Part shown: positions 1 to 64,000 of the stretch, one piece after another
How the letters are laid out: every line of letters begins with the position of its first letter
How positions within the stretch are numbered: position 1 is the stretch's first letter
From: Rhodovulum marinum
GTDB lineage: Bacteria > Pseudomonadota > Alphaproteobacteria > Rhodobacterales > Rhodobacteraceae
DNA: 64,000 bases
NCBI RefSeq assembly: GCF_004343075.1
Contig: NZ_SLXP01000006.1
Span: 124,001-188,000 of the forward strand
Reading direction: 5' to 3'
The notes under the pieces: generated by a model
Seen by the model: only the letters and a program-made list of their open reading frames with translations
Database searches by the model: none
Told to the model about the DNA's origin: nothing
Translations under genes and position numbers: made by a program

Positions 1-700
1 CGCCGGAATGGGCATAGGCCGCATCTAGACCCAGCTCAAGCTGCTCATAGAAGGTGCGCTTGCCGATCCGGACCGCGGAATTCAACTTTTTCGCAAGCGT
101 CTCCGCCAGAGCGTGGGTTTCACTGTCCAGTTCCTCGTGGGGCACGGCACGGTTGATAAGGCCAAGCGCTTCGGCCTTGTCCGTTTCGATGAACGCGCCC
201 GTGGTCAGCATTTCGAAGGCCTGCTTTCGGGGTATGTTGCGTGACAAAGCAACCATGGGCGTGGAACAGAACAGCCCGATATTGACCCCGTTCACGCCAA
301 AACGCGTGCCCTCCGCCGCCACCGCGAGATCGCAAGAGGCGACCAACTGACAGCCCGCAGCAGTCGCGATGCCATGGGGCGCGGCGATAACCGGTTGCGG
401 CAGCCGAATGAGCCCCGTCATTACCCGCGCACATCGCGCGAAGAGATCGGCGAAATAGGCGCGGCCGCCATCCTCGGCCTGGCGGCCAGCCTGCATTTCC
501 TTCAGGTCATGGCCGGCGCAGAATGCCTTGCCGTTGCCTTTGAGTATCACCACCCGGGTCTCGCGGTCGTCGCTCAGCGCGTCGATCTGCGCCTGAAGGG
601 CCGCCAGCATCGCGTCGGACAGGGCGTTCAGCCGTTCCGGCGCATTCAGCGTTAGCGTGGCAATGCCGCCTGCATCCTCGCGTATCAGGATCTCGCTCAT
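1..700 (-). CDS. Enoyl-CoA hydratase/isomerase family protein (3' end cut by window edge)
   Basis: A crotonase-fold acyl-CoA enzyme, probably hydrating or isomerising enoyl-CoA in the cytoplasm. The start is ATG at 700, with a GGAG-type ribosome site just upstream. Near residue 55 the reading frame shows KGNGKAFCAGHDLKEM, the first oxyanion-hole segment of the family; further on GCQLVASCDLAVA is the second conserved block. The frame stays open to base 1, so the last few dozen residues, normally a helical trimerisation tail, lie outside the window. The overall wording resembles the ECHDC3-like subgroup. It is divergent from the thioesterase at 760, and the pair suggests acyl-CoA turnover. The family is clear; the substrate is not. 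Confidence 0.85.
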   Translation of the reverse strand, partial: MSEILIREDAGGIATLTLNAPERLNALSDAMLAALQAQIDALSDDRETRVVILKGNGKAFCAGHDLKEMQAGRQAEDGGRAYFADLFARCARVMTGLIRLPQPVIAAPHGIATAAGCQLVASCDLAVAAEGTRFGVNGVNIGLFCSTPMVALSRNIPRKQAFEMLTTGAFIETDKAEALGLINRAVPHEELDSETHALAETLAKKLNSAVRIGKRTFYEQLELGLDAAYAHSG

Positions 701-759
701 CTTGTTTCTCCTCACCTTTGCGGCAAAGACTATGCGGCAAAGGAAGAGGGGGGAAGGGG

Positions 760-1179
760 ATGAACCTTGCGATGGACAAAGCCGCGCTCGAGGCCTTCCT
801 TGCGCGTGACTTTCCACAGGTCGGTGATGATTTCGTGCTCGAGGAGGTGACACCGATGGTGGTGCGGGTGCGGATGCCGGTGGCCGAACGCCACCTGCGC
901 CCCGGGGGAACGGTGTCGGGGCCGTCGATGTTCGCCTTGGCCGACGTCTCGATCTACCTGGCGATCCTCGCGATGATTGGCCCCAAGGCGCTGGCGGTCA
1001 CGACGAACTGTTCCATCGACTTCATGCGCAAACCGGCGGCGGATCGCGACCTGATTTGCGACGCGCGACTGCTGAAGCTGGGTAGGGTGCTTGCCGTGGG
1101 CGATGCTATGATCTTCTCGGATGGGCTTGAGGGTGCGGTTGCGCGGGCTGGGCTGACCTATTCAATCCCGCCGACATGA
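760..1179 (+). CDS. PaaI-family hotdog thioesterase
   Basis: A 139-residue single hotdog-domain protein, expected to hydrolyse acyl- or aryl-CoA thioesters in the cytoplasm. The segment RPGGTVSGPSMFALADVS carries the family pattern in which the hotdog helix follows a G-x-S/G-P turn and ends in the acidic residue of the active site (ALAD). The ATG at 760 is preferred over the upstream TTG at 718 because GGAAGGGG lies directly before it and the hotdog domain begins soon after. It is divergent from the enoyl-CoA hydratase, with only about 60 bp between them, so both are probably driven from that gap. PaaI family membership is fairly clear; the natural substrate cannot be read from sequence. Confidence 0.8.
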   Translation: MNLAMDKAALEAFLARDFPQVGDDFVLEEVTPMVVRVRMPVAERHLRPGGTVSGPSMFALADVSIYLAILAMIGPKALAVTTNCSIDFMRKPAADRDLICDARLLKLGRVLAVGDAMIFSDGLEGAVARAGLTYSIPPT

Positions 1180-1281
1180 GGGCAGGGGGCGGAGGGCCAA
1201 TCGGGCTGGTCCCCGCGACTGCGTGTTCTACCTCTCGGGTGTCAGTTTCCCGCTGAGCTGCGCAATAGGAAGGTAAACTGG

Positions 1282-1761
1282 ATGACCGCATGTAGGCTGG
1301 GCCTGGCGCTGGCTGCCGTGATGACCTGCACGGGCGCGTTCGCGGAAGAGTTCGGCAACGAGATCGAAGCGTGGACCCCGGCGGCCGAAGCCGGCGACCC
1401 GGTCGCCCAGGAATTGCTCGGCCTGATGTATCGCCGCAGCAAGGAGTACTCCGAGGCGGCAGATTGGTTCCGGCGGGCCGCAAAACAGGGCCGCACCAAG
1501 GCGCAGATCGGATTGGGCTGGATGTACGAGAGTGGCGAGGGCGTGCCGCTGGACCCTGCGCGGGCGCATATGTGGTACGACATTGCGGCTGAGAACCGTC
1601 AGGGCGTCGGCTCGGACTACCCTTGGATCGCAGCCGAAGTGCTGAACCGCGCCGCAGCCTATCGCCAGAGGGTCGCCGCCCGGATGACCGAGACCGAGAT
1701 CGCCGAGGCGCGCCGAATGGCACGCATCTGCGCAACGTCGGACAACGCCGCCTGCGACTGA
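1282..1761 (+). CDS. Secreted Sel1-repeat (TPR-like) protein
   Basis: A 159-residue protein with an N-terminal signal peptide (basic start, hydrophobic stretch about residues 5-20, cleavage likely after AFA). The mature part holds two to three Sel1-type repeats: A-Q-x-x-L-G-L-M-Y and G-L-G-W-M-Y-E-S-G-E-G-V are the diagnostic pieces, the second followed by a DPARAHMWYDIA unit. Sel1 repeats form helical hairpins that mediate protein-protein contacts, usually in the periplasm here. AGGAAGG precedes the ATG by about 8 bases. It stands alone and is convergent with speE. Partner and role are unknown; the call rests on the repeats. Confidence 0.8.
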   Translation: MTACRLGLALAAVMTCTGAFAEEFGNEIEAWTPAAEAGDPVAQELLGLMYRRSKEYSEAADWFRRAAKQGRTKAQIGLGWMYESGEGVPLDPARAHMWYDIAAENRQGVGSDYPWIAAEVLNRAAAYRQRVAARMTETEIAEARRMARICATSDNAACD

Positions 1762-1797
1762 AGCAAGGCGCGCAGCGCGCTCCGTGGCCTGTTGCTT
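1761..1797. terminator. Possible bidirectional hairpin between convergent genes
   Basis: AAGCAA at 1761-1766 pairs with TTGCTT at 1792-1797, enclosing a GCGCGC-A-GCGCGC palindrome (1768-1780). It lies exactly between the ends of the Sel1 gene and speE. There is no clear T-run on either side, so termination is an inference from position and symmetry only. Confidence 0.3.
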
Positions 1798-2641
1798 AGG
1801 GCATCAGCCGTTTGACATAGCCGGGCAGGGCAAAGGCGCCCTTGTGGACCTCGGGGGTGTAGTACGCGGTTTCGATACCAGCCGCCGCAAATCGGTCGGC
1901 CAGTACTTCGACCGAAACGGCCCCCGCGTCCCCGTCGGTCCCCCAGCCAAAGGCCATGGGACCGCCCGCATAGGTCGGAATCGTGGCCAGGTAACAACGC
2001 CAGTCGGCGAACAGCGCCTTGAAAGCGCGCATCGTGTTGGTCAGTTCATCGCCTTGCATGAACGGTACGCCGTTCTGCGTGACGAGGATACCGCTCGGGG
2101 TCAACGCCCGCTTGGCGTGGCCATAGAACGTATCGGTGAACAGGACTTCGCCGGGACCGATCGGGTCGGTGGAGTCGACGATGATGACATCGAACTTGTC
2201 CTGCGTGGCCCGCATGAAGGCCGCACCGTCATCGATCACCAGGGTCAGCCGCGTATCGTCGAAGGCGCCCTGGCTGAGCATCGGCAGATACCGCTTCGAG
2301 AAATCGACAACACCCGCGTCGATCTCGACCATGGTGACATGCTCGACCGATTTGTGCCGCAGCACCTCGCGCGCCATGCCGCCATCGCCGCCCCCGATGA
2401 TCAGAACCCGTTTGGCGGCCCCATGTGCCAGGATCGGCACATGGGTCATCATCTCGTGATAGATGAAGTTGTCGCCCTCAGTGGTCTGCACCACGTCATC
2501 CAGCGTCAGAACACGACCGAAGGTGCCGTTCTCGAACACCTTCAGGCGCTGATGCTCTGTCTTGCTGTCATACAACATCTTTTCCACGCGCAGCGCCTGC
2601 GCGTAGTCACGGTGCAACGTTTCGCGAACCCAGTCGGTCAT
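1796..2641 (-). CDS. speE: Spermidine synthase (polyamine aminopropyltransferase)
   Basis: Transfers the aminopropyl group of decarboxylated S-adenosylmethionine to putrescine to give spermidine. The 281 residues match the usual length of bacterial SpeE. Visible motifs are the nucleotide loop GGGDGGMAREVLRHKS and the active-site DSTDPIGPGEVLFT, which supplies the catalytic aspartate. The ATG at 2641 is chosen because the protein then begins MTDWVRETLH, typical for the family, and because it overlaps the speD stop by four bases (ATGA), which implies translational coupling. With speD immediately upstream, the two genes form a complete dcSAM-to-spermidine module. Confidence 0.95.
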   Translation of the reverse strand: MTDWVRETLHRDYAQALRVEKMLYDSKTEHQRLKVFENGTFGRVLTLDDVVQTTEGDNFIYHEMMTHVPILAHGAAKRVLIIGGGDGGMAREVLRHKSVEHVTMVEIDAGVVDFSKRYLPMLSQGAFDDTRLTLVIDDGAAFMRATQDKFDVIIVDSTDPIGPGEVLFTDTFYGHAKRALTPSGILVTQNGVPFMQGDELTNTMRAFKALFADWRCYLATIPTYAGGPMAFGWGTDGDAGAVSVEVLADRFAAAGIETAYYTPEVHKGAFALPGYVKRLMP

Positions 2642-3144
2642 GCCGCCTGGGTTTCCGTGACCAAGCCGTCGCCGCGCAGCAATTCCTTGACGCGGACATC
2701 GTGGGTCGCGAAAGCGCGCTTTAGCACATCTACCGCGCGCCAGGGTTCGGCATCGCCGCACATGAACACGTCGAACGCGCCATAGCCGATCTCGGGCCAC
2801 GTATGCACCGAAATGTGGCTTTCGGCCAAGACGGCTACCCCGCTCACGCCCTGGGGGCTGAACTTGTGTGTGTGGATGTGCAGCAGCGTCGCCCCGCATT
2901 CGTCAACACAGTCGCGGAACGCCTGCTGAATGCGCGCCTCGTCGTCCAAGCCATGTCCGCTCACCACCTCGATAATGAGGTGCGTGCCCGCAAAGACCCG
3001 GCCGTCGCGCCGGATGAAATGATCGTCGCGGGTGTCGTCGAACACGTCGCGGGTTACGGGTGCAGCCGAGTGGCTGCGGTTATCTTCCGCATGGGCGCCT
3101 GTCTCCAGACCGATCCCCAGTTGGAAGAGGTTGGCGTCTTTCAT
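2638..3144 (-). CDS. speD: S-adenosylmethionine decarboxylase proenzyme
   Basis: Pyruvoyl-dependent enzyme that decarboxylates S-adenosylmethionine to supply aminopropyl groups for SpeE. The 168-residue protein has the prokaryotic self-cleavage site in LAESHISVHTWPE; cleavage at Glu-Ser turns the serine into the pyruvoyl cofactor. The HTH segment (HIHTHKFSPQG) and the catalytic cysteine region (FDVFMCGDAE) are also present. It has an N-terminal extension of about 55 residues compared with the shortest bacterial SpeD. GGGGAGCG precedes the ATG at 3144. It is the first gene of the speD-speE operon and is preceded by a long, hairpin-rich leader. Confidence 0.95.
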   Translation of the reverse strand: MKDANLFQLGIGLETGAHAEDNRSHSAAPVTRDVFDDTRDDHFIRRDGRVFAGTHLIIEVVSGHGLDDEARIQQAFRDCVDECGATLLHIHTHKFSPQGVSGVAVLAESHISVHTWPEIGYGAFDVFMCGDAEPWRAVDVLKRAFATHDVRVKELLRGDGLVTETQAA

Positions 3145-3372
3145 GGCGCTCCCCTTCTGACCAGCAGATTGAATCCAGTCGGTCCCTTAGCGCCCCCCCG
3201 GGTAGTCCGAAGTTGGGATCGGTTCCGATCGTGTGGACGGCCACCTAAGGCGTTTATCCGAGTCGATCAAGTGCCGATTTCCACGAAATCGAAGGTTTTT
3301 CGCGCGCCGCGTCCACGCTGCCGTTTTTGCGCCTCCATTATGCGGCGGGGTGTCGATAAGAGATGAGGTATT

Positions 3373-3401
3373 ATTATACCGTTTTCGCAAGCCTTTGATA
3401 C
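3373..3401 (-). promoter_or_regulatory. Candidate speD promoter
   Basis: The minus strand shows a perfect TATAAT (complement of 3373-3378). The -35 at the expected spacing is poor (GTATCA or TATCAA). The position would give a leader of roughly 230 bases before speD. This is inference from the -10 box alone. Confidence 0.4.
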
Positions 3402-3428
3402 TGTGATACAAATTCCATCCAAACACGC

Positions 3429-3456
3429 TTGACTGGGCCTTTGAAATGCTTAGAAC
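3429..3456 (+). promoter_or_regulatory. rplM-rpsI promoter
   Basis: TTGACT (3429-3434), a 16-base spacer, then TAGAAC (3451-3456), about 70 bases before the rplM start. This is a reasonable housekeeping sigma match in the right place for a ribosomal operon. Confidence 0.6.
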
Positions 3457-3524
3457 TGCGCCATCCCGAAAGGGCGGGGCCGAAGGTGCCCGTCCAGGAC
3501 CACCCAGCCGAATAGGGCAGAGAC

Positions 3525-3989
3525 ATGAAAACCTACACCGCTACCCCGGCGGAGATCGAGAAGAAGTGGATCGTGATCGACGCCGAGGGCGTCGTTCTGG
3601 GCCGCCTCGCCTCGATCATCGCCATGCGTCTGCGCGGCAAGCACAAGCCGTCCTTCACCCCCCACATGGACATGGGCGACAACGTGATCGTCATCAATGC
3701 CGACAAGGTGCAGATGACCGGCAACAAGCGCGCCGACAAGAAATACTACTGGCACACCGGCCACCCGGGCGGGATCAAGCACCGTACCGCCAGCCAGATC
3801 CTCGAAGGCGCGCATCCCGAGCGCGTTGTGACTGCCGCCGTCAAGCGCATGCTGCCGGGCAACCGGCTGAGCCGCAAGCAGATGACCAATCTGCGCGTCT
3901 ACGCGGGCGCCGAGCACCCGCATGAGGCGCAGAACCCCGAAGTCCTGGACGTCAAGTCCATGAACAAGAAAAACACCCGGAGCGCGTGA
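3525..3989 (+). CDS. rplM: 50S ribosomal protein L13
   Basis: Early-assembling large-subunit protein that binds 23S rRNA. The 154 residues contain the L13 core: W-x-V-I-D-A-E-G-x-V-L-G-R-L-A near residue 20, [12 protein letters not shown], and the Y-W-H-T-G-H-P-G-G segment near residue 75. The ATG at 3525 gives [15 protein letters not shown], the standard start. It overlaps rpsI by one base (TGATG), so the two are co-translated, matching the universal rplM-rpsI operon. The slightly extended C-terminus (NKKNTRSA) is ordinary for alphaproteobacteria. Confidence 0.97.
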
Positions 3990-4480
3990 TGGCCGACGAA
4001 ATCAAATCCCTCGACCAGTTGAACGAGGCCGTCTCGGGCGAGGCGGCGGTTCTGGCCGATGCCGACGCTCCGCGTGAACCCGTCCGCGACGAGCTGGGCC
4101 GGGCTTATGCCACCGGCAAGCGGAAGGATGCGGTCGCCCGCGTCTGGATCAAGCCGGGATCGGGCAAGGTCTCGGTCAATGGCAAGGACATGGGCACGTA
4201 TTTCGCCCGTCCGGTTCTGCAGATGATCCTGCGCCAACCCTTCACCGTCGCCGGTGTCGAGGACCAGTTCGACGTGCAGGCCACCGTCAAGGGTGGCGGG
4301 CTGTCGGGACAGGCGGGTGCGGTCAAGCATGGCATCTCGAAGGCGCTGCAACTCTACGACCCCAGCCTGCGCGGAGCGCTTAAGGCTGCTGGCTTCCTGA
4401 CCCGCGACAGCCGTGTGGTGGAACGCAAGAAGTTCGGTCGCCGCAAGGCTCGCCGCAGCTTCCAGTTCTCCAAGCGCTGA
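3989..4480 (+). CDS. rpsI: 30S ribosomal protein S9
   Basis: Small-subunit head protein whose C-terminal tail reaches the P-site tRNA. The S9 core starts at [15 protein letters not shown] (about residue 34), followed by [10 protein letters not shown] and ending in the conserved [13 protein letters not shown] tail. A 33-residue acidic N-terminal extension precedes the core, as is usual in alphaproteobacteria, giving 163 residues. The ATG at 3989 is preferred over the in-frame GTG at 3986 because it forms the TGATG junction with rplM. A good terminator follows at 4503. Confidence 0.97.
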
Positions 4481-4502
4481 CCAGCGCTTGCATCGTGTTA
4501 CG

Positions 4503-4531
4503 AAAAGGCCGTGCTCAAGGTGCGGCCTTTT
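4503..4531 (+). terminator. Rho-independent terminator after rpsI
   Basis: AAAAGGCCG (4503-4511) pairs perfectly with CGGCCTTTT (4523-4531), 23 bases after the rpsI stop. The 3' arm itself supplies the T-run. Confidence 0.8.
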
Positions 4532-4553
4532 CATTTCTGCGGCCTGGGGGCGG

Positions 4554-5165
4554 TCAGGCGAGTACATCTCGCAATGGCATGATTTCGTAGGTGTCGGGTA
4601 AAACGGTCTCTTGATGAAACACGCATTCGACCACTGTGCCCGCTGTTCCCTCGAAATCGCACGCCGGCAAGAAGGTCGATGGCCCGCGGGGGCTCTTGTG
4701 CCCCCCGCTGCTGCGCGGAGCCCCGCTATTGAAACGACAGAAAAGCGGGGATGCGTTCCGACGCAGGACCTCGAGGGTTGACAGCTTCAGGACGAGACCG
4801 CCCTCGTTTCGGTAGCGTGCAAAGTGATTGCGACCGGTGGAAACCGGTGCCTTTGCAGTCCCCGGCCAGAAGAAGACATGCGCATTCAATAGGCACAACA
4901 CGTACTCGAACGTGGCTTGATCCTCGAATGCGATGTGTCCGGCGCGTAGTGTTTGTTGATCTCGCAGGGCTATCGCATGTCCGTCAACGACAAGTCTCTC
5001 TGATTGCGAGCGTTTTTCTGGGCGTGCGGCAACACCGGCGCGGAGACGGAGCTTTTCCGCTGAAAAAAGCCGACCGGACGCCTTGATCGCCGGGAGATTG
5101 GCTTCGTAGGTCAGGTGCCACAGGGTGGGGCGCAGCCAAGCGAAGTCTTTGAGAGAGAACGGCAT
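4554..5165 (-). CDS. DUF7002-like protein of unknown function
   Basis: A 203-residue soluble protein starting MPFSLKDFAWLRPTLWHLTYEAN. The stretch LWHLTYEANLPAIKASGRL, then a charged middle part with H-I-A-F, NAHVFFWPG and later TFLPACDF, resembles DUF7002-type proteins, whose early H-L-T...N...I...G-x-L pattern recalls ADP-ribosyltransferase-like folds such as DarT and Tpt1. That link is structural inference, not proof of activity. It lies 16 bp downstream of hpt in the same direction, so it may be co-transcribed. No strong ribosome site is visible. Base composition is somewhat lower in GC than its neighbours, hinting at recent arrival. Confidence 0.6.
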   Translation of the reverse strand: MPFSLKDFAWLRPTLWHLTYEANLPAIKASGRLFSAEKLRLRAGVAARPEKRSQSERLVVDGHAIALRDQQTLRAGHIAFEDQATFEYVLCLLNAHVFFWPGTAKAPVSTGRNHFARYRNEGGLVLKLSTLEVLRRNASPLFCRFNSGAPRSSGGHKSPRGPSTFLPACDFEGTAGTVVECVFHQETVLPDTYEIMPLRDVLA

Positions 5166-5181
5166 TCCGTGTTCTTGAGAT

Positions 5182-5721
5182 TTATTCCGCGAACCGCACT
5201 GCTCCGATATAGGGCAGGTTTCGGTTTCGCTGGGCGAAGTCGATGCCATAGCCGACCACGAAGTTGTCCGGGATTTCGAAGCCGACCCATGTGGCCGCGA
5301 CGTCCACCTCTCGCCGCGAGGGTTTGTCCAGAAGCGCGCAGCACTCCAACCGGCGGGGTTTTCGAGCGTTAAGCAGGTGCAACACATGGGCAAGGGTGTG
5401 ACCCGTGTCCACGATATCCTCGACCACCAGCACGTCGCGCCCTTCGATCTTTCCGCGCAAGTCCTTGAGAATGCGCACTTCACGCGAACTTTCCGTGGCA
5501 TTTCCGTAAGACGAGGTCTCTATGAAATCGACCTCGACCGGCAGCCGCAGTTCCCGCACCAGATCGGCGATGAACACGAAGGAGCCGCGCAGAAGGCCCA
5601 CCACCACCAGCTTGTCGGTATCCGAGAAATGCCGCGTGATCTCGGCCGCCAAGGCCTCGACCCGGGCCGCGATTGTCTTGGCCGACAGCATCTCGTCTAT
5701 GACATAGGGTCGCTCGCCCAT
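5182..5721 (-). CDS. hpt: Hypoxanthine phosphoribosyltransferase
   Basis: Purine-salvage enzyme joining hypoxanthine (or guanine) to PRPP to give IMP (or GMP). The 179-residue protein has the PRPP-binding loop [14 protein letters not shown] near residue 100, the early flexible-loop region [11 protein letters not shown], the PPi loop GLLRGSFVF near residue 43 and the purine-contacting segment [17 protein letters not shown]. The start at 5721 gives [11 protein letters not shown], typical of short bacterial Hpt. It is divergent from the COQ10-like gene at 5791, with 69 bp between them, and is followed closely by the DUF7002-like gene. Confidence 0.93.
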
Positions 5722-5790
5722 GCCTTCCCCCTTGATTTCTGGCGCTCACTAGCAGAAATGGCGGCCCACTGTCAGTAGCCAAACGGGATC

Positions 5791-6249
5791 ATGCCCAGAC
5801 ATTCCGAAAACCGCGAGATGCCCTACACCGCCCAGCAGATGTACGATCTGGTGGCCGATGTGGCCGCCTATCCGAAATTCCTGCCCTGGACGGCAGCGGC
5901 GCGAATCCGCTCACGCACGGATTTCGGCGATCACGAGTTGATGGAGGCGGATCTGGTGATTTCGTTCAAGGTGTTCCGCGAACGGTTCGGCAGCCGGGTG
6001 ACGCTGTGGCCCAGCCTGCACCGGATCGACACCGAATACCTGGACGGTCCGTTTCGTTACCTGAAATCCTACTGGCATTTCGAGGATATTGGCGAGGGTC
6101 GCTGCAAGGTCGAATTCTTCGTGGATTTCGAGTTCAAGAACCGCGTGTTGCAAAGCGTCATCGGCGCGGTGTTCAACGAGGCGATGCTGCGTATCGTCCG
6201 GGCCTTCGAGGCCCGCGCCGAAGCGCTTTACGGCACCTCCGCGGCCTGA
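5791..6249 (+). CDS. COQ10/RatA-family START-domain protein
   Basis: A 152-residue polyketide-cyclase/START-like protein. The opening PYTAQQMYDLVADVAAYPKFLPW is the hallmark of the COQ10/RatA group, and FVDFEFKNRVLQSVIGAVF near residue 112 is its conserved C-terminal helix. In eukaryotes and alphaproteobacteria Coq10-type proteins bind ubiquinone or its lipids and support respiration; the RatA toxin name comes from Escherichia coli and need not apply. No antitoxin (RatB-type) gene lies beside it, so a quinone-chaperone role is more likely here. It is followed after about 60 bp by the MmgE/PrpD gene. Confidence 0.85.
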   Translation: MPRHSENREMPYTAQQMYDLVADVAAYPKFLPWTAAARIRSRTDFGDHELMEADLVISFKVFRERFGSRVTLWPSLHRIDTEYLDGPFRYLKSYWHFEDIGEGRCKVEFFVDFEFKNRVLQSVIGAVFNEAMLRIVRAFEARAEALYGTSAA

Positions 6250-6309
6250 CCACTTGTGGTCCCGCCGCCCCCGCGGCAGTCTGCATTCGGCGCAAGTGGG
6301 GAGGCAACA

Positions 6310-7611
6310 GTGCGATTATCCAGCCGATTGGCCACGTTCGCGGCACAGGCCCGCCCGCCCGAGGCCGCACGGACGATGATGCGGCTGTCGGTGTTGGACT
6401 GGGCAGCTTGCGCCATGGCCGGGGCACAGGAGCCCGTGGCCCGGATCACCCGCGACATGGTGCTGGAGGAGGGCGGCGCGCCGCAGGCGGGTCTCGTGGG
6501 CAGCGTCACGCGGGTACCCGCGCGCGCGGCGGCACTGGCCAATGGCGCGGCGTCGCACGCGCTTGACTACGACGATACGCATTTTGCCCATATCGGGCAC
6601 CCTTCGGTCGCCATTGTGCCCGCCGCTCTTGCGCTGGCGCAGAAAACCGGGGCCGGGGGCACCGACTTCCTCGATGCCGCACTGGTAGGCGTAGAGGCCT
6701 CTATCCGCGTGGGCGTCTGGTTGGGGCGCGAGCATTACCAGGTGGGTTTTCACCAGACTGGTACGGCAGGTGCTTTCGGATCGGCCCTGGCCGGTGCGCG
6801 TTTGTTGGGCGCCGACGCAGAGCAGGCGGTGGGGCTGGTCTCGACCCGCGCCTCGGGGCTGAAATCGCAGTTCGGCACCATGGGCAAACCGTTCAATGCC
6901 GGGATCGCAGCCGCTAACGGGGTCGAGGCGGCGCTGATGGCAGCACGGGGGTTCGTTTCCAATCCCGATGGTCTTGAAGGGGCGCAGGGCTTTGGCGAGA
7001 CCCACGCGGGTACTGCCGACGTCGGCGCACTGGACGGTCTGGGCGAGCGCTGGCTGTTCGAGACCGTCAGCCACAAGTTCCACGCCTGTTGCCATGGCAC
7101 ACATGCCATGATCGAGGCGCTAAGCAGCCTAATGCCACTCGACCCTGCTGCCGTGACGAAGGTGAGTGTCATCACCCATCCACGCTGGCTGAAGGTCTGC
7201 AATCAACCCGCACCTGTAACAGGTCTGGGCGCCAAGTTCAGTTACCGGTTGATCGCGGCAATGGTATTGTCCGGGCGCGATACCGCGGCGCTCGCCACCT
7301 TCAGCGATGCCGCCTGCGTCGATCCCGCCCTTGTGGCATTACGCGACAAGGTAACGGTAAAGACCGACGGGGCGCTGCCTGAAACCGCTGCCCGTGTCAT
7401 CGTGGAAACCGACACCGGCGCTGTCGAGGCCGCCCATGATCTTGATGCGCCGTTGCCCTTGGAAACCCGCACGGACAAGCTGAAAGCCAAGGCCCGTAGC
7501 CTGCTGGGCGATGTGCGCGCCGCACAGCTCTGGGATATCGTCAGCGCCCCGGGCGGGCCGGATCCGGCCGCGCTCGGGGCGCTGTTGTCAGGTCACGACG
7601 CCATGTCGTAG
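6310..7611 (+). CDS. MmgE/PrpD family protein
   Basis: A 433-residue member of the MmgE/PrpD fold, which includes 2-methylcitrate dehydratase, iminodisuccinate epimerase and cis-aconitate decarboxylase. The family core is visible as HALDYDDTHFAHIGHPSVAI near residue 92 and HKFHACCHGTHAM near residue 257. The GTG at 6310 is chosen because GGGGAGG lies six bases before it; a frame-open ATG at 6256 lacks a ribosome site. No prp genes surround it, so methylcitrate dehydration is not implied. Its last 19 bases overlap the end of amtB on the other strand. Confidence 0.85.
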   Translation: MRLSSRLATFAAQARPPEAARTMMRLSVLDWAACAMAGAQEPVARITRDMVLEEGGAPQAGLVGSVTRVPARAAALANGAASHALDYDDTHFAHIGHPSVAIVPAALALAQKTGAGGTDFLDAALVGVEASIRVGVWLGREHYQVGFHQTGTAGAFGSALAGARLLGADAEQAVGLVSTRASGLKSQFGTMGKPFNAGIAAANGVEAALMAARGFVSNPDGLEGAQGFGETHAGTADVGALDGLGERWLFETVSHKFHACCHGTHAMIEALSSLMPLDPAAVTKVSVITHPRWLKVCNQPAPVTGLGAKFSYRLIAAMVLSGRDTAALATFSDAACVDPALVALRDKVTVKTDGALPETAARVIVETDTGAVEAAHDLDAPLPLETRTDKLKAKARSLLGDVRAAQLWDIVSAPGGPDPAALGALLSGHDAMS

Positions 7612-8771
7612 GCGCGTTCGCCGTGCACCGACAGGTCGAGACCGTTGGTTTCGGTCTCGGCGTCCACGCGCAACGCTGTGACCAGTGCGACGGCCTTTGC
7701 CAGCACCACGCTCACCACCAGCGTGAAGACGCCAACGATCGCCAGGCTGCCGAACTGTGCGACCCACGACCCGGCACCGAAGACCGCGATCATGATCGTG
7801 CCAAAGATGCCGCCGACGCCATGCACGGCAAAGACGTCCAACGTGTCGTCGATGGCCAGCTTGTTGCGGATCAGGTTTACCGCTTCCTGGCACAAGATGC
7901 CGGCGACCGCCCCGATGATCAGCGCCGCCACCGGACCGACAAAGCCGCTTGCGGGCGTGATCGAGGCCAGCCCCGCGATGGTGCCGGTCACGATGCCCAC
8001 CAGGGACGGCGTGCCATACTTGATCTTCTCCCACAGCGCCCAGGTCAGCGAGGCCGTTGCCGCCGAGATATGCGTCACCAGCAAAGCCTTGGCCGCGCCC
8101 GCATCGGCCGCCAGCTGCGAGCCGCCGTTGAAGCCGAACCAACCGACCCACAGCATCGCCGCCCCGATGAACACGAAGCCCGGGGAATGCGGGGGCGTGG
8201 TGCGGTTGCGCCGCGCGCCCAGCATCACCGCCAGCACCAGCGCCGCAAGGCCCGCGGTCTCATGCACCACGATGCCGCCCGCGAAATCTCGCACTCCGGT
8301 CTCGCCGAAGATGCCGCCATCGGCCAGGAACCCGCCGCCCCAGACCCAGTGCGCCACCGGCGCATAGCAGAGCAGCATCCACAGCGCCGAGAACAGCAGC
8401 ACGAAGCCGAATCCGATGCGTTCGACATAAGCGCCGACGATCAGCGCCGGCGTGATGATGGCGAATGTCATCTGGAAGGCGACGAACAGGTATTCCGGCA
8501 GGCTGCCCGACAGGCTCTCGTCGCCCACACCCGCCAGGAACGCCTTGGACAGCCCGCCCCAGAAGGCCCCTTCGCCCCCGAAGGCGATTGAATAGCCCGC
8601 CACCAGCCACAACACGCTCATCAGGCAGGCGATGGCATAGCATTGCATGAAGACACTCAGCACGTTGCGTGCACGCACCAACCCGCCATAGAAAAGCGCA
8701 AGCCCTGGCAGTGTCATGAACAGCACAAGTGCCGTCGCAACCAGCATCCAGGCGGTATCAGCCCCGTTCAT
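7593..8771 (-). CDS. amtB: Ammonium transporter
   Basis: Inner-membrane trimeric channel that recruits ammonium and conducts ammonia. The 392-residue protein has about eleven membrane segments, the entrance motif LFYGGLVRARNVLS, and both pore histidines, in GIVVHETAG (about residue 165) and in FAVHGVGGIFG (about residue 310). The ATG at 8771 gives MNGADTAWML, with GAGGGG directly upstream. There is no adjacent glnK, the usual partner, so its PII regulator must be encoded elsewhere. The absence of a cleavable signal and the starting Asn-Gly resemble AmtB-2/AmtY-type paralogs of this family. Convergent overlap with the MmgE gene is 19 bp. Confidence 0.92.
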   Translation of the reverse strand: MNGADTAWMLVATALVLFMTLPGLALFYGGLVRARNVLSVFMQCYAIACLMSVLWLVAGYSIAFGGEGAFWGGLSKAFLAGVGDESLSGSLPEYLFVAFQMTFAIITPALIVGAYVERIGFGFVLLFSALWMLLCYAPVAHWVWGGGFLADGGIFGETGVRDFAGGIVVHETAGLAALVLAVMLGARRNRTTPPHSPGFVFIGAAMLWVGWFGFNGGSQLAADAGAAKALLVTHISAATASLTWALWEKIKYGTPSLVGIVTGTIAGLASITPASGFVGPVAALIIGAVAGILCQEAVNLIRNKLAIDDTLDVFAVHGVGGIFGTIMIAVFGAGSWVAQFGSLAIVGVFTLVVSVVLAKAVALVTALRVDAETETNGLDLSVHGERAYDMAS

Positions 8772-8931
8772 CCCCTCGTTCCTTTCGATTTTTCGGTTGG
8801 CGAGGGTTGAAAAGCGCAGGTCCCGCAAAGAAAAGCGGCAAACGGCCAAATCGACGCTTATCTGTTGAGCGGTTTTTCAAGTGAACGGAAATCGGGCGGC
8901 TTGCGGCGCGTTTGCCCACAAAGGGGGCGGG

Positions 8932-9414
8932 TCATGACTCGCGGTCTAATGCCGAAATCAGAAGGTCCAAGGCATGGTCGCGGCTAGCCGCCCTGACCGT
9001 GTCACGCCCTAGCGCACCGAACTCAACCGTTTCGGTGCGCACCGGAGCACCGGTTTGCGCCAAGGCGAAACAGACGCGGCCCTCGGGCTTGTATTCGGAG
9101 CCGCCGGGCCCGGCTATACCGGTTACCGCAACGGCGACACCTGCCTCTGACCGGGCCAACGCACCGGCTGCCATCTCGGCCGCAACGGGTTCCGAGACCG
9201 CCCCATGGGCGGCCAGCGTTTCCGCCCTTACGCCCAGCATTTCCTGTTTCGCGACGTTCGAATAGGTCACGAATCCCCGGTCGAACATCCTTGACGAGCC
9301 CGGAACATCGGTAATCGCGGCCGCAACCATTCCGCCGGTACAGCTTTCGGCGGTGACAACCCGCACGCCCTGGGTGCGGCCCAGCCTGACGAGTGTTTCG
9401 GCCTTGGTGCTCAC
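8932..9414 (-). CDS. pncC: Nicotinamide-nucleotide amidohydrolase (stand-alone CinA C-terminal domain)
   Basis: Deamidates nicotinamide mononucleotide to nicotinic acid mononucleotide for NAD recycling. The 160 residues are just the CinA C-terminal domain. TAESCTGGMVA near residue 20 supplies the active serine, and AVAVTGIAGPGGSEYKPEG near residue 98 is the second conserved block. The start is a GTG at 9414 that overlaps the pgpA stop (GTGA), so translation is coupled. It is last in the ispDF-pgpA-pncC run. The older annotation 'competence/damage-inducible CinA family' refers to the same fold. Confidence 0.9.
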   Translation of the reverse strand: MSTKAETLVRLGRTQGVRVVTAESCTGGMVAAAITDVPGSSRMFDRGFVTYSNVAKQEMLGVRAETLAAHGAVSEPVAAEMAAGALARSEAGVAVAVTGIAGPGGSEYKPEGRVCFALAQTGAPVRTETVEFGALGRDTVRAASRDHALDLLISALDRES

Positions 9415-9905
9415 ATCAGGAAGATATGCCAGAACGCGGCCAGTGCAATCACCAAGATCGCCGTCGCGATCCCGGCCAGCACATCGTCCAGCATCACGCC
9501 TAGCGGTGTCTTCTTGCGGTCGGCCCAACCGATCAGACCGGGTTTCCAGATGTCGAACAGGCGGAACCCGAAAAAGGCGACGATCCAGCCCGGGTAAAGC
9601 GCCAGCACGTCGACACCGGCGAAAGATGCCCCATAGGACAGAGGCATCAGCGCCAGCCACATTCCCGCGACCTCGTCGATGACGTATTCGCTGTGGTCGG
9701 GATCGCTGTGCCCGGCCGAATCCCGGGCAATCGCCCACCAGCCGCCCAGCGTTACCGCGACGACGGCAAGCGCGGCCAGAACCGGCCCACCCAGAACGTG
9801 CAGCGCCCAGAAGATCGGCAGCGCAGCCAGAGAACCCCAAGTGCCCGAGGCAGGCCGCAGATAGCCGACGCCGAACCAGGTCGCGACAAGGCGCGCAGGG
9901 GTCAC
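9411..9905 (-). CDS. pgpA: Phosphatidylglycerophosphatase A
   Basis: Membrane phosphatase that converts phosphatidylglycerol phosphate to phosphatidylglycerol. The 164-residue protein shows [12 protein letters not shown] near residue 20, then a [17 protein letters not shown] block and the FRLFDIWKP segment (about residue 110), which are the PgpA signature acidic and aromatic motifs, among three or four membrane helices. The GTG at 9905 overlaps the ispDF stop (GTGA), and its own stop overlaps the pncC start, so three genes are translationally linked. The family assignment is strong. Confidence 0.93.
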
Positions 9906-11047
9906 GGACGCACCAGCGTCACGGTGGCAAGCGCCGCAATCCCTTCTTCTCGGCCGGTAAAGCCCAGCTGTTCGGATGTGGTGGCCTTGATGCTCATCCG
10001 GTCCAGGTCGACCCCCATCAGGCGTGCCATCTCTTCGCGCATCGTTCCCGCAACGGGGCCGATCTTGGGGCGTTCGCAGATCAGCGTCAGATCGGCATGT
10101 GCGATGCGATAGCCGCGCTCGGCCGCGCGGCCAACGGCATGTTTCAGGAAGATGTCCGAGGCCGCGCCCTTCCATTGCGGGTCCGACGGCGGAAAGTGTT
10201 GCCCAATATCACCATCGGCCAGCGCGCCATAGATTGCGTCGGTAACCGCATGCATCCCGACATCGGCATCGGAATGGCCCTTGAGCGCCTTGTCATGCGG
10301 TACCTTTACGCCGCACAAGATCACCCCGTCGCCCTCGCAGAACGCGTGCACGTCAAACCCGTTGCCGGTGCGAATGTCCATGTCCTTCTCCCGCAAGACC
10401 CGCTCGGCGCGGGCAAAATCCTGTTTGTGGGTGATCTTGAGATTGTCCTCGTCGCCTTCGACGATCGCCACGTCAAGCCCCGCGGCCAGCGCCACCTCCA
10501 CATCGTCGGCGGCACCGCCCGGATGGGCCGCATGGGCCGCACGGATGGCATCGAGGTGAAACCCCTGGGGGGTCTGCGCGCGGAACAGCCCGTCCCGCGG
10601 ATGGGGCGCCTGGACGCGGCCGTCCGCGCCGCGCCAGAGCGCGTCGGTGACAGGCAGGGCAGGGGCGGCCCCGGGGTTGGTTTCCAGCGCGTCGATCACC
10701 CGGTCGACCAGCGCAGAAGAGACCAGCGGGCGCGCCCCGTCATGGATCAACACCCGGGTGGTGCCGGGCGGAACCGCGGCAAGGCCGGCCTGGACCGAGG
10801 CGTCGCGCGTGGCGCCGCCGGCCACCGTCGTCACCGAAATGCCGAGCCCATCGATGGCCTCGGCAAAAAGATCCTCGTCCTCGGGGTGCAGTACCGCCAC
10901 CAACCCAGCGATCCGCGGGTGGGCGGACAAGGCCCCAAGCGTGCGCCCCAGGACAGCGCGCCCGCCAAGTTCCTGATATTGTTTGGGTCGGTCGCCGCCC
11001 ACCCTTGTGCCGCGCCCCGCGGCCACGATGATCGCTGTGACGGTCAT
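9902..11047 (-). CDS. ispDF: Bifunctional 2-C-methyl-D-erythritol 4-phosphate cytidylyltransferase / MECDP synthase
   Basis: Fused enzyme catalysing two non-consecutive MEP-pathway steps toward isoprenoids. Residues 1 to about 220 are IspD ([18 protein letters not shown], the CTP loop, and HDGARPLVS). From about 222, GNGFDVHAF opens IspF with its metal-binding Asp-His pair; later [14 protein letters not shown] and the STP-like C-terminus [17 protein letters not shown] follow. At 381 residues it is a normal-length alphaproteobacterial fusion. The ATG at 11047 has GAGGGCG upstream; an in-frame ATG six codons earlier is less well placed. dxr in the same pathway is at 28719. Confidence 0.95.
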
Positions 11048-11234
11048 TTTGCGCCCTCGCTTCATGCCGGGCCTCTTTAGGCGGGGGCGCGCTGCGGGGC
11101 AATGGGGCAATAAGGCGGCATTGGTCGCTTAAATTATGGGCAATCCCAGTTTCGGACGTCGCCAGTGCCACCCTCAGATTGTATTTCTCCGAACCTCAAG
11201 CTACATCCGTGGCAACTGCACAAGGTTTAATCAC

Positions 11235-12221
11235 TTGTCCATTCAGGTGGCAAATATCCCGCTCGATCCTCCTGTCCTGCTGGCCCCGATGGCCGGTATC
11301 ACGGATTTGCCGTTCCGCCGGCTGGTTGCTTCTTTCGGCGCCGGTCTCGTCGTGTCGGAAATGGTGGCCAGCCAGGAGATGGTTCAAGCCAAGCCGGGCG
11401 TTCGCGAACGCGCCGCGCTGGGCTTGGACGATGGCCGGACGGCGGTTCAGCTTGCCGGGCGCGAGCCCGAATGGATGGCGCGCGCAGCGCGTATGGTCGA
11501 GGATCAGGGCGCGCGGATCATCGATATCAACATGGGCTGTCCGGCCAAGAAGGTGACGGGCGGGGCGTCGGGCTCGGCGCTGATGCGCGACCCCGACCGG
11601 GCGCTGCGGCTGATCGAGGCGGTGGTTGCCGCCGTAAAGGTGCCGGTGACGCTGAAAACCCGGCTGGGCTGGGATGATGAGATGCGCAATGCGCCAGACC
11701 TTGCCGCCCGGGCCGAGGCGGCGGGGGTGCAAATGATCACGATTCATGGCCGAACCCGTTGCCAGTTCTACAAGGGCCGGGCCGATTGGGGCGCGATTCA
11801 GACCGTAAAAGATGCCGTTTCCGTGCCGGTGATCGCCAATGGCGACATCGTGGACGCCGAGACCGCCCAGGCGGCGCTCGCCGCCTCGGGCGCGGATGGC
11901 GTGATGGTGGGGCGTGGCGCGCTGGGCCGGCCGTGGCTTTTGGCCGGGATCGCCGCGCGGCTGGGCGGCCGCCCGGTGTCCGCCGCGCCCGAAGGCGCGG
12001 CCTTTGCCGATATGGTGGTCACCCATTACGAGGCAGCCCTCTCCTTCTATGGTCGCTCCCTCGGTGCGCGAGTGATCCGCAAGCACCTAGGCTGGTACAT
12101 GGACGAGGCGGCTACCCCGGACACCCTTCGGCGTGCGGTGCTGACCGAACGCGATCCCTCGCGCGTGCTGGCGCTGCTTCCGCGCGCGCTGAACCGTCCC
12201 TGCGAAAGGTCCGCGGTATGA
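11235..12221 (+). CDS. dusB: tRNA-dihydrouridine synthase B (NifR3)
   Basis: FMN enzyme reducing uridine in the tRNA D-loop. LLAPMAGITDLPFRRL near residue 15 and INMGCPAKKVTGG near residue 95 (catalytic cysteine) are diagnostic, as is the phosphate loop VMVGRGALGRPWLL. The start is a likely TTG at 11235: it places LDPPVLLAPMAG at the usual distance, while the earlier in-frame ATG at 11136 would add a non-homologous leader. AAGG lies about 10 bases before it. Its stop overlaps ntrB (ATGA). In Rhodobacter capsulatus the same operon is nifR3-ntrB-ntrC, which fits here exactly. Confidence 0.93.
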   Translation: MSIQVANIPLDPPVLLAPMAGITDLPFRRLVASFGAGLVVSEMVASQEMVQAKPGVRERAALGLDDGRTAVQLAGREPEWMARAARMVEDQGARIIDINMGCPAKKVTGGASGSALMRDPDRALRLIEAVVAAVKVPVTLKTRLGWDDEMRNAPDLAARAEAAGVQMITIHGRTRCQFYKGRADWGAIQTVKDAVSVPVIANGDIVDAETAQAALAASGADGVMVGRGALGRPWLLAGIAARLGGRPVSAAPEGAAFADMVVTHYEAALSFYGRSLGARVIRKHLGWYMDEAATPDTLRRAVLTERDPSRVLALLPRALNRPCERSAV

Positions 12222-13297
12222 CGCTGGACAGCGACCCGATCTGGACCGCCCTGCCGATCCCGGCCTTCCTGCTGGATGCCGAGGACCGGATCGCCGCGAT
12301 CAACCCTGCGGCGGAACTGTTCATGAATGCCACGATCAAGACCCTTCGCGAGGTGCCCGTCTTCGACCGACTGGCCGTCGATGCCGCCCTTGACGAGGCG
12401 TTTTCCCGGGTGCGCAGCAACCATGCCGCGCTGTTCATCAACGATGTGGCCGTCAGCGCGGGCATGCGTGCCCCGGTTGAATGCAACATCCAGATCGCGC
12501 CGATGAACGACCAGGCGGGTCACGTGCTGTTGCTGGTCAGCCCGCGCGAGATCGCCGGGCGACTGGGGCGTGCGCATTCGGTCAAGACCGCGGCGAAGTC
12601 GGCGATCGGCATGGCCGAGATGCTGGCCCACGAAATCAAGAACCCGCTGGCGGGGATCACCGGCGCGGCGCAGCTTCTTTCCATGAACCTGCGCAACGGC
12701 GATCTGGAACTGACCGACCTGATCGTCGCCGAAAGCCGCCGGATCGTGAAACTGCTGGACCAGGTCGAACAGTTCGGCAATCTCAGCCCACCCAATTGCA
12801 AGGCGGTCAATATCCACGACATCCTGGACCGCGCGCGCAAGTCGGCGCTGGTCAGCTATGCCGCGAGCATGACGATCCAGGAAGAATACGATCCCTCGCT
12901 GCCGCCGACCTGGGCCGATGCCGACCAGTTGATGCAAGTCTTTAGCAACCTGATCCGCAACGCCGCCCAGGCCGCAGGGCCAGGGGGCGGCACGATCCGG
13001 CTGCGCACCTTCTACGACCTGTCGCTGCGGTTGCGGCATCCGGATGGTTCCGGCGTGCCGGTTCCCCTGCAGGTCGAGATCGTCGATGACGGGCCAGGCC
13101 TGCCGCCGGACATCGCCAACGACGTGTTCGAGCCTTTCGTGTCGGGGCGCGAGAACGGCACCGGGCTGGGACTAGCACTGGTGTCCAAGATCATCAACGA
13201 CCATGGCGGCTGGATCGCGGTCGACTCGGTGCCCGGACGCACCGTGTTCCGCATCTCGCTGCCCGTCGCCCCCAAACCCCAAGAGGATGAGACCTGA
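12218..13297 (+). CDS. ntrB: Nitrogen-regulation sensor kinase NtrB
   Basis: Cytosolic histidine kinase/phosphatase that controls NtrC according to PII signals. The 359-residue protein has an N-terminal PAS domain (about 1-110), the H-box [14 protein letters not shown] with phospho-accepting His138, and an ATPase domain with N-box [10 protein letters not shown]1-type DDGPGLP and [11 protein letters not shown]. It has no membrane segment, as expected. It overlaps dusB by four bases and ntrC by one (TGATG), so stoichiometry with NtrC is set by translation coupling. Confidence 0.95.
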
Positions 13298-14667
13298 TGG
13301 ACGGAACCGTTCTTGTCGCCGACGATGACCGCACAATCCGCACCGTTCTGACCCAGGCGCTGACGCGGGCGGGCTGCAAGGTGCACGCGACATCGTCGCT
13401 CACCACGCTCATGCGCTGGGTGGGGGAAGGCAAGGGCGACCTCGTGATTTCCGACGTCATCATGCCCGACGGCAACGGGCTGGAAATGCTGCCCAAGATC
13501 GGTCAGGAACGTCCCGGCCTGCCGGTGATCGTGATTTCGGCGCAGAACACCATCATGACGGCGATCCAGGCCGCCGAGGCCGAGGCCTATGATTACTTGC
13601 CGAAACCGTTCGACCTGCCCGACCTGATGAAGCGCGCGGCGCGCGCGCTGGAGACCAAACGGCGGGTGCGCCCGGCGCGCGAGACCGTGGAATTGCCAGG
13701 TGAACAGGACGACCTGCCGCTGGTGGGGCGTACGCCGCAGATGCAGGCGCTTTACCGTCTGGTGGCCCGGGTGATGAACGCGGATCTGCCGGTGCTGATT
13801 ACTGGCGAGTCGGGAACCGGGAAATCGCTGATCGCCCGCGCCATCCACGATTTTTCCGACCGCCGCTCCTTGCCCTTCGTCATCGCTACGGCAAGTGATC
13901 TCGAGGGACTTGATGGCCCGTCTGCGCTGGTGGCCCGTGCCAAGGGCGGTTCTATCCTGTTCGACGAGGTGGCCGATCTAGACGAAGAGGCGCAGGCGCG
14001 CATCGTGCGCATGCTGGACAGTTTCGGCGACACAGCGCCACGTGTCATGGCCACCAGCCAGACCGACCTGATGGGGCGGATGGAGGCGGGCCAGTTCCGC
14101 CAGGACCTGTTCTATCGCCTTGGCGGCGTAACCATCGCTGTGCCGTCCTTGCGCGAACGGGTCGACGACATTCCGCTGTTGGCGGAGCATTTCCTTGGTC
14201 GGTGCGAGCGTGACGGGGCCGCGCGGCGGACGATCGCCCCCGAGGCGATGGAGCTGATCCGCGCCTACAGCTGGCCCGGCAACGTGCGGCAACTGGAACA
14301 CACGGTCCGGCGGCTGGTCGTCACCAGCCCGGAAGAAGTCATCACCCGGATTGAGGTTGAAGCTGTTCTGGGCAACCAGCCCGAGATCGAACCCCTCGTT
14401 GGGGGTGGCGAGGGCGAAAAGCTGTCAGCGTCGGTGGCCAAGCATCTGCGCCGTTATTTCGACCTGCATGGCGGCGTGCTGCCGCCGCCGGGCCTGTACG
14501 CACGGATCCTTCGCGAAGTCGAGTTGCCACTGATCGAAATCGCGTTGGACGCAACCGGCGGCAACCAGGCCAAATGTGCCGATTTGCTGGGTATCAACCG
14601 CAATACCTTGAGGAAAAAGATAACCGACCTTGATATTCGCGTGACTCGCCGCCGCAAGTTGATGTAA
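13297..14667 (+). CDS. ntrC: Nitrogen-regulation response regulator NtrC, lacking the GAFTGA loop
   Basis: DNA-binding activator of nitrogen-limitation genes. The 456-residue protein has a receiver domain (phospho-acceptor Asp53 in [13 protein letters not shown]), an AAA+ domain with Walker A GESGTGKS and Walker [11 protein letters not shown], and a Fis-type helix-turn-helix at the C-terminus ([19 protein letters not shown]). Between [12 protein letters not shown] and [11 protein letters not shown] the stretch that normally carries GAFTGA, the sigma-54 contact loop, is absent. This is the known state of Rhodobacter capsulatus NtrC, which works with sigma-70 polymerase. ATP binding looks intact. 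It is third in the dusB-ntrB-ntrC run. Confidence 0.95.
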
Positions 14668-14762
14668 TTTCGCAACAGCGCGTTGCGCCGAATCCGCAGG
14701 TAAGCGGCGCGCAGGCGAAAGAACAGCCGTCGATCGCGCGGCGCAACGAGACGAGGCACGCA

Positions 14763-17084
14763 GTGGCCAGCGCCACCGGCCGAATGGCCATCGAGTGGTT
14801 ATTTCGGAAACGCCCATCGCGGCGCGCCCGGAATGCGGCGACGCTGGGTCTGGTCGTTTTGGGGCCGGCCCTGGCGATTGCAACCTTTCTTTTGCTTGGG
14901 CCGCTGGATCAAGGCGCCACTTCCCACGGTCTTCGCGCCATCCTTTTGGCCGACCTTGTCTATGCCCTTGTAGTGGCGGCGCTGGTCTTCCGGCAAATCG
15001 CCCGGATGGTGGCCGCGCGGCGCAGTCATTCGGCCGGGTCTCGGCTGCATCTGCGCCTTACCGGTGTTTTTGCGACAATCGCGCTGGTGCCGACGGTGCT
15101 GGTTGCCGTCTTCGCTGGTTTGACGATCAATATCGGTCTCGAGGGCTGGTTCTCGGAACGGGTGCGCAACGTGGTCGGCGCATCGCTGTCCGCGGCCGAG
15201 GCCTACGAGGAAGAGCACCGCCGCGACCTGTCTGCCGATGCCGGGACGCTTGCGGGCTATCTCAACATCGCGCGTCAGGCCACCTTCTTCCTGTCGGATG
15301 GCGAGTTGCGGCAATTGCTGACCCAGGCGCAGGCCAAGGTGCAGCGCGGCCTGAAAGAGGCCTATGTCATCGACGGCAGCGGCGAGATCAAGGCTCGGGG
15401 CGAACGGTCGTACCTGTTCGATTACGAACAGCCGCGTCCAGCGGAATTGACCCGCGCCTCGCAGGGCGAGACGGTCATCATCGAGGACTGGGACAATAAC
15501 GAGTTCCGGGCCCTGATCGCACTCGAGGCCTATGTCGACCGCTATCTTTACATCTCGCGCAGCGTGGATGGCGAGTTGCTCAGCCTCCTTGACGACACGC
15601 AGGCGACCTCGCGCCTTTACCAGCAACTTGAAAACGAACGCGGTCGTGTTCTGTTCGAATTCGGCCTGCTCTATCTCGGTTTCGCGGTGATCCTGATCCT
15701 GGCCGCAGTCTGGCTGGGCATGTGGTTTGCGGAACGGCTCTCGCGGCCCGTTGGCCGGCTGGCTGGCGCGGCGCAGCGTGTGGGGGCCGGCGATCTGGAT
15801 GTACAGGTGCGCGAAGAATCCGGAGACGACGAGATCGCGATGCTGGGGCGGATGTTCAATCAGATGACCCGCCAATTGAAGGGACAGCGTGACGCGCTCT
15901 TGGAAAACAACCGCCAGACCGAACGCCGGCGGCGTTTGTTCGACTCGGTCCTGTCTTCTGTCACGGCGGGTGTGATGGGGGTCGATGCAAGGGGACGGGT
16001 GGAATTCATGAACCGTTCGGCGCTGACACTTCTGCAACTGGACGACGCGCGCGACAATGGGCATGAACTGCAGGTGGTCGTTCCGGAGTTCGCCGCGCTG
16101 TTCGACCGTTTGCGGAACGAGCATCGTACCACTGCGCAAGAGGAAATCCGGCTGATCCGTTCGGGCAAGATGGAAAACCTTTTGGTGCGGATGGCTACGC
16201 GCCGTGGCGTGGACGGGCGGCGCGAAGGCTACGTGGTGGCCTTCGACGACGTGACCGACCTGGTGACCGCGCAGCGCATGGCCGCCTGGGGCGACGTGGC
16301 CCGTCGCATCGCGCACGAGATCAAGAACCCGCTGACGCCGATCCAACTGTCGGCGGAACGGATCAAGCGCAAGTTCCGGGACCGTCTTGGCGAGGATGCC
16401 GATACACTGGATCAATATACTGACGTGATCGTGCGCCAGACCGGGGACTTGCGCCGGATCGTCGACGAGTTTTCCAAATTCGCCCGAATGCCCGAACCTG
16501 AACGCAAGTCAGTGGACCTGGCCGCCCTCGTCAAGGACGCTTTGGTTCTGCAGGAGAGCGGGCAGCCCGACGTGCGCTTCGTCTCGTCCCTGCCCGAGGG
16601 GGCGGTGCCCGCCGAACTGGATCCCACGATGATCAGTCAGGCCTTGACAAACCTTATAAAAAACGCAGGCGAAGCCATTGAAAGTTTGCGGGAAAAGGGT
16701 GCCCCGGAGGGCTTTGAACCCGAGATACGGATCCGTCTTGTGCGACAGCGCGGCTTCGGTGTGATCGAGATTGCCGATAACGGGATCGGTTTGCCCGAGG
16801 ACCGGGCACGGCTGTTCGAACCCTATGTGACGACGCGCGACAGTGGCACCGGCCTTGGTCTTCCGATCGTTAAGAAGATCATCGAGGAACATGGCGGCAC
16901 TCTGGAACTGATCGACGCCGAGCCCTTCGCGCCCAAGGCGCACCGTGGCGCCATGGCGGTGATCCGGTTACCGATAGCCGAGGTCGAACACCCCGGCATG
17001 ACGGCCGTTGGTGCGCCCGAGGGCGGCGAATCCGCTGATACGGGTGTGCGACATGACACGAAACGAGCGGTATCTGGGGAGTAG
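14763..17084 (+). CDS. ntrY: Membrane sensor kinase NtrY
   Basis: Histidine kinase partner of NtrX, linked in alphaproteobacteria to nitrogen, redox and envelope control. The 773-residue protein has three N-terminal membrane helices (about 27-47, 58-80, 98-120), a large periplasmic region and a fourth helix at about 297-320. A HAMP domain (LSRPVGRLAGAAQRVGAGDL) and a PAS domain follow, then the H-box [19 protein letters not shown] and a catalytic domain with NLIKNAGEA and DSGTGLGLPIV. The GTG at 14763 is the most upstream start with a GAGG site; the ATG at 14784 is an alternative. ntrX begins three bases after its stop. Confidence 0.95.
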   Translation: MASATGRMAIEWLFRKRPSRRARNAATLGLVVLGPALAIATFLLLGPLDQGATSHGLRAILLADLVYALVVAALVFRQIARMVAARRSHSAGSRLHLRLTGVFATIALVPTVLVAVFAGLTINIGLEGWFSERVRNVVGASLSAAEAYEEEHRRDLSADAGTLAGYLNIARQATFFLSDGELRQLLTQAQAKVQRGLKEAYVIDGSGEIKARGERSYLFDYEQPRPAELTRASQGETVIIEDWDNNEFRALIALEAYVDRYLYISRSVDGELLSLLDDTQATSRLYQQLENERGRVLFEFGLLYLGFAVILILAAVWLGMWFAERLSRPVGRLAGAAQRVGAGDLDVQVREESGDDEIAMLGRMFNQMTRQLKGQRDALLENNRQTERRRRLFDSVLSSVTAGVMGVDARGRVEFMNRSALTLLQLDDARDNGHELQVVVPEFAALFDRLRNEHRTTAQEEIRLIRSGKMENLLVRMATRRGVDGRREGYVVAFDDVTDLVTAQRMAAWGDVARRIAHEIKNPLTPIQLSAERIKRKFRDRLGEDADTLDQYTDVIVRQTGDLRRIVDEFSKFARMPEPERKSVDLAALVKDALVLQESGQPDVRFVSSLPEGAVPAELDPTMISQALTNLIKNAGEAIESLREKGAPEGFEPEIRIRLVRQRGFGVIEIADNGIGLPEDRARLFEPYVTTRDSGTGLGLPIVKKIIEEHGGTLELIDAEPFAPKAHRGAMAVIRLPIAEVEHPGMTAVGAPEGGESADTGVRHDTKRAVSGE

Positions 17085-17087
17085 GAC

Positions 17088-18509
17088 ATGGGCGATATCC
17101 TGATCGTCGACGACGAGCGTGACATTCGCGAATTGATCGCGGATATCCTTCAAGACGAAGGATATACCACGCGGCTGGCCGCCAATTCGGATGCCTGCAT
17201 GGCCGAGATCAACGCCGATCCGCCCGCGCTGATGATCCTCGACATCTGGCTGAAGGACAGCAACATGGACGGGATCGACATCCTGTCCCGGGTCAAGCGC
17301 GACAATCCAGACATTCCCATCGTCATCATCTCGGGTCATGGCAACATCGAGATCGCGGTCGCGGCGATCAAGCAGGGCGCCTACGACTTCATCGAGAAGC
17401 CGTTCAACATCGACCAACTGTTGGTGGTGATCCGCCGCGCGATGGAGGCCTCGCGGCTCCGCCGCGAGAACCAGGACCTGCGCCGCAAGGATGTCACCCA
17501 AGCTGACATGATTGGATCAAGTCCGGCCTTCAAGGCATTGAAGTCCCATCTGGACAAGGTAACAAAGTCGAATGGACGGGTGATGCTTTCCGGGCCACCC
17601 GGATCAGGCAAGGAGGTGGCCGCGCGGTATGTTCACGCCCAGTCGAACCGGGCGAACGGTCCCTTCGTCGTGGTCAACTCCGCTTCGATCGAACCCGAAC
17701 GGATGGAAGAGGTGCTGTTCGGGCGGGAAAGCACAGCCCGCGGCGTCGAGCCGGGTTTGCTTGAGCAGGCTCATGGCGGCATCCTCTATTTCGACGAGGT
17801 GGCAGACATGCCGCTGGGCACGCAGTCGAAGATCCTGCGCGTATTGGTGGACCAGCAATTCCAGCGTGCCGGCGGCACCGACAAGGTGCGCGTCGATATC
17901 CGCGTGATCTCTTCGACTACCCGCGACCTGCCCGCCGCGATCGCCGAGGGCAGCTTTCGCGAGGAACTCTATCACCGGCTGAACGTGGTTCCGATCGAGG
18001 TTCCCGCGCTTGACGAGCGCCGCGAGGATATTCCCGAACTTGCGCGCCACTTCATCACTGCGTTCAACCGAACGCAGGGCCTGCCGCTCAGGGCCCTGTC
18101 GGACGAGGCAGAGGCGTTGCTGCAGACGATGGCCTGGCCCGGGAACGTGCGCCAGTTGAAGAACGTGATCGAACGGGTTCTAATCCTTGGCGAAGGCACG
18201 GATCCTATTGCGGCGGACGAACTTCCGTTGCCTGCGGACAGCCCGTCGGAAGAAGGGCGTGTCGTGCTGTCTGCGGGCCTGGCCACCCTTCCGCTTCGCG
18301 AAGCGCGCGAGTTGTTCGAACGGGAATATCTGCTGACCCAGATCAACAGGTTCGGCGGCAACATCTCGCGGACCGCCAATTTCGTCGGCATGGAACGCTC
18401 GGCGCTGCACCGCAAGCTAAAGTCGCTGGGCGTCGTCACCTCGGCCAAGGCGGGCGCGCGCGTCGCCCATGTCGAGGAAGACGAGGAGATGGGGACCACG
18501 GCCGATTGA
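17088..18509 (+). CDS. ntrX: Response regulator NtrX
   Basis: Partner of NtrY. The 473-residue protein has a receiver domain (Asp52 in LMILDIWLKDSNMDG), an AAA+ core with Walker A GPPGSGKE and Walker B ILYFDEVADMP, and a C-terminal Fis-like helix-turn-helix (GGNISRTANFVGMERSALHRK). The region after VNSASIEPERMEEVLFG reads RESTARGVEPGLLEQAHGG, with no GAFTGA loop, so direct sigma-54 activation is doubtful here as well. ATG at 17088 follows ntrY by three bases. It is co-oriented with trkA, 58 bp further on. Confidence 0.95.
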   Translation: MGDILIVDDERDIRELIADILQDEGYTTRLAANSDACMAEINADPPALMILDIWLKDSNMDGIDILSRVKRDNPDIPIVIISGHGNIEIAVAAIKQGAYDFIEKPFNIDQLLVVIRRAMEASRLRRENQDLRRKDVTQADMIGSSPAFKALKSHLDKVTKSNGRVMLSGPPGSGKEVAARYVHAQSNRANGPFVVVNSASIEPERMEEVLFGRESTARGVEPGLLEQAHGGILYFDEVADMPLGTQSKILRVLVDQQFQRAGGTDKVRVDIRVISSTTRDLPAAIAEGSFREELYHRLNVVPIEVPALDERREDIPELARHFITAFNRTQGLPLRALSDEAEALLQTMAWPGNVRQLKNVIERVLILGEGTDPIAADELPLPADSPSEEGRVVLSAGLATLPLREARELFEREYLLTQINRFGGNISRTANFVGMERSALHRKLKSLGVVTSAKAGARVAHVEEDEEMGTTAD

Positions 18510-18567
18510 CCGTCTCCCGGCCATCTGCAATGCATGAGGCGCGTGTTTCCCCAGCCGGGTGGCGTGA

Positions 18568-19944
18568 ATGAAGGTCATCATCTGTGGCGCGGGCCAGGTC
18601 GGTTGGCAGATCGCTCGCCACCTCTCGGGCGAGAAGAACGACGTCACGATCGTCGACATGAACGCCGATCTGATCCGTCGGGCGACGGATGCGATGGACG
18701 TGCAGGGCATCACCGGGCATGCATCCTATCCGGATATCCTTGAACGTGCCGGCGCGCGCGATGCCGACATGATCATCGCGGCGACCCAGTCCGACGAGGT
18801 CAACATGGTCACCTGCCAGGTGGCTCATTCCGTTTTCGCCATCCCGCGAAAGATCGCGCGGCTCAGGTCGCAATCCTATCTGACGGCGATCTACTCCGAC
18901 CTTTACCGCCGCGATCACATGCCGATCGACGTGGTCATCAGCCCCGAGCGCGAGGTCGCCGAGGCGGCACTGCAGCGGATCGCGGCGCCAGCGGCCTTTG
19001 ACACCGAGAGTTTTCTTGGCGGCCAGGCGCAGCTTCTGGGGATCACGCTGGAAGAGGATTGCCCGGTGGTGAACACGCCGCTGAGGCAACTGACCGACCT
19101 GTTCTCGACCCTCCGGGCCATCGTGGTGGGCGTTCGGCGCGAGGGCACGCTGTTCGCGCCCGAACCCAACGATCAATTGTTCCCCGAGGATCAGGTCTAT
19201 GTCTTTTCCCATGTCGAGGACGTGAACCGCACGCTGGAAATCTTCGGCAAATCGACCAAAAAGCAGGAACGCGTGGTCATCATCGGCGGTGGCAATGTCG
19301 GGCTGGCCGTGGCGCAGGCGCTGGAGAAACGCGAGGACCGCATCCGCGCCAAGGTGATCGAGATGGACCGCGCGCGTGCCGAGATCGCCGCGGACGCGCT
19401 GGAACGGACCATCGTGCTGAATGGCGACGGGCTGAACGTGACCTTGCTGGAAGAGGCCAATATCGACCGGGCCGACGCAGTTCTGGCGGTGACAGATGAC
19501 GACAAGACGAATCTTCTGGCCGCGGTTCGCGCCAAGCTGGCGGGTTGTCCGATGGCGATCGTGCTGGTCAACGACCCCTCGCTGGTGCCGCTGATGGGGC
19601 CGCTGGACATCGACGCCTATATCAATCCGCGGGCAACGACCGTCAGTTCCATTCTGCGCCACATCCGCCACGGGCGCGTGCGCGGTGTTTATTCCATAGG
19701 CGACGCCGAGGCCGAAGTTCTCGAGGCGCAGGTCCTGTCGACCTCGCCCATGGCCGGCAAGAAGGTGCAGGACATCGACTTCCCCGAAGGTGCGCTTATC
19801 GGTGGCGTGATGAAGAGCGGCAAGGTGATCCGGCCCAGGGGCGACACCCGCATCGAAGAGGGCGACGTGGTGGCGATCTTTGCGCTCGCCGCAGACGTGC
19901 CCGAAGTGGAGCGCCTGTTGCAGGTCTCCATCGATTTCTTCTGA
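18568..19944 (+). CDS. trkA: Trk potassium uptake regulatory subunit TrkA
   Basis: Peripheral NAD(H)-binding subunit that gates TrkH. The 458-residue protein is a tandem duplication of RCK units: the first begins KVIICGAGQVGWQIA, the second begins VVIIGGGNVGLAVA near residue 233, each followed by an acidic residue at the end of beta-2 (IVDMN and VIEMD) that selects NAD. Each unit ends in a TrkA-C domain. trkH starts five bases after the stop, so the pair is coupled. The position after ntrYX is a common alphaproteobacterial order. Confidence 0.95.
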   Translation: MKVIICGAGQVGWQIARHLSGEKNDVTIVDMNADLIRRATDAMDVQGITGHASYPDILERAGARDADMIIAATQSDEVNMVTCQVAHSVFAIPRKIARLRSQSYLTAIYSDLYRRDHMPIDVVISPEREVAEAALQRIAAPAAFDTESFLGGQAQLLGITLEEDCPVVNTPLRQLTDLFSTLRAIVVGVRREGTLFAPEPNDQLFPEDQVYVFSHVEDVNRTLEIFGKSTKKQERVVIIGGGNVGLAVAQALEKREDRIRAKVIEMDRARAEIAADALERTIVLNGDGLNVTLLEEANIDRADAVLAVTDDDKTNLLAAVRAKLAGCPMAIVLVNDPSLVPLMGPLDIDAYINPRATTVSSILRHIRHGRVRGVYSIGDAEAEVLEAQVLSTSPMAGKKVQDIDFPEGALIGGVMKSGKVIRPRGDTRIEEGDVVAIFALAADVPEVERLLQVSIDFF

Positions 19945-19948
19945 TCCC

Positions 19949-21466
19949 ATGCGCCGGTTTGCGGACCTTCCGTTCCTGGTGATCCTCATGGGGGTGGGGG
20001 CGCTGGCGATGTTTCTGCCGGTTGGCGTCGCGTTGGCGGAACGCGATTGGCAAACGGCGCGCAGCTTTTTCTATTCGGGGCTGATCTTTGGTGTCTTGGC
20101 CGCGCTGATCGGCCTCGCCACGATCAACAATGAAATCGAGAATCAGGGCCGCAGCCACCTTCTGGCAATGCTGGGGTTCTATACGCTTCTGCCGCTGATG
20201 CTGGCGGTGCCTTTCGTCGAGGCGGTGCCCGGCGCGGTGTTTCTGGACGGCTATTTCGAAATGGTGTCCAGCCTGACGACCACGGGCGCCACGCTATACG
20301 ACCCGGGCTGGCTGTCATCGGGCGTGCATTTGTGGCGCGCGCTGGTGGGATGGTTTGGCGGGTTCTTCATCTGGGTGACCGCGATTTCGATACTCGCGCC
20401 GATGAATCTGGGCGGGTTCGAGGTGACGGCCGGGGCAGGAGGCGCCGGCGGGGTACGGGGCGAGGGGGCGGTGTCCAGCCAGGCTGCGAACCCACGGGGG
20501 CGGTTGGTGCGGTTCGCCGGACAGCTTGCGCCGGTCTACCTGGGCCTGACGGCCAGTCTTTGGGTGCTGATGCTCGTCGCCGGCGAAGGACCGCTGGTCG
20601 CCGCCTGCCACGCCATGTCGGTATTGGCGACCTCGGGGATTTCGCCGGTGGGCGGTGTGCCGGGGGGGGAAAGCGGGCTTGTGGGCGAATTGTTCCTCTG
20701 GGGGTTTTTCATCTTCGCCTTCACCCGGCAGACCTTCATGTTCGATTTTCGTGCCGAAAGCTGGCGCGCGCTGAAATCTGACATGGAACTTCGGATGGGT
20801 GTCGCGATCGCCTGGGCGGTAACGCTGTTTCTGTTCGCGCGCCACTGGCTGGGTGCTTATGAAATCCAGGCCGAAGAGGATTTCATCGCGGCGCTGCGCG
20901 CGCTGTGGGGGGCGGTGTTCACGGTGACCTCGTTCCTGACGACCACGGGATTCGTCTCGACAGACTGGGCAGATGCGCAAAGCTGGTCGGGTTTGGCCAC
21001 GCCCGGGTTGATCCTGGTGGGGCTCGCGGTGTTCGGGGGCGGCGTGGCGACCACGGCGGGGGGCGTCAAGCTGCTGCGAATCTACGCGCTCTACAAACAC
21101 GGGGTCCGCGAGATGGAAAAGCTTGTCCATCCGCATTCGGTGGGCGGCGCGGGCGCCTTCGCGCGGCGCATCCGGCGACAGGGGGCTCAGATCGCCTTTG
21201 TCTTCTTCATGCTGTTCGCGCTTTCGGTGGCGGTGACCATGACTGCGCTGGGCGCGGCGGGCCTGAGTTTCGACACGTCCATGGTGCTGACCGTGGCTGC
21301 GCTGACCACGACGGGCCCGCTGGCCGCCGCCGCGACCGAACCTGCGATCTCTTATGCCGCGCTTGGCGATCCGGCGCGGATGGTGCTGGCCGCGGCCATG
21401 GTGGTCGGCCGGCTCGAGACGCTGGCGATCATCGCGCTTCTGAATCCTGAATTCTGGCGCAACTGA
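19949..21466 (+). CDS. trkH: Trk potassium transporter membrane subunit TrkH
   Basis: Inner-membrane K+ channel subunit. The 505-residue protein has about ten to twelve membrane segments and four pore-loop repeats: MVSSLTTTGATLYDPGW near residue 105, then LATSGISPVGG, SFLTTTGFVSTDW and ALTTTGPLAAA, matching the glycine filters of the SKT family. The ATG at 19949 follows trkA directly; a frame-open start at 19880 lies inside trkA and is rejected. It works with TrkA next door. There is no obvious terminator before hfq, which has 134 bp of its own upstream space. Confidence 0.94.
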   Translation: MRRFADLPFLVILMGVGALAMFLPVGVALAERDWQTARSFFYSGLIFGVLAALIGLATINNEIENQGRSHLLAMLGFYTLLPLMLAVPFVEAVPGAVFLDGYFEMVSSLTTTGATLYDPGWLSSGVHLWRALVGWFGGFFIWVTAISILAPMNLGGFEVTAGAGGAGGVRGEGAVSSQAANPRGRLVRFAGQLAPVYLGLTASLWVLMLVAGEGPLVAACHAMSVLATSGISPVGGVPGGESGLVGELFLWGFFIFAFTRQTFMFDFRAESWRALKSDMELRMGVAIAWAVTLFLFARHWLGAYEIQAEEDFIAALRALWGAVFTVTSFLTTTGFVSTDWADAQSWSGLATPGLILVGLAVFGGGVATTAGGVKLLRIYALYKHGVREMEKLVHPHSVGGAGAFARRIRRQGAQIAFVFFMLFALSVAVTMTALGAAGLSFDTSMVLTVAALTTTGPLAAAATEPAISYAALGDPARMVLAAAMVVGRLETLAIIALLNPEFWRN

Positions 21467-21600
21467 AAGCGACCTGCGAAATTTCACTGTAAAGACCTGT
21501 TGAGAGGGGTGGAATCTATCAATTCCTCGCGACATACTCCAACGACGGAACGACGGCTGTCCGCCGACGGGCAGGACCAGAAAACAAGGGCAATAATCGA

Positions 21601-21834
21601 ATGGCTGCCGACAAGCAGAATTTGCAGGACGCTTTCCTTAACCATGTTCGCAAGACCAAGGTTCCGGTCACGATCTTCCTGATCAACGGCGTCAAGCTGC
21701 AGGGGGTGATCACCTGGTTCGACAATTTCTGCGTGCTGTTGCGCCGCGATGGCCAATCTCAGCTGGTGTACAAGCACGCGATCTCGACCATCATGCCATC
21801 GCAGCCGATCAATCTGTACGACGGTGAGGATTGA
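21601..21834 (+). CDS. hfq: RNA chaperone Hfq
   Basis: Hexameric Sm-like protein that pairs small RNAs with mRNAs. The 77-residue protein has the Sm1 region ([30 protein letters not shown], of which [14 protein letters not shown] is the clearest part) and the Sm2 motif [10 protein letters not shown]. The C-terminal tail is very short, as in other alphaproteobacteria. ATG at 21601; the stop overlaps the proposed hflX start. hfq-hflX is a widely conserved pair. The 134 bp before it probably hold its promoter, although no clear boxes stand out. Confidence 0.97.
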
Positions 21835-23129
21835 GCCCTTCCGAGTTCGAGGACCACGGCCCGCGCATCACCCGCGCATGGGTGCTGCATCCCGACATCA
21901 CGTCCAATCGTGGTCGGCGACCTGCCGGTCCGGCTCTGGATGAGGCCGTAGCCCTCGCCGCCGCGCTTCCCGACCTCGAGGTGGTCGGGTCCGATATCGT
22001 GCCGCTACCGAAGGCGCGGCCCGGGCTGTTGTTCGGCACCGGCAAGATCCAGGAACTGGGCGCGCAGCTCAAGGCCGCCGAGGTGGAACTCGTATTGATC
22101 GACGGACCCGTGACGCCCGTTCAGCAACGCAACTTGGAACGGGAATGGGAGGTCAAGATCCTCGACCGCACCGGTCTGATTCTGGAAATCTTCGCCGACC
22201 GCGCGCGTACCCGCGAAGGTGTACTTCAGGTGGAACTGGCCGCGCTGTCCTATCAGCGCACGCGGCTGGTGCGTGCCTGGACGCACCTTGAACGCCAGCG
22301 CGGCGGCCTTGGGTTCGTGGGCGGGCCCGGCGAAACCCAGATCGAGGCCGACAGGCGGGCCATTGACGAGGCGATCACCCGGCTGCGCCGGCAACTGTCC
22401 AAGGTCGCCAAGACGCGCGATCTGCACCGGGCCGCGCGGCGCAAGGTTCCGTTCCCGGTCGTGGCGCTGGTGGGCTATACCAACGCGGGCAAATCCACGC
22501 TGTTCAACCGGCTGACCGGTGCCGAGGTCTTGGCCAAGGATATGCTGTTCGCCACCTTGGATCCGACGATGCGTGCGGTGACTCTTCCCACGGGTCTAAA
22601 GGTGATCCTGTCCGACACGGTGGGTTTCATTTCGGACCTGCCGACGCAGCTGGTCGCGGCCTTCCGCGCGACACTGGAAGAGGTTCTCGAGGCCGATCTG
22701 ATCTTGCACGTGCGCGACATCGCCCATCCCGACACCGAAGCCCAGGCCGAGGATGTGCGCACGATCCTTGCCGAACTCGGTGTGGCCCAGGCGACACCGC
22801 TGATCGAGGTGTGGAACAAGACCGACCTGTTGGAACCACCGGCAAAAGCGGCGCTTGAGGCGGTCGCGGCACGCCACGAGACGGTGATGACACTGTCGGC
22901 CTGGACGGGCGATGGGCTGGACGCCCTGCTGGACGGCGTCACCCGGGCACTCGATGAAACGCGCACACGCCGCGAGGTGCGGCTTGGACATGACGAGGGC
23001 AGAAAACGCGCCTGGCTTTATGCCCAAGGCGTGGTCGAGGCGGAAGAGCAGGGCGAAGACGGTCCGGTTCTGACCGTGAACTGGACCGCTCGGCAGGAAC
23101 AGCGTTTCCGCATGATCGGCCAGGGATAG
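21831..23129 (+). CDS. hflX: Ribosome-associated GTPase HflX
   Basis: GTPase that splits or rescues stalled 70S ribosomes. The 432-residue protein has the HflX N-terminal domain with [13 protein letters not shown] and the glycine-rich hinge [15 protein letters not shown], then a G domain with G1 [13 protein letters not shown]3 SDTVGFI and G4 NKTD. The most likely start is the TTG at 21831, which overlaps the hfq stop and has GGTGAGGA just before it; no ATG is available before the domain. The gene ends five bases from a converging ABC-transporter fragment. Confidence 0.92.
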
Positions 23130-23134
23130 GCGCC

Positions 23135-23299
23135 TCATTCGGCCGCGACCTGAATCACCGGCTCCATCGGTAGCGCATTGCGTTCGCAAAGGTTCGCCGG
23201 AACGCTGTCCTTCCAACGGCATCGCGTCAGAAACGGGCAACCGGACTGTGGGTCCAGGCCGAAGTTCCGCAAGAGCCTGCGCAATGACATCTCGAGCGC
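23135..23299 (-). pseudogene. C-terminal remnant of an oligopeptide/dipeptide ABC transporter ATPase
   Basis: Reading leftward the frame ends ...SGCPFLTRCRWKDSVP, ANLCERNALPMEPV, IQVAAE-stop. The GCPFxxRC pattern with a later cysteine is typical of the C-terminal extension of Opp/Dpp-type ATPases. Only about 50 codons remain; all nucleotide-binding motifs are missing. The right boundary, near 23300, is where the similarity switches to an IS5-type transposase. Its stop lies five bases from the hflX stop, so the intact gene once converged with hflX. The assignment rests on a short motif. Confidence 0.6.
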
Positions 23300-23880
23300 G
23301 ATGAGCAGCACAGTGCCCGCGCGCCGATGTACTCACTTACCTGACCGGCGGTGACGAAGAGACGGATCGGACGCCAGACGCTGTCCGTGACGGCATGCAG
23401 CTTGGTGTTCATGCTGCCCTTGGTCCGTCCGATCAGACGTCCACGCCCCCTTTTCACCTGCAGGCACGTCCCCGTGCGGAGCGTCTTGAGATACTTGCGC
23501 GGGCGCGCTCGAACCAGTGGCGCCTGCGCCCGCTCACGTCGATCATCGCCGTTTTCTCTTCGGGCTGATCCCCGGTTAGTGCCGCGAGTAGCCGGGCGAA
23601 GACGCCCCGCTCGCTCCAACGCTTCCAGCGGTTGTACAGGGTTTTGTGCGGGCCTTACTCTCTTGGCGCATCACGCCATCGCAACCCATTGCGATTGAAG
23701 GAGATTATGCCGGAAAGGACGCGCCGGTCGGCGACACGGGGTTTGCCGTGGGTCTTTGGGAAGTAGGGCTCCAGACGCGCCATCTGGTCGTCTGTCAGCC
23801 AGAAGAGATGGCTGATGACACCGCTCGCTTTTCGAGCAATGAATCAGAAGCTTACGGACTGCTCAATGGGTCCTGAACCT
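23300..23880 (-). mobile_element. Decayed IS5-family (IS427-like) insertion sequence
   Basis: Minus-strand pieces read WLTDDQMARLEPYFPKTHG, then RWRDAPRE-stop-GPHKTLYNRW, and in another frame LIGRTKGSMNTKLHAV and VTAGQVSEYIGARAL, which are recognisable parts of IS5-group transposases of the IS427 type. Decay is clear: the expected start codon reads ATC (about 23813-23815), a TAA stop interrupts at 23655-23657, a frameshift follows at roughly 23510, and everything after the first catalytic half, including the last DDE residue and one end, is missing. The right end probably lies near 23880 (AGGTTCAGG on the minus strand). It cannot transpose. Confidence 0.8.
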
Positions 23881-23903
23881 AAGGCTTGCTGGTCGAACAC
23901 CAC

Positions 23904-24692
23904 TCAGTCGGCCTTGCGGAATTCCTTGGGCGTGGCGCCTGTACGGGCCTGGAAGGCGCGGGTGAAATAGGCGGGCGATGCATAGCCAAGCGCCTGGGCG
24001 ATCTCCTTGACCGGGGCGCGGGTGTCGGCCAGCAGGCGGCGCGCTTCACTGATCTTGCGCTCTGCCAGCAGGTCAGATGCGGTGCGCCCGCAGGTCTGGT
24101 TGCAGACCCGGGTCAGATGCGTCGAGGTGACGCCCAGATCGGCGGCATAGTCGGATACCGATTTCGGGCTTCGGAATTCCTTTTCCACCAGCGCAGCGAA
24201 CCCCGCGGCCAGCCTACGCGCCGAATCCGGTGCCGTCGCTACGTCTTCGGCCAGCAGAACCTGCCGCTCCAGCCAGACCGAGATGAGCCCCGCGTAATGT
24301 CGGATCGCACGGCGCGACCCCGTCCGTCGGCCCGCCAATTCGCGTTCCAGGCTGTCCAGAAGGGTCGTGATCTCGACCTGGACCTGGCCATCGCGAATCC
24401 GCAGGTGATGCGGTGTATCGGGTAGATCGAGGTCGGGAATGCCGGAAAACATCACCGCCGAGCCGTAGACCTGTCCGGTCATCTCGAAGCCATGCATCGT
24501 ATGCGGCGGAATGAAGATCGCGTTGTGCGCACCATAGCCTCGGGTGGCGCCCGCCACGGTGATCCGGCCCTGGCCCTTCGTGATCCACAGAAGTTGGGGC
24601 GCGGAATAGCTGCGCATCGCTTCGGCACGCCAACGGCTGCCCTGCGTAAGCCGCGAGAACGGCACGACACGAATCTCGGGAAACAAAGTCAT
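23904..24692 (-). CDS. AraC-family transcriptional regulator with cupin-type sensor domain
   Basis: A 262-residue regulator. The N-terminal part (about 1-140) has the AraC cupin look (LWITKGQGRITVAG, then IFIPPHTMHGFEM). The C-terminal 100 residues are the paired helix-turn-helix: SVSDYAADLGVTSTHLTRVC, then EIAQALGYASPAYFTRAFQ and ending GATPKEFRK. The ATG at 24692 is chosen as the first in-frame ATG near the domain; the ribosome site is weak. Ligand and targets are unknown. It sits between a dead IS element and miaA, so any genes it once controlled nearby may have been lost. Confidence 0.85.
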   Translation of the reverse strand: MTLFPEIRVVPFSRLTQGSRWRAEAMRSYSAPQLLWITKGQGRITVAGATRGYGAHNAIFIPPHTMHGFEMTGQVYGSAVMFSGIPDLDLPDTPHHLRIRDGQVQVEITTLLDSLERELAGRRTGSRRAIRHYAGLISVWLERQVLLAEDVATAPDSARRLAAGFAALVEKEFRSPKSVSDYAADLGVTSTHLTRVCNQTCGRTASDLLAERKISEARRLLADTRAPVKEIAQALGYASPAYFTRAFQARTGATPKEFRKAD

Positions 24693-24846
24693 GGCGGTGA
24701 AAACCCATGTAGGAGGCACAAGGAGATTGCGCCCCGCAGGGGGACCCAGGTCCGAACCCGGCAAGAATTCACCGATTCGCTCCCTTCGGTAAACCCGATC
24801 GCGTTGAAATTGTGCAGTTCTGTCTTTTCTGTGCCTACGCGGGCGG

Positions 24847-25728
24847 TCAATCCGTGCGAATCAACCGCCACGCACCGAACCGGGCGCGGAACCAGCTGCG
24901 CTGGCGCTTTGCATATTGCCGGGAGGCGATCTGGGCCGCCGCGATCGCGTGGTCCAGCGTCAATTCCCCCCTGAGATGGGCGATCAGTTCAGGCGCGCCT
25001 ATCGCGCGCACCGACAGTAAAGCAGGGTCCCAGCGAGCCATGTTGGCGCGGGCCTCTTCCAGCGCGCCGTCCTCGACCATCCGTTCGAAGCGCCTGTCGA
25101 TCCGGGCGTTCAGCCAGTCGCGTTCCGCTTCGATCACCAGCGGTTGGGCGGCAGACAGCGGCAGCAGGGGCGGCGGCGTGTCGTCCTGCCAACTCGCAAG
25201 GCCGCGGCCCGTGGCTTGCAGCACCTCCCAGGCGCGCTGGATGCGTGCCGGGTTTCGGGTGTCGATCCGCGCCGCGGTGGGCGCATCCAGTTCAGCCAGC
25301 AATGCGTTTCCCCCCTCGGATGCGATGCGGGCATCGGCCTTTGCGCGGATTGCGGGCGGGGTGGGCGGGATCTCGGCCAGCCCTTCGGTCAATGCCGTGA
25401 AGTAAAGCCCCGTGCCGCCGACGATGATCGGCCTATTGGGCCCGTGCAGGATCGGCGCGAGGTCACGCAGCCAATGGCCGACGGAATAGGCCGCGTCCCA
25501 TGCGACATGACCATACAGCGCATGTGGCACGCGCGACTCGTCCCGGACGGTGGGCCGCGCGGTCAGGACTCGCCAGCCTTCGAACACCTGCAATGCATCG
25601 GCGTTGACGATCACGCCGCCCTGCGCCTCGGCAATGGCCAGTGCCAGCGCCGATTTGCCGCTGGCCGTCGGTCCTGCGATAAGAACCGGGCGGGCGGGAT
25701 CGAGATCGGGCAGCTCCATGCGTGTCAT
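24847..25728 (-). CDS. miaA: tRNA dimethylallyltransferase
   Basis: Adds a dimethylallyl group to A37 of tRNAs that read UNN codons. The 293-residue protein has P-loop [15 protein letters not shown], the [11 protein letters not shown] substrate loop, the [10 protein letters not shown] block near residue 103 and a C-terminal [12 protein letters not shown] segment, all typical of MiaA. GAGG lies just upstream of the ATG at 25728; a second in-frame ATG three codons later is possible. It is divergent from pyrH, with 80 bp between them. Confidence 0.95.
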
Positions 25729-25808
25729 GGCCTCGTTCGCCGTTGAACCTTTCGGGCTTTTCCGACATTTTGCCCGAAATGCAAGAACACGGAACTGGGG
25801 CAGAGCGT

Positions 25809-26546
25809 ATGGACGACGGCGGTGCCAATAAACCGAAACCCACCTACAAGCGGGTCCTTCTGAAAATCTCGGGCGAGGCGCTGATGGGCGACCAGGGCTA
25901 TGGGTTGCACCCTCCGACGGTCGAGCGCATCGCCCGCGAGGTCAAGGCTGTCCGCGATCTAGGCGTCGAGATCTGCATGGTGATCGGCGGAGGAAACATC
26001 TTTCGCGGACTCGCGGGCAGCGCCCAGGGGATGGAACGGACGACCGCCGACTACATGGGAATGCTCGCCACCGTCATGAACGCGCTGGCGATGCAGTCCG
26101 CGCTGGAAGGGATGGGCGTTTTCACCCGCGTGATCAGTGCGATCCGTATGGACGAGGTGGCCGAGCCCTACATCCGCCGCCGCGCCGTGCGGCACCTTGA
26201 GAAAAAGCGCGTGATCATCTTTGCCGCCGGGACGGGCAACCCGTATTTCACCACCGACACCGCGGCGACCCTGCGCGCGAACGAAATGGCCTGCGAGGCG
26301 ATCTTCAAGGGGACCAAGGTCGATGGCGTCTACGATAAGGACCCGATGAAAAATACCGATGCCAAGCGGTATTCGGACATCACCTATGACGACGTCTTGG
26401 TGAAGAACCTCAAGGTCATGGACGCCTCGGCGATTGCGCTGGCACGTGACAACGATCTGCCGATCATCGTTTTCAGCCTTGATGAACCGGGGGGGTTCCG
26501 CGGCATCCTCTCGGGGCAAGGCACCTATACAATCGTGCACGGATAG
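25809..26546 (+). CDS. pyrH: UMP kinase
   Basis: Hexameric amino-acid-kinase-fold enzyme phosphorylating UMP to UDP. The 245-residue protein has [15 protein letters not shown] near residue 12, [10 protein letters not shown] near residue 58 and the [12 protein letters not shown] block near residue 145. The ATG at 25809 is selected because GGGGCAG precedes it and the kinase core begins about ten residues later; the earlier in-frame start at 25722 lies in the miaA promoter area. It is first in the long frr-uppS-cdsA-dxr-rseP-bamA-lpx operon. Confidence 0.96.
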
Positions 26547-26601
26547 CGCTATAGCAATCGCGACACGTGACACCGAACCGGACCAGCAAGAGTTCAGACA
26601 T

Positions 26602-27168
26602 ATGGCCGACGACGACCTTGAAATCGACCTCGACGATCTGCAACGCCGCATGGACGGCGCCATGACCGCCCTGCGCCACGAATTCGCCTCGCTCCGGACC
26701 GGTCGGGCATCGGCCAGCATGCTTGACCCCATCATGGTCGATGCCTATGGCGCCGCGACCCCGATCAACCAGGTCGGTACTGTCAACGTGCCCGAACCCC
26801 GCATGGTCACGATCAACGTCTGGGACAAGTCGCTGGTAAACAAGGTCGAAAAGGCGATCATGGAATCAGGCCTGGGGATCAACCCGCAGACCAACGGCAC
26901 GATCATCATGCTGCCGATCCCCGAGTTGAACGAGGAACGGCGTAAGGAATTGACAAAGGTTGCCGCGCAATATGCCGAACAGGCCCGCGTGGCCGTGCGC
27001 AACGTCCGCCGTGACGGGATGGAGCAGTTGAAGAAGGCCAAGGGCGCGGGGATGAGCGAGGACGATCAGAAGGTCTGGCACGACGAAATCCAGGAGCTGA
27101 CCGACAAGCACATCGCCGAGATCGACAAGGCGCTGGACAACAAGCAGCACGAGATCATGCAGGTCTGA
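26602..27168 (+). CDS. frr: Ribosome recycling factor
   Basis: Splits post-termination ribosomes with EF-G. The 188-residue protein has the RRF signature: [19 protein letters not shown] near residue 33, [14 protein letters not shown] and the C-terminal [23 protein letters not shown] (quoted in part: [14 protein letters not shown]). ATG at 26602, 55 bases after pyrH. The pyrH-frr-uppS order is highly conserved. Confidence 0.97.
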
Positions 27169-27194
27169 TCCCTGCGGGTCGGAAAGGGGGCGGC

Positions 27195-27920
27195 GTGGCC
27201 GCGAAGGACAATAACGGGACCGGCCCGACCCATGTGGCGGTGATCATGGACGGCAATGGCCGCTGGGCGCAGATGCGCGGGCGGCCCCGTCTGTTCGGGC
27301 ACCAGGCCGGTGCACGCCGTGTGCGCGAGATCGTCGAGGCCTGCCCTGACCTGGGGATCCGCTACCTGACGATCTTTGCCTTCTCGACCGAGAACTGGAA
27401 ACGCACCCAGGCCGAGGTCACCGGCCTGATGACCCTGTTCCGCCGCTATATCCAGAAAGAGGCGCAGGCGCTTCTGAACGAGGGCGTGCGGGTGCGCTTC
27501 ATCGGCGATCGAGACCGGCTTGACCCCAAGCTTGTGCGGATGATGCGCGGACTTGAGGAATTGACCGAGGGCAATGATGTCGTCCACCTGACGATCGCCA
27601 TAAACTATGGCGGCCGCGACGAGGTGGCCCGCGCTACCAAACGGCTTGCACGCGAGGTCGCTGCCGGTCGGCTCGATCCCGAGGACGTGGATGCCGAGAC
27701 GCTGGCCCATTTCCTGGACACCTGCCTGCTGCCCGATCCCGACCTGGTGATCCGCACCTCTGGCGAGGCGCGCATCTCGAATTTCCTTCTCTGGCAGTCG
27801 GCCTATGCCGAGTACGAGTTCACACCGGTTCTTTGGCCCGATTTCACCCGAGAGCATTTCGCCGAGATCCTGGCGAATTATGGCACCCGCGAACGCCGGT
27901 TCGGAGCGGTCAAGGCGTAA
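27195..27920 (+). CDS. uppS: Undecaprenyl diphosphate synthase (isoprenyl transferase)
   Basis: Makes the C55 cis-prenyl carrier for peptidoglycan and polysaccharide synthesis. The 241-residue protein has HVAVIMDGNGRWAQMRGRP, with the catalytic Asp, near residue 12; FAFSTENWKR near residue 62; and the DLVIRTSGEARISNFLLWQ block near residue 183. The start is GTG at 27195 after GGAAAGGGGG. The stop overlaps the cdsA start (TAATG). Chain length cannot be proved from sequence, but the synteny supports UppS. Confidence 0.95.
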   Translation: MAAKDNNGTGPTHVAVIMDGNGRWAQMRGRPRLFGHQAGARRVREIVEACPDLGIRYLTIFAFSTENWKRTQAEVTGLMTLFRRYIQKEAQALLNEGVRVRFIGDRDRLDPKLVRMMRGLEELTEGNDVVHLTIAINYGGRDEVARATKRLAREVAAGRLDPEDVDAETLAHFLDTCLLPDPDLVIRTSGEARISNFLLWQSAYAEYEFTPVLWPDFTREHFAEILANYGTRERRFGAVKA

Positions 27921-28711
27921 TGGCAGTCCGAGGCTCTTGGGAGGATTTGTCGGCAAGACTGGCCTCGGGCGCGGCGATGGCTGTGATCGGCGTCGTTTTG
28001 ATCGCGCTCGGCGGCATCTGGTTCGCAGGGCTGGCGGCGATCGTCTCGGGAATCATGATCTGGGAGCTGGGCCGGATGATGGCGCCCGAAACCGGCCGCC
28101 TGCCGGTGGCGCTTGGTCTGCTGTCGGGCGCGGCTGTGCTGGCCGCCTGGGCACTGCCGGGCCTTTACGCCTTGCCGCTTCTGATCGCGCCGGCTCTGGT
28201 GGGCGCGGGGCGGATTGCGAAGGACCGGCTGCTTTACGTTGCCTACGCGGGCGCCATCCTGGTCGCTGGCTATGGGCTTGCCAGTTTCCGGGTGGAATAT
28301 GGCATGGTCTGGCTGATCTGGCTTGTGCTGGTCGTGATCGCCACCGACGTGGCGGGGTATTTCGCCGGCCGTTTCATCGGCGGTCCCAAGTTCTGGCCAA
28401 GGATCAGCCCGAAAAAGACCTGGTCGGGCACCGTGGCGGGCTGGGTATCGGCTGCACTGATCGGGGCATTTTTCCTGACCTTCACGAATGCCGGGCGCGA
28501 CCTGCCGTGGATTTCGGTCGCGCTGTCCTTTGCCAGTCAACTGGGCGACATCGCCGAAAGCGCGATCAAACGCCGCACGGGGGTCAAGGACAGCTCTTCG
28601 CTCTTGCCCGGCCATGGCGGTCTGTTCGACAGGTTCGACGGGTTGCTGGGGGCGGCGTTGCTGATGCTGCTGGTGGCCCAGCTTGTCTATGTTCCCGAAG
28701 TGAGGTTCTGA
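27920..28711 (+). CDS. cdsA: Phosphatidate cytidylyltransferase
   Basis: Makes CDP-diacylglycerol, the branch point for all phospholipids. The 263-residue integral membrane protein has about six to eight helices. The C-terminal CdsA signature is seen as KRRTGVKDSSSLLPGHGGLFDRFD (quoted in part: KDSSSLLPGHGGLFDRFD) near residue 220, together with FIGGPKFWPRISPKKTWSG near residue 150. The ATG at 27920 overlaps the uppS stop by one base. dxr follows after seven bases. Confidence 0.95.
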   Translation: MAVRGSWEDLSARLASGAAMAVIGVVLIALGGIWFAGLAAIVSGIMIWELGRMMAPETGRLPVALGLLSGAAVLAAWALPGLYALPLLIAPALVGAGRIAKDRLLYVAYAGAILVAGYGLASFRVEYGMVWLIWLVLVVIATDVAGYFAGRFIGGPKFWPRISPKKTWSGTVAGWVSAALIGAFFLTFTNAGRDLPWISVALSFASQLGDIAESAIKRRTGVKDSSSLLPGHGGLFDRFDGLLGAALLMLLVAQLVYVPEVRF

Positions 28712-28718
28712 AAAACGC

Positions 28719-29903
28719 ATGGCACGGCGGCGGATCACGATCTTTGGGGCGACAGGATCTATCGGCGAGAACACGGTCGACCTTCTGACCCGGCAGGGCG
28801 GGGCCGACGCCTATGATGTGGTTGCATTGTCCGGCGGGCGCAACGTCGCGCGCCTGGCGGAACAGGCCCGTGCCTTGAAGGCTGACCTGGCGGTGACGGC
28901 CTATCCCGAATGCTACGACGATCTGAAGGCCGCTTTGGCGGGGTCGAGTGTCGAGGCCGCGGCCGGAACCGATGCACTGGCCGAGGCGGCAGACCGTCCT
29001 GCCGACTGGATCATGTCTGCCATTGTGGGGGCCGCGGGCCTGCCGCCCGGAATGCGCGCGCTGAAGCACGGAACGACCCTGGCGCTGGCGAACAAGGAAA
29101 GCCTGGTGACGGCGGGGCCGCTGTTGCTGGCGACGGCCAAGGCGCATGGCGCCCGCATCCTGCCGGTGGACAGCGAACATTCGGCGATCTTCCAGGCGCT
29201 TGTCGGTGAAGAGATCGACGCGGTGGAGCGCATCATCATCACCGCTTCGGGCGGGGCGTTCCGCGACTGGCCGCTGGACGCACTTGCCAACGCCACGCCG
29301 GAGCAGGCGTCGTCGCACCCGAACTGGGACATGGGACAGCGGATCACGGTCGACAGCGCCTCCATGTTCAACAAGGCGCTGGAACTGATTGAGACCAAGG
29401 AATATTTCGGGGTTGATCCCGCCCGCATCGAAGCCGTGGTTCATCCCGAATCGTTGATCCATGCGCTGGTCGGGTTCCGCGACGGTGCAATCATGGCCCA
29501 TGTCGGGCCGCCGGACATGCGCCACGCCATCGGATACGCGCTGAACTGGCCCGATCGGCGCGACCTGCCGGTTGCCCGCCTGGACCTTGCCCAGATCGGT
29601 CAGCTGAATTTCCGGCCCGCCTGCGAGAAACGATGGCCCGCCCTGCGTCTTGCCCGTGAGGTGATGCAGGCGGGTGGCCTGACCGGCGCCGCCTTCAACG
29701 CCGCCAAGGAAGCGGCGCTTGACGCCTTCCTCGCCCGCCGCATCGGGTTCACGCAGATGGCCGAGGTGGTCGAGGACGTGCTGGGGCGGCTTTCGCGCGA
29801 CAGCACGCTGACAAAATCCCCGCTCAGCCTTGAGAAAGTGCTGGAAGTGGACCATCTGGCACGAGAGGCGGCGGCCGAGGCGGTCAGCGCCCTCGCGTCA
29901 TAA
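28719..29903 (+). CDS. dxr: 1-deoxy-D-xylulose 5-phosphate reductoisomerase
   Basis: First committed enzyme of the MEP isoprenoid pathway. The 394-residue protein shows the NADPH loop ITIFGATGSIGENTVDLL, the metal and substrate region ALANKESLVTAG near residue 125 and PVDSEHSAIFQAL near residue 150, and SHPNWDMGQRITVDSASMFNK (quoted in part: NWDMGQRITVDSASMFNK) near residue 204. It has a normal length. With ispDF at 9902 it gives three MEP-pathway activities in this window, serving uppS beside it. Confidence 0.96.
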   Translation: MARRRITIFGATGSIGENTVDLLTRQGGADAYDVVALSGGRNVARLAEQARALKADLAVTAYPECYDDLKAALAGSSVEAAAGTDALAEAADRPADWIMSAIVGAAGLPPGMRALKHGTTLALANKESLVTAGPLLLATAKAHGARILPVDSEHSAIFQALVGEEIDAVERIIITASGGAFRDWPLDALANATPEQASSHPNWDMGQRITVDSASMFNKALELIETKEYFGVDPARIEAVVHPESLIHALVGFRDGAIMAHVGPPDMRHAIGYALNWPDRRDLPVARLDLAQIGQLNFRPACEKRWPALRLAREVMQAGGLTGAAFNAAKEAALDAFLARRIGFTQMAEVVEDVLGRLSRDSTLTKSPLSLEKVLEVDHLAREAAAEAVSALAS

Positions 29904-29931
29904 AGCAGTCACAAGCCCGGGCTCTGAGCAT

Positions 29932-31278
29932 TTGGATTTCGTTTCTCTGATTCCCTCCGCTGGGAACCTCGTGTTCACCGTTGGCGCCTTCATCCTGGCG
30001 CTGTCGATCATCGTTACAGTTCACGAATACGGCCACTACATCGTCGGCCGCTGGTCGGGGATCAAGGCCGAGGTATTCTCGCTGGGCTTCGGCCCCGTTC
30101 TCGCCAAGCGCACCGACCGGCACGGCACGCAATGGCAGATCGCGGCGCTGCCGCTTGGCGGGTACGTGCGGTTCCTGGGCGATGCCAATGCCGCCAGTGC
30201 CAAGGCCGCCCCCGAGGTTGCCGGGATGGATGCCGAAACACGGCGCCACACGATGCATGGCGCACCGCTTTGGGCACGCACGGCAACGGTGGCCGCTGGG
30301 CCGCTGTTCAATTTCGCCCTATCGATTCTGGTTTTCGCGGTGTTGGCGCTTGGCCGCGGTGTCGCGATCGAGCCGCCGACCGTGGCCGATTTGGCCCCGC
30401 TCCCCGCCACCGTGACCGACCGAAGCGACTTGCTGCCTGGCGACACTATCCTCGCGCTGAACGGTACATCGACGCCCGATTACACCACGTTCTACGCGGT
30501 GGTCGACACGCTGCCCACCGATGAACCGCCCACCTACACGGTGCGCCGCGACGGTACCGAACGCGAGGTGACCGGGCCGTATCCGTTCCCGCCCATCGTG
30601 GCCTCGGTGCAACCGAATACCGCGGCCTCCGAGGTAGGGATGAGGCCCGGCGACGTGGTCCTGTCGATCGACGGCACCCCGATCCGCGCGTTCCGCGAAT
30701 TGCAGTCCCGCGTGGCCGAAACCGGCGGCAAGCCGGTCGATGTTGCCGTCTGGCGCGACGGCGAGACCTTGGAATTCCGCCTGACGCCGAAATCCATGGA
30801 CCTGCCCATGCCCGACGGCACGTTCGAGACGCGCTGGCTGATCGGCATGACCGGCGGGTTGGCCTTCGAAAGTGCGACCCGCACGCCCGGCCCGGTCGAG
30901 GCGCTGGCCTATGGTACCGATCAACTGGTGTTCATTCTGCAATCCAGCTTGTCGGGCCTGTACCACATGGTCACTGGCGCGATCAGTTCCTGCAACCTGT
31001 CCGGCCCCATCGGCATCGCCGAAAGCTCGGGTGCGGCGGCCAGCCAGGGCCTGGAAACCTTCGTGTGGTTCATCGCGATGCTGTCGGCCGCAGTGGGGCT
31101 GTTGAACCTGTTCCCGATCCCGGTACTCGATGGCGGTCACCTGGTGTTCTATCTCTACGAGGGGATCACCGGACGGCCGCCCAGCGACCAGGCGATGCGA
31201 TTCCTCATGGCGCTTGGGCTTGCGCTGCTGATCGGGCTTATGAGTTTCGCCCTGACAAACGATATCTTCTGTCCCTGA
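29932..31278 (+). CDS. rseP: Site-2 intramembrane zinc metalloprotease RseP
   Basis: Inner-membrane protease that cleaves anti-sigma factors and remnant signal peptides. With a TTG start at 29932 the protein has 448 residues. The zinc motif HEYGH lies at residues 31-35 inside the first helix, one or two PDZ domains span roughly 125-300 (GMRPGDVVLSIDGTPI is clear), and the third ligand motif is PVLDGGHLVFY near residue 400. The TTG is preferred because homologs begin MDxVSLIP-like, while the open frame back to 29830 lies inside dxr; the ribosome site is weak, as expected for a coupled gene. Confidence 0.93.
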   Translation: MDFVSLIPSAGNLVFTVGAFILALSIIVTVHEYGHYIVGRWSGIKAEVFSLGFGPVLAKRTDRHGTQWQIAALPLGGYVRFLGDANAASAKAAPEVAGMDAETRRHTMHGAPLWARTATVAAGPLFNFALSILVFAVLALGRGVAIEPPTVADLAPLPATVTDRSDLLPGDTILALNGTSTPDYTTFYAVVDTLPTDEPPTYTVRRDGTEREVTGPYPFPPIVASVQPNTAASEVGMRPGDVVLSIDGTPIRAFRELQSRVAETGGKPVDVAVWRDGETLEFRLTPKSMDLPMPDGTFETRWLIGMTGGLAFESATRTPGPVEALAYGTDQLVFILQSSLSGLYHMVTGAISSCNLSGPIGIAESSGAAASQGLETFVWFIAMLSAAVGLLNLFPIPVLDGGHLVFYLYEGITGRPPSDQAMRFLMALGLALLIGLMSFALTNDIFCP

Positions 31279-31378
31279 TCGGCGCGGGCCGGCCCGGTGC
31301 GGCGGCCCAAATCCTGCCACATTGCTCGGCTACGCTGCTGCGCATAGCGCAACGACAGGGCCATTCGACGGATTAGCC

Positions 31379-31516
31379 ATGACCCAGGCCATCCAGACAC
31401 TCCGGGACGGATACCAGGGGCTGATGCTGCTTATGCAGATCAGCCTTGATCGCCTGCTGTTTCCAACCGCCATCGGCCTTTCGCTAAGCTTCTGCGCCTA
31501 TATCATGACCCTTTGA
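31379..31516 (+). CDS. Possible 45-residue membrane peptide
   Basis: An ATG at 31379 opens 45 codons ending MTL-stop. The second half, from about residue 17 (LLMQISLDRLLFPTAIGLSL), is hydrophobic enough for one membrane helix. The ribosome site is poor. It lies between rseP and the bamA promoter, in the operon direction. I do not recognise a family; it may be a chance reading frame. Confidence 0.3.
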   Translation: MTQAIQTLRDGYQGLMLLMQISLDRLLFPTAIGLSLSFCAYIMTL

Positions 31517-31616
31517 CGGCGCTGCCGGAGGCAGCGACCATGGCCGATGCACCGCCAGAGCCGCGCTTCTTCTGCGGAGCCGGGGCAACGGTCGCGATTT
31601 CCCCGTCCTTAGGCTT

Positions 31617-31645
31617 TTGACATCGGCAGGCGTTCCCGGTAGCAA
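31617..31645 (+). promoter_or_regulatory. bamA promoter
   Basis: TTGACA (31617-31622), a 17-base spacer, and TAGCAA (31640-31645), ending 36 bases before the bamA ATG. The perfect -35 and good spacing suggest bamA and following genes have their own promoter inside the larger operon. Confidence 0.6.
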
Positions 31646-31681
31646 AAGTCGAAGAAAATAACGTCAGGGCGGAACGGCGAC

Positions 31682-34003
31682 ATGTCGAGAATCGGACGCG
31701 GGGAAATCGGCCGGCGCGGGCGGGCGCACCTTGTTGCAGCATCGGTATTCCTTGGCGTGGCGGGGGCATCCGCTGTGGCGCCCCAGGCCGTGCTGGCGCA
31801 AACCTATCGCTTTTCCAGCGTCGAGGTGAACGGCAACCAGCGCGTCGATGCCTCGACGATCCTGTCCTATGCCGGGATTGGCCGGGGCGAAGCGGTTTCG
31901 GCGGCGCGCCTGAACGACGCCTATCAGGCAATCGTCGATACCGGTCTTTTCGAGAATGTCGAACTCGTGCCGCGTGGCGGCACCTTGGTGATCAACGTCA
32001 CGGAATATCCGACGATCAACGTCATCAACTTCGAAGGCAATTCGCGCATCAAGGATGAGGACCTGGCTGAAATCGTTCAGTCCCGCTCGCGCCGGGTCTA
32101 TTCGCCCAGCGCGGCCGAGGCGGACGCTGCCGCAATCGTGGCCGCTTACGAACAGCAGGGCCGGCTGGCTGCCAGCGTGATGCCCAAGATCATCCGCCGG
32201 ACGGACAACCGCGTGGATCTCGTCTTCGAGATCACCGAAGGCGCCGTTGTCGAGATCGAGCGCATCTCTTTCGTCGGCAACCGGGCTTATTCCGAACGCC
32301 GCCTGCGCCGGGCACTGGCGACCAAGCAGGCCGGCATCCTGCGCCGTTTTGTGCGCTCGGACACGTTCATCGCCGACCGGATCGAGTTCGATAAACAGGT
32401 GCTGGCGGATTTCTATTCGTCGCGCGGCTATGTCGATTTCCAGGTCCTTTCGGTGACGCCGGAACTGACGCGCAACCGCGACGCCTACCTTTTGACGTTC
32501 AACATCCGCGAAGGGCAGCAGTTCCGCTTTGGCGAGATCACGACCGTGTCCGATCTGGCCGAGGTCGACCCCGAGGAATTCCAGCGCGCCGCCAATATCG
32601 ACGCAGGCCAGGTCTACACCCCTGTCGCGGTCGAGAACGTGATCGCGCGCATGGAACGGCTGGCGATACGGCAGGGTCTGAATTTCGTCCGGGTCGAACC
32701 GCGCATCGTGCGCAACGACCGCGATCTGACCCTGGATGTCGAATTCGCCGTGACGCGTGGCCCGCGCATGTTCGTCGAACGGATCGACATCGAGGGCAAT
32801 GCCACCACGCTTGACCGCGTGATCCGACGCCAGTTCAAGACCGTCGAGGGCGACCCGTTCAACCCCCGCGAAATCCGCGAGGCCGCGGACCGGATCCGCG
32901 CCTTGGGTTTCTTTTCCGAAACCGAGGTGAGCGCGCGCGAAGGCACCGCATCCGACCAGATGATCGTCGATGTCAATGTCGAGGAACAGCCCACGGGATC
33001 GCTTTCTTTCGGGCTGAGTTACTCTGAACTCGACGGGCCCGGGGCGGCTGTTTCCTTCACCGAGTCCAACTTCCTCGGGCGGGGTCAATATCTCAGCTTG
33101 CGGCTGGACTCGAGCGCGGATGACAACACCTCGCGCCTGGTCTTCGCAGAGCCTGCCTTCCTGGGGCGGGACGTGCGGTTCAAGTTCTCGGCGCTTTATG
33201 CCGAAACCGACGAGGCCTACAATTCGCTGTACGACACCCGGATGATCGAGGTCTCGCCGGCGCTTGAATTCCCGCTTTCCGAAGCCAGCCGGTTGGAACT
33301 GCGGTACACCTTCGGCGAGTCGAACGTGCGAAATTATTCCGGCGAGTCGCCGATCATTCAGGCCGATTCAGATCGCGGGGCGCTGACCTATTCCAAGATC
33401 GGCTATACCTATAGCTATGACAGCCGGCAGACCGGGCTTGATCCCAACCGCGGCGTCCGGCTGGAGTTCAGTCAGGATTTTGCCGGTCTGGGCGGCGATC
33501 TTGAATATATCGAAACCACTGCGCTGATGGCGGCGCAAACCACGGCCTGGAACGAGGAAATCACCCTGCGTGCGGAACTCGAAGGCGGCGTTCTGTCGAT
33601 GTTGGGGGGCGATGATAGCCGGGTCACGGATCGCTACTTCCTGAACGGAAAGATCCGTGGATTCGAGGGCAACGGCTTGGGACCGCGTGACCTCACGACG
33701 ACCGAGGATGAAGCGCTGGGCGGCAACATGTTCGCGGTGGCCCGCTTCGAGGCGCAGTTCCCGTTGGGTCTGCCCGAGGAATACGGCGTCAGTGGCGGGC
33801 TGTTCGCCGATTTCGGCTCCGTCTGGGGGCTGGATAGCGCCGGCACGGTGGATGATGGGTTCAACCTTCGCTCCGCGGTCGGGTTCTCGGTCTTCTGGGA
33901 CACGCCGATCGGCCCGCTGCGCTTCAACTTCTCGAAGGCGGTGATCAAGGAAGATTACGACGAAGAGCAGAATTTCGACCTGACGATCTCCACCCGGTTC
34001 TAG
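31682..34003 (+). CDS. bamA: Outer membrane protein assembly factor BamA
   Basis: Central Omp85 protein that folds beta-barrel proteins into the outer membrane. The 773-residue precursor has a signal peptide cleaved around residue 39 (AVLA-QTY). Five POTRA domains follow to about residue 360 (repeated patterns such as VNGNQRVDASTI, FEGNSRIKDEDL, FVGNRAYSERRL, IEGNATTLDRVI). A surface-antigen barrel then ends in TISTRF, with the required terminal phenylalanine. The VRLEFSQD strand and the KIRGFEGNGLGPRD segment (the L6 loop VRGF/Y-like motif, here IRGF) are present. skp follows after four bases, as usual. Confidence 0.96.
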   Translation: MSRIGRGEIGRRGRAHLVAASVFLGVAGASAVAPQAVLAQTYRFSSVEVNGNQRVDASTILSYAGIGRGEAVSAARLNDAYQAIVDTGLFENVELVPRGGTLVINVTEYPTINVINFEGNSRIKDEDLAEIVQSRSRRVYSPSAAEADAAAIVAAYEQQGRLAASVMPKIIRRTDNRVDLVFEITEGAVVEIERISFVGNRAYSERRLRRALATKQAGILRRFVRSDTFIADRIEFDKQVLADFYSSRGYVDFQVLSVTPELTRNRDAYLLTFNIREGQQFRFGEITTVSDLAEVDPEEFQRAANIDAGQVYTPVAVENVIARMERLAIRQGLNFVRVEPRIVRNDRDLTLDVEFAVTRGPRMFVERIDIEGNATTLDRVIRRQFKTVEGDPFNPREIREAADRIRALGFFSETEVSAREGTASDQMIVDVNVEEQPTGSLSFGLSYSELDGPGAAVSFTESNFLGRGQYLSLRLDSSADDNTSRLVFAEPAFLGRDVRFKFSALYAETDEAYNSLYDTRMIEVSPALEFPLSEASRLELRYTFGESNVRNYSGESPIIQADSDRGALTYSKIGYTYSYDSRQTGLDPNRGVRLEFSQDFAGLGGDLEYIETTALMAAQTTAWNEEITLRAELEGGVLSMLGGDDSRVTDRYFLNGKIRGFEGNGLGPRDLTTTEDEALGGNMFAVARFEAQFPLGLPEEYGVSGGLFADFGSVWGLDSAGTVDDGFNLRSAVGFSVFWDTPIGPLRFNFSKAVIKEDYDEEQNFDLTISTRF

Positions 34004-34007
34004 GTCG

Positions 34008-34619
34008 ATGCGCAACATGCGCACGGTGATACTGAACCTGTTCCTTGGTTGTACCATGGTGGCAGGACCGCTCGCGGCTCAGGAAACCGGCGGAGGCGTT
34101 CTGCTGCGTAGCCCGATCCTGACCATTGATCAGGACCGACTGTTCACCGATAGCCGCTTTGGGCAGGCCCTGGTCGAGTCGCTGGAAGCCGAAAGCGCAG
34201 CGCTTGCTGCCGAGAACCGCCGGATCGAGGCCGAGCTGATTGCCGAGGAACGCGCACTGACCGAACGCCGGACCGGCTTGCCAGCCGAGGAATTCCGCGC
34301 GCTCGCCGAGGCCTTCGATGCGAAGGTTGTGGAAATCCGCCGCGCGCAGGACACCAAGTCGCGCGCGCTCAATCAGCGTAGCGAGGCCGACCGCCAGGCC
34401 TTCTACCGTCAGGCATTGCCGCTGGTCGCCGAGATCGTGCGCGAACGCGGCGCCGTTGTGGTGCTGGAACGCGGTGCGGTGATCCTCTCGGCCGAGCAGG
34501 TGGACATTACCGACGAGGCGATTCAAGCAATTGACAGGACCCTCGGCACCGAGGCGATCCGCGACATGCCCGCCCCGCCGCCGGCGAACCCGGATGACCC
34601 GCCCGCCCGTGCCGAGTAG
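34008..34619 (+). CDS. skp: OmpH/Skp-like periplasmic chaperone
   Basis: Jellyfish-type trimeric chaperone for unfolded outer-membrane proteins. The 203-residue precursor has a signal peptide (cleavage near LAAQ, about residue 25), then the OmpH-type beginning ILTIDQDRLFTDSRFGQAL, a long charged coiled coil (about 60-130), and the return strand GAVVVLERGAVILSA with the late DITDEAIQAID segment. The tail is rich in proline and ends PPARAE. It is directly behind bamA, the standard pairing. Sequence conservation in this family is low, so Skp is called by structure and synteny. Confidence 0.88.
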   Translation: MRNMRTVILNLFLGCTMVAGPLAAQETGGGVLLRSPILTIDQDRLFTDSRFGQALVESLEAESAALAAENRRIEAELIAEERALTERRTGLPAEEFRALAEAFDAKVVEIRRAQDTKSRALNQRSEADRQAFYRQALPLVAEIVRERGAVVVLERGAVILSAEQVDITDEAIQAIDRTLGTEAIRDMPAPPPANPDDPPARAE

Positions 34620-34708
34620 CGCGGCTTGCCCCGGGCGTGGGGAGTTGCTAGGCCTCTGCCGGACCCGGGCCGCCGAGCCCGGCCCCGGACTGCAAGGAGC
34701 CCGTTGAG

Positions 34709-35170
34709 ATGACCAGTGCCGCCGTGACCGAAGCCGATATCCAGCTGATCCAGCGGATCATCCCGCATCGTTACCCGTTCCTGCTGATCGACAAGGTGCG
34801 CGACATCGTGCCGAACCAAAGTGCCGTGGGCATCAAGAACGTGACGATGAACGAGCCACATTTCCAGGGTCATTTCCCGGGCACTCCGATCATGCCCGGT
34901 GTCACCATCATCGAGGCGATGGCGCAGACCGCGGCGGTGATGACCGGCATCTCGATGGACATGGTCGACAAGGAGCTGCTGGTCTACTTCATGGCCATCG
35001 ACAAATGTAAATTCCGCCGCAAGGTGGTTCCCGGCGATGTGCTGGAGTTGTACATCACCGTCAAGCGCGGCGGCTCCAAGGTGTGGAAATTCGAAGGCGT
35101 GGCCAAGGTCGAGGGCGAGATGGCGGCCGAGGCGGAGTTCACCGCCATGATGGACTTGCCGCAGGAGTAG
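34709..35170 (+). CDS. fabZ: 3-hydroxyacyl-[acyl-carrier-protein] dehydratase FabZ
   Basis: Hotdog-fold dehydratase of fatty acid elongation, also acting on the hydroxymyristoyl chains that feed lipid A. The 153-residue protein shows [14 protein letters not shown] near residue 20, the catalytic histidine in [13 protein letters not shown] near residue 55 and the catalytic glutamate in [14 protein letters not shown] at 34709 has AAGGAG upstream. lpxA begins four bases after the stop; fabZ-lpxA is a conserved link between fatty acid and lipid A synthesis. Confidence 0.96.
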
Positions 35171-35174
35171 GTCT

Positions 35175-35972
35175 ATGGGCGTCGATCCCAGCGCGCGCAT
35201 CCATCCCTCTGCGGTGGTCGAGAACGGGGCCGAGATCGGCCCCGGTTGCATCGTCGGCCCGTTCTCGGTGATCGGACCCGGTGTTCGGCTAGGGCCGGAT
35301 GTCGAGGTTAAAAGCCATGCCATCGTCACAGGGCTGACCGAAATCGGCGCGGGCACCGTCATCTTTTCCTTCGCCAACATCGGCGACGTGCCCCAAGACC
35401 TAAAGTATCGCGGTGAGGAAACGCACCTGATCGTCGGCGCGCGCAACCGCATCCGCGAGGGCGTGACGATGAACACCGGCACCGCGGGTGGCGGCGGTGT
35501 GACGCGGGTGGGCGACGATTGCCTGTTCATGACAGGCGCCCATGTCGGCCACGATGCACAGGTGGGCAACGGCGTCATCATGGCCAACCATGCCGCACTG
35601 GCGGGGCATTGCGTTATCGGCGACGGGGTGATCATCGGCGGTCTGTCGGGCATTCACCAGTGGGTGCGCGTGGGCAAGGGCGCGATCATTGGCGCGGTGA
35701 CGATGGTCACGAATGACGTGATCCCCTACGGGCTGGTGCAGGGGCCACGCGGCACGCTGGATGGGCTGAACCTGGTCGGGCTCAAACGGCGCGGTGTCGC
35801 GCGCGAGGATATCGCCGCGCTCAGGGCGGCGTTCCAGGCACTGGCGCAGGGCGAGGGCTCGTTTCAGGAACGCGCGCGGCGGCTCTCGGACGAGGCCACC
35901 AGCGCCTATGTGCGCGAGATGGTAGGGTTCGTTCTGGCCGAATCCGACCGGTCCTTCCTGACGCCGGGCTGA
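35175..35972 (+). CDS. lpxA: UDP-N-acetylglucosamine acyltransferase
   Basis: First enzyme of lipid A synthesis. The 265-residue protein is a left-handed beta helix of hexapeptide repeats (for example IHPSAVVENGAEIGPGCIVG), with the catalytic histidine in FMTGAHVGHDAQVGN near residue 120 and the acyl-chain region VGLKRRGVAREDI near residue 195. ATG at 35175. Its stop shares a base with the lpxI start (TGATG). Confidence 0.96.
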   Translation: MGVDPSARIHPSAVVENGAEIGPGCIVGPFSVIGPGVRLGPDVEVKSHAIVTGLTEIGAGTVIFSFANIGDVPQDLKYRGEETHLIVGARNRIREGVTMNTGTAGGGGVTRVGDDCLFMTGAHVGHDAQVGNGVIMANHAALAGHCVIGDGVIIGGLSGIHQWVRVGKGAIIGAVTMVTNDVIPYGLVQGPRGTLDGLNLVGLKRRGVAREDIAALRAAFQALAQGEGSFQERARRLSDEATSAYVREMVGFVLAESDRSFLTPG

Positions 35973-36817
35973 TGGCAGGACGGACCGCCCTCATCGCCGG
36001 CCGTGGCGCGTTGCCCGCGCATCTGGCACGCGCGCTCGCCGCTGGCAACGAACCTTTCGTGATCGCCCAGGTCGAAGGCTTCGAGATGGAGAACCCCGAC
36101 GGGCTGCCGGTCGAGACCTTCGCGCTGGAACGGCTGGCGCTTCTGTTCGACCATCTGCACGACCGCGGCGTTGAACGGGTGGTGATGGCAGGTGCCGTCA
36201 CACGCCCGCGTCTGGACCCCGAGCGGATCGATCCGAAAACCGCGCAACTTCTGCCCAGGATCCTCCCGCTGCTGGCCCAGGGCGACGACGCGGCGTTGCG
36301 GGCTGTCCTGGCCCTGTTCGAGGAAGACGGGTTCACGGTTGCCGGCGCGGACGCGATCGCGCCTGACCTGCTGCCCGATCCCGGCGTTCCGACCCGCGCC
36401 CGGCCCGGTTCCGCGGACAAGGCCGATGCCGCGCGCGCCGCCGGGATCGTCGCCGCGCTGGGGGCGGCCGATGTGGGGCAGGGGGCGGTGGTGGCGCAGG
36501 GGCTTTGCCTTGCTGTGGAAACACTGCCCGGCACCGATGCGATGCTCGACTGGGTGGTCGCGACCGCCGGGGCGTGCCGGCCGGACCCCGGCGGCGCCAG
36601 GGGTGTCTTCCTGAAGGCGCCGAAGCCCGACCAGGACCGGCGTATCGACCTTCCGACCATCGGCCCGGCCACGATCGAGGCCGCGGCCCGCGCTGGTCTT
36701 GCCGGGGTCGCGGTCGAGGCAGGCGGCGTGCTGGTGCTCGATCCCGATGCAACGATCGCGCGCGCCGACGCGCTGGGTCTTTTCCTTTGGATTCGTCCGC
36801 CATGCGGTTCTTCCTGA
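35972..36817 (+). CDS. lpxI: UDP-2,3-diacylglucosamine pyrophosphatase LpxI
   Basis: Hydrolyses UDP-2,3-diacylglucosamine to lipid X; it replaces LpxH in most alphaproteobacteria. The 281-residue protein has AGRGALPAHLARAL near the start, VVMAGAVTRPRLDP near residue 70, and the conserved C-terminal half with FLKAPKPDQDRRIDLPTIG, GPATIEAAARAGLAGVAVEA (DUF1009). It lies between lpxA and lpxB, as usual for LpxI. The last 16 bases overlap lpxB in another frame. Confidence 0.94.
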   Translation: MAGRTALIAGRGALPAHLARALAAGNEPFVIAQVEGFEMENPDGLPVETFALERLALLFDHLHDRGVERVVMAGAVTRPRLDPERIDPKTAQLLPRILPLLAQGDDAALRAVLALFEEDGFTVAGADAIAPDLLPDPGVPTRARPGSADKADAARAAGIVAALGAADVGQGAVVAQGLCLAVETLPGTDAMLDWVVATAGACRPDPGGARGVFLKAPKPDQDRRIDLPTIGPATIEAAARAGLAGVAVEAGGVLVLDPDATIARADALGLFLWIRPPCGSS

Positions 36818-37962
36818 TCGCGGGCGAGCCTTCGGGGGATGCGCTGGGGGCCGCCCTGATGGCCGGTCTGAAACAGCTTTCGCCCGGTGTGACATTCCAT
36901 GGTGTCGGCGGCCCTCTGATGCAGGGTAAAGGATTGGCCAGCCTGTTCCCGATGGACGAACTCAGCGTCATGGGCATCGCCGAGGTATTGCCCCGCTACC
37001 GGGCGCTTATGCGCCGGATCGGCCAATGCGCGGATGAGGTGGTGCGCCTCTCGCCCGACGCGCTGATCACCATCGACAGTCCTGATTTCAACCTGCGCGT
37101 CGCCCGCCGCGTCAAGGCGCGCTCGCGCATTCACACAGTGCATTACGTCGCCCCCACGGTCTGGGCCTGGCGCCCGCGCCGCGCCGCGCGCATGGCCGAG
37201 GTCATCGACCAGGTACTGGCGCTGTTCCCGTTCGAACCGCCCTACATGCAGGCCGAGGGGATGCGCTGTGATTTCGTGGGCCATCCCGTCGTGGCGCAAC
37301 CGCGCGCCACCCCCGACCAGGTCGCAGCCTTCCGCGCCACCCATGGCATCCCCGCCGATGCGCGTCTCTTGCTGGTGCTTCCGGGGTCGCGCCAGGGAGA
37401 AGTTTCCCGACTGGCCCCGATCTTCGGAGAGGCGCTCAGGCCCGTTCTTGCCCGTCACCCCTCGATGCGGGTGATCCTGCCCGCTGCTGCCCCGGTGGCG
37501 GATGCTGTGGCCAGCCTTGCCGCCAACTGGCCGGGCAGGCCGGTGATCCTCGATCCACGGGGCCGGTCCGAACCGGCGACCGAGAAACGCGCGGCATTCG
37601 CGGCCGCCGATCTCGCGCTTGCGGCCTCGGGCACCGTTTCCCTTGAACTGGCGGCCGCGGCAACGCCCATGGTCATTGCCTATGACATGAACTGGCTCAG
37701 CCGTCGTATCATCGGCCGGATGCTGCGGCTCGACACCGTTACCCTCGTCAACATCGTCAGCGATACGCGCGCCGTGCCGGAATACCTCGGCGAGGACTGC
37801 AAGCCCGCCCCCATCGCCGCGGCTCTTCTACGGCTGCTTGACGATCCGGCTGCCCGCGCCGCCCAGGCCGAGGCCGCGCGCCTGACCATGGCGCGCCTGG
37901 GGCAGGGGGGTACACCGCCGGGCCTCCGCGCCGCCCGTGCTGTCCTTGACGGGCTCGCATGA
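36802..37962 (+). CDS. lpxB: Lipid-A-disaccharide synthase
   Basis: Glycosyltransferase joining lipid X to UDP-2,3-diacylglucosamine to form the lipid A disaccharide. The 386-residue protein begins MRFFLIAGEPSGDALGA. It has HYVAPTVWAWRPRRA near residue 115, LPGSRQGEVSRLAP near residue 195 and the donor-site region AASGTVSLELAAAATPMVI near residue 275. The ATG at 36802 is taken because the family start MRFFLIAGEPSGD lies there; the overlap with lpxI is 16 bases. It is last in the operon and is convergent with mnmA. Confidence 0.95.
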   Translation: MRFFLIAGEPSGDALGAALMAGLKQLSPGVTFHGVGGPLMQGKGLASLFPMDELSVMGIAEVLPRYRALMRRIGQCADEVVRLSPDALITIDSPDFNLRVARRVKARSRIHTVHYVAPTVWAWRPRRAARMAEVIDQVLALFPFEPPYMQAEGMRCDFVGHPVVAQPRATPDQVAAFRATHGIPADARLLLVLPGSRQGEVSRLAPIFGEALRPVLARHPSMRVILPAAAPVADAVASLAANWPGRPVILDPRGRSEPATEKRAAFAAADLALAASGTVSLELAAAATPMVIAYDMNWLSRRIIGRMLRLDTVTLVNIVSDTRAVPEYLGEDCKPAPIAAALLRLLDDPAARAAQAEAARLTMARLGQGGTPPGLRAARAVLDGLA

Positions 37963-38029
37963 TCGCAGTTCTTTTCCCTGGCAATAACAGCCATTAGTGT
38001 GCCGCCGATCACGCGGCCCATCCGGTGGC

Positions 38030-39178
38030 TTACGCGCCGCGCCAGATCCAGCCGCCGCCCAGAACCCGTGTTCCCCCAGTCTCGTAGAATACACAGGCCT
38101 GGCCGGGGCTGACGCCTTCCTCTGGCGTCAGCAGTTCCACCTCGGCCTCGGTGTCCGACAGCGGCCGCAGGATGGCCGGGCGCGGCGGGCGGGTGGACCG
38201 CACCTTGACCGAGATTTCCCACTCGGTTCGCGTCGTAATCGCCGCGTCGCCCAGCCAGTTCACCTCGCGCACCGGTACGCGTCGGGTGGCCAGCATCTCC
38301 TTCGGGCCGACCACCACGCGCCGTGAATCCACGTCCAGCCGCACAACGTAAAGCGGTTCGGACAGCCCGCCGATGCCCAACCCCCGGCGCTGACCGATCG
38401 TGTAGTGGATCACGCCGTCATGGCGGCCCAGCACGCGCCCGTCCGCATGGACGATCTCGCCCGGCTCTGCCGCGCCGGGGCGCAGTTTCTCGATCACGCT
38501 GGCATAATTGCCTTCGGGCACGAAACAGATGTCCTGACTGTCGGGCTTGTCGGCCACCGGCAAGCCGTATTTCGCCGCCAGCGCCCGCGTGGCCGCCTTG
38601 TCGGGCAGGTGCCCCAAGGGAAAGCGCAGGTAATCCAGCTGTTCGCGCGTGGTCGAGAACAGGAAATAGGACTGGTCGCGCACCGGGTCCGCCGCGCAAT
38701 GCAATTCCGGTCCGGTCACGCCGCTCATGCGCCGGATGTAATGCCCGGTCGCCATGCAGTCGGCGTCCAGGTCCTTCGCGGTTTCCAACAGGTCGCGAAA
38801 CTTCACCCGCTCGTTGCAGCGGATGCAAGGCACCGGTGTTGCGCCGGCCAGGTAGGAATCGGCGAATTCCTCGATCACCGCCTCGCGGAACGCGTTCTCG
38901 TAGTCCAGCACGTAATGGGGAAAGCCCACGCGTTCGGCCACCCTGCGGGCGTCATGTATATCGCGTCCCGCACAGCACGCCCCCTTTTTCGCCAGTGCCG
39001 CGCCATGGTCGTAAAGCTGCAGCGTGATCCCGACCACGTCATAGCCTTCCTCGGCCAGTTGCGCTGCCACGACCGAACTGTCGACGCCGCCGGACATCGC
39101 CACCAGAACACGGGTTTCCGCCTCGGGCTTCGCAAAGCCCAGCGAGTTCAGCGGGCGGATCGCGCCATCGAGCGCCAT
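38030..39178 (-). CDS. mnmA: tRNA-specific 2-thiouridylase MnmA
   Basis: Thiolates U34 of tRNAs for Lys, Glu and Gln. The 382-residue protein has the PP-loop [13 protein letters not shown] near residue 26, the first catalytic cysteine in [14 protein letters not shown] near residue 115 and the second in [13 protein letters not shown] near residue 212. The ATG at 39178 is preceded by GAGGAG; the open frame further upstream lacks a good site. It is divergent from sciP. Confidence 0.95.
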
Positions 39179-39306
39179 GGGTCGGATCTCCTCGGGAAGG
39201 TTCGTGGGCAATATAGGAAAATGCGAAATACTCTCAACCCTCCGCTTCACCCGCTCTTAAGCATGCCGGGCCAGTTTCGGGACATCCGCAAGAGGGACGA
39301 GAGCCG

Positions 39307-39585
39307 ATGTTTCTGAAACGTATCGACGGGCCGCGGACCGTCACGCTGCCCGACGGAACAACCATGACGCGCGCCGATCTGCCGCCGGTCGATACCCGCC
39401 GCTGGGTCGCCAGTCGAAAGGCCGCCGTGGTCAAGGCCGTCGCGGCTGGCCTGATCTCCGAGGCCGAGGCGAGAGAGCGATATTCGTTGTCCGAGGAAGA
39501 GCTTGAAAGCTGGAAACGGGCGGTGCGCGAGCACGGCGTTCGCGGGCTGAAGGTCACCGCGCTGAAGGAGTTCAGACAACCTTGA
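39307..39585 (+). CDS. sciP: SciP-type CtrA inhibitor (DUF1153)
   Basis: In Caulobacter crescentus SciP binds CtrA and limits its transcriptional activity in G1 cells. This 92-residue protein has the full DUF1153 pattern: GPRTVTLPDGTTMTRADLP, then TRRWVASRKAAVVKAVAAG and a helix-turn-helix-like AEARERYSLSEEELESW, ending in WKRAVREHGVRGLKVT (quoted in pieces). It sits 122 bp upstream of ctrA in the same direction, so inhibitor and target are linked. The family call is firm; the function in this organism is inferred. Confidence 0.9.
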   Translation: MFLKRIDGPRTVTLPDGTTMTRADLPPVDTRRWVASRKAAVVKAVAAGLISEAEARERYSLSEEELESWKRAVREHGVRGLKVTALKEFRQP

Positions 39586-39592
39586 CGAGAAA

Positions 39593-39655
39593 TTAATGGA
39601 CAACCTTAAATTGTAAATGCTAGGATTATTGTTAAGGTAAGGTGAAATTAACCAT
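39593..39655. promoter_or_regulatory. CtrA-site cluster before ctrA
   Basis: Four TTAA tetramers lie at 39593-39596, 39606-39609, 39632-39635 and 39648-39651; the last extends to TTAACCAT (39648-39655), the CtrA half-site known from Caulobacter. The TTAA spacings (9 and 12 bases) are not the ideal 7. This AT-rich patch stands out in a GC-rich genome and suggests autoregulation. Confidence 0.55.
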
Positions 39656-39707
39656 TGTTCGTCAGGACTGGTAAACGTTCCACGACGACAAAGCGGAGAC
39701 CTTAGCA

Positions 39708-45144
<5,437 letters not shown>

Positions 45145-45172
45145 GGCCGTTCGTGCCCGAACGTTCGCGAAT

Positions 45173-45187
45173 GTTCTTAAAAAGTTC
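45173..45187 (+). promoter_or_regulatory. LexA (SOS) box 1
   Basis: GTTCTTAAAAAGTTC is a perfect GTTC-N7-GTTC, the LexA operator of alphaproteobacteria. It lies 65 bases before the start of the 40-residue peptide gene and 28 bases after recG. Confidence 0.8.
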
Positions 45188-45209
45188 TTTACAATTGTCT
45201 CGAAAAGGA

Positions 45210-45224
45210 GAACAAAGAAGGAAC
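45210..45224 (-). promoter_or_regulatory. LexA (SOS) box 2
   Basis: GAACAAAGAAGGAAC is GAAC-N7-GAAC, the complement of the same operator. It is 22 bases from box 1, about two helical turns in spacing between starts (37 bases, roughly 3.5 turns), and 27 bases before the peptide start. Two boxes before one small gene are unlikely by chance. Confidence 0.75.
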
Positions 45225-45251
45225 ATTCCGACGCAGCAGGAGGTTGCCCCC

Positions 45252-45374
45252 ATGATAAGCGAACTGACCGACGCCCTGTCCCGCACCCGTGCCACGCTCT
45301 GGCAGGACGCACTGGGGGCCGCTGCGCTGATGGTCACGCTGTTCGCGGGGCTGCACCTGCCCGCGCTGTTCTAA
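45252..45374 (+). CDS. LexA-controlled 40-residue membrane peptide
   Basis: ATG at 45252 is preceded at ideal spacing by a perfect AGGAGG (45238-45243). The peptide starts MISELTDALSRTRATLWQD, a likely amphipathic helix, then has one hydrophobic helix (about 20-38, LGAAALMVTLFAGLHL) and ends PALF. Two LexA operators lie just upstream and a strong terminator follows, so this is a self-standing SOS transcription unit. Caulobacter SidA, a 29-residue inner-membrane peptide under LexA, blocks division through FtsW; a similar role is an inference from size, membrane helix and regulation, not from sequence identity. I do not recognise a named family. Confidence 0.75.
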   Translation: MISELTDALSRTRATLWQDALGAAALMVTLFAGLHLPALF

Positions 45375-45464
45375 GGTTTCACTGCCCGCTGTCTGTGCCT
45401 TCGCCCCGCCCCAAGGGGGTAAGGAACCTGCCTCTTCCTGTCCTGATGCACGGACGCATACCTG

Positions 45465-45500
45465 CCGCCGCCTCCGACCACGGAGCGCGGCGGTTTTTTT
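45465..45500 (+). terminator. Strong rho-independent terminator
   Basis: CCGCCGCCTCCG (45465-45476) pairs with CGGAG-C-GCGGCGG (45481-45493, one bulged C), with a four-base loop, followed by seven T (45494-45500). It ends the SOS peptide unit. Confidence 0.9.
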
Positions 45501-45520
45501 GTCTGAAACGAAAAACGTCG

Positions 45521-45973
45521 TCAGGCGCAGGCCGCGGCCTCGGCGGCATCGAACGCCTCCAGCGTCGCCTCCAGCGCAAGCAGGATCGAGGCATGGCGGT
45601 TCTTGTAGTCGCGCGCGGGGGCCAACACTTCCAGCCCGTCAAAGGGCGGTGCAGGTGGCGGCCCGTTTTCCTTGAGCATGGCGCGCAACTGATCGCGCGC
45701 GGCTTCGACTTCGGCGCGTGTGCAGCCAATGACATTCGCACCGACAACTGCGGCGGCCGCCTGCCCCAAGGCGCAGGCCTTGACGTCCTGCCCGAACCGG
45801 GTGATCCGTCCGTCCTCGACATCCAGGTCCACGCTGACTGTCGACCCGCAGAGAGGCGAGCGTTTGCGCGCGCTGGCCATTGGCGTGTCGAGCCGTTCGA
45901 GATGCGGAATATCGGCCGCCAGCGCCAGGATGCGCTGGGAATACAGCTTGATCAGGTCGGTCTCGGCGGTCAT
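45521..45973 (-). CDS. IscU/SufU-like iron-sulfur cluster scaffold protein
   Basis: A 150-residue NifU-N-type protein expected to build or hold Fe-S clusters. The conserved cysteines appear in RSPLCGSTVSVDLDVEDG (about residue 42), VKACALGQAAAAVVG (about residue 69) and VIGCTRAEVEAARDQL (about residue 84). In canonical IscU the third cysteine is much further along, so this is the divergent type often found beside hisI in this family. ATG at 45973. It is divergent from hisI, with 69 bp between them. Whether it is a real scaffold or a zinc-type SufU relative is open. Confidence 0.8.
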   Translation of the reverse strand: MTAETDLIKLYSQRILALAADIPHLERLDTPMASARKRSPLCGSTVSVDLDVEDGRITRFGQDVKACALGQAAAAVVGANVIGCTRAEVEAARDQLRAMLKENGPPPAPPFDGLEVLAPARDYKNRHASILLALEATLEAFDAAEAAACA

Positions 45974-46042
45974 GGCGTTCCCTTCAGCCCGCGTCTGGCA
46001 TAGATAACGCGGACGCATCCGATTTTCAAAGGAGTTCGGCCC

Positions 46043-46402
46043 ATGTCCTTCGATCCGGCAAGCCTGACCTATAACGACGCCGGGCTGATTCCCGCGATTG
46101 CCCAGGACAGGGACGGCACGGTGCTGATGCTGGCCTGGATGAACGCCGAAAGCGTGACGCGCACGCTGCAGACCGGGCGCGTCACCTACTGGTCGCGGTC
46201 CCGGGCGGCGTTCTGGGTCAAGGGCGAGTCCAGCGGCCATGTGCAGCGCCTGGTCGAGATGCGCGTCGATTGCGACCGCGATTGCCTGTTGGTGATCGTG
46301 GAGCAGACAGGCCCGGCCTGCCACACCAACCGGCGCAGTTGCTTCTACACCGCGATCCGTGACGGCGCCGAGGTTGAGATCATGGCGCCCGAGCCGGACT
46401 GA
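46043..46402 (+). CDS. hisI: Phosphoribosyl-AMP cyclohydrolase
   Basis: Third step of histidine synthesis, opening the purine ring of PR-AMP. The 119-residue protein contains only the HisI domain, without a fused HisE. It has [26 protein letters not shown] (quoted in part: [17 protein letters not shown]) near residue 30, the metal-binding [12 protein letters not shown] near residue 73, and [19 protein letters not shown] lies nine bases before the ATG. The end overlaps gluQ on the other strand by 23 bases. No other his genes are here. Confidence 0.95.
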
Positions 46403-47255
46403 GGCCGACAAGCGCGCGAATATCCGCGGGCGTGGCCCCCTCTTCGCGATAGCGCGCGATGGCGCGGGCGTCGTCGCGTTTGGCAAGCCGCTTGCCGGTG
46501 TCGTCGGTGATCAGGCGGTGATGGTGGTAGGTGGGTGAGGAAAGACCAAGAAGATCCTGCAAAATAATGTTAATCGGCGTGACTTCGAACAGATCCTCAC
46601 CGCGGACCACCTCGGTGATGCGCTGGAACGCGTCATCCACCACGACAGCGATGTGATAGGATGTGCCGATGTCGCGCCGGGCCAGCACGACGTCGCCCAC
46701 CTCGTGGATCAGCGCCGCTTCGGACAGGTGGTGGCGGCCTTCATGGGCGGGGCCGGTTTCGGTGAACGCGGGCAGGGCATCCAGCCGTGCAAGCGCCCGG
46801 GCCATGTCCAACCGGATCGCATCTTCCGGCCCGGCCTCGGCCATGGGCCGACCACGGCAGGTGCCCGGATAGACCAGCCCATCCGGTCCCAGAACCGGTG
46901 CCCCGGCTTGCGGCGCCGACAACGCCGCGCGAATGTCGGACCGCCGACAGCGGCAGGGATAGACCAGCCCCATTTCCGCCAAACGGTCGAGAGCCGCGCC
47001 ATAGGCCGGCAGGCGCGTGGATTGACGCAGCACGGGCCGTGACCAGTCGAGCCCCAGCCAGGCCAGGTCGTCCAGGATCATGGCCTCCCATTCTGGCTTG
47101 CAACGGGCGGTGTCGATATCCTCGATCCGCAGCAGCATCTCGCCCCCCACGGCCCGCGCCCGCTCGAACGCGGTCAGCGCCGAGAAGGCGTGGCCCAGGT
47201 GCAGCGGCCCCGTGGGCGAGGGGGCGAAACGCGTGCGCGCACGCGGCTCAGCCAT
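46380..47255 (-). CDS. gluQ: Glutamyl-Q tRNA(Asp) synthetase
   Basis: Attaches glutamate to the queuosine at position 34 of tRNA-Asp. The 291-residue protein is a GluRS catalytic domain without the anticodon-binding domain, as expected. It has [19 protein letters not shown] (HLGH), the zinc-type cysteines in [10 protein letters not shown] and YPGTCRGRP, and a KMSKS variant in [13 protein letters not shown]. The ATG at 47255 overlaps the trmFO stop by eight bases, so the two tRNA-modification genes are co-transcribed. It converges on hisI. Confidence 0.92.
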
Positions 47256-48591
47256 GGCCAAGCCAGACGCTCCAATCGGTCTTGGCGCGGTCGGTATAGG
47301 CCTTGTAGCGGTCGCGGCGTCCGCGCCGACCACCGCGCAGGCCCTCGACCGGGGGAAACAGGCCGAAATTGACGTTCATTGGCTGAAAGGTCTTGGCCTC
47401 GGCACCGCCCGTGATGTGGCTGACCAGGGCACCTGTCGCCGTGGTCGCCGGCACAGGGGGTAAGGTGCGGCCCTGCATCTCGGCCGCGGCGAGGCGCCCG
47501 GCCAGCAAGCCCATCGCCGCGGATTCCACGTACCCTTCCACCCCGGTGATCTGGCCCGCGAACCGGATATTCGGGCGCGACCTTAACCGAAGCTGGTCGT
47601 CCAGCAGGGTCGGCGCGTTCAGGAAGGTGTTGCGGTGGATCCCGCCAAGGCGTGCAAACCGCGCCTGTTCCAGGCCGGGTATCATACGAAAAACATCAAC
47701 TTGCGCGCCATACTTCATCTTGGTCTGGAAGCCGACGATATTGTACAGCGTTCCCAGCGCGTTGTCGCGGCGCAGTTGCACCACGGCGTGGGGCTTGACC
47801 TCGGGGGCGTGCGGGTTGGTCAGTCCGACCGGTTTCATCGGCCCGTGGCGCAGCGTTTCGCGGCCGCGTTCCGCCATCACCTCAATCGGCAGGCAGCCAT
47901 CGAAATAGCCGGCCGTCTCACCCTCGTGAAAGGTGGTCTTGTCGGCGGCCAGCAGCGCGTCGATGAACGCGTCGTAGGTGGCGCGGTCCATCGGACAGTT
48001 CAGATAGGCGGTGCGCTCCTCCTCGGTTTCGCCCTTGTCATAGCGCGACTGGAACCAGGCCTTGGTCAGGTCCACGCTGTCGGCATAGACGATGGGCGCG
48101 ATGGCATCGAAAAAGGCCAGGGCATCGGTGCCGGTCTCGGCGGCGATCGCCCGGCCAAGCGCGTCCGAGGTCAGCGGCCCGGTCGCGATGATCCAGCGGC
48201 CTTCGGTGGGAAGTGACGTGATTTCAGTTCGTTCTAACGCGATCTTCGGATGGGAAAGCAGCCGGTCCGTCACCGCCCGGGCGAACGCATCTCGGTCGAC
48301 AGCCAAGGCGCCGCCCGCCGGCAGGCGGTGAGCATCGGCCATTTCCATGACCAGCCCGCAGGCCGCACGCATTTCCCAATGCAGCAAGCCGACCGCGTTC
48401 TGTTCGTCATCGTCGGAACGGAACGAGTTCGAGCAGACCATCTCGGCCAGCTGATCGGTTTGATGGGCAAAGGTGCCGGTTGCCGGCCGCATTTCGTGGA
48501 TGACCACGTCGATCCCGGCGCTAGCGGCCTGCCAGGCGGCCTCGGCCCCGGCCATGCCGCCGCCGACGATGTCAAGGATGTTGTCCGTCAT
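47248..48591 (-). CDS. trmFO: Methylenetetrahydrofolate-tRNA-(uracil-5-)-methyltransferase TrmFO
   Basis: FAD and folate enzyme making 5-methyluridine at position 54 of tRNA. The 447-residue protein has the FAD loop [16 protein letters not shown] at the start, [15 protein letters not shown] near residue 32, [11 protein letters not shown]-like text ([12 protein letters not shown]), and the catalytic-cysteine segment [15 protein letters not shown] near residue 195. ATG at 48591. It is first of a two-gene unit with gluQ. Confidence 0.95.
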
Positions 48592-48632
48592 GGCCCCGAT
48601 CTAGCGGGCGCGGCGGGCAAAGGAAAGGGTGC

Positions 48633-49178
48633 TCAGGCGGACTTTCGCAATGCCGCGGGGGCGTATGAGATCACGGTTTCGCTGGCCTGGATCTCGGCCA
48701 GCGCAGCGCGCGTCGCCGCCAGTTCCAGCCGGGTCCGCGACAGTTCATCGTCGCGGTCGGCCTGGGTCCCCATCCCGTCGCGCGACAGGGGGCATTCCGA
48801 GATCCGGGCGGTCAGCGCGATCAGGCTGAGCGCGCCGACCATCGCGATCTCGACCCATAAAGTCTGGTGCGCGATGGGGGCGGCAAACAGGCCGGCATGG
48901 GACACCAGCGCGGAAACGACCGTGTAAAGGCCAAGGATCAATGCCGCGGGCCGGACGATCCGCCCCACGAAAAGCGCCACACCGGTCAGCCAGACGACGG
49001 TGATCGTCGCCCAGGAGGCGACCGTCGCCGTGTCGGTTCGCGGCACGAAGTCAATCCCGTCGGGAACGACGATCACGCCCGTTGCGTGGGCGATGAAATA
49101 CGAGGCGACCAACATGCGTGCCGCGGCCAGCGCGCGGCACGAGGTCGCCTGCACAAGGGGTGGTTTGCCAGGCAGCAT
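48633..49178 (-). CDS. Four-helix membrane protein of unknown function
   Basis: A 181-residue protein with about four membrane helices in residues 15-130 (ASYFIAHATGVIVVP, WATITVVWLTGVALFVG, AALILGLYTVVSALV, LWVEIAMVGALSLIALTA) and a charged, coiled-coil-like cytoplasmic tail (QADRDDELSRTRLELAATRA). The arrangement recalls DoxX-like proteins, but no diagnostic motif is present. The ATG at 49178 is chosen because GGAAGGGA lies at proper distance; an ATG at 49196 is the alternative. It is downstream of gyrA in the same direction, 170 bp away. Function unknown. Confidence 0.7.
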   Translation of the reverse strand: MLPGKPPLVQATSCRALAAARMLVASYFIAHATGVIVVPDGIDFVPRTDTATVASWATITVVWLTGVALFVGRIVRPAALILGLYTVVSALVSHAGLFAAPIAHQTLWVEIAMVGALSLIALTARISECPLSRDGMGTQADRDDELSRTRLELAATRAALAEIQASETVISYAPAALRKSA

Positions 49179-49347
49179 GGCAGCAATCCCTTCCATGGCA
49201 GTCGAGATGTTCGCTCGGAGTCGAACTAGGCAGAGAATTCCGGCTTCTTCTTGACAGAATCCTGACGCCGCATCGCAACATGCGTCGAAAACCGCGCGAT
49301 GGCGTGAATTTCTGGTGCCGTGGTAAAGGAAGTCTTTCGCGCGGGCG

Positions 49348-52119
49348 TTACTCGCCCGACGGTTCGCCCGCGCCCTGTGCCTCGTCCTCGCCCTGATCGG
49401 CGATCCAGGCGACCGAGACCACTTCCTCGCCCTTCGCGGTGTTGAACACCCGCACCCCGCCCGCGCTGCGCGAGCGGAACGAGATATCCTCGACCGGGCA
49501 GCGGATCGACTGGCCGGTCGAGGTGACCAGCATGATCTGGTCGTCGATCTCGACCGGGAAACACGCCACCAGTGGCCCGCCCCGCAGGCCCTTGTCGATC
49601 GCCTGCACACCCTGGCCGCCACGCCCGCGCACCGGATAATCGTGGCTGGACGACAATTTGCCAGTGCCGCGAGTGGTGATCGTCAGGATCAGGTCCTCAG
49701 CCGCCGACATCTCGGCATAGCGCTCGGGCGACAGCTGGCCGCCGGCAATCGCCTCGTCCTCGTCGTCGGGCTCTTCCTCGTCGGTCAGCCCGGCCATCAG
49801 GCGCCTTTGTTTCAGATAGGCGGTGCGTTCCTCGGAACTGGCCTCGAAATGGCGGATCACCGACATCGACACCACGCGGTCGCCCTCGGCTAGGCGGATG
49901 CCGCGCACGCCCACGGAACTGCGGCTGTTGAACACGCGTACATCGGTGGTGGGGAAACGGATCGCCCGGCCAAGCGCCGTCACCAGCATCACGTCCTCGT
50001 CCTCGGAACAGATGCGTGCGTTGATCAGCCTTGTATCCGCGTTTTCGTCCTCGAATTTCATCGCGATCTTGCCGTTGCGCATCACGTTGGTGAAATCCGA
50101 CAACCGGTTGCGCCGCACGCTGCCCGCAGACGTGGCGAACACGATCTGCAATTCGTCCCAATCCTTTTCGGGGCGGTCCACGGGCATGATCGCAGCGATC
50201 GAGACGCCGGTCGCAATGGGCAGGATGTTGACGATGGCCTTGCCCTTCGAGGTGCGCCCCCCCTGCGGCAGGCGCCAGCATTTCAGCTTGTAGACCATCC
50301 CGTCGGTCGTAAAGAACAGCAAGGGCGTGTGGGTGTTGGCCACGAACAGCGTGGTGACCACGTCCTCTTCCTTGGTTTGCATCCCCGACAGGCCCTTGCC
50401 GCCGCGCCGCTGGGCGCGGAATTCGACCAGGGGCGTGCGCTTGATATAGCCGGACTGGGTGATCGTCACGACCATGTCCTCGCGCTCGATCAGGTCCTCG
50501 TCCTCCATGTCGCCGGACCAGTCGGCGATCTCGGTACGGCGGGGCACGGCGAACTGGTCGCGGACCTCTTTCAGCTCGTTCGCGATGATCTCCATGATCC
50601 GGTCGCGCGACCGAAGAATATCGAGGTAATCCTTGATCTTGGCGGCCAGGTCTTCAAGTTCGTCGGTAACTTCCTTTACGCCCAGCTGGGTCAGGCGTTG
50701 CAGGCGCAGATCGAGGATTGCACGGGCCTGCGTTTCGGACAGGTTATAGGTGCCGTCCTCGTTCATCTTGTGGGTCGGGTCGTCGATCAGGCGGATGTAA
50801 TCGGCGATGTCGGCGGCGGGCCAGCGCCGGCCCATCAGTTTTTCCCGTGCCTCGGCGGCATCGGCAGAGGCGCGGATGGTGGCGACCACCTCGTCCACGT
50901 TCGACACGGCCACGGCCAGACCGCACAGGATATGGCTGCGTTCGCGCGCCTTGCGCAGTTCGAACGCCGTGCGACGCGCGACAACCTCCTCACGGAAGTC
51001 TATGAAAGCGGTAAGGAATTTCCGCAGCGTCAGGGTTTCCGGCCGACCGCCATTCAGCGCCAGCATGTTGCACCCGAACGAGGTCTGCATCGGCGTAAAG
51101 CGGAACAACTGGTTCAGCACGACATCGGGTGTGGCGTCGCGTTTCAGTTCCACCACCACGCGCACGCCGACGCGGTCGGATTCGTCCTGGACGTGAGCGA
51201 TGCCTTCGATCCGCTTGTCTCGCGCGGCCTCGGCGATCTTTTCGATCATCGTGGCCTTGTTCACCTGGTAAGGGATCTCGTCGATGACGATGGCATACCG
51301 ATCCTTGCGGATTTCCTCGATCCGGGTCTTTGCGCGGATGATGACCGAACCGCGCCCTTCCAGATAGGCCTTGCGCGCGCCGGACCGGCCCAGGATCAGC
51401 CCGCCCGTCGGGAAATCGGGGGCGGGGATGTATTCCATCAGCTGTTCGACGGAAAGGTCCGGGTCTTCGATCAGCGCCAGCGTGGCGTCGACGACTTCGC
51501 CCAGGTTGTGGGGCGGGATGTTTGTGGCCATGCCGACCGCGATGCCGCCCGCACCGTTGACCAGCATGTTCGGGAATCGCGCGGGCAGGACGGTGGGTTC
51601 CAGGTCCTTGCCGTCGTAATTGTCCTGAAAATCAACGGTATCCTTGTCGATATCGGCCAGAAGTGCGGCGGCGGGCTTGTCCATGCGCACTTCGGTATAG
51701 CGCATGGCGGCGGGGTTATCGCCGTCCATCGAGCCGAAATTCCCCTGACCGTCCAGCAAGGGCAGGGACATCGAGAAATCCTGCGCCATGCGCACCAGGG
51801 CGTCGTAGATCGCGGAATCGCCGTGCGGGTGGTATTTCCCCATCACGTCGCCTACCGGGCGGGCGGATTTCCGATAGGGCTTGTCGTGGGTATTGCCGGT
51901 TTCGTGCATCGCGTAGAGGATGCGACGGTGCACGGGTTTCAGCCCGTCGCGCAGATCGGGGATCGCGCGCGAGACGATGACGCTCATCGCGTAATCGAGA
52001 TAGGAGGTCTGCATCTCCTGCTCGATGGCGATGGTCGGCCCGTCATAGGCGGGCCGCTCGGGCGCGCCGCTGGGGCCATTTTCGTCTTTGTTCTCAGGGG
52101 GTTCCGGCGTTTCGCTCAC
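49348..52119 (-). CDS. gyrA: DNA gyrase subunit A
   Basis: Cleavage-rejoining subunit of gyrase. The 923-residue protein has the winged-helix start [26 protein letters not shown] (quoted in part: [20 protein letters not shown]), the catalytic tyrosine region [12 protein letters not shown], and the quinolone region [17 protein letters not shown] with the Ser and Asp typical of susceptible strains. The GyrA box QRRGGKG marks the C-terminal wrapping domain. The C-terminal part carries an acidic insert ([12 protein letters not shown]). The GTG at 52119 (VSETPEP) is preferred to a TTG at 52149, because AAAGGCCGGG lies between them. Confidence 0.96.
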
Positions 52120-52155
52120 GTTGATGCCCGGCCTTTCGCGCCTGCTCAATATCTA

Positions 52156-52241
52156 GTTGGCGTCAGTCTATCAGAACCTTCATGTGGGGTGCAATGGCCC
52201 AGGCGCCAACACGTTGGCAGCCCCCACACCAGAGTGCCAAC
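52156..52241. promoter_or_regulatory. Four-copy GTTGGC/GCCAAC cluster between gyrA and usg
   Basis: GTTGGC at 52156-52161, GCCAAC at 52205-52210, GTTGGC at 52213-52218 and GCCAAC at 52236-52241. The middle two form an inverted repeat around AC. The arrangement, in the divergent promoter gap, looks like an operator, but I cannot name the regulator. Confidence 0.4.
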
Positions 52242-52313
52242 ATACTGTTTTCATTGAAAATCAACCGCGGTTTGGCATCATCGAGTCGTTAACGCGACCA
52301 GGAGGTTCCAACC

Positions 52314-52583
52314 GTGCACCAGTCCGAGACGGAATTGATGCTGAAGGGCTATGGCCTGACGACGGCCGAATTCTTTTACCGGATGCCCGATTACCAGAGC
52401 GTTCTGAACAGTTTCATCTGGCAGGACTACGACATCGCGCCCGATCATCCGCGGCTATTCAAGTTCATCGAGTTCTGGCAGGAGCAGATCGAGGGGCCGC
52501 TGCACTCGGTGCGGTTCACCCATCGCAAGATGATCTCGCCCGGGGAATGGCGCAACGTGGTGGGCGAGTTCACCCTGCACTGA
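52314..52583 (+). CDS. usg: Usg family protein
   Basis: A small conserved alphaproteobacterial protein first named for its position upstream of trpF in Caulobacter-like genomes; its function is not known. The 89 residues show ELMLKGYGLTTAEFFYRMPD, FIWQDYDIAPDHPRLFKF and GPLHSVRFTHRKMISPGEW, which together are the family. The start is GTG at 52314, with AGGAGG upstream. Here no trp gene follows; a tandem repeat and dsbB do. It is divergent from gyrA. Confidence 0.88.
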   Translation: MHQSETELMLKGYGLTTAEFFYRMPDYQSVLNSFIWQDYDIAPDHPRLFKFIEFWQEQIEGPLHSVRFTHRKMISPGEWRNVVGEFTLH

Positions 52584-52598
52584 GACGCCGTTTCGCGG

Positions 52599-52637
52599 CA
52601 TATGAATCGCATATGAATTCCATATGAATTCCATATG
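52599..52637. repeat. 11-bp tandem repeat (CATATGAATTC)
   Basis: CATATG recurs at 52599, 52610, 52621 and 52632, exactly 11 bases apart; three spacers read AATCG, AATTC, AATTC. It starts 16 bases after the usg stop. It is AT-rich in a GC-rich setting. Confidence 0.9.
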
Positions 52638-52747
52638 AGTTTTTGACGGAGTCCAAACCGCGCCCCGCGACGCGATCCGGGGTCAAAACCTATGCCCCCG
52701 GGCGGTCAAACGGCCGGGGCGCGCGCGGGCCGGCGGACCGGGCGCCG

Positions 52748-53230
52748 TCAGCGCCCCGGGTGGCTGTTGGCATAGGCCCACAGCCAAAGCCCGACCAGCG
52801 CGGCGGACATCAGCGCGTTGTAGCTGGCCATCGACAGGCCGAACAGCGTCCACTGCACCTGGTCGCACAGCACGACCGGCTGGACCTGCGTGGGGTCGAG
52901 CAGCTGTTCCGGGGTCATCCCGCGGAACGCCGCCACATCGCCCGAACAGGACGAGGGGCCGGGCCACCATTTCCGCTCGACCCCGGTGTGATAGGCCCCC
53001 AGCCCGGCCGAGACCGCCATCGTGACCAGGCCCGCCACCGGCAGCATCCGCCCGCCGATGGCGATCGCGGCCATGCCGAGGATGGGCGCGACGGCATGCG
53101 GCCAGCGCTGCCACAGGCACAGCTTGCAGGGCGCAAGGCCGACAACATACTGGAACCAGTACCCCGCGAGCAGGATCGCCAGCGAGGCGAAGGCGGCGAG
53201 GAAGATCGCCTGGTTCCGGGTCGGTCTCAC
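52748..53230 (-). CDS. dsbB: Disulfide bond formation protein B
   Basis: Inner-membrane quinone reductase that reoxidises DsbA. The 160-residue protein has four membrane helices. The first cysteine pair is in APCKLCLWQRWPH (about residue 35), and the second is spread over PSSCSGD (about 96) and VVLCDQ (about 122). The GTG at 53230 overlaps the stop of the YqaA-type gene (GTGA). No dsbA is in the window. Confidence 0.9.
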   Translation of the reverse strand: MRPTRNQAIFLAAFASLAILLAGYWFQYVVGLAPCKLCLWQRWPHAVAPILGMAAIAIGGRMLPVAGLVTMAVSAGLGAYHTGVERKWWPGPSSCSGDVAAFRGMTPEQLLDPTQVQPVVLCDQVQWTLFGLSMASYNALMSAALVGLWLWAYANSHPGR

Positions 53231-53805
53231 AGGAATTTCACCGCGTAGAAGCCGCCGATCAGCAGGACGACGAACAAGGTGAACAACAACCCGAGATAGC
53301 GTTCGATGAAGGCGCGGATCGGGGCGCCGAGTTTCCACAACAGCGCGGCCAGCACGAAGAACCGGATCCCGCGCGCGATCACGCTGGCCACCATGAACAC
53401 GCCCAGGTTCAGCCCGGTCGAGCCCGACAGGATCGTGATGACCTTGTAGGGAAACGGCGTGATCCCGGCGATCAGCACCGCCCAGGCGCCGTAGTCGTTG
53501 TAGCGCGCCGAGAAGTCGTCGAAATAGGCGTCCTTGCCGTAGAATTCCAAAACCGGGCGGCCCAGCGTTTCGAAAAAGCCCCAGCCGATGACATAGCCCA
53601 TCAGCCCGCCCAAGACCGAGCCGACCAGCGCCACCCCGGCGATCAGCCAGGCGCGCGAGGGGCGGGCCAGGATCATCGGGATCATCAGCACGTCGGGCGG
53701 AATCGGGAAGACCGAGCTTTCGATGAAGGCGACCACGAACAGGGCACGCAACGCGTGCGGGCTGTCGGCCAGCGACAGGGTCCAGTCGTACAGGCGGCGA
53801 AGCAT
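53227..53805 (-). CDS. YqaA/DedA-type membrane protein
   Basis: A 192-residue SNARE-associated/DedA-superfamily membrane protein, probably a lipid scramblase or transporter relative. It shows FIESSVFPIPPDVLMIPMI (the E-x-x-x-x-P-x-P-x-E/D type first motif) near residue 30, then GGLMGYVIGWGFFETLG and the second motif AGITPFPYKVITILSG near residue 118. The ATG at 53805 is the start; the open frame beyond it runs through the tRNA gene and is rejected. It is translationally coupled to dsbB. Confidence 0.87.
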   Translation of the reverse strand: MLRRLYDWTLSLADSPHALRALFVVAFIESSVFPIPPDVLMIPMILARPSRAWLIAGVALVGSVLGGLMGYVIGWGFFETLGRPVLEFYGKDAYFDDFSARYNDYGAWAVLIAGITPFPYKVITILSGSTGLNLGVFMVASVIARGIRFFVLAALLWKLGAPIRAFIERYLGLLFTLFVVLLIGGFYAVKFL

Positions 53806-53963
53806 CGTCGGGCGGCCCCTTGTTCGGTCCCGGCCCACAAGCCACGGGCCGCGCCCCGCGTCAAGACGCAGGGGCCCTGCGCCGCCGCACCGATTGGTGA
53901 TGGGGCGGGTGCGTGACGGGTATGATTGACCGGCGCGCGGACGCGCGCTAAGGGGGGCGCGTG

Positions 53964-54047
53964 GCCCGAGTGGCGAAATGGTAGACGCAGGGGATTCAAA
54001 ATCCCCCGCCGCAAGGCGTGTCGGTTCGAGTCCGACCTCGGGCACCA
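53964..54047 (+). tRNA. tRNA-Leu (anticodon CAA)
   Basis: An 84-base class II tRNA. The acceptor arm GCCCGAG (53964-53970) pairs with CTCGGGC (54037-54043), followed by A and an encoded CCA. The anticodon stem GGGGA/TCCCC encloses loop TTCAAAA, giving CAA, which reads UUG. A long variable arm (GCCGCAAGGCGT) and the T-loop GGTTCGAGTCC are present. All features agree with leucine. Confidence 0.95.
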
Positions 54048-54700
54048 GCCATCCCAAGTGACCCTGTGATTCGCTGGCCGGGCGGGGCGGATCGGTTCCG
54101 GCCCGGTATGCAATCACCGCTTTTCCACGCCATTGGTGCGGCCCCAAGCGACGGCGGCGGCCCGCGTTCGCCGAACGGTTAACGTGTGGGCCGGGACGGT
54201 GGGGTGGAAACAATCCCGCCGGTGATCGGGTCGGCAGGCTGCAACGATGGGTCGAACCCGGCGCGGTTTGTTGCCAGCTGCGAAACGGTCGGGGTCCGGG
54301 CCGGTTCCGCCATGGCAACGATCGCCATCAGCGCCGGTGGCCGGAGGGCGCGAAATGTGGCGGGCACGTCCGGGTCTTGCCGTGATTCCGCCGGATTTTC
54401 CTTTGGTGCGCCCGGGGCATCCCATATCCTGATCGTGCCTTGCTGGGGGCAGGGGCATCGGGTGCGGTCCAATGGGGGTTGGCCGCATGAAAGGCCGGGG
54501 CATCGTTCCGCATCGGAACCTGCGTATTGTGGCAGGCGTCCGGGCGGGTGAAACGCGGTGTTCCGGCCGATTTTCGAAGGGGAACGGGGCTTTCCCGCCG
54601 GCGCGGCCCCAGGGCGGCCCATAACGTCGCACCGTCTGGACAGCCGGGCAGCCTTGGGGGCAGGCTGGGGCGACGGCCATGGGCCAGCACGGGGACGGCG
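54048..54700. other. 653-bp stretch without a supported gene, downstream of tRNA-Leu
   Basis: Several reading frames are open on both strands because of high GC, but none has a ribosome site plus recognisable protein. There is no second copy of the tRNA 3' end that would mark an integrated element, and no integrase. I see no RNA gene or strong terminator. It may be a decayed region or the leader of the next membrane gene. Confidence 0.5.
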
Positions 54701-55135
54701 ATGAGCGACGAGACGGAGACCTGGCACCTGATGCCGGTGGCGATCCTGGCGATCCTCTGGAACCTTGCGGGCTGTGCCGATTACGTGATGACGCAATATG
54801 GCGCGGCGTCTTACCTGCAGATCTTCACCCAGAGCCAGGCCCAGTATTTCAACGCGCTGCCCGCCATGGTGGACGGCGCCTGGGCGACCGCGGTCTGGGG
54901 CGGGTTGGCGGGGTCGGTGATGCTGTTCCTGCGGCTGGGCGCGGCGCCCTGGGTGCTGGGCGTCGCGGCGCTGGCGATGCTGGGCTGCGCGGGCTGGCTG
55001 ATCGTTTTGGCCACGCCGCCGCTGATCGCGGTGTCGGGCGCGTTCGGCGTGGCGATGATCGCGGGCGCGGCGGCGATGTCGGTGGTGTTCTACCTGTATG
55101 CCCGGCAGATGCGGGTTGCCGGGGCGTTGAGCTAG
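54701..55135 (+). CDS. Four-helix membrane protein of unknown function
   Basis: A 144-residue protein with four membrane helices: MPVAILAILWNLAGCADYVM near residue 10, TAVWGGLAGSVMLFLRLG, VLGVAALAMLGCAGWLIVLA and AFGVAMIAGAAAMSVVFYLY (each quoted as the core). Between helices one and two lies YLQIFTQSQAQYFNALPAMV. The layout is known from many unnamed proteobacterial proteins. ATG at 54701 follows GGGGACGGCG. The stop overlaps the end of the MocA-like gene by four bases on the other strand. Function unknown. Confidence 0.7.
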   Translation: MSDETETWHLMPVAILAILWNLAGCADYVMTQYGAASYLQIFTQSQAQYFNALPAMVDGAWATAVWGGLAGSVMLFLRLGAAPWVLGVAALAMLGCAGWLIVLATPPLIAVSGAFGVAMIAGAAAMSVVFYLYARQMRVAGALS

Positions 55136-55728
55136 GGCGCCCGGGCGTGCCAGGCGGCCCAGTCTTCGGGGGTATCCAGATCGGTCAGCGCGCGCCGGCC
55201 CGGCAGCGGGCAGGGGCGGACGGTCTCGCCGGCCAGAACGGCGCGGCCCCCGGTATCGCCCGTGACCGCCGCCAGCGCGTCGAAGCAGCGCGCGGGAAAG
55301 ATCACCGGGTGCCCCGGCTCGCCGGTCTCGGCGGTGGCGCGCAGCGCGGTGTCGGGCGCCTCGTCGAACTGGCGCAGCATCAGTGCGATGTCGGCCGTGA
55401 CGATCTCGGGCATGTCGGGCAGCAGCACCATCAGCCCCGCGGCCCCCGCGGCGCGCGCCGCCTGCGCCCCGGCGCGCAAGGACGCGGCCATGCCCTCGGC
55501 CCCGTCGACATAGGTGGCGCGAAAGCCTTGCAGCCCCTCCAGAATCTCGGCGCGGGGTCCACCCGCGTGCCGGGGCAGGGTCACCAGCACCGGCGCGTGG
55601 GTGGCCAGCGCGGCGCACATCTGACGGCGCAACAGTGCCTCGCCCTCGACTGGTTCCAGAAGCTTGTCGCGCCCGCGCATCCGGGACGATGTCCCGGCCG
55701 CGGGCACGAGGATCAGCACCTTGCCCAT
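55132..55728 (-). CDS. MocA-like nucleotidyltransferase
   Basis: A 198-residue NTP-transferase of the MobA/MocA type. The signature loop is LVPAAGTSSRMRGRDKLLEPV at the N-terminus (quote trimmed: PAAGTSSRMRGRDKLLEPV). MVLLPDMPEIVTADI near residue 98 gives the metal-binding aspartates, and PGHPVIFPARCFDAL near residue 138 is the family's base-binding block. Relatives make molybdopterin cytosine dinucleotide (MocA), but no molybdoenzyme gene is nearby, so the product is unsettled. It follows livM by about 58 bp in the same direction and may belong to the liv operon. Confidence 0.82.
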   Translation of the reverse strand: MGKVLILVPAAGTSSRMRGRDKLLEPVEGEALLRRQMCAALATHAPVLVTLPRHAGGPRAEILEGLQGFRATYVDGAEGMAASLRAGAQAARAAGAAGLMVLLPDMPEIVTADIALMLRQFDEAPDTALRATAETGEPGHPVIFPARCFDALAAVTGDTGGRAVLAGETVRPCPLPGRRALTDLDTPEDWAAWHARAP

Positions 55729-55786
55729 GGTCCCAGACTAGGCCCTGCGCGGCGCGGGTGCAAATCCGCCCCTGCGGCGCCCCCGT

Positions 55787-57085
55787 CTAGCGTTCCGGGA
55801 TCAGCCCGCGCGGGCTGAAGCGCAGCACCAGGAGCAGGATCACGCCCATGGTCAGCAGCCGCATATGGGCAACGCTGTCCAGAAGATGCGCGCGCAGCGC
55901 CGAATCCTCGGCCATGCCGCTGGTCAGCACGCCCATCAGGAACGCGCCCAGGGGTTCGACCTGCACCCAGAGGAACCAGATCAGGAAGCCGCCCAGCACC
56001 GCGCCCCAGTTGTTGCCCGACCCGCCCACGATCACCATCACCCACACAAGGAAGGTAAAGCGCAGCGGCTGGTAGGAGGACGGCGTCAGCTGGCTGTCAT
56101 AGGTGACCATCATGGCGCCCGCGAGGCCGCAGATGGCAGAGCCGAGGATGAAGACCTGCAGGTGGCGGCGCTTGACGTCCTTGCCCATGGCCTCGGCCGC
56201 GACCTCGTTGTCGCGGATCGCGCGCATCATCCGCCCCCAGGGCGAATTCAGCGCGGTCTGCGTCAGCCAGATCAGCGCGATCAGCACGGTCGCGAAGAGG
56301 CCGGTATAGGCAAGCTTGACGAAAAGCGTCGAGGCGGTGACCGGGTCGAGGCCCAGCGCATCGGCCCGTGCCACGAAGGCCGCGCTTTGCTGAAGGTCGA
56401 CCTCGTAGGGGACGGGGCGGGGAACGCCGATGACGTTCTTGACGCCGCGGCTGAGCCAGTCCTCGTTCTTGAGCACGGCGATGACGATCTCGGCGATGCC
56501 CAGCGTGGCGATGGCCAGGTAGTCCGAGCGCAGCCCCAGCGCGGTCTTGCCGATCACCCAGGCGGCCCCGGCGGCCAGCAGCCCGCCCACCGGCCAGCCG
56601 ATCAGCACCGGCAGGCCGAGACCGCCCAGATAGCCGGTCGCGGCCGGGTTCACGGCCTCGATCGCGGCGACGCCCGGGTCGAACACGGCGCGGAAAAGGA
56701 AGAAGCCCGCCACCAGCCAGCCGATCATCGCCAGCGCCCGCACCCGGCCGCGGCCGAGGCGCCGCCAGATCAGGACCGCGCCCAGGATCACGCCCAGCCC
56801 CAGCGCCAGACCGCCGAGCGCGCGCAATCCGCCCGCGGCCCAGGCCTCGCCCACGGGGGGCATGGCGACGATCACCGCGCCCAGCCCGCCCAGCGCGACG
56901 AAGCCCATGACGCCCACGTTGAACAGGCCCGCATAGCCCCACTGCATGTTCACGCCCAGCGCCATGACCGCCGAGATCAGCCCGTAGTTCAGGATGAACA
57001 GCGCCGCGTTCCAGCTTTGGACCACGCCGGTGCCCAGGATCAGCAATGCCACGAGGGCGAACAGGCCCATTTCCCTGAGTGTCAT
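55787..57085 (-). CDS. livM: Branched-chain/hydrophobic amino acid ABC transporter permease LivM
   Basis: One of two inner-membrane permeases of the HAAT-type importer. The 432-residue protein has about ten membrane helices. GYAGLFNVGVMGFVALGG near residue 50 is the typical LivM start, LGLRSDYLAIATLGIAEI near residue 190 is the family core, and the EAA-like coupling region reads GRMMRAIRDNEVAAEAMG. The ATG at 57085 overlaps the livH stop (ATGA). An extra stretch of alanine- and glycine-rich helices after residue 75 makes it longer than the simplest LivM. Confidence 0.93.
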   Translation of the reverse strand: MTLREMGLFALVALLILGTGVVQSWNAALFILNYGLISAVMALGVNMQWGYAGLFNVGVMGFVALGGLGAVIVAMPPVGEAWAAGGLRALGGLALGLGVILGAVLIWRRLGRGRVRALAMIGWLVAGFFLFRAVFDPGVAAIEAVNPAATGYLGGLGLPVLIGWPVGGLLAAGAAWVIGKTALGLRSDYLAIATLGIAEIVIAVLKNEDWLSRGVKNVIGVPRPVPYEVDLQQSAAFVARADALGLDPVTASTLFVKLAYTGLFATVLIALIWLTQTALNSPWGRMMRAIRDNEVAAEAMGKDVKRRHLQVFILGSAICGLAGAMMVTYDSQLTPSSYQPLRFTFLVWVMVIVGGSGNNWGAVLGGFLIWFLWVQVEPLGAFLMGVLTSGMAEDSALRAHLLDSVAHMRLLTMGVILLLVLRFSPRGLIPER

Positions 57086-58095
57086 ACCGCTTTCCCCCGG
57101 AACAGGCCCGTGGGCCGGAACAAAAGCACGATCACGAGGATCACGAAGCTGACCGCGAACTTGTAATCGGTCGACAGAAGCTGCACGAGCCCGTCCGGTT
57201 CAAGAGAGTCGGGCAGCAGGTAGACCAGCACCTTTTTCCAGGCATAGGTGATCGTCACCTCGGAAAACGCGATCACGAAGCCGCCGGCGATGGCGCCCAG
57301 CGGGCTGCCCAGCCCGCCGACGATGGCGGCGGCAAAGATCGGCAGCAGAAGCTGGAAATAGGTGAAGGGTTTGAACGACTTGTCGAGGCCGTACAGAACA
57401 CCGGCCACGGTCGCCAGTACCGCGACGATGATCCAGGTGATCGCCACCACACGTTCGGGGTTGATGCCGGACAACAGCGCGAGATCCTCGTTGTCGGAAA
57501 AGGCGCGCATCGATTTGCCGGTGCGGGTATAGGTCAGGAACCAGAACAGCGCGGCCACCACGATGATCGCGGTCACGATGGTCAGCCCTTGCGTGCTGCG
57601 GATCGCCAGCCCCTCGGCCAGGCCCGTCATCTCCTTGAAATCGCGGGCCGAGACGATGAACCGTTCGCCATCGGCGAAGCGCTGGTCGTCGGGCCCGATG
57701 ATGAAGCGCACAAGCCCGTTGAGGATGAACATCACCCCCATCGAGACGATCACCAGGATCACCGGTTTCGCCTTCTGCTCGCGGTAGAAGCGGTAGACCA
57801 CCCGGTCCGTCGCCAGCAGCAGCAGCGCGGTTGCCGCGATCCCCGCGGGCAGGGCCAAGAGCGCGGTCGGCAGCGGCCCCAGCGTGACACCCAGCGATTG
57901 CAGCCACCAGGTCACGAGGATCGTCACCATCGTGCCGAACGCCATCGTGTCGCCATGGGCGAAGTTCGAGAAGCGCAGGATGCCATAGATCAGCGTCACC
58001 CCCAGCGCGCCCAGCGCCAGCTGCGCGCCATAGGCGGTGGCGGGGATCAGAACGAAATTGGCAAAGGCCACAAGGGCGTTCAGCAGGTCCATCAC
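57082..58095 (-). CDS. livH: Branched-chain/hydrophobic amino acid ABC transporter permease LivH
   Basis: Second permease of the importer. The 337-residue protein has about eight membrane helices. GALGVTLIYGILRFSNFAHGD near residue 28 (quote trimmed: LGVTLIYGILRFSNFAHGD) is the LivH signature, and the coupling region reads TGKSMRAFSDNEDLALLSGI near residue 190. The ATG at 58095 overlaps the stop of a small secreted protein gene (ATGA), so that gene is part of the operon. It is a normal LivH otherwise. Confidence 0.94.
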   Translation of the reverse strand: MMDLLNALVAFANFVLIPATAYGAQLALGALGVTLIYGILRFSNFAHGDTMAFGTMVTILVTWWLQSLGVTLGPLPTALLALPAGIAATALLLLATDRVVYRFYREQKAKPVILVIVSMGVMFILNGLVRFIIGPDDQRFADGERFIVSARDFKEMTGLAEGLAIRSTQGLTIVTAIIVVAALFWFLTYTRTGKSMRAFSDNEDLALLSGINPERVVAITWIIVAVLATVAGVLYGLDKSFKPFTYFQLLLPIFAAAIVGGLGSPLGAIAGGFVIAFSEVTITYAWKKVLVYLLPDSLEPDGLVQLLSTDYKFAVSFVILVIVLLFRPTGLFRGKAV

Positions 58096-58499
58096 TCGCA
58101 GGTTCCGAAATAGCTGACAGAGGCAGGCCCGGCGGCCAGGTGAACGGTATAACGCGCAGCACTGCCGGCGACCGCCAGGTAATGGCGCACGGCGCCGTCG
58201 CCGCCCTGCAGGAACAGCGCCCCGGCGCCCCGGGTCCCGAAGGTGTCGACATCGCCCGAGACCGAGCTGAGCGTGGCGCGCGCCAGCATCACACCGGCAC
58301 CCAGCCCGCCGACCCGGCCCTCGACCGACAGCGCGAAATCGGTGTCGGCGCAGGGCTCGGTTTCATAGCATTCCTGCACGAAGCTGCAGGACAGGGTGAA
58401 ATCGTTCCCGGTGGTCCCGGCCTCTTGCTGGGCCAGGGCCGGATGCGATGCGGTGACCAGCAAGGCCACGACGAGGGGCAGAAAACGGTCAGTCGGCAT
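58092..58499 (-). CDS. Small secreted four-cysteine protein in the liv operon (copy 2)
   Basis: A 135-residue protein with a clear signal peptide (VVALLVTASHPALAQ, cleavage after ALA, about residue 23). The mature part has three clustered cysteines in LSCSFVQECYETEPCADTD and a fourth just before the end, YFGTCE. The middle and end, GAGALFLQGGDGAVRHYLAV, line up by eye with the sister protein at 58581, suggesting an old duplication. Its stop overlaps the livH start. Periplasmic location and two disulfide bonds are expected; function unknown. Confidence 0.75.
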   Translation of the reverse strand: MPTDRFLPLVVALLVTASHPALAQQEAGTTGNDFTLSCSFVQECYETEPCADTDFALSVEGRVGGLGAGVMLARATLSSVSGDVDTFGTRGAGALFLQGGDGAVRHYLAVAGSAARYTVHLAAGPASVSYFGTCE

Positions 58500-58580
58500 G
58501 GGCAGTCCTCCTGGGCGCAGCGCGCCGGGCCCGGCCTGCGGGATGTCGCGGGGTTCGGGGGGCGGGGCGGGGCTTGCGGC

Positions 58581-58988
58581 TCATTCCGCCTCCTCGCAGC
58601 GGCCGTGAATGGAAATCGAGACGGGCATCCTCTCGTCGGGATCGGCCGCGCCGGGCAACAGCGCGTGGCGCGTCAGCAGGAAGGACAGGTCGTCGAAAAC
58701 CGTCATCGCGCCCGCGCCCTGTCCGGCCTCCAGCGCGCCGCCCGCGCCCTGCACGCGCACCCCCTCGGCCTTGGGCAGCCGCCGGAATTCATAGGACCGC
58801 TCGCCCTCCTCGGTGGTCATCACCAGCTTGTCGCCGACCTCCTTGCCGGGATCGAGGGAATAGACCACCTCGATCGCCTCGCAGGTGGCCTCGAACCCGG
58901 CCAGGCAGACCCGCTCGGCCGTGCAATCCAGCGGCGCGGCACCGGCAAGCGCCGGCCAGGCCAGAAACAGCGCGCTCCAGATCCGCAT
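58581..58988 (-). CDS. Small secreted four-cysteine protein in the liv operon (copy 1)
   Basis: A 135-residue protein with a signal peptide (LFLAWPALAGAAPLD, cleavage near AGA, about residue 17). Cysteines lie in LDCTAERVCLAGFEATCEAI and in the last residues HGRCEEAE, the same plan as the protein at 58092. It starts one base after the livF stop, with GGGGGGGTAGG as ribosome site, so it is translated with the transporter. An accessory periplasmic role is inferred from context only; I know no named family. Confidence 0.75.
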   Translation of the reverse strand: MRIWSALFLAWPALAGAAPLDCTAERVCLAGFEATCEAIEVVYSLDPGKEVGDKLVMTTEEGERSYEFRRLPKAEGVRVQGAGGALEAGQGAGAMTVFDDLSFLLTRHALLPGAADPDERMPVSISIHGRCEEAE

Positions 58989-58989
58989 C

Positions 58990-59703
58990 CTACCCCCCCA
59001 GGAATGTCCGGCGCACCTCGGGGTCCGCCAGCAAGGCCTTGCCGGTGTCGGTATAGGCGTTGCGCCCCTGCACCAGCACGTACCCCTTGTCCGCGATCTC
59101 CAGCGCCTGGCGCGCGTTCTGTTCCACCATCAGGATGGAAATGCCGGTGCGCGCCACCTCGATGATCCGGTCGAACAGCTCGTCCATCACGATCGGGCTG
59201 ACCCCCGCGGTCGGTTCGTCCAGCATCAGAACGCTGGGCCGGGTCATCAGCGCGCGGCCGACGGCGACCTGCTGGCGCTGCCCGCCCGACAGCTCGCCCG
59301 CCGCCTGGCGGCGCTTTTCCTTCAGGATCGGGAACAGGTGATAGACCTCGTCCATCGTACCCGAAATGTCGTCGCGGCGCAGGAAGGCGCCCATCTCCAG
59401 GTTCTCCTCGACACTCATCGAGGTGAAGATGTTGTTCGTCTGCGGCACGAAGGCCATGCCCTTGGCCACGCGGGCCTGGGGCGTCAAGGCGGTGATATCC
59501 TCGCCATCCAGTCGAACGCTTCCCGAATGGATGTTCAGCATCCCGAACACCGCCTTCATCGCGGTGGATTTTCCCGCGCCGTTCGGACCCACGATCACCG
59601 CGATCTCGCCCCGGTCCACCGACACGGTGCAGCCATGCAGGATATCCGCGCCGCGCCCGTAGCCGCCGGTCATCCGGTCGCCGATCAGAAAGGGCTCTGA
59701 CAT
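58990..59703 (-). CDS. livF: Branched-chain/hydrophobic amino acid ABC transporter ATPase LivF
   Basis: One of the two ATPases of the importer. The 237-residue protein has Walker A VGPNGAGKSTAMKAVFG near residue 40, the signature LSGGQRQQVAVGRAL, Walker B SVLMLDEPTAGVSP and the switch histidine-type region, reading MVEQNARQALEIAD as in all LivF. The ATG at 59703 gives MSEPFLI. The gap to livG (70 bp) contains a short repeat-like sequence. The start is firm because the ATPase core follows at the proper distance. Confidence 0.94.
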   Translation of the reverse strand: MSEPFLIGDRMTGGYGRGADILHGCTVSVDRGEIAVIVGPNGAGKSTAMKAVFGMLNIHSGSVRLDGEDITALTPQARVAKGMAFVPQTNNIFTSMSVEENLEMGAFLRRDDISGTMDEVYHLFPILKEKRRQAAGELSGGQRQQVAVGRALMTRPSVLMLDEPTAGVSPIVMDELFDRIIEVARTGISILMVEQNARQALEIADKGYVLVQGRNAYTDTGKALLADPEVRRTFLGG

Positions 59704-59715
59704 GCCCGCGCCCCT

Positions 59716-59739
59716 GTCTTTTTCTTGGCAAAAATACTC
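59716..59739. repeat. Half of a repeat-like element between livG and livF
   Basis: TCTTTTTCTTGGCAAAAATA and following CTC resemble by eye one arm of the hairpin repeat at 63129-63182 (CTTCTTCTGGCGTGAAATAT). It is the only AT-rich patch in this operon. Relation by similarity is moderate. Confidence 0.4.
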
Positions 59740-59773
59740 AAATCCCGCCCCGTCCATCGGCGCCCACGCCCGC

Positions 59774-60559
59774 TCAGGCGTGCCCGGCCTTCATCTTGTT
59801 CTTCAGCCCCGTGCCCAGATAGGCCTCGATCACCGCCTCGTTCTGCATGATCTCGTCGGCCTTGCCCCTGGCCAGTACCTTGCCCTCGGCCATCACGATC
59901 ACCGGGTCGCACAGCCGACCGATGAAATCCATGTCATGCTCGATCACGCAAAAGGTATAGCCGCGCTCGCGGTTCAGCCGCACGATGGCGTCACCGATGG
60001 TGTTCAGCAGGGTCCGGTTCACGCCCGCGCCCACCTCGTCGAGGAACACCACCTTGGCATCGACCATCATCGTGCGGCCCAGTTCCAGCAGTTTCTTCTG
60101 CCCGCCCGACAGGTTCCCGGCCTTTTCGTCGGCCAAATGGTCGATGGTCAGGAACTCCAGCACCTCGTCGGCCTTCGCGGCCAGCGCGCGTTCCTCGGCC
60201 GCGATCCGGCGGCGGGCGAACCAGGCATGCCACAGCGCCTCGCCCGACTGGCCCGAGGGCACCATCATCAGGTTCTCGCGCACGGTCATCGAACTGAACT
60301 CATGCGCGATCTGGAAGGTGCGCAACAGCCCCTTGTGGAACAAGTCATGCGGCGGCAGGCCGGTGATGTCCTCGCCGTCCATGGTCACGCGGCCGCTGGT
60401 CGGCGGCAGCACGCCCGCGATCACGTTGAACAGCGTCGACTTGCCCGCGCCGTTCGGCCCGATCAAGCCGGTGATCGACCCGGTCTCGATCTCGATCGAG
60501 GCGCCGTCCACCGCGTGGAAGCCGCCGAAATGCCTGTGAAGGTTCTCTACCCGGATCAC
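59774..60559 (-). CDS. livG: Branched-chain/hydrophobic amino acid ABC transporter ATPase LivG
   Basis: Second ATPase of the importer. The 261-residue protein has Walker [19 protein letters not shown] near residue 33, the LivG-type insert with RTFQIAHEFSSMTVRENLMM, signature LSGGQKKLLELGR, and Walker B VVFLDEVGAGVN, in which the usual Pro after Asp-Glu is Val, a known LivG-group variation. The switch region is CVIEHDMDFIGRL. The GTG at 60559 is chosen for the GGGGA site in front; a TTG ten codons earlier is the alternative. It follows livK and its terminator. Confidence 0.92.
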   Translation of the reverse strand: MIRVENLHRHFGGFHAVDGASIEIETGSITGLIGPNGAGKSTLFNVIAGVLPPTSGRVTMDGEDITGLPPHDLFHKGLLRTFQIAHEFSSMTVRENLMMVPSGQSGEALWHAWFARRRIAAEERALAAKADEVLEFLTIDHLADEKAGNLSGGQKKLLELGRTMMVDAKVVFLDEVGAGVNRTLLNTIGDAIVRLNRERGYTFCVIEHDMDFIGRLCDPVIVMAEGKVLARGKADEIMQNEAVIEAYLGTGLKNKMKAGHA

Positions 60560-60624
60560 GTGTCGGTCCCCAACAGTCTGGCCCCGCAAATCCGGCGCCT
60601 GCGTTCTGGCGCGCGTCCTTAGCG

Positions 60625-60655
60625 GAAAGAAACGGCCCGGAAAAGCCCCGGGCCG
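60625..60655 (-). terminator. Terminator after livK
   Basis: Read leftward, CGGCCCGG (complement of 60648-60655) pairs perfectly with CCGGGCCG (complement of 60633-60640), loop seven bases, followed by TTTCTTT. It likely reduces transcription from livK into livG, so that binding protein is made in excess. Confidence 0.8.
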
Positions 60656-60689
60656 CCCTTTGGTTCGAAATGGGATGCCAGGCCGCGGC

Positions 60690-61874
60690 CTAGCGGTAGC
60701 CCACCACTTTCAGTTCGCCGCCCTCGAAGGCGACTTCGCGATAGGCACCCGCGCCCTCGCCGGGGCCGATCAGTTCCACCGCCGAGGCGCCCACGTAATC
60801 CACGTCGCCCCCCGCCGCGAGGATTTCCAGCGCCTTGGCCAGTTCGCCGGGCAGGATCGGCTCGCCCGGGGCGTTGGCCACGTCCATGATCTTGTCCTTG
60901 TAGACCTGCGGATCGGCCGACCCGGCCGCCTGCATCGCCAGCACCATCAGCGCGCCCGCGTCATAGGCCTCGGCCGAGAAGGCCGAGCTGCCGTCGAACC
61001 CGGCCTCGGTCGCCATGGCGGCGAACATGTCGCGGCCTTCGCCCGGCGCGGCGGGGTTCTGGCCGAACGAGCCGTCGATATCGGCACCGAAATTCGCCAC
61101 CAGCGCGTCGCCCACCATGCCGTCGGGGAACACGAAGGTGTCGAAGGCGCCGGTATCCAGCGCGGCCTGCACGATGCCCGACCCGCCCTGGTCGACATAG
61201 CCCACCACGACCAGCGCGTCGCCGCCCGCAGAGGCCAGCGCGCCGACCTCGGCCGCGTAATCGGCCTTGCCGTCCTCATGCGCGGCGTTCAGCGTCACGG
61301 TGCCGCCCTTCTCGGCGAAGGAGGCGGCAAAGCTGTCGGCCAGGCCCTTGCCGTAGTCGTTGTTCGTGTAGCTGACCGCGACCGTATCGATGCCCTTTTC
61401 CAGGATGATGTCGGCCATCACCTCGCCCTGGCGGGCATCCGACGGCGCGGTGCGGAAGAACAGGCCGTTATCCTCGATGGTCGACAGCGCCGGCGAGGTC
61501 GCCGAGGCCGAGATCGTCACGATGCCGTTGGGCACCGACACGTTCTGCACCACCGCGCCCGTCGCGCCCGAGCACATCGGCCCCAGAAGCCCCGCGACCC
61601 GGTCCGAGGTCACAAGCCGTTCGGCCGCGGCGGTGGCGGCGGCGGCATCGACGCAGGTCGAGTCGCCGCGGATCGCGGTGATCGTGCTGCCGCCGAGGAA
61701 CAGGCCCGACTCGCTGGCCTCCTTCAGGGCCAGTTCATGCCCGTCGGCGATCGGGGGCGCGAGCGATTCCAGCGGCCCGGTAAAGGCCGCGAGCACGCCG
61801 ATCTTGACCTCTTCGGCCGTGCCCGCGCCGGCCATCAGGCCAAGGGCCGCGGTGGCCATAAGCAGCTTTTTCAT
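60690..61874 (-). CDS. livK: Branched-chain/hydrophobic amino acid ABC transporter substrate-binding protein
   Basis: Periplasmic binding protein of the importer. The 394-residue precursor has a signal peptide (MKKLLMATAALGLMAGAGTA, cut after GTA, residue 19). The mature protein starts EEVKIGVLAAFTGPLESLAP. It has AAAERLVTSDRVAGLLGPMCSGA near residue 85 (quote in part: LVTSDRVAGLLGPMCSGA) and FFRTAPSDARQGEVMAD near residue 137, all typical of the LivJ/K peripla_BP_6 fold. Substrate cannot be fixed: members bind leucine-type, aromatic or other amino acids, and urea or amides in some cases. A terminator follows. Confidence 0.92.
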   Translation of the reverse strand: MKKLLMATAALGLMAGAGTAEEVKIGVLAAFTGPLESLAPPIADGHELALKEASESGLFLGGSTITAIRGDSTCVDAAAATAAAERLVTSDRVAGLLGPMCSGATGAVVQNVSVPNGIVTISASATSPALSTIEDNGLFFRTAPSDARQGEVMADIILEKGIDTVAVSYTNNDYGKGLADSFAASFAEKGGTVTLNAAHEDGKADYAAEVGALASAGGDALVVVGYVDQGGSGIVQAALDTGAFDTFVFPDGMVGDALVANFGADIDGSFGQNPAAPGEGRDMFAAMATEAGFDGSSAFSAEAYDAGALMVLAMQAAGSADPQVYKDKIMDVANAPGEPILPGELAKALEILAAGGDVDYVGASAVELIGPGEGAGAYREVAFEGGELKVVGYR

Positions 61875-62006
61875 GGTTCAACTCCCGTGTTGGAACGAAA
61901 TCCGCGGCGCAGCCTAGTGGCGGCGACCGGAAAAGGGAAGGGCATCCGCGCGGCGCCGGGGGCGCGCGGGCTTGGCTCTGTGCGGGCCCGCCCTAGCTTT
62001 GCCACC

Positions 62007-63122
62007 ATGACACCTGTTGCGACATCCGCCCTTGCCCGCGTTGCGATGGCGGCCCTGCTGCTGGGCCTCGCCGCGCTGCCCGTCCGCGCGCTGGACAGCT
62101 CGGCCGGACCGCTGCGGATCGAGACCCTGGCCAGCGGGCTGAACGAACCCTGGGCGATCGGATTCCTGCCCGGCGGCAGGGTGCTGGTGACCGAGCGCGG
62201 CGGGCGGCTGTTGCACCTGTCGGACGGCCGGGCGAGCGAGGTGGCGGGCGTGCCCCGGGTGGCGGCGGTCGGGCAGGGCGGCCTGCTGGACGTGATGGTG
62301 CCGCGCGATTTCGCCGAAACCCGCGAGGTCTTCCTCAGCTACGCCAAACCACAGGGCCGGGGCGAGGGCACCGCGCTGGGCGTGGGCCGGCTGTCGGCGG
62401 ACGCCACCCGGCTCGAGGGGTTCCGCGAGATCTTCGAGATCGCGCCCGGATCGTCGGGGGGGCGGCATTTCGGCTCGCGCATCGTCGAGGGACCCGGGGG
62501 ATACCTGTTCCTGACCGTGGGCGACCGCGGCGACCGGCCCGCGGCGCAGGACCTGGCGCGCCACGAGGGATCCGTCTTGCGGCTGAACCGCGACGGGTCG
62601 GTGCCGGCGGACAACCCCTTCGTCGGCCAGCACGGCGCACGGCCCGAGATCTGGTCCCATGGCCACCGCAACCCGCAGGGCGCGGCGCTCGGCCCCGACG
62701 GCACCTTGTGGGTGAACGAACATGGCGCGCGCGGCGGGGACGAGGTGAACCGCATCGAGAAGGGCGCCAATTACGGATGGCCGGTGATTTCCTATGGCCG
62801 GCATTACTCGGGGCGCAAGATCGGCGAGGGCGCCGTCAAGCCGGGGATGGAACAGCCCGCGCATTACTGGGACCCGTCGATCGCGCCCTCGGGGATGATG
62901 GTCTATTCCGGCGCGCTCTGGCCCGACTGGCGCGGGGATATCTTCTCGGGCAGCCTGAAATTCGGCCTGATCTCGCGGCTGGACCCCGAGACCGGCTTCG
63001 CAGAAGAGCGCCTGAAGGCGCCCGAAACCGGCCGCGTGCGCGACATCGCCGAAGGGCCCGACGGGACGATCTGGTTTCTCAGCGTGACCAACGGCGCGCT
63101 CTACCGGCTCCTGCCCGACTAG
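62007..63122 (+). CDS. PQQ-dependent aldose sugar dehydrogenase family protein
   Basis: A secreted six-bladed beta-propeller of the soluble glucose dehydrogenase/YliI group. The 371-residue precursor has a signal peptide (MAALLLGLAALPVRALD, cut after VRA, about residue 28). It has LNEPWAIGFLPGGRVLVTER near residue 46, the likely catalytic histidine in GGRHFGSRIVEGP near residue 152, and PEIWSHGHRNPQGAALGPDG near residue 215, with NEHGARGGDEVNRI after it. The ATG at 62007 lacks a good ribosome site. PQQ dependence and sugar range are family inference. It is divergent from livK. Confidence 0.88.
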   Translation: MTPVATSALARVAMAALLLGLAALPVRALDSSAGPLRIETLASGLNEPWAIGFLPGGRVLVTERGGRLLHLSDGRASEVAGVPRVAAVGQGGLLDVMVPRDFAETREVFLSYAKPQGRGEGTALGVGRLSADATRLEGFREIFEIAPGSSGGRHFGSRIVEGPGGYLFLTVGDRGDRPAAQDLARHEGSVLRLNRDGSVPADNPFVGQHGARPEIWSHGHRNPQGAALGPDGTLWVNEHGARGGDEVNRIEKGANYGWPVISYGRHYSGRKIGEGAVKPGMEQPAHYWDPSIAPSGMMVYSGALWPDWRGDIFSGSLKFGLISRLDPETGFAEERLKAPETGRVRDIAEGPDGTIWFLSVTNGALYRLLPD

Positions 63123-63128
63123 GTGCCT

Positions 63129-63220
63129 GGATATTTTCAGCCAGAAGAAGCAGCATCCTCCTTCTTCTGGCGTGAAATATCCCGGGGGGCGGCCGAAGGC
63201 CGGGGGGCAGCGCCCCCCCC
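63129..63220. repeat. Hairpin repeat element of Rhodobacteraceae type
   Basis: Two 22-base arms (63129-63150 and 63161-63182) match at 19 of 22 positions as an inverted repeat around a 10-base loop. A second, GC-only hairpin follows (GGGGGGC-AGC-GCCCCCC, 63202-63217), with a small GGCC-GAA-GGCC palindrome between. I recall similar elements as common between genes in this family. It also lies where a terminator for the sugar dehydrogenase gene and the opposing regulator would be expected. Confidence 0.75.
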
Positions 63221-63260
63221 TGGCGACATCGCTACACGGGCGTGCCCCGAAAATCCCGGA

Positions 63261-64000
63261 TCACGCCCCGCCACGCCCGCCCCGGCTGCCGCGTTCGCGA
63301 TAGGGGGTGGTGTTGTAATGCGCCCGGTAGCATTTCGAGAAATGGCTGGGCGAGGCGAAGCCGCAGGCCAGCGCCACGTTGATCACGCTCATGTCGGTCT
63401 GCATCAGCAGGTTGCGCGCCTTGGACAGCCGCAATTCCATGTAATAGCGTTTCGGCGAGCGGTTGAGGTAGCGGCGGAACAGCCGTTCCAGCTGGCGTGT
63501 GGACATGCCCACGTCGCGGGCCAGGATCGCCGGCGAGATCGGGTCCTCGAGGTTTTTTTCCATCACCTGGATCACCTGCGACAGCTTGGGGTGGCGCACC
63601 CCGATCCGGGTCGGGATCGACAGCCGCTGGGTGTCCTGGTCAGTGCGGATCGAGGAATAGATCAGCTGGTCGGCCACGGCATTGGCCAGGTCCTCGCCAT
63701 GGGTCTCGGCGATCATCGTCAGCGCAAGGTCGATCGAGGCCGTGCCGCCCGCCGTCGTCATCCGGTTGCCGTCGACCACGAACACCGACTTGGTCAGTTC
63801 GATCTCGGGGAACTCCTCGAGGAAACTGTCCTGGTTTTCCCAGTGGATCGTGGCGCGCCGCCCTTCCAGAAGCCCGGCGCGGGCCAGCGCATGGGCGGCG
63901 GTGCACAGCCCCGCGATGGCGCGGCCCTTGCGGGCCTCGCGCCGCAGCCAGCCCACCAGCCGCCGGGTCGTCGCCGCCTGCACGTTCAAGCCGCCGCAGA
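63261..64000 (-). CDS. GlxA-family AraC-type transcriptional regulator (5' end cut by window edge)
   Basis: A regulator combining a DJ-1/PfpI-like domain with an AraC helix-turn-helix. The visible 246 residues contain the end of the amidotransferase-like domain (AIAGLCTAAHALARAGLL with the nucleophile-position cysteine, then ATIHWENQDSFLEEFP and DGNRMTTAGGTASIDLAL) and the complete HTH (LARDVGMSTRQLERLFRRYL, then NVALACGFASPSHFSKCYRA). The frame is open to base 64000, so the first part is missing. Relatives such as GbdR and CdhR control betaine and carnitine use; the ligand here is unknown. Confidence 0.9.
   Translation of the reverse strand, partial: CGGLNVQAATTRRLVGWLRREARKGRAIAGLCTAAHALARAGLLEGRRATIHWENQDSFLEEFPEIELTKSVFVVDGNRMTTAGGTASIDLALTMIAETHGEDLANAVADQLIYSSIRTDQDTQRLSIPTRIGVRHPKLSQVIQVMEKNLEDPISPAILARDVGMSTRQLERLFRRYLNRSPKRYYMELRLSKARNLLMQTDMSVINVALACGFASPSHFSKCYRAHYNTTPYRERGSRGGRGGA

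Follow-up and report, generated by a model that had tools for sequence, protein, structure and literature searches.

What does the short, apparently LexA-controlled unit behind recG in Rhodovulum marinum produce, and what could its product do when DNA is damaged? The first-pass annotation of the 64-kb stretch of Rhodovulum marinum DNA analysed here (the window) had described a peptide gene with one predicted helix under a LexA-type operator. This description stands as far as it goes, but it is incomplete, since the transcript also contains a conserved structured RNA: in most loci a conserved fold, not remarked in that annotation, lies between the stop codon and the terminator.

Layout of the unit

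The unit follows recG (43054–45144, plus strand), whose product has RecG domains in Pfam. GTTC-N7-GTTC is present at 45173–45187 on the plus strand and, reading GAAC-N7-GAAC on that strand, at 45210–45224 on the minus strand, where the first-pass annotation had placed two perfect LexA operators; a motif scan finds the second box, for which the family consensus is GAGAACAAAggggCAAC. The overlapping GTTC-N6-GTTC that the annotation had also noticed lies at 45163–45176, with conservation of its first GTTC across 88 loci. By column conservation over these 88 loci, the LexA-type operator spans 45163–45187 (plus strand) and comprises three direct-repeat GTTC half-sites at 45163, 45173 and 45184, with spacings of 10 and 11. 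Touching it is TTTACA (45188–45193, plus strand), a candidate −35 element. A Shine-Dalgarno sequence read directly from the DNA, AGGAGG (45238–45243, plus strand), and a 40-codon gene (45252–45374, plus strand; ATG at 45252, stop codon at 45372–45374) follow, both as first proposed, and conservation, selection and predicted fold all bear on the gene. Its translation, MISELTDALSRTRATLWQDALGAAALMVTLFAGLHLPALF, combines a cationic amphipathic N-terminal half with a predicted C-terminal membrane helix that ends in LHLPALF.

Downstream, folding and the model R1 described below place a structured C-rich RNA at 45375–45464 (plus strand), in Rhodovulum marinum a short version. Its last helix is a Rho-independent terminator at 45465–45500 (plus strand), recognised from sequence and folding as a CCGCCGC-CTCCG hairpin with a run of seven T residues. 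The strong terminator already reported there is thus real, its stem having a one-base bulge, even though a simple terminator scan gave no terminator at the unit.

Operator, promoter and LexA

Within the window GTTC-N7-GTTC is seen three times against 1.8 expected, and 27 of 100 shuffles reach three. The motif is therefore at chance level in 64 kb, and the case for the operator rests on comparison between genomes. The third copy (52090–52104), itself at chance level, has a GC-rich spacer and lies inside a minus-strand reading frame (49348–52149) near its start.

Over 88 loci the family promoter consensus is tttGTTCnCaaATGTTCTcAaAAAGTTCTTTACa-N-aAtaTGAGAACAAAggggCAACaaa, in which three GTTC half-sites of the same orientation, spaced by 10 and 11 bp, are followed by the touching TTTACA and, further down, by inverted half-sites. 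The last inverted half-site is usually CAAC in the family, and GAAC in some genomes including that of Rhodovulum marinum. TTTAC is near-invariant over the same loci, suggesting that TTTACA could be the −35 element. A scan for σ70-type promoters on both strands of 44900–45900 returned none, missing the unit's own proposed promoter likewise. The palindrome TTCGCGAA, which had been thought to widen the operator, is not conserved over the 88 loci, and we regard it as incidental.

Rhodovulum marinum encodes a LexA (TIGR00498, over the cut-off), and GTTC-N7-GTTC precedes both its lexA (box at C2:67813–67827, lexA match from C2:67861) and its recA (box at C6:34757–34771, recA match from C6:34867). 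The LexA motif reported for Caulobacter is also GTTCN7GTTC (PMC12700426). We infer that LexA very probably binds the operator of the unit. A study of LexA sites in Dinoroseobacter shibae names the lexA, recA, dprA, pde2, flagellar, pilus and GTA promoters; by word count, its main text contains neither 'recG' nor 'small protein' (PMC6473078).

A peptide conserved across the Rhodobacteraceae

Using the single 40-residue sequence as query, 226 of 295 family genomes gave a match at E<=0.1. A profile of 29 sequences matched 241 of 290 Rhodobacteraceae genera at E<=1e-4, so the reading frame is conserved in relatives. In a sample drawn from the order it matched 137 of 149 genomes, all of them in this family. 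Among 385 alphaproteobacterial genomes sampled across the class the profile gave ten matches. Five were family members with a strong match; the five outside the family were weak (E 0.0025–0.008), lay within frames of 290–504 aa and were taken as chance. A wider distribution of the peptide is supported neither by these weak matches nor by the scarcity of boxes behind recG in outside genomes (see below); within their reach the searches support a peptide restricted to the Rhodobacteraceae. No family in Pfam or NCBIfam matches it at E<=10. A search of 50,697 phage records gave no match, and among 72,556 plasmid records there was a single weak one (E 0.08); a mobile or phage toxin was rejected on this evidence.

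The pattern of substitution is that of a protein-coding gene. In 10 of 11 close pairs (the ten with a defined value; 9 of the 11 pairs are within a genus) dN/dS is 0 to 0.26, and more than half of the changes in the 11 pairs fall at third codon positions. Among the 77 members of 40 aa, the mean differences at codon positions 1, 2 and 3 are 16.5, 10.6 and 23.2 of 40 (2926 pairs). Comparison of sequences thus confirms a genuine, family-conserved peptide gene under purifying selection; two outcomes that the first-pass annotation had named as refuting, the lack of homologues with a conserved frame and the lack of a selection pattern, were not observed. Peptide length varies between 38 and 42 residues across 91 loci; D19, G22 and L34 are invariant in 68 sequences and P37 is found in 99% of them. 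The peptide alignment A1 comprised the first 30 loci minus L024.

AlphaFold2 predicts a single helix over residues 2–39 (mean pLDDT 85.8). The N-terminal half is amphipathic (moment 1.39) with a mean net charge of +1.2, and the last part averages 0.1 charged residues. On this prediction the peptide is almost certain to insert into the inner membrane, and its N-terminus would be cytoplasmic with the C-terminus at the periplasmic face.

The unit holds a fixed place behind recG

In the 91 loci found by way of the peptide, recG lies upstream in 90 and GTTC-N7-GTTC within 250 nt upstream in all 91. Homologues thus carry the anticipated LexA boxes, and they nearly always follow recG, though not strictly: the distance is about 620 nt for one unit and about 960 nt for one diverged copy. 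The former (L047, 623 nt from recG) has an extra GTTC-N7-GTTC box. The 91 loci include three duplicates (L041, L098, L103), which were removed to give the 88 loci used for terminator and word counts.

We also searched in the reverse direction, scanning a 22-base promoter pattern over the genome contigs of 84,980 species, and at least 118 stretches match. Nearly all are Rhodobacteraceae by title (Ruegeria, Roseovarius, Sulfitobacter, Paracoccus, Rhodobacter and others); among the matches listed are some metagenome bins named only to order, class or phylum and one Muribaculaceae bin. Of the 118 promoter matches listed, 116 have recG in front (78/80 and 38/38) and 115 have the peptide (78/80 and 37/38). 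The Muribaculaceae bin has neither, and the remaining failures among the matches listed (L202, L212, L246) are loci cut by an edge. This set and the peptide-found one have at least seven records in common (L003/L141, L009/L224, L012/L215, L014/L193, L021/L185, L042/L191, L054/L158) and so are not fully independent.

Of 87 alphaproteobacterial genomes from outside the Rhodobacteraceae, one has a box just 3' of recG, and no hydrophobic small reading frame lies beside it. This box came from a set of 27 loci; a further 60 fragments, two of them ending early at a contig end, had none.

A structured RNA follows the reading frame

A terminator was found in 84 of the 88 loci, its T-run 114–270 nt past the stop codon. 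Between stop codon and terminator C-rich words recur, namely UUUCUGCCUGCG after the stop, CUGUCCC, CUGCCUGUCCC and CUGCCUC. Counted over the 84 terminator-bearing loci, the four others being left out, CTGCCTG is found 126 times (present in 74 loci) against 4.3 in dinucleotide shuffles, and CTGTCC 118 times (present in 72) against 9.6. In predicted folds of the 84 loci the C residues of these motifs have an unpaired probability of 0.82, compared to 0.42 for other C; the promoter-found set gives 0.79 and 0.44 (66 of 77 loci used). A test for a long-range helix gave a weak contrast, with 65 of 66 real loci against 40 of 66 mononucleotide-shuffled ones, and carries no weight in what follows.

Folding four RNAs over the span between stop codon and T-run gave z-scores of −3.2 to −3.7. 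Common to the three full-length ones are a closing helix that starts in the UGCG of the first word, inner hairpins with the C-rich words in their loops, and the terminator; in the short RNA of Rhodovulum marinum the closing helix is different and smaller. The latter has a z-score of −3.68 when folded from stop to T-run, and −1.43 when reading frame and RNA are folded together, 16 of 200 shuffles being as good. Without guidance, RNAalifold recovered the terminator alone from a 59-sequence MAFFT alignment (A2, 59 of the 84 terminator-bearing loci), the inner helices being of variable length. Single-sequence folds supplied the remaining helices, which were then set out in a hand-written structure on 14 sequences (A3, picked by eye from the 84 for like architecture). 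There 90.5% of cells are paired and 16 pairs have changed on both sides, against 6.9 in shuffles.

The model R1 built from these 14 sequences matches 91 of 93 loci at E<=0.01, including 77 of 79 outside the building set (the 93 being 84 of the 91 peptide-found loci together with L087–L095), and 109 of the 118 promoter matches listed (74/80 and 35/38). In the Rhodovulum marinum genome its only match with E<0.01 is at 45420–45500 (E 2.8e-10). In 50 non-building loci 91.3% of cells are paired, compared to 33–49% when the structure is slid, and 386 cells carry changes on both sides against 102 ± 9 in shuffles, in a test whose selection of loci and R1-fitted alignment favour pairing. These 50 were drawn from 74 R1-matched loci; of those set aside, 15 were the weakest matches, 7 stood close to the building sequences, 1 came from a duplicate genome and 1 was truncated at an edge.

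No Rfam family matches at its gathering score in the window region or in eight family loci; the Rhodovulum marinum RNA is touched by two matches that fall far short of the threshold (E 0.43 and 5.3). A survey of 104 structured RNAs gives SAM/SAH for Rhodobacterales, and recG occurs in its reference list only (PMC2864571). The 3' region is a conserved structured RNA with compensatory changes and its own terminator. Since its loops are constant on freely varying helices, a binding partner for the RNA is favoured, and the RNA may possibly act in trans. A role in hiding the Shine-Dalgarno sequence was rejected, since the predicted pairing of this region with the 3' RNA is only 0.06. Most of the region is nevertheless predicted to pair elsewhere in the transcript (unpaired probability 0.30).

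Diverged genomes and the core of the unit

Twenty-seven family genomes without a profile match were examined closely (20 from the 290-genus sample and 7 from the order-wide sample). The promoter pattern is present in nine, all with recG upstream and, judged by eye, a diverged hydrophobic peptide of 31–47 aa; in one of them (L091) about 960 nt separate the end of recG from the promoter. Two of the three g24 genomes among these nine (L091 and L093), as well as Paracoccus saliphilus (L181), have a 31-aa peptide without the amphipathic N-terminal half. This peptide, of nearly the size of SidA, would be a naturally occurring minimal form.

In 15 of the other 18 genomes recG was located, the remaining three having only a match to a different helicase. 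Eleven of the 15 carry LexA-type boxes and a short hydrophobic reading frame behind recG; four (L267, L269, L270, L271) have neither a box nor a recognisable peptide there. That 4 of the 27 genomes lack both indicates that the gene is dispensable. R1 matched with E<0.01 in L261, L264, L265 and L268, the terminator alone was seen in L263, and the R1 search gave nothing significant in L262, L266, L272, L273, L274 and L275. Operator and peptide thus persist where the RNA goes undetected, suggesting that the peptide is the core product and the RNA a second layer. In the strongly AT-rich L274 and L275 a LexA-type box and a hydrophobic reading frame are kept behind recG with sequence identity nearly gone.

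Proposed function and rival explanations

We propose that the Rhodobacteraceae have in this unit a stand-alone SOS gene, with LexA sitting on the GTTC half-sites over the promoter. Upon DNA damage, RecA-triggered cleavage of LexA would release one short transcript. This would be translated into a peptide of about 40 aa with one inner-membrane helix, the cationic amphipathic half lying on the cytoplasmic face and the C-terminus reaching the periplasm, and would end in a folded RNA that presents C-rich words in single-stranded loops ahead of the intrinsic terminator. The peptide would serve as the SOS checkpoint effector of the family, delaying septation through contact with a late divisome membrane protein; the RNA would be an added layer, either an antisense or sponge RNA or a stabiliser of the message. 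By analogy with SidA in Caulobacter, the peptide quite possibly restrains septation. The fuller proposal, a bifunctional core-genome SOS gene whose LexA-released transcript yields both a division-stopping peptide and a multi-loop RNA with repeated CUGCCUG/CUGUCCC seeds, is speculative and taken as a whole unlikely. Were it true, the C-rich RNA would reprogram translation, or titrate a protein or sRNA, during DNA repair, and the unit would supply the Rhodobacteraceae with their missing SOS checkpoint as well as being a LexA-controlled dual-function RNA.

The peptide could instead be an SOS membrane effector with a target other than division, slowing growth by altering membrane potential or a transporter or respiratory complex in the manner of TisB or DinQ. 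Its size, single helix, cationic amphipathic N-terminal half and LexA-type operator would all fit. Against this, it is conserved in the core genome at one fixed site, and the absence of phage matches and the one weak plasmid match are unlike mobile toxin systems; the invariant D19 and G22 and near-invariant P37 would point to a specific protein contact and make pore formation less suggested. We regard such a non-division target as rather unlikely. That the whole arrangement is a chance reading frame with two GTTC repeats in the 3' region of recG might be argued from GTTC-N7-GTTC, which on its own is at chance level in the window, but family conservation, selection, the recG context and the near-absence of the box behind recG outside the family (1 of 87 genomes) refute this reading, and we exclude it with a negligible residue of doubt.

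The RNA raises two further alternatives. It might itself be what the unit chiefly makes, an sRNA or sponge induced in the SOS response and carrying the same seed loop several times over, with the reading frame as an accessory, as the excess of CTGCCTG over shuffles, the unpaired state of the motif C residues and the strong compensatory change would suggest; yet the peptide is under purifying selection, and operator and short hydrophobic reading frame are kept in the six genomes without a detected RNA (L262, L266, L272–L275), so that we find it improbable. Alternatively, the 3' RNA might be a mere stability or termination element of the peptide mRNA, with no targets, which is compatible with an effector of division or of another process. 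The little predicted pairing with the Shine-Dalgarno region and the location of the sole E<0.01 match of R1 in the Rhodovulum marinum genome, downstream of the peptide reading frame, agree with such an element, but a mere stabiliser would not need the sequence of unpaired words to be kept while helices vary freely, and we hold this role to be somewhat doubtful.

Relation to known systems

SidA of Caulobacter crescentus, an inhibitor directed at FtsW/FtsN, is reported to be a LexA-controlled inner-membrane peptide of 29 aa that acts on FtsW, and its removal to abolish the filamentation of a lexA mutant (PMC4211646, PMC12700426). The Rhodobacteraceae peptide resembles it in belonging to the same bacterial class, in its GTTC-N7-GTTC control and in being a tiny inner-membrane peptide (here with a predicted single span and about 30–40 aa), and differs in its fixed recG context, the amphipathic N-terminal half of most members and the conserved 3' RNA. 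As for homology, the 385 alphaproteobacterial genomes gave no convincing match to the peptide outside the Rhodobacteraceae, a comparison in which the sequence of SidA itself was not included. Such short peptides diverge fast.

YneA of B. subtilis and SosA of S. aureus are likewise SOS-induced and are described as division inhibitors, a role that is only proposed for the Rhodobacteraceae peptide; they come from another phylum, and the Rhodobacteraceae peptide has no Pfam domain. Both span the membrane and are much longer. In E. coli, TisB is a LexA-controlled single-span toxic peptide. DinQ of the same species is similar to the present peptide in its LexA control and short membrane helix (PMC3567139). 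In contrast to the mobile modules of the TisB and DinQ type, the Rhodobacteraceae gene is conserved on the chromosome at one site; no antisense antitoxin was seen in the promoter scan of 44900–45900, which overlooked the promoter of the unit itself. SgrS/SgrT and RNAIII/hld are dual-function RNAs in which one transcript combines a small reading frame with a structured RNA bearing C-rich seeds. The Rhodobacteraceae unit differs in having the reading frame ahead of the RNA, a LexA-type operator and no Rfam match that reaches the gathering score.

In the titles and opening lines of abstracts covered by our literature search, which left subscription journals mostly aside, we recognised no SOS checkpoint effector for the Rhodobacteraceae and no description of the peptide gene or the RNA, of which an earlier account may exist in those journals. 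The unit is a strong candidate for the SOS checkpoint effector of a large, ecologically important family, most of whose sampled genera keep it at the one locus. Should the RNA prove functional, a membrane effector and a regulatory RNA would be coupled in one LexA-released transcript.

Viral and neighbouring sequences

The only viral match to the 22-base operator/promoter pattern is on an IMG/VR contig (IMGVR_UViG_3300028384_000507; L371, 6148–6169). It lies upstream of a 317-aa reading frame, with neither recG nor the peptide, and is possibly a phage copy of a host SOS promoter, or chance.

In the window, ligA (40505–43057) encodes a LigA of 850 aa, in which no Pfam match falls between the helix-hairpin-helix (to residue 577) and BRCT (from 777) domains. 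The stretch 42125–42874 has a GC content of 0.46–0.56 against 0.61–0.69 around it, and from its composition looks like an in-frame foreign insertion.
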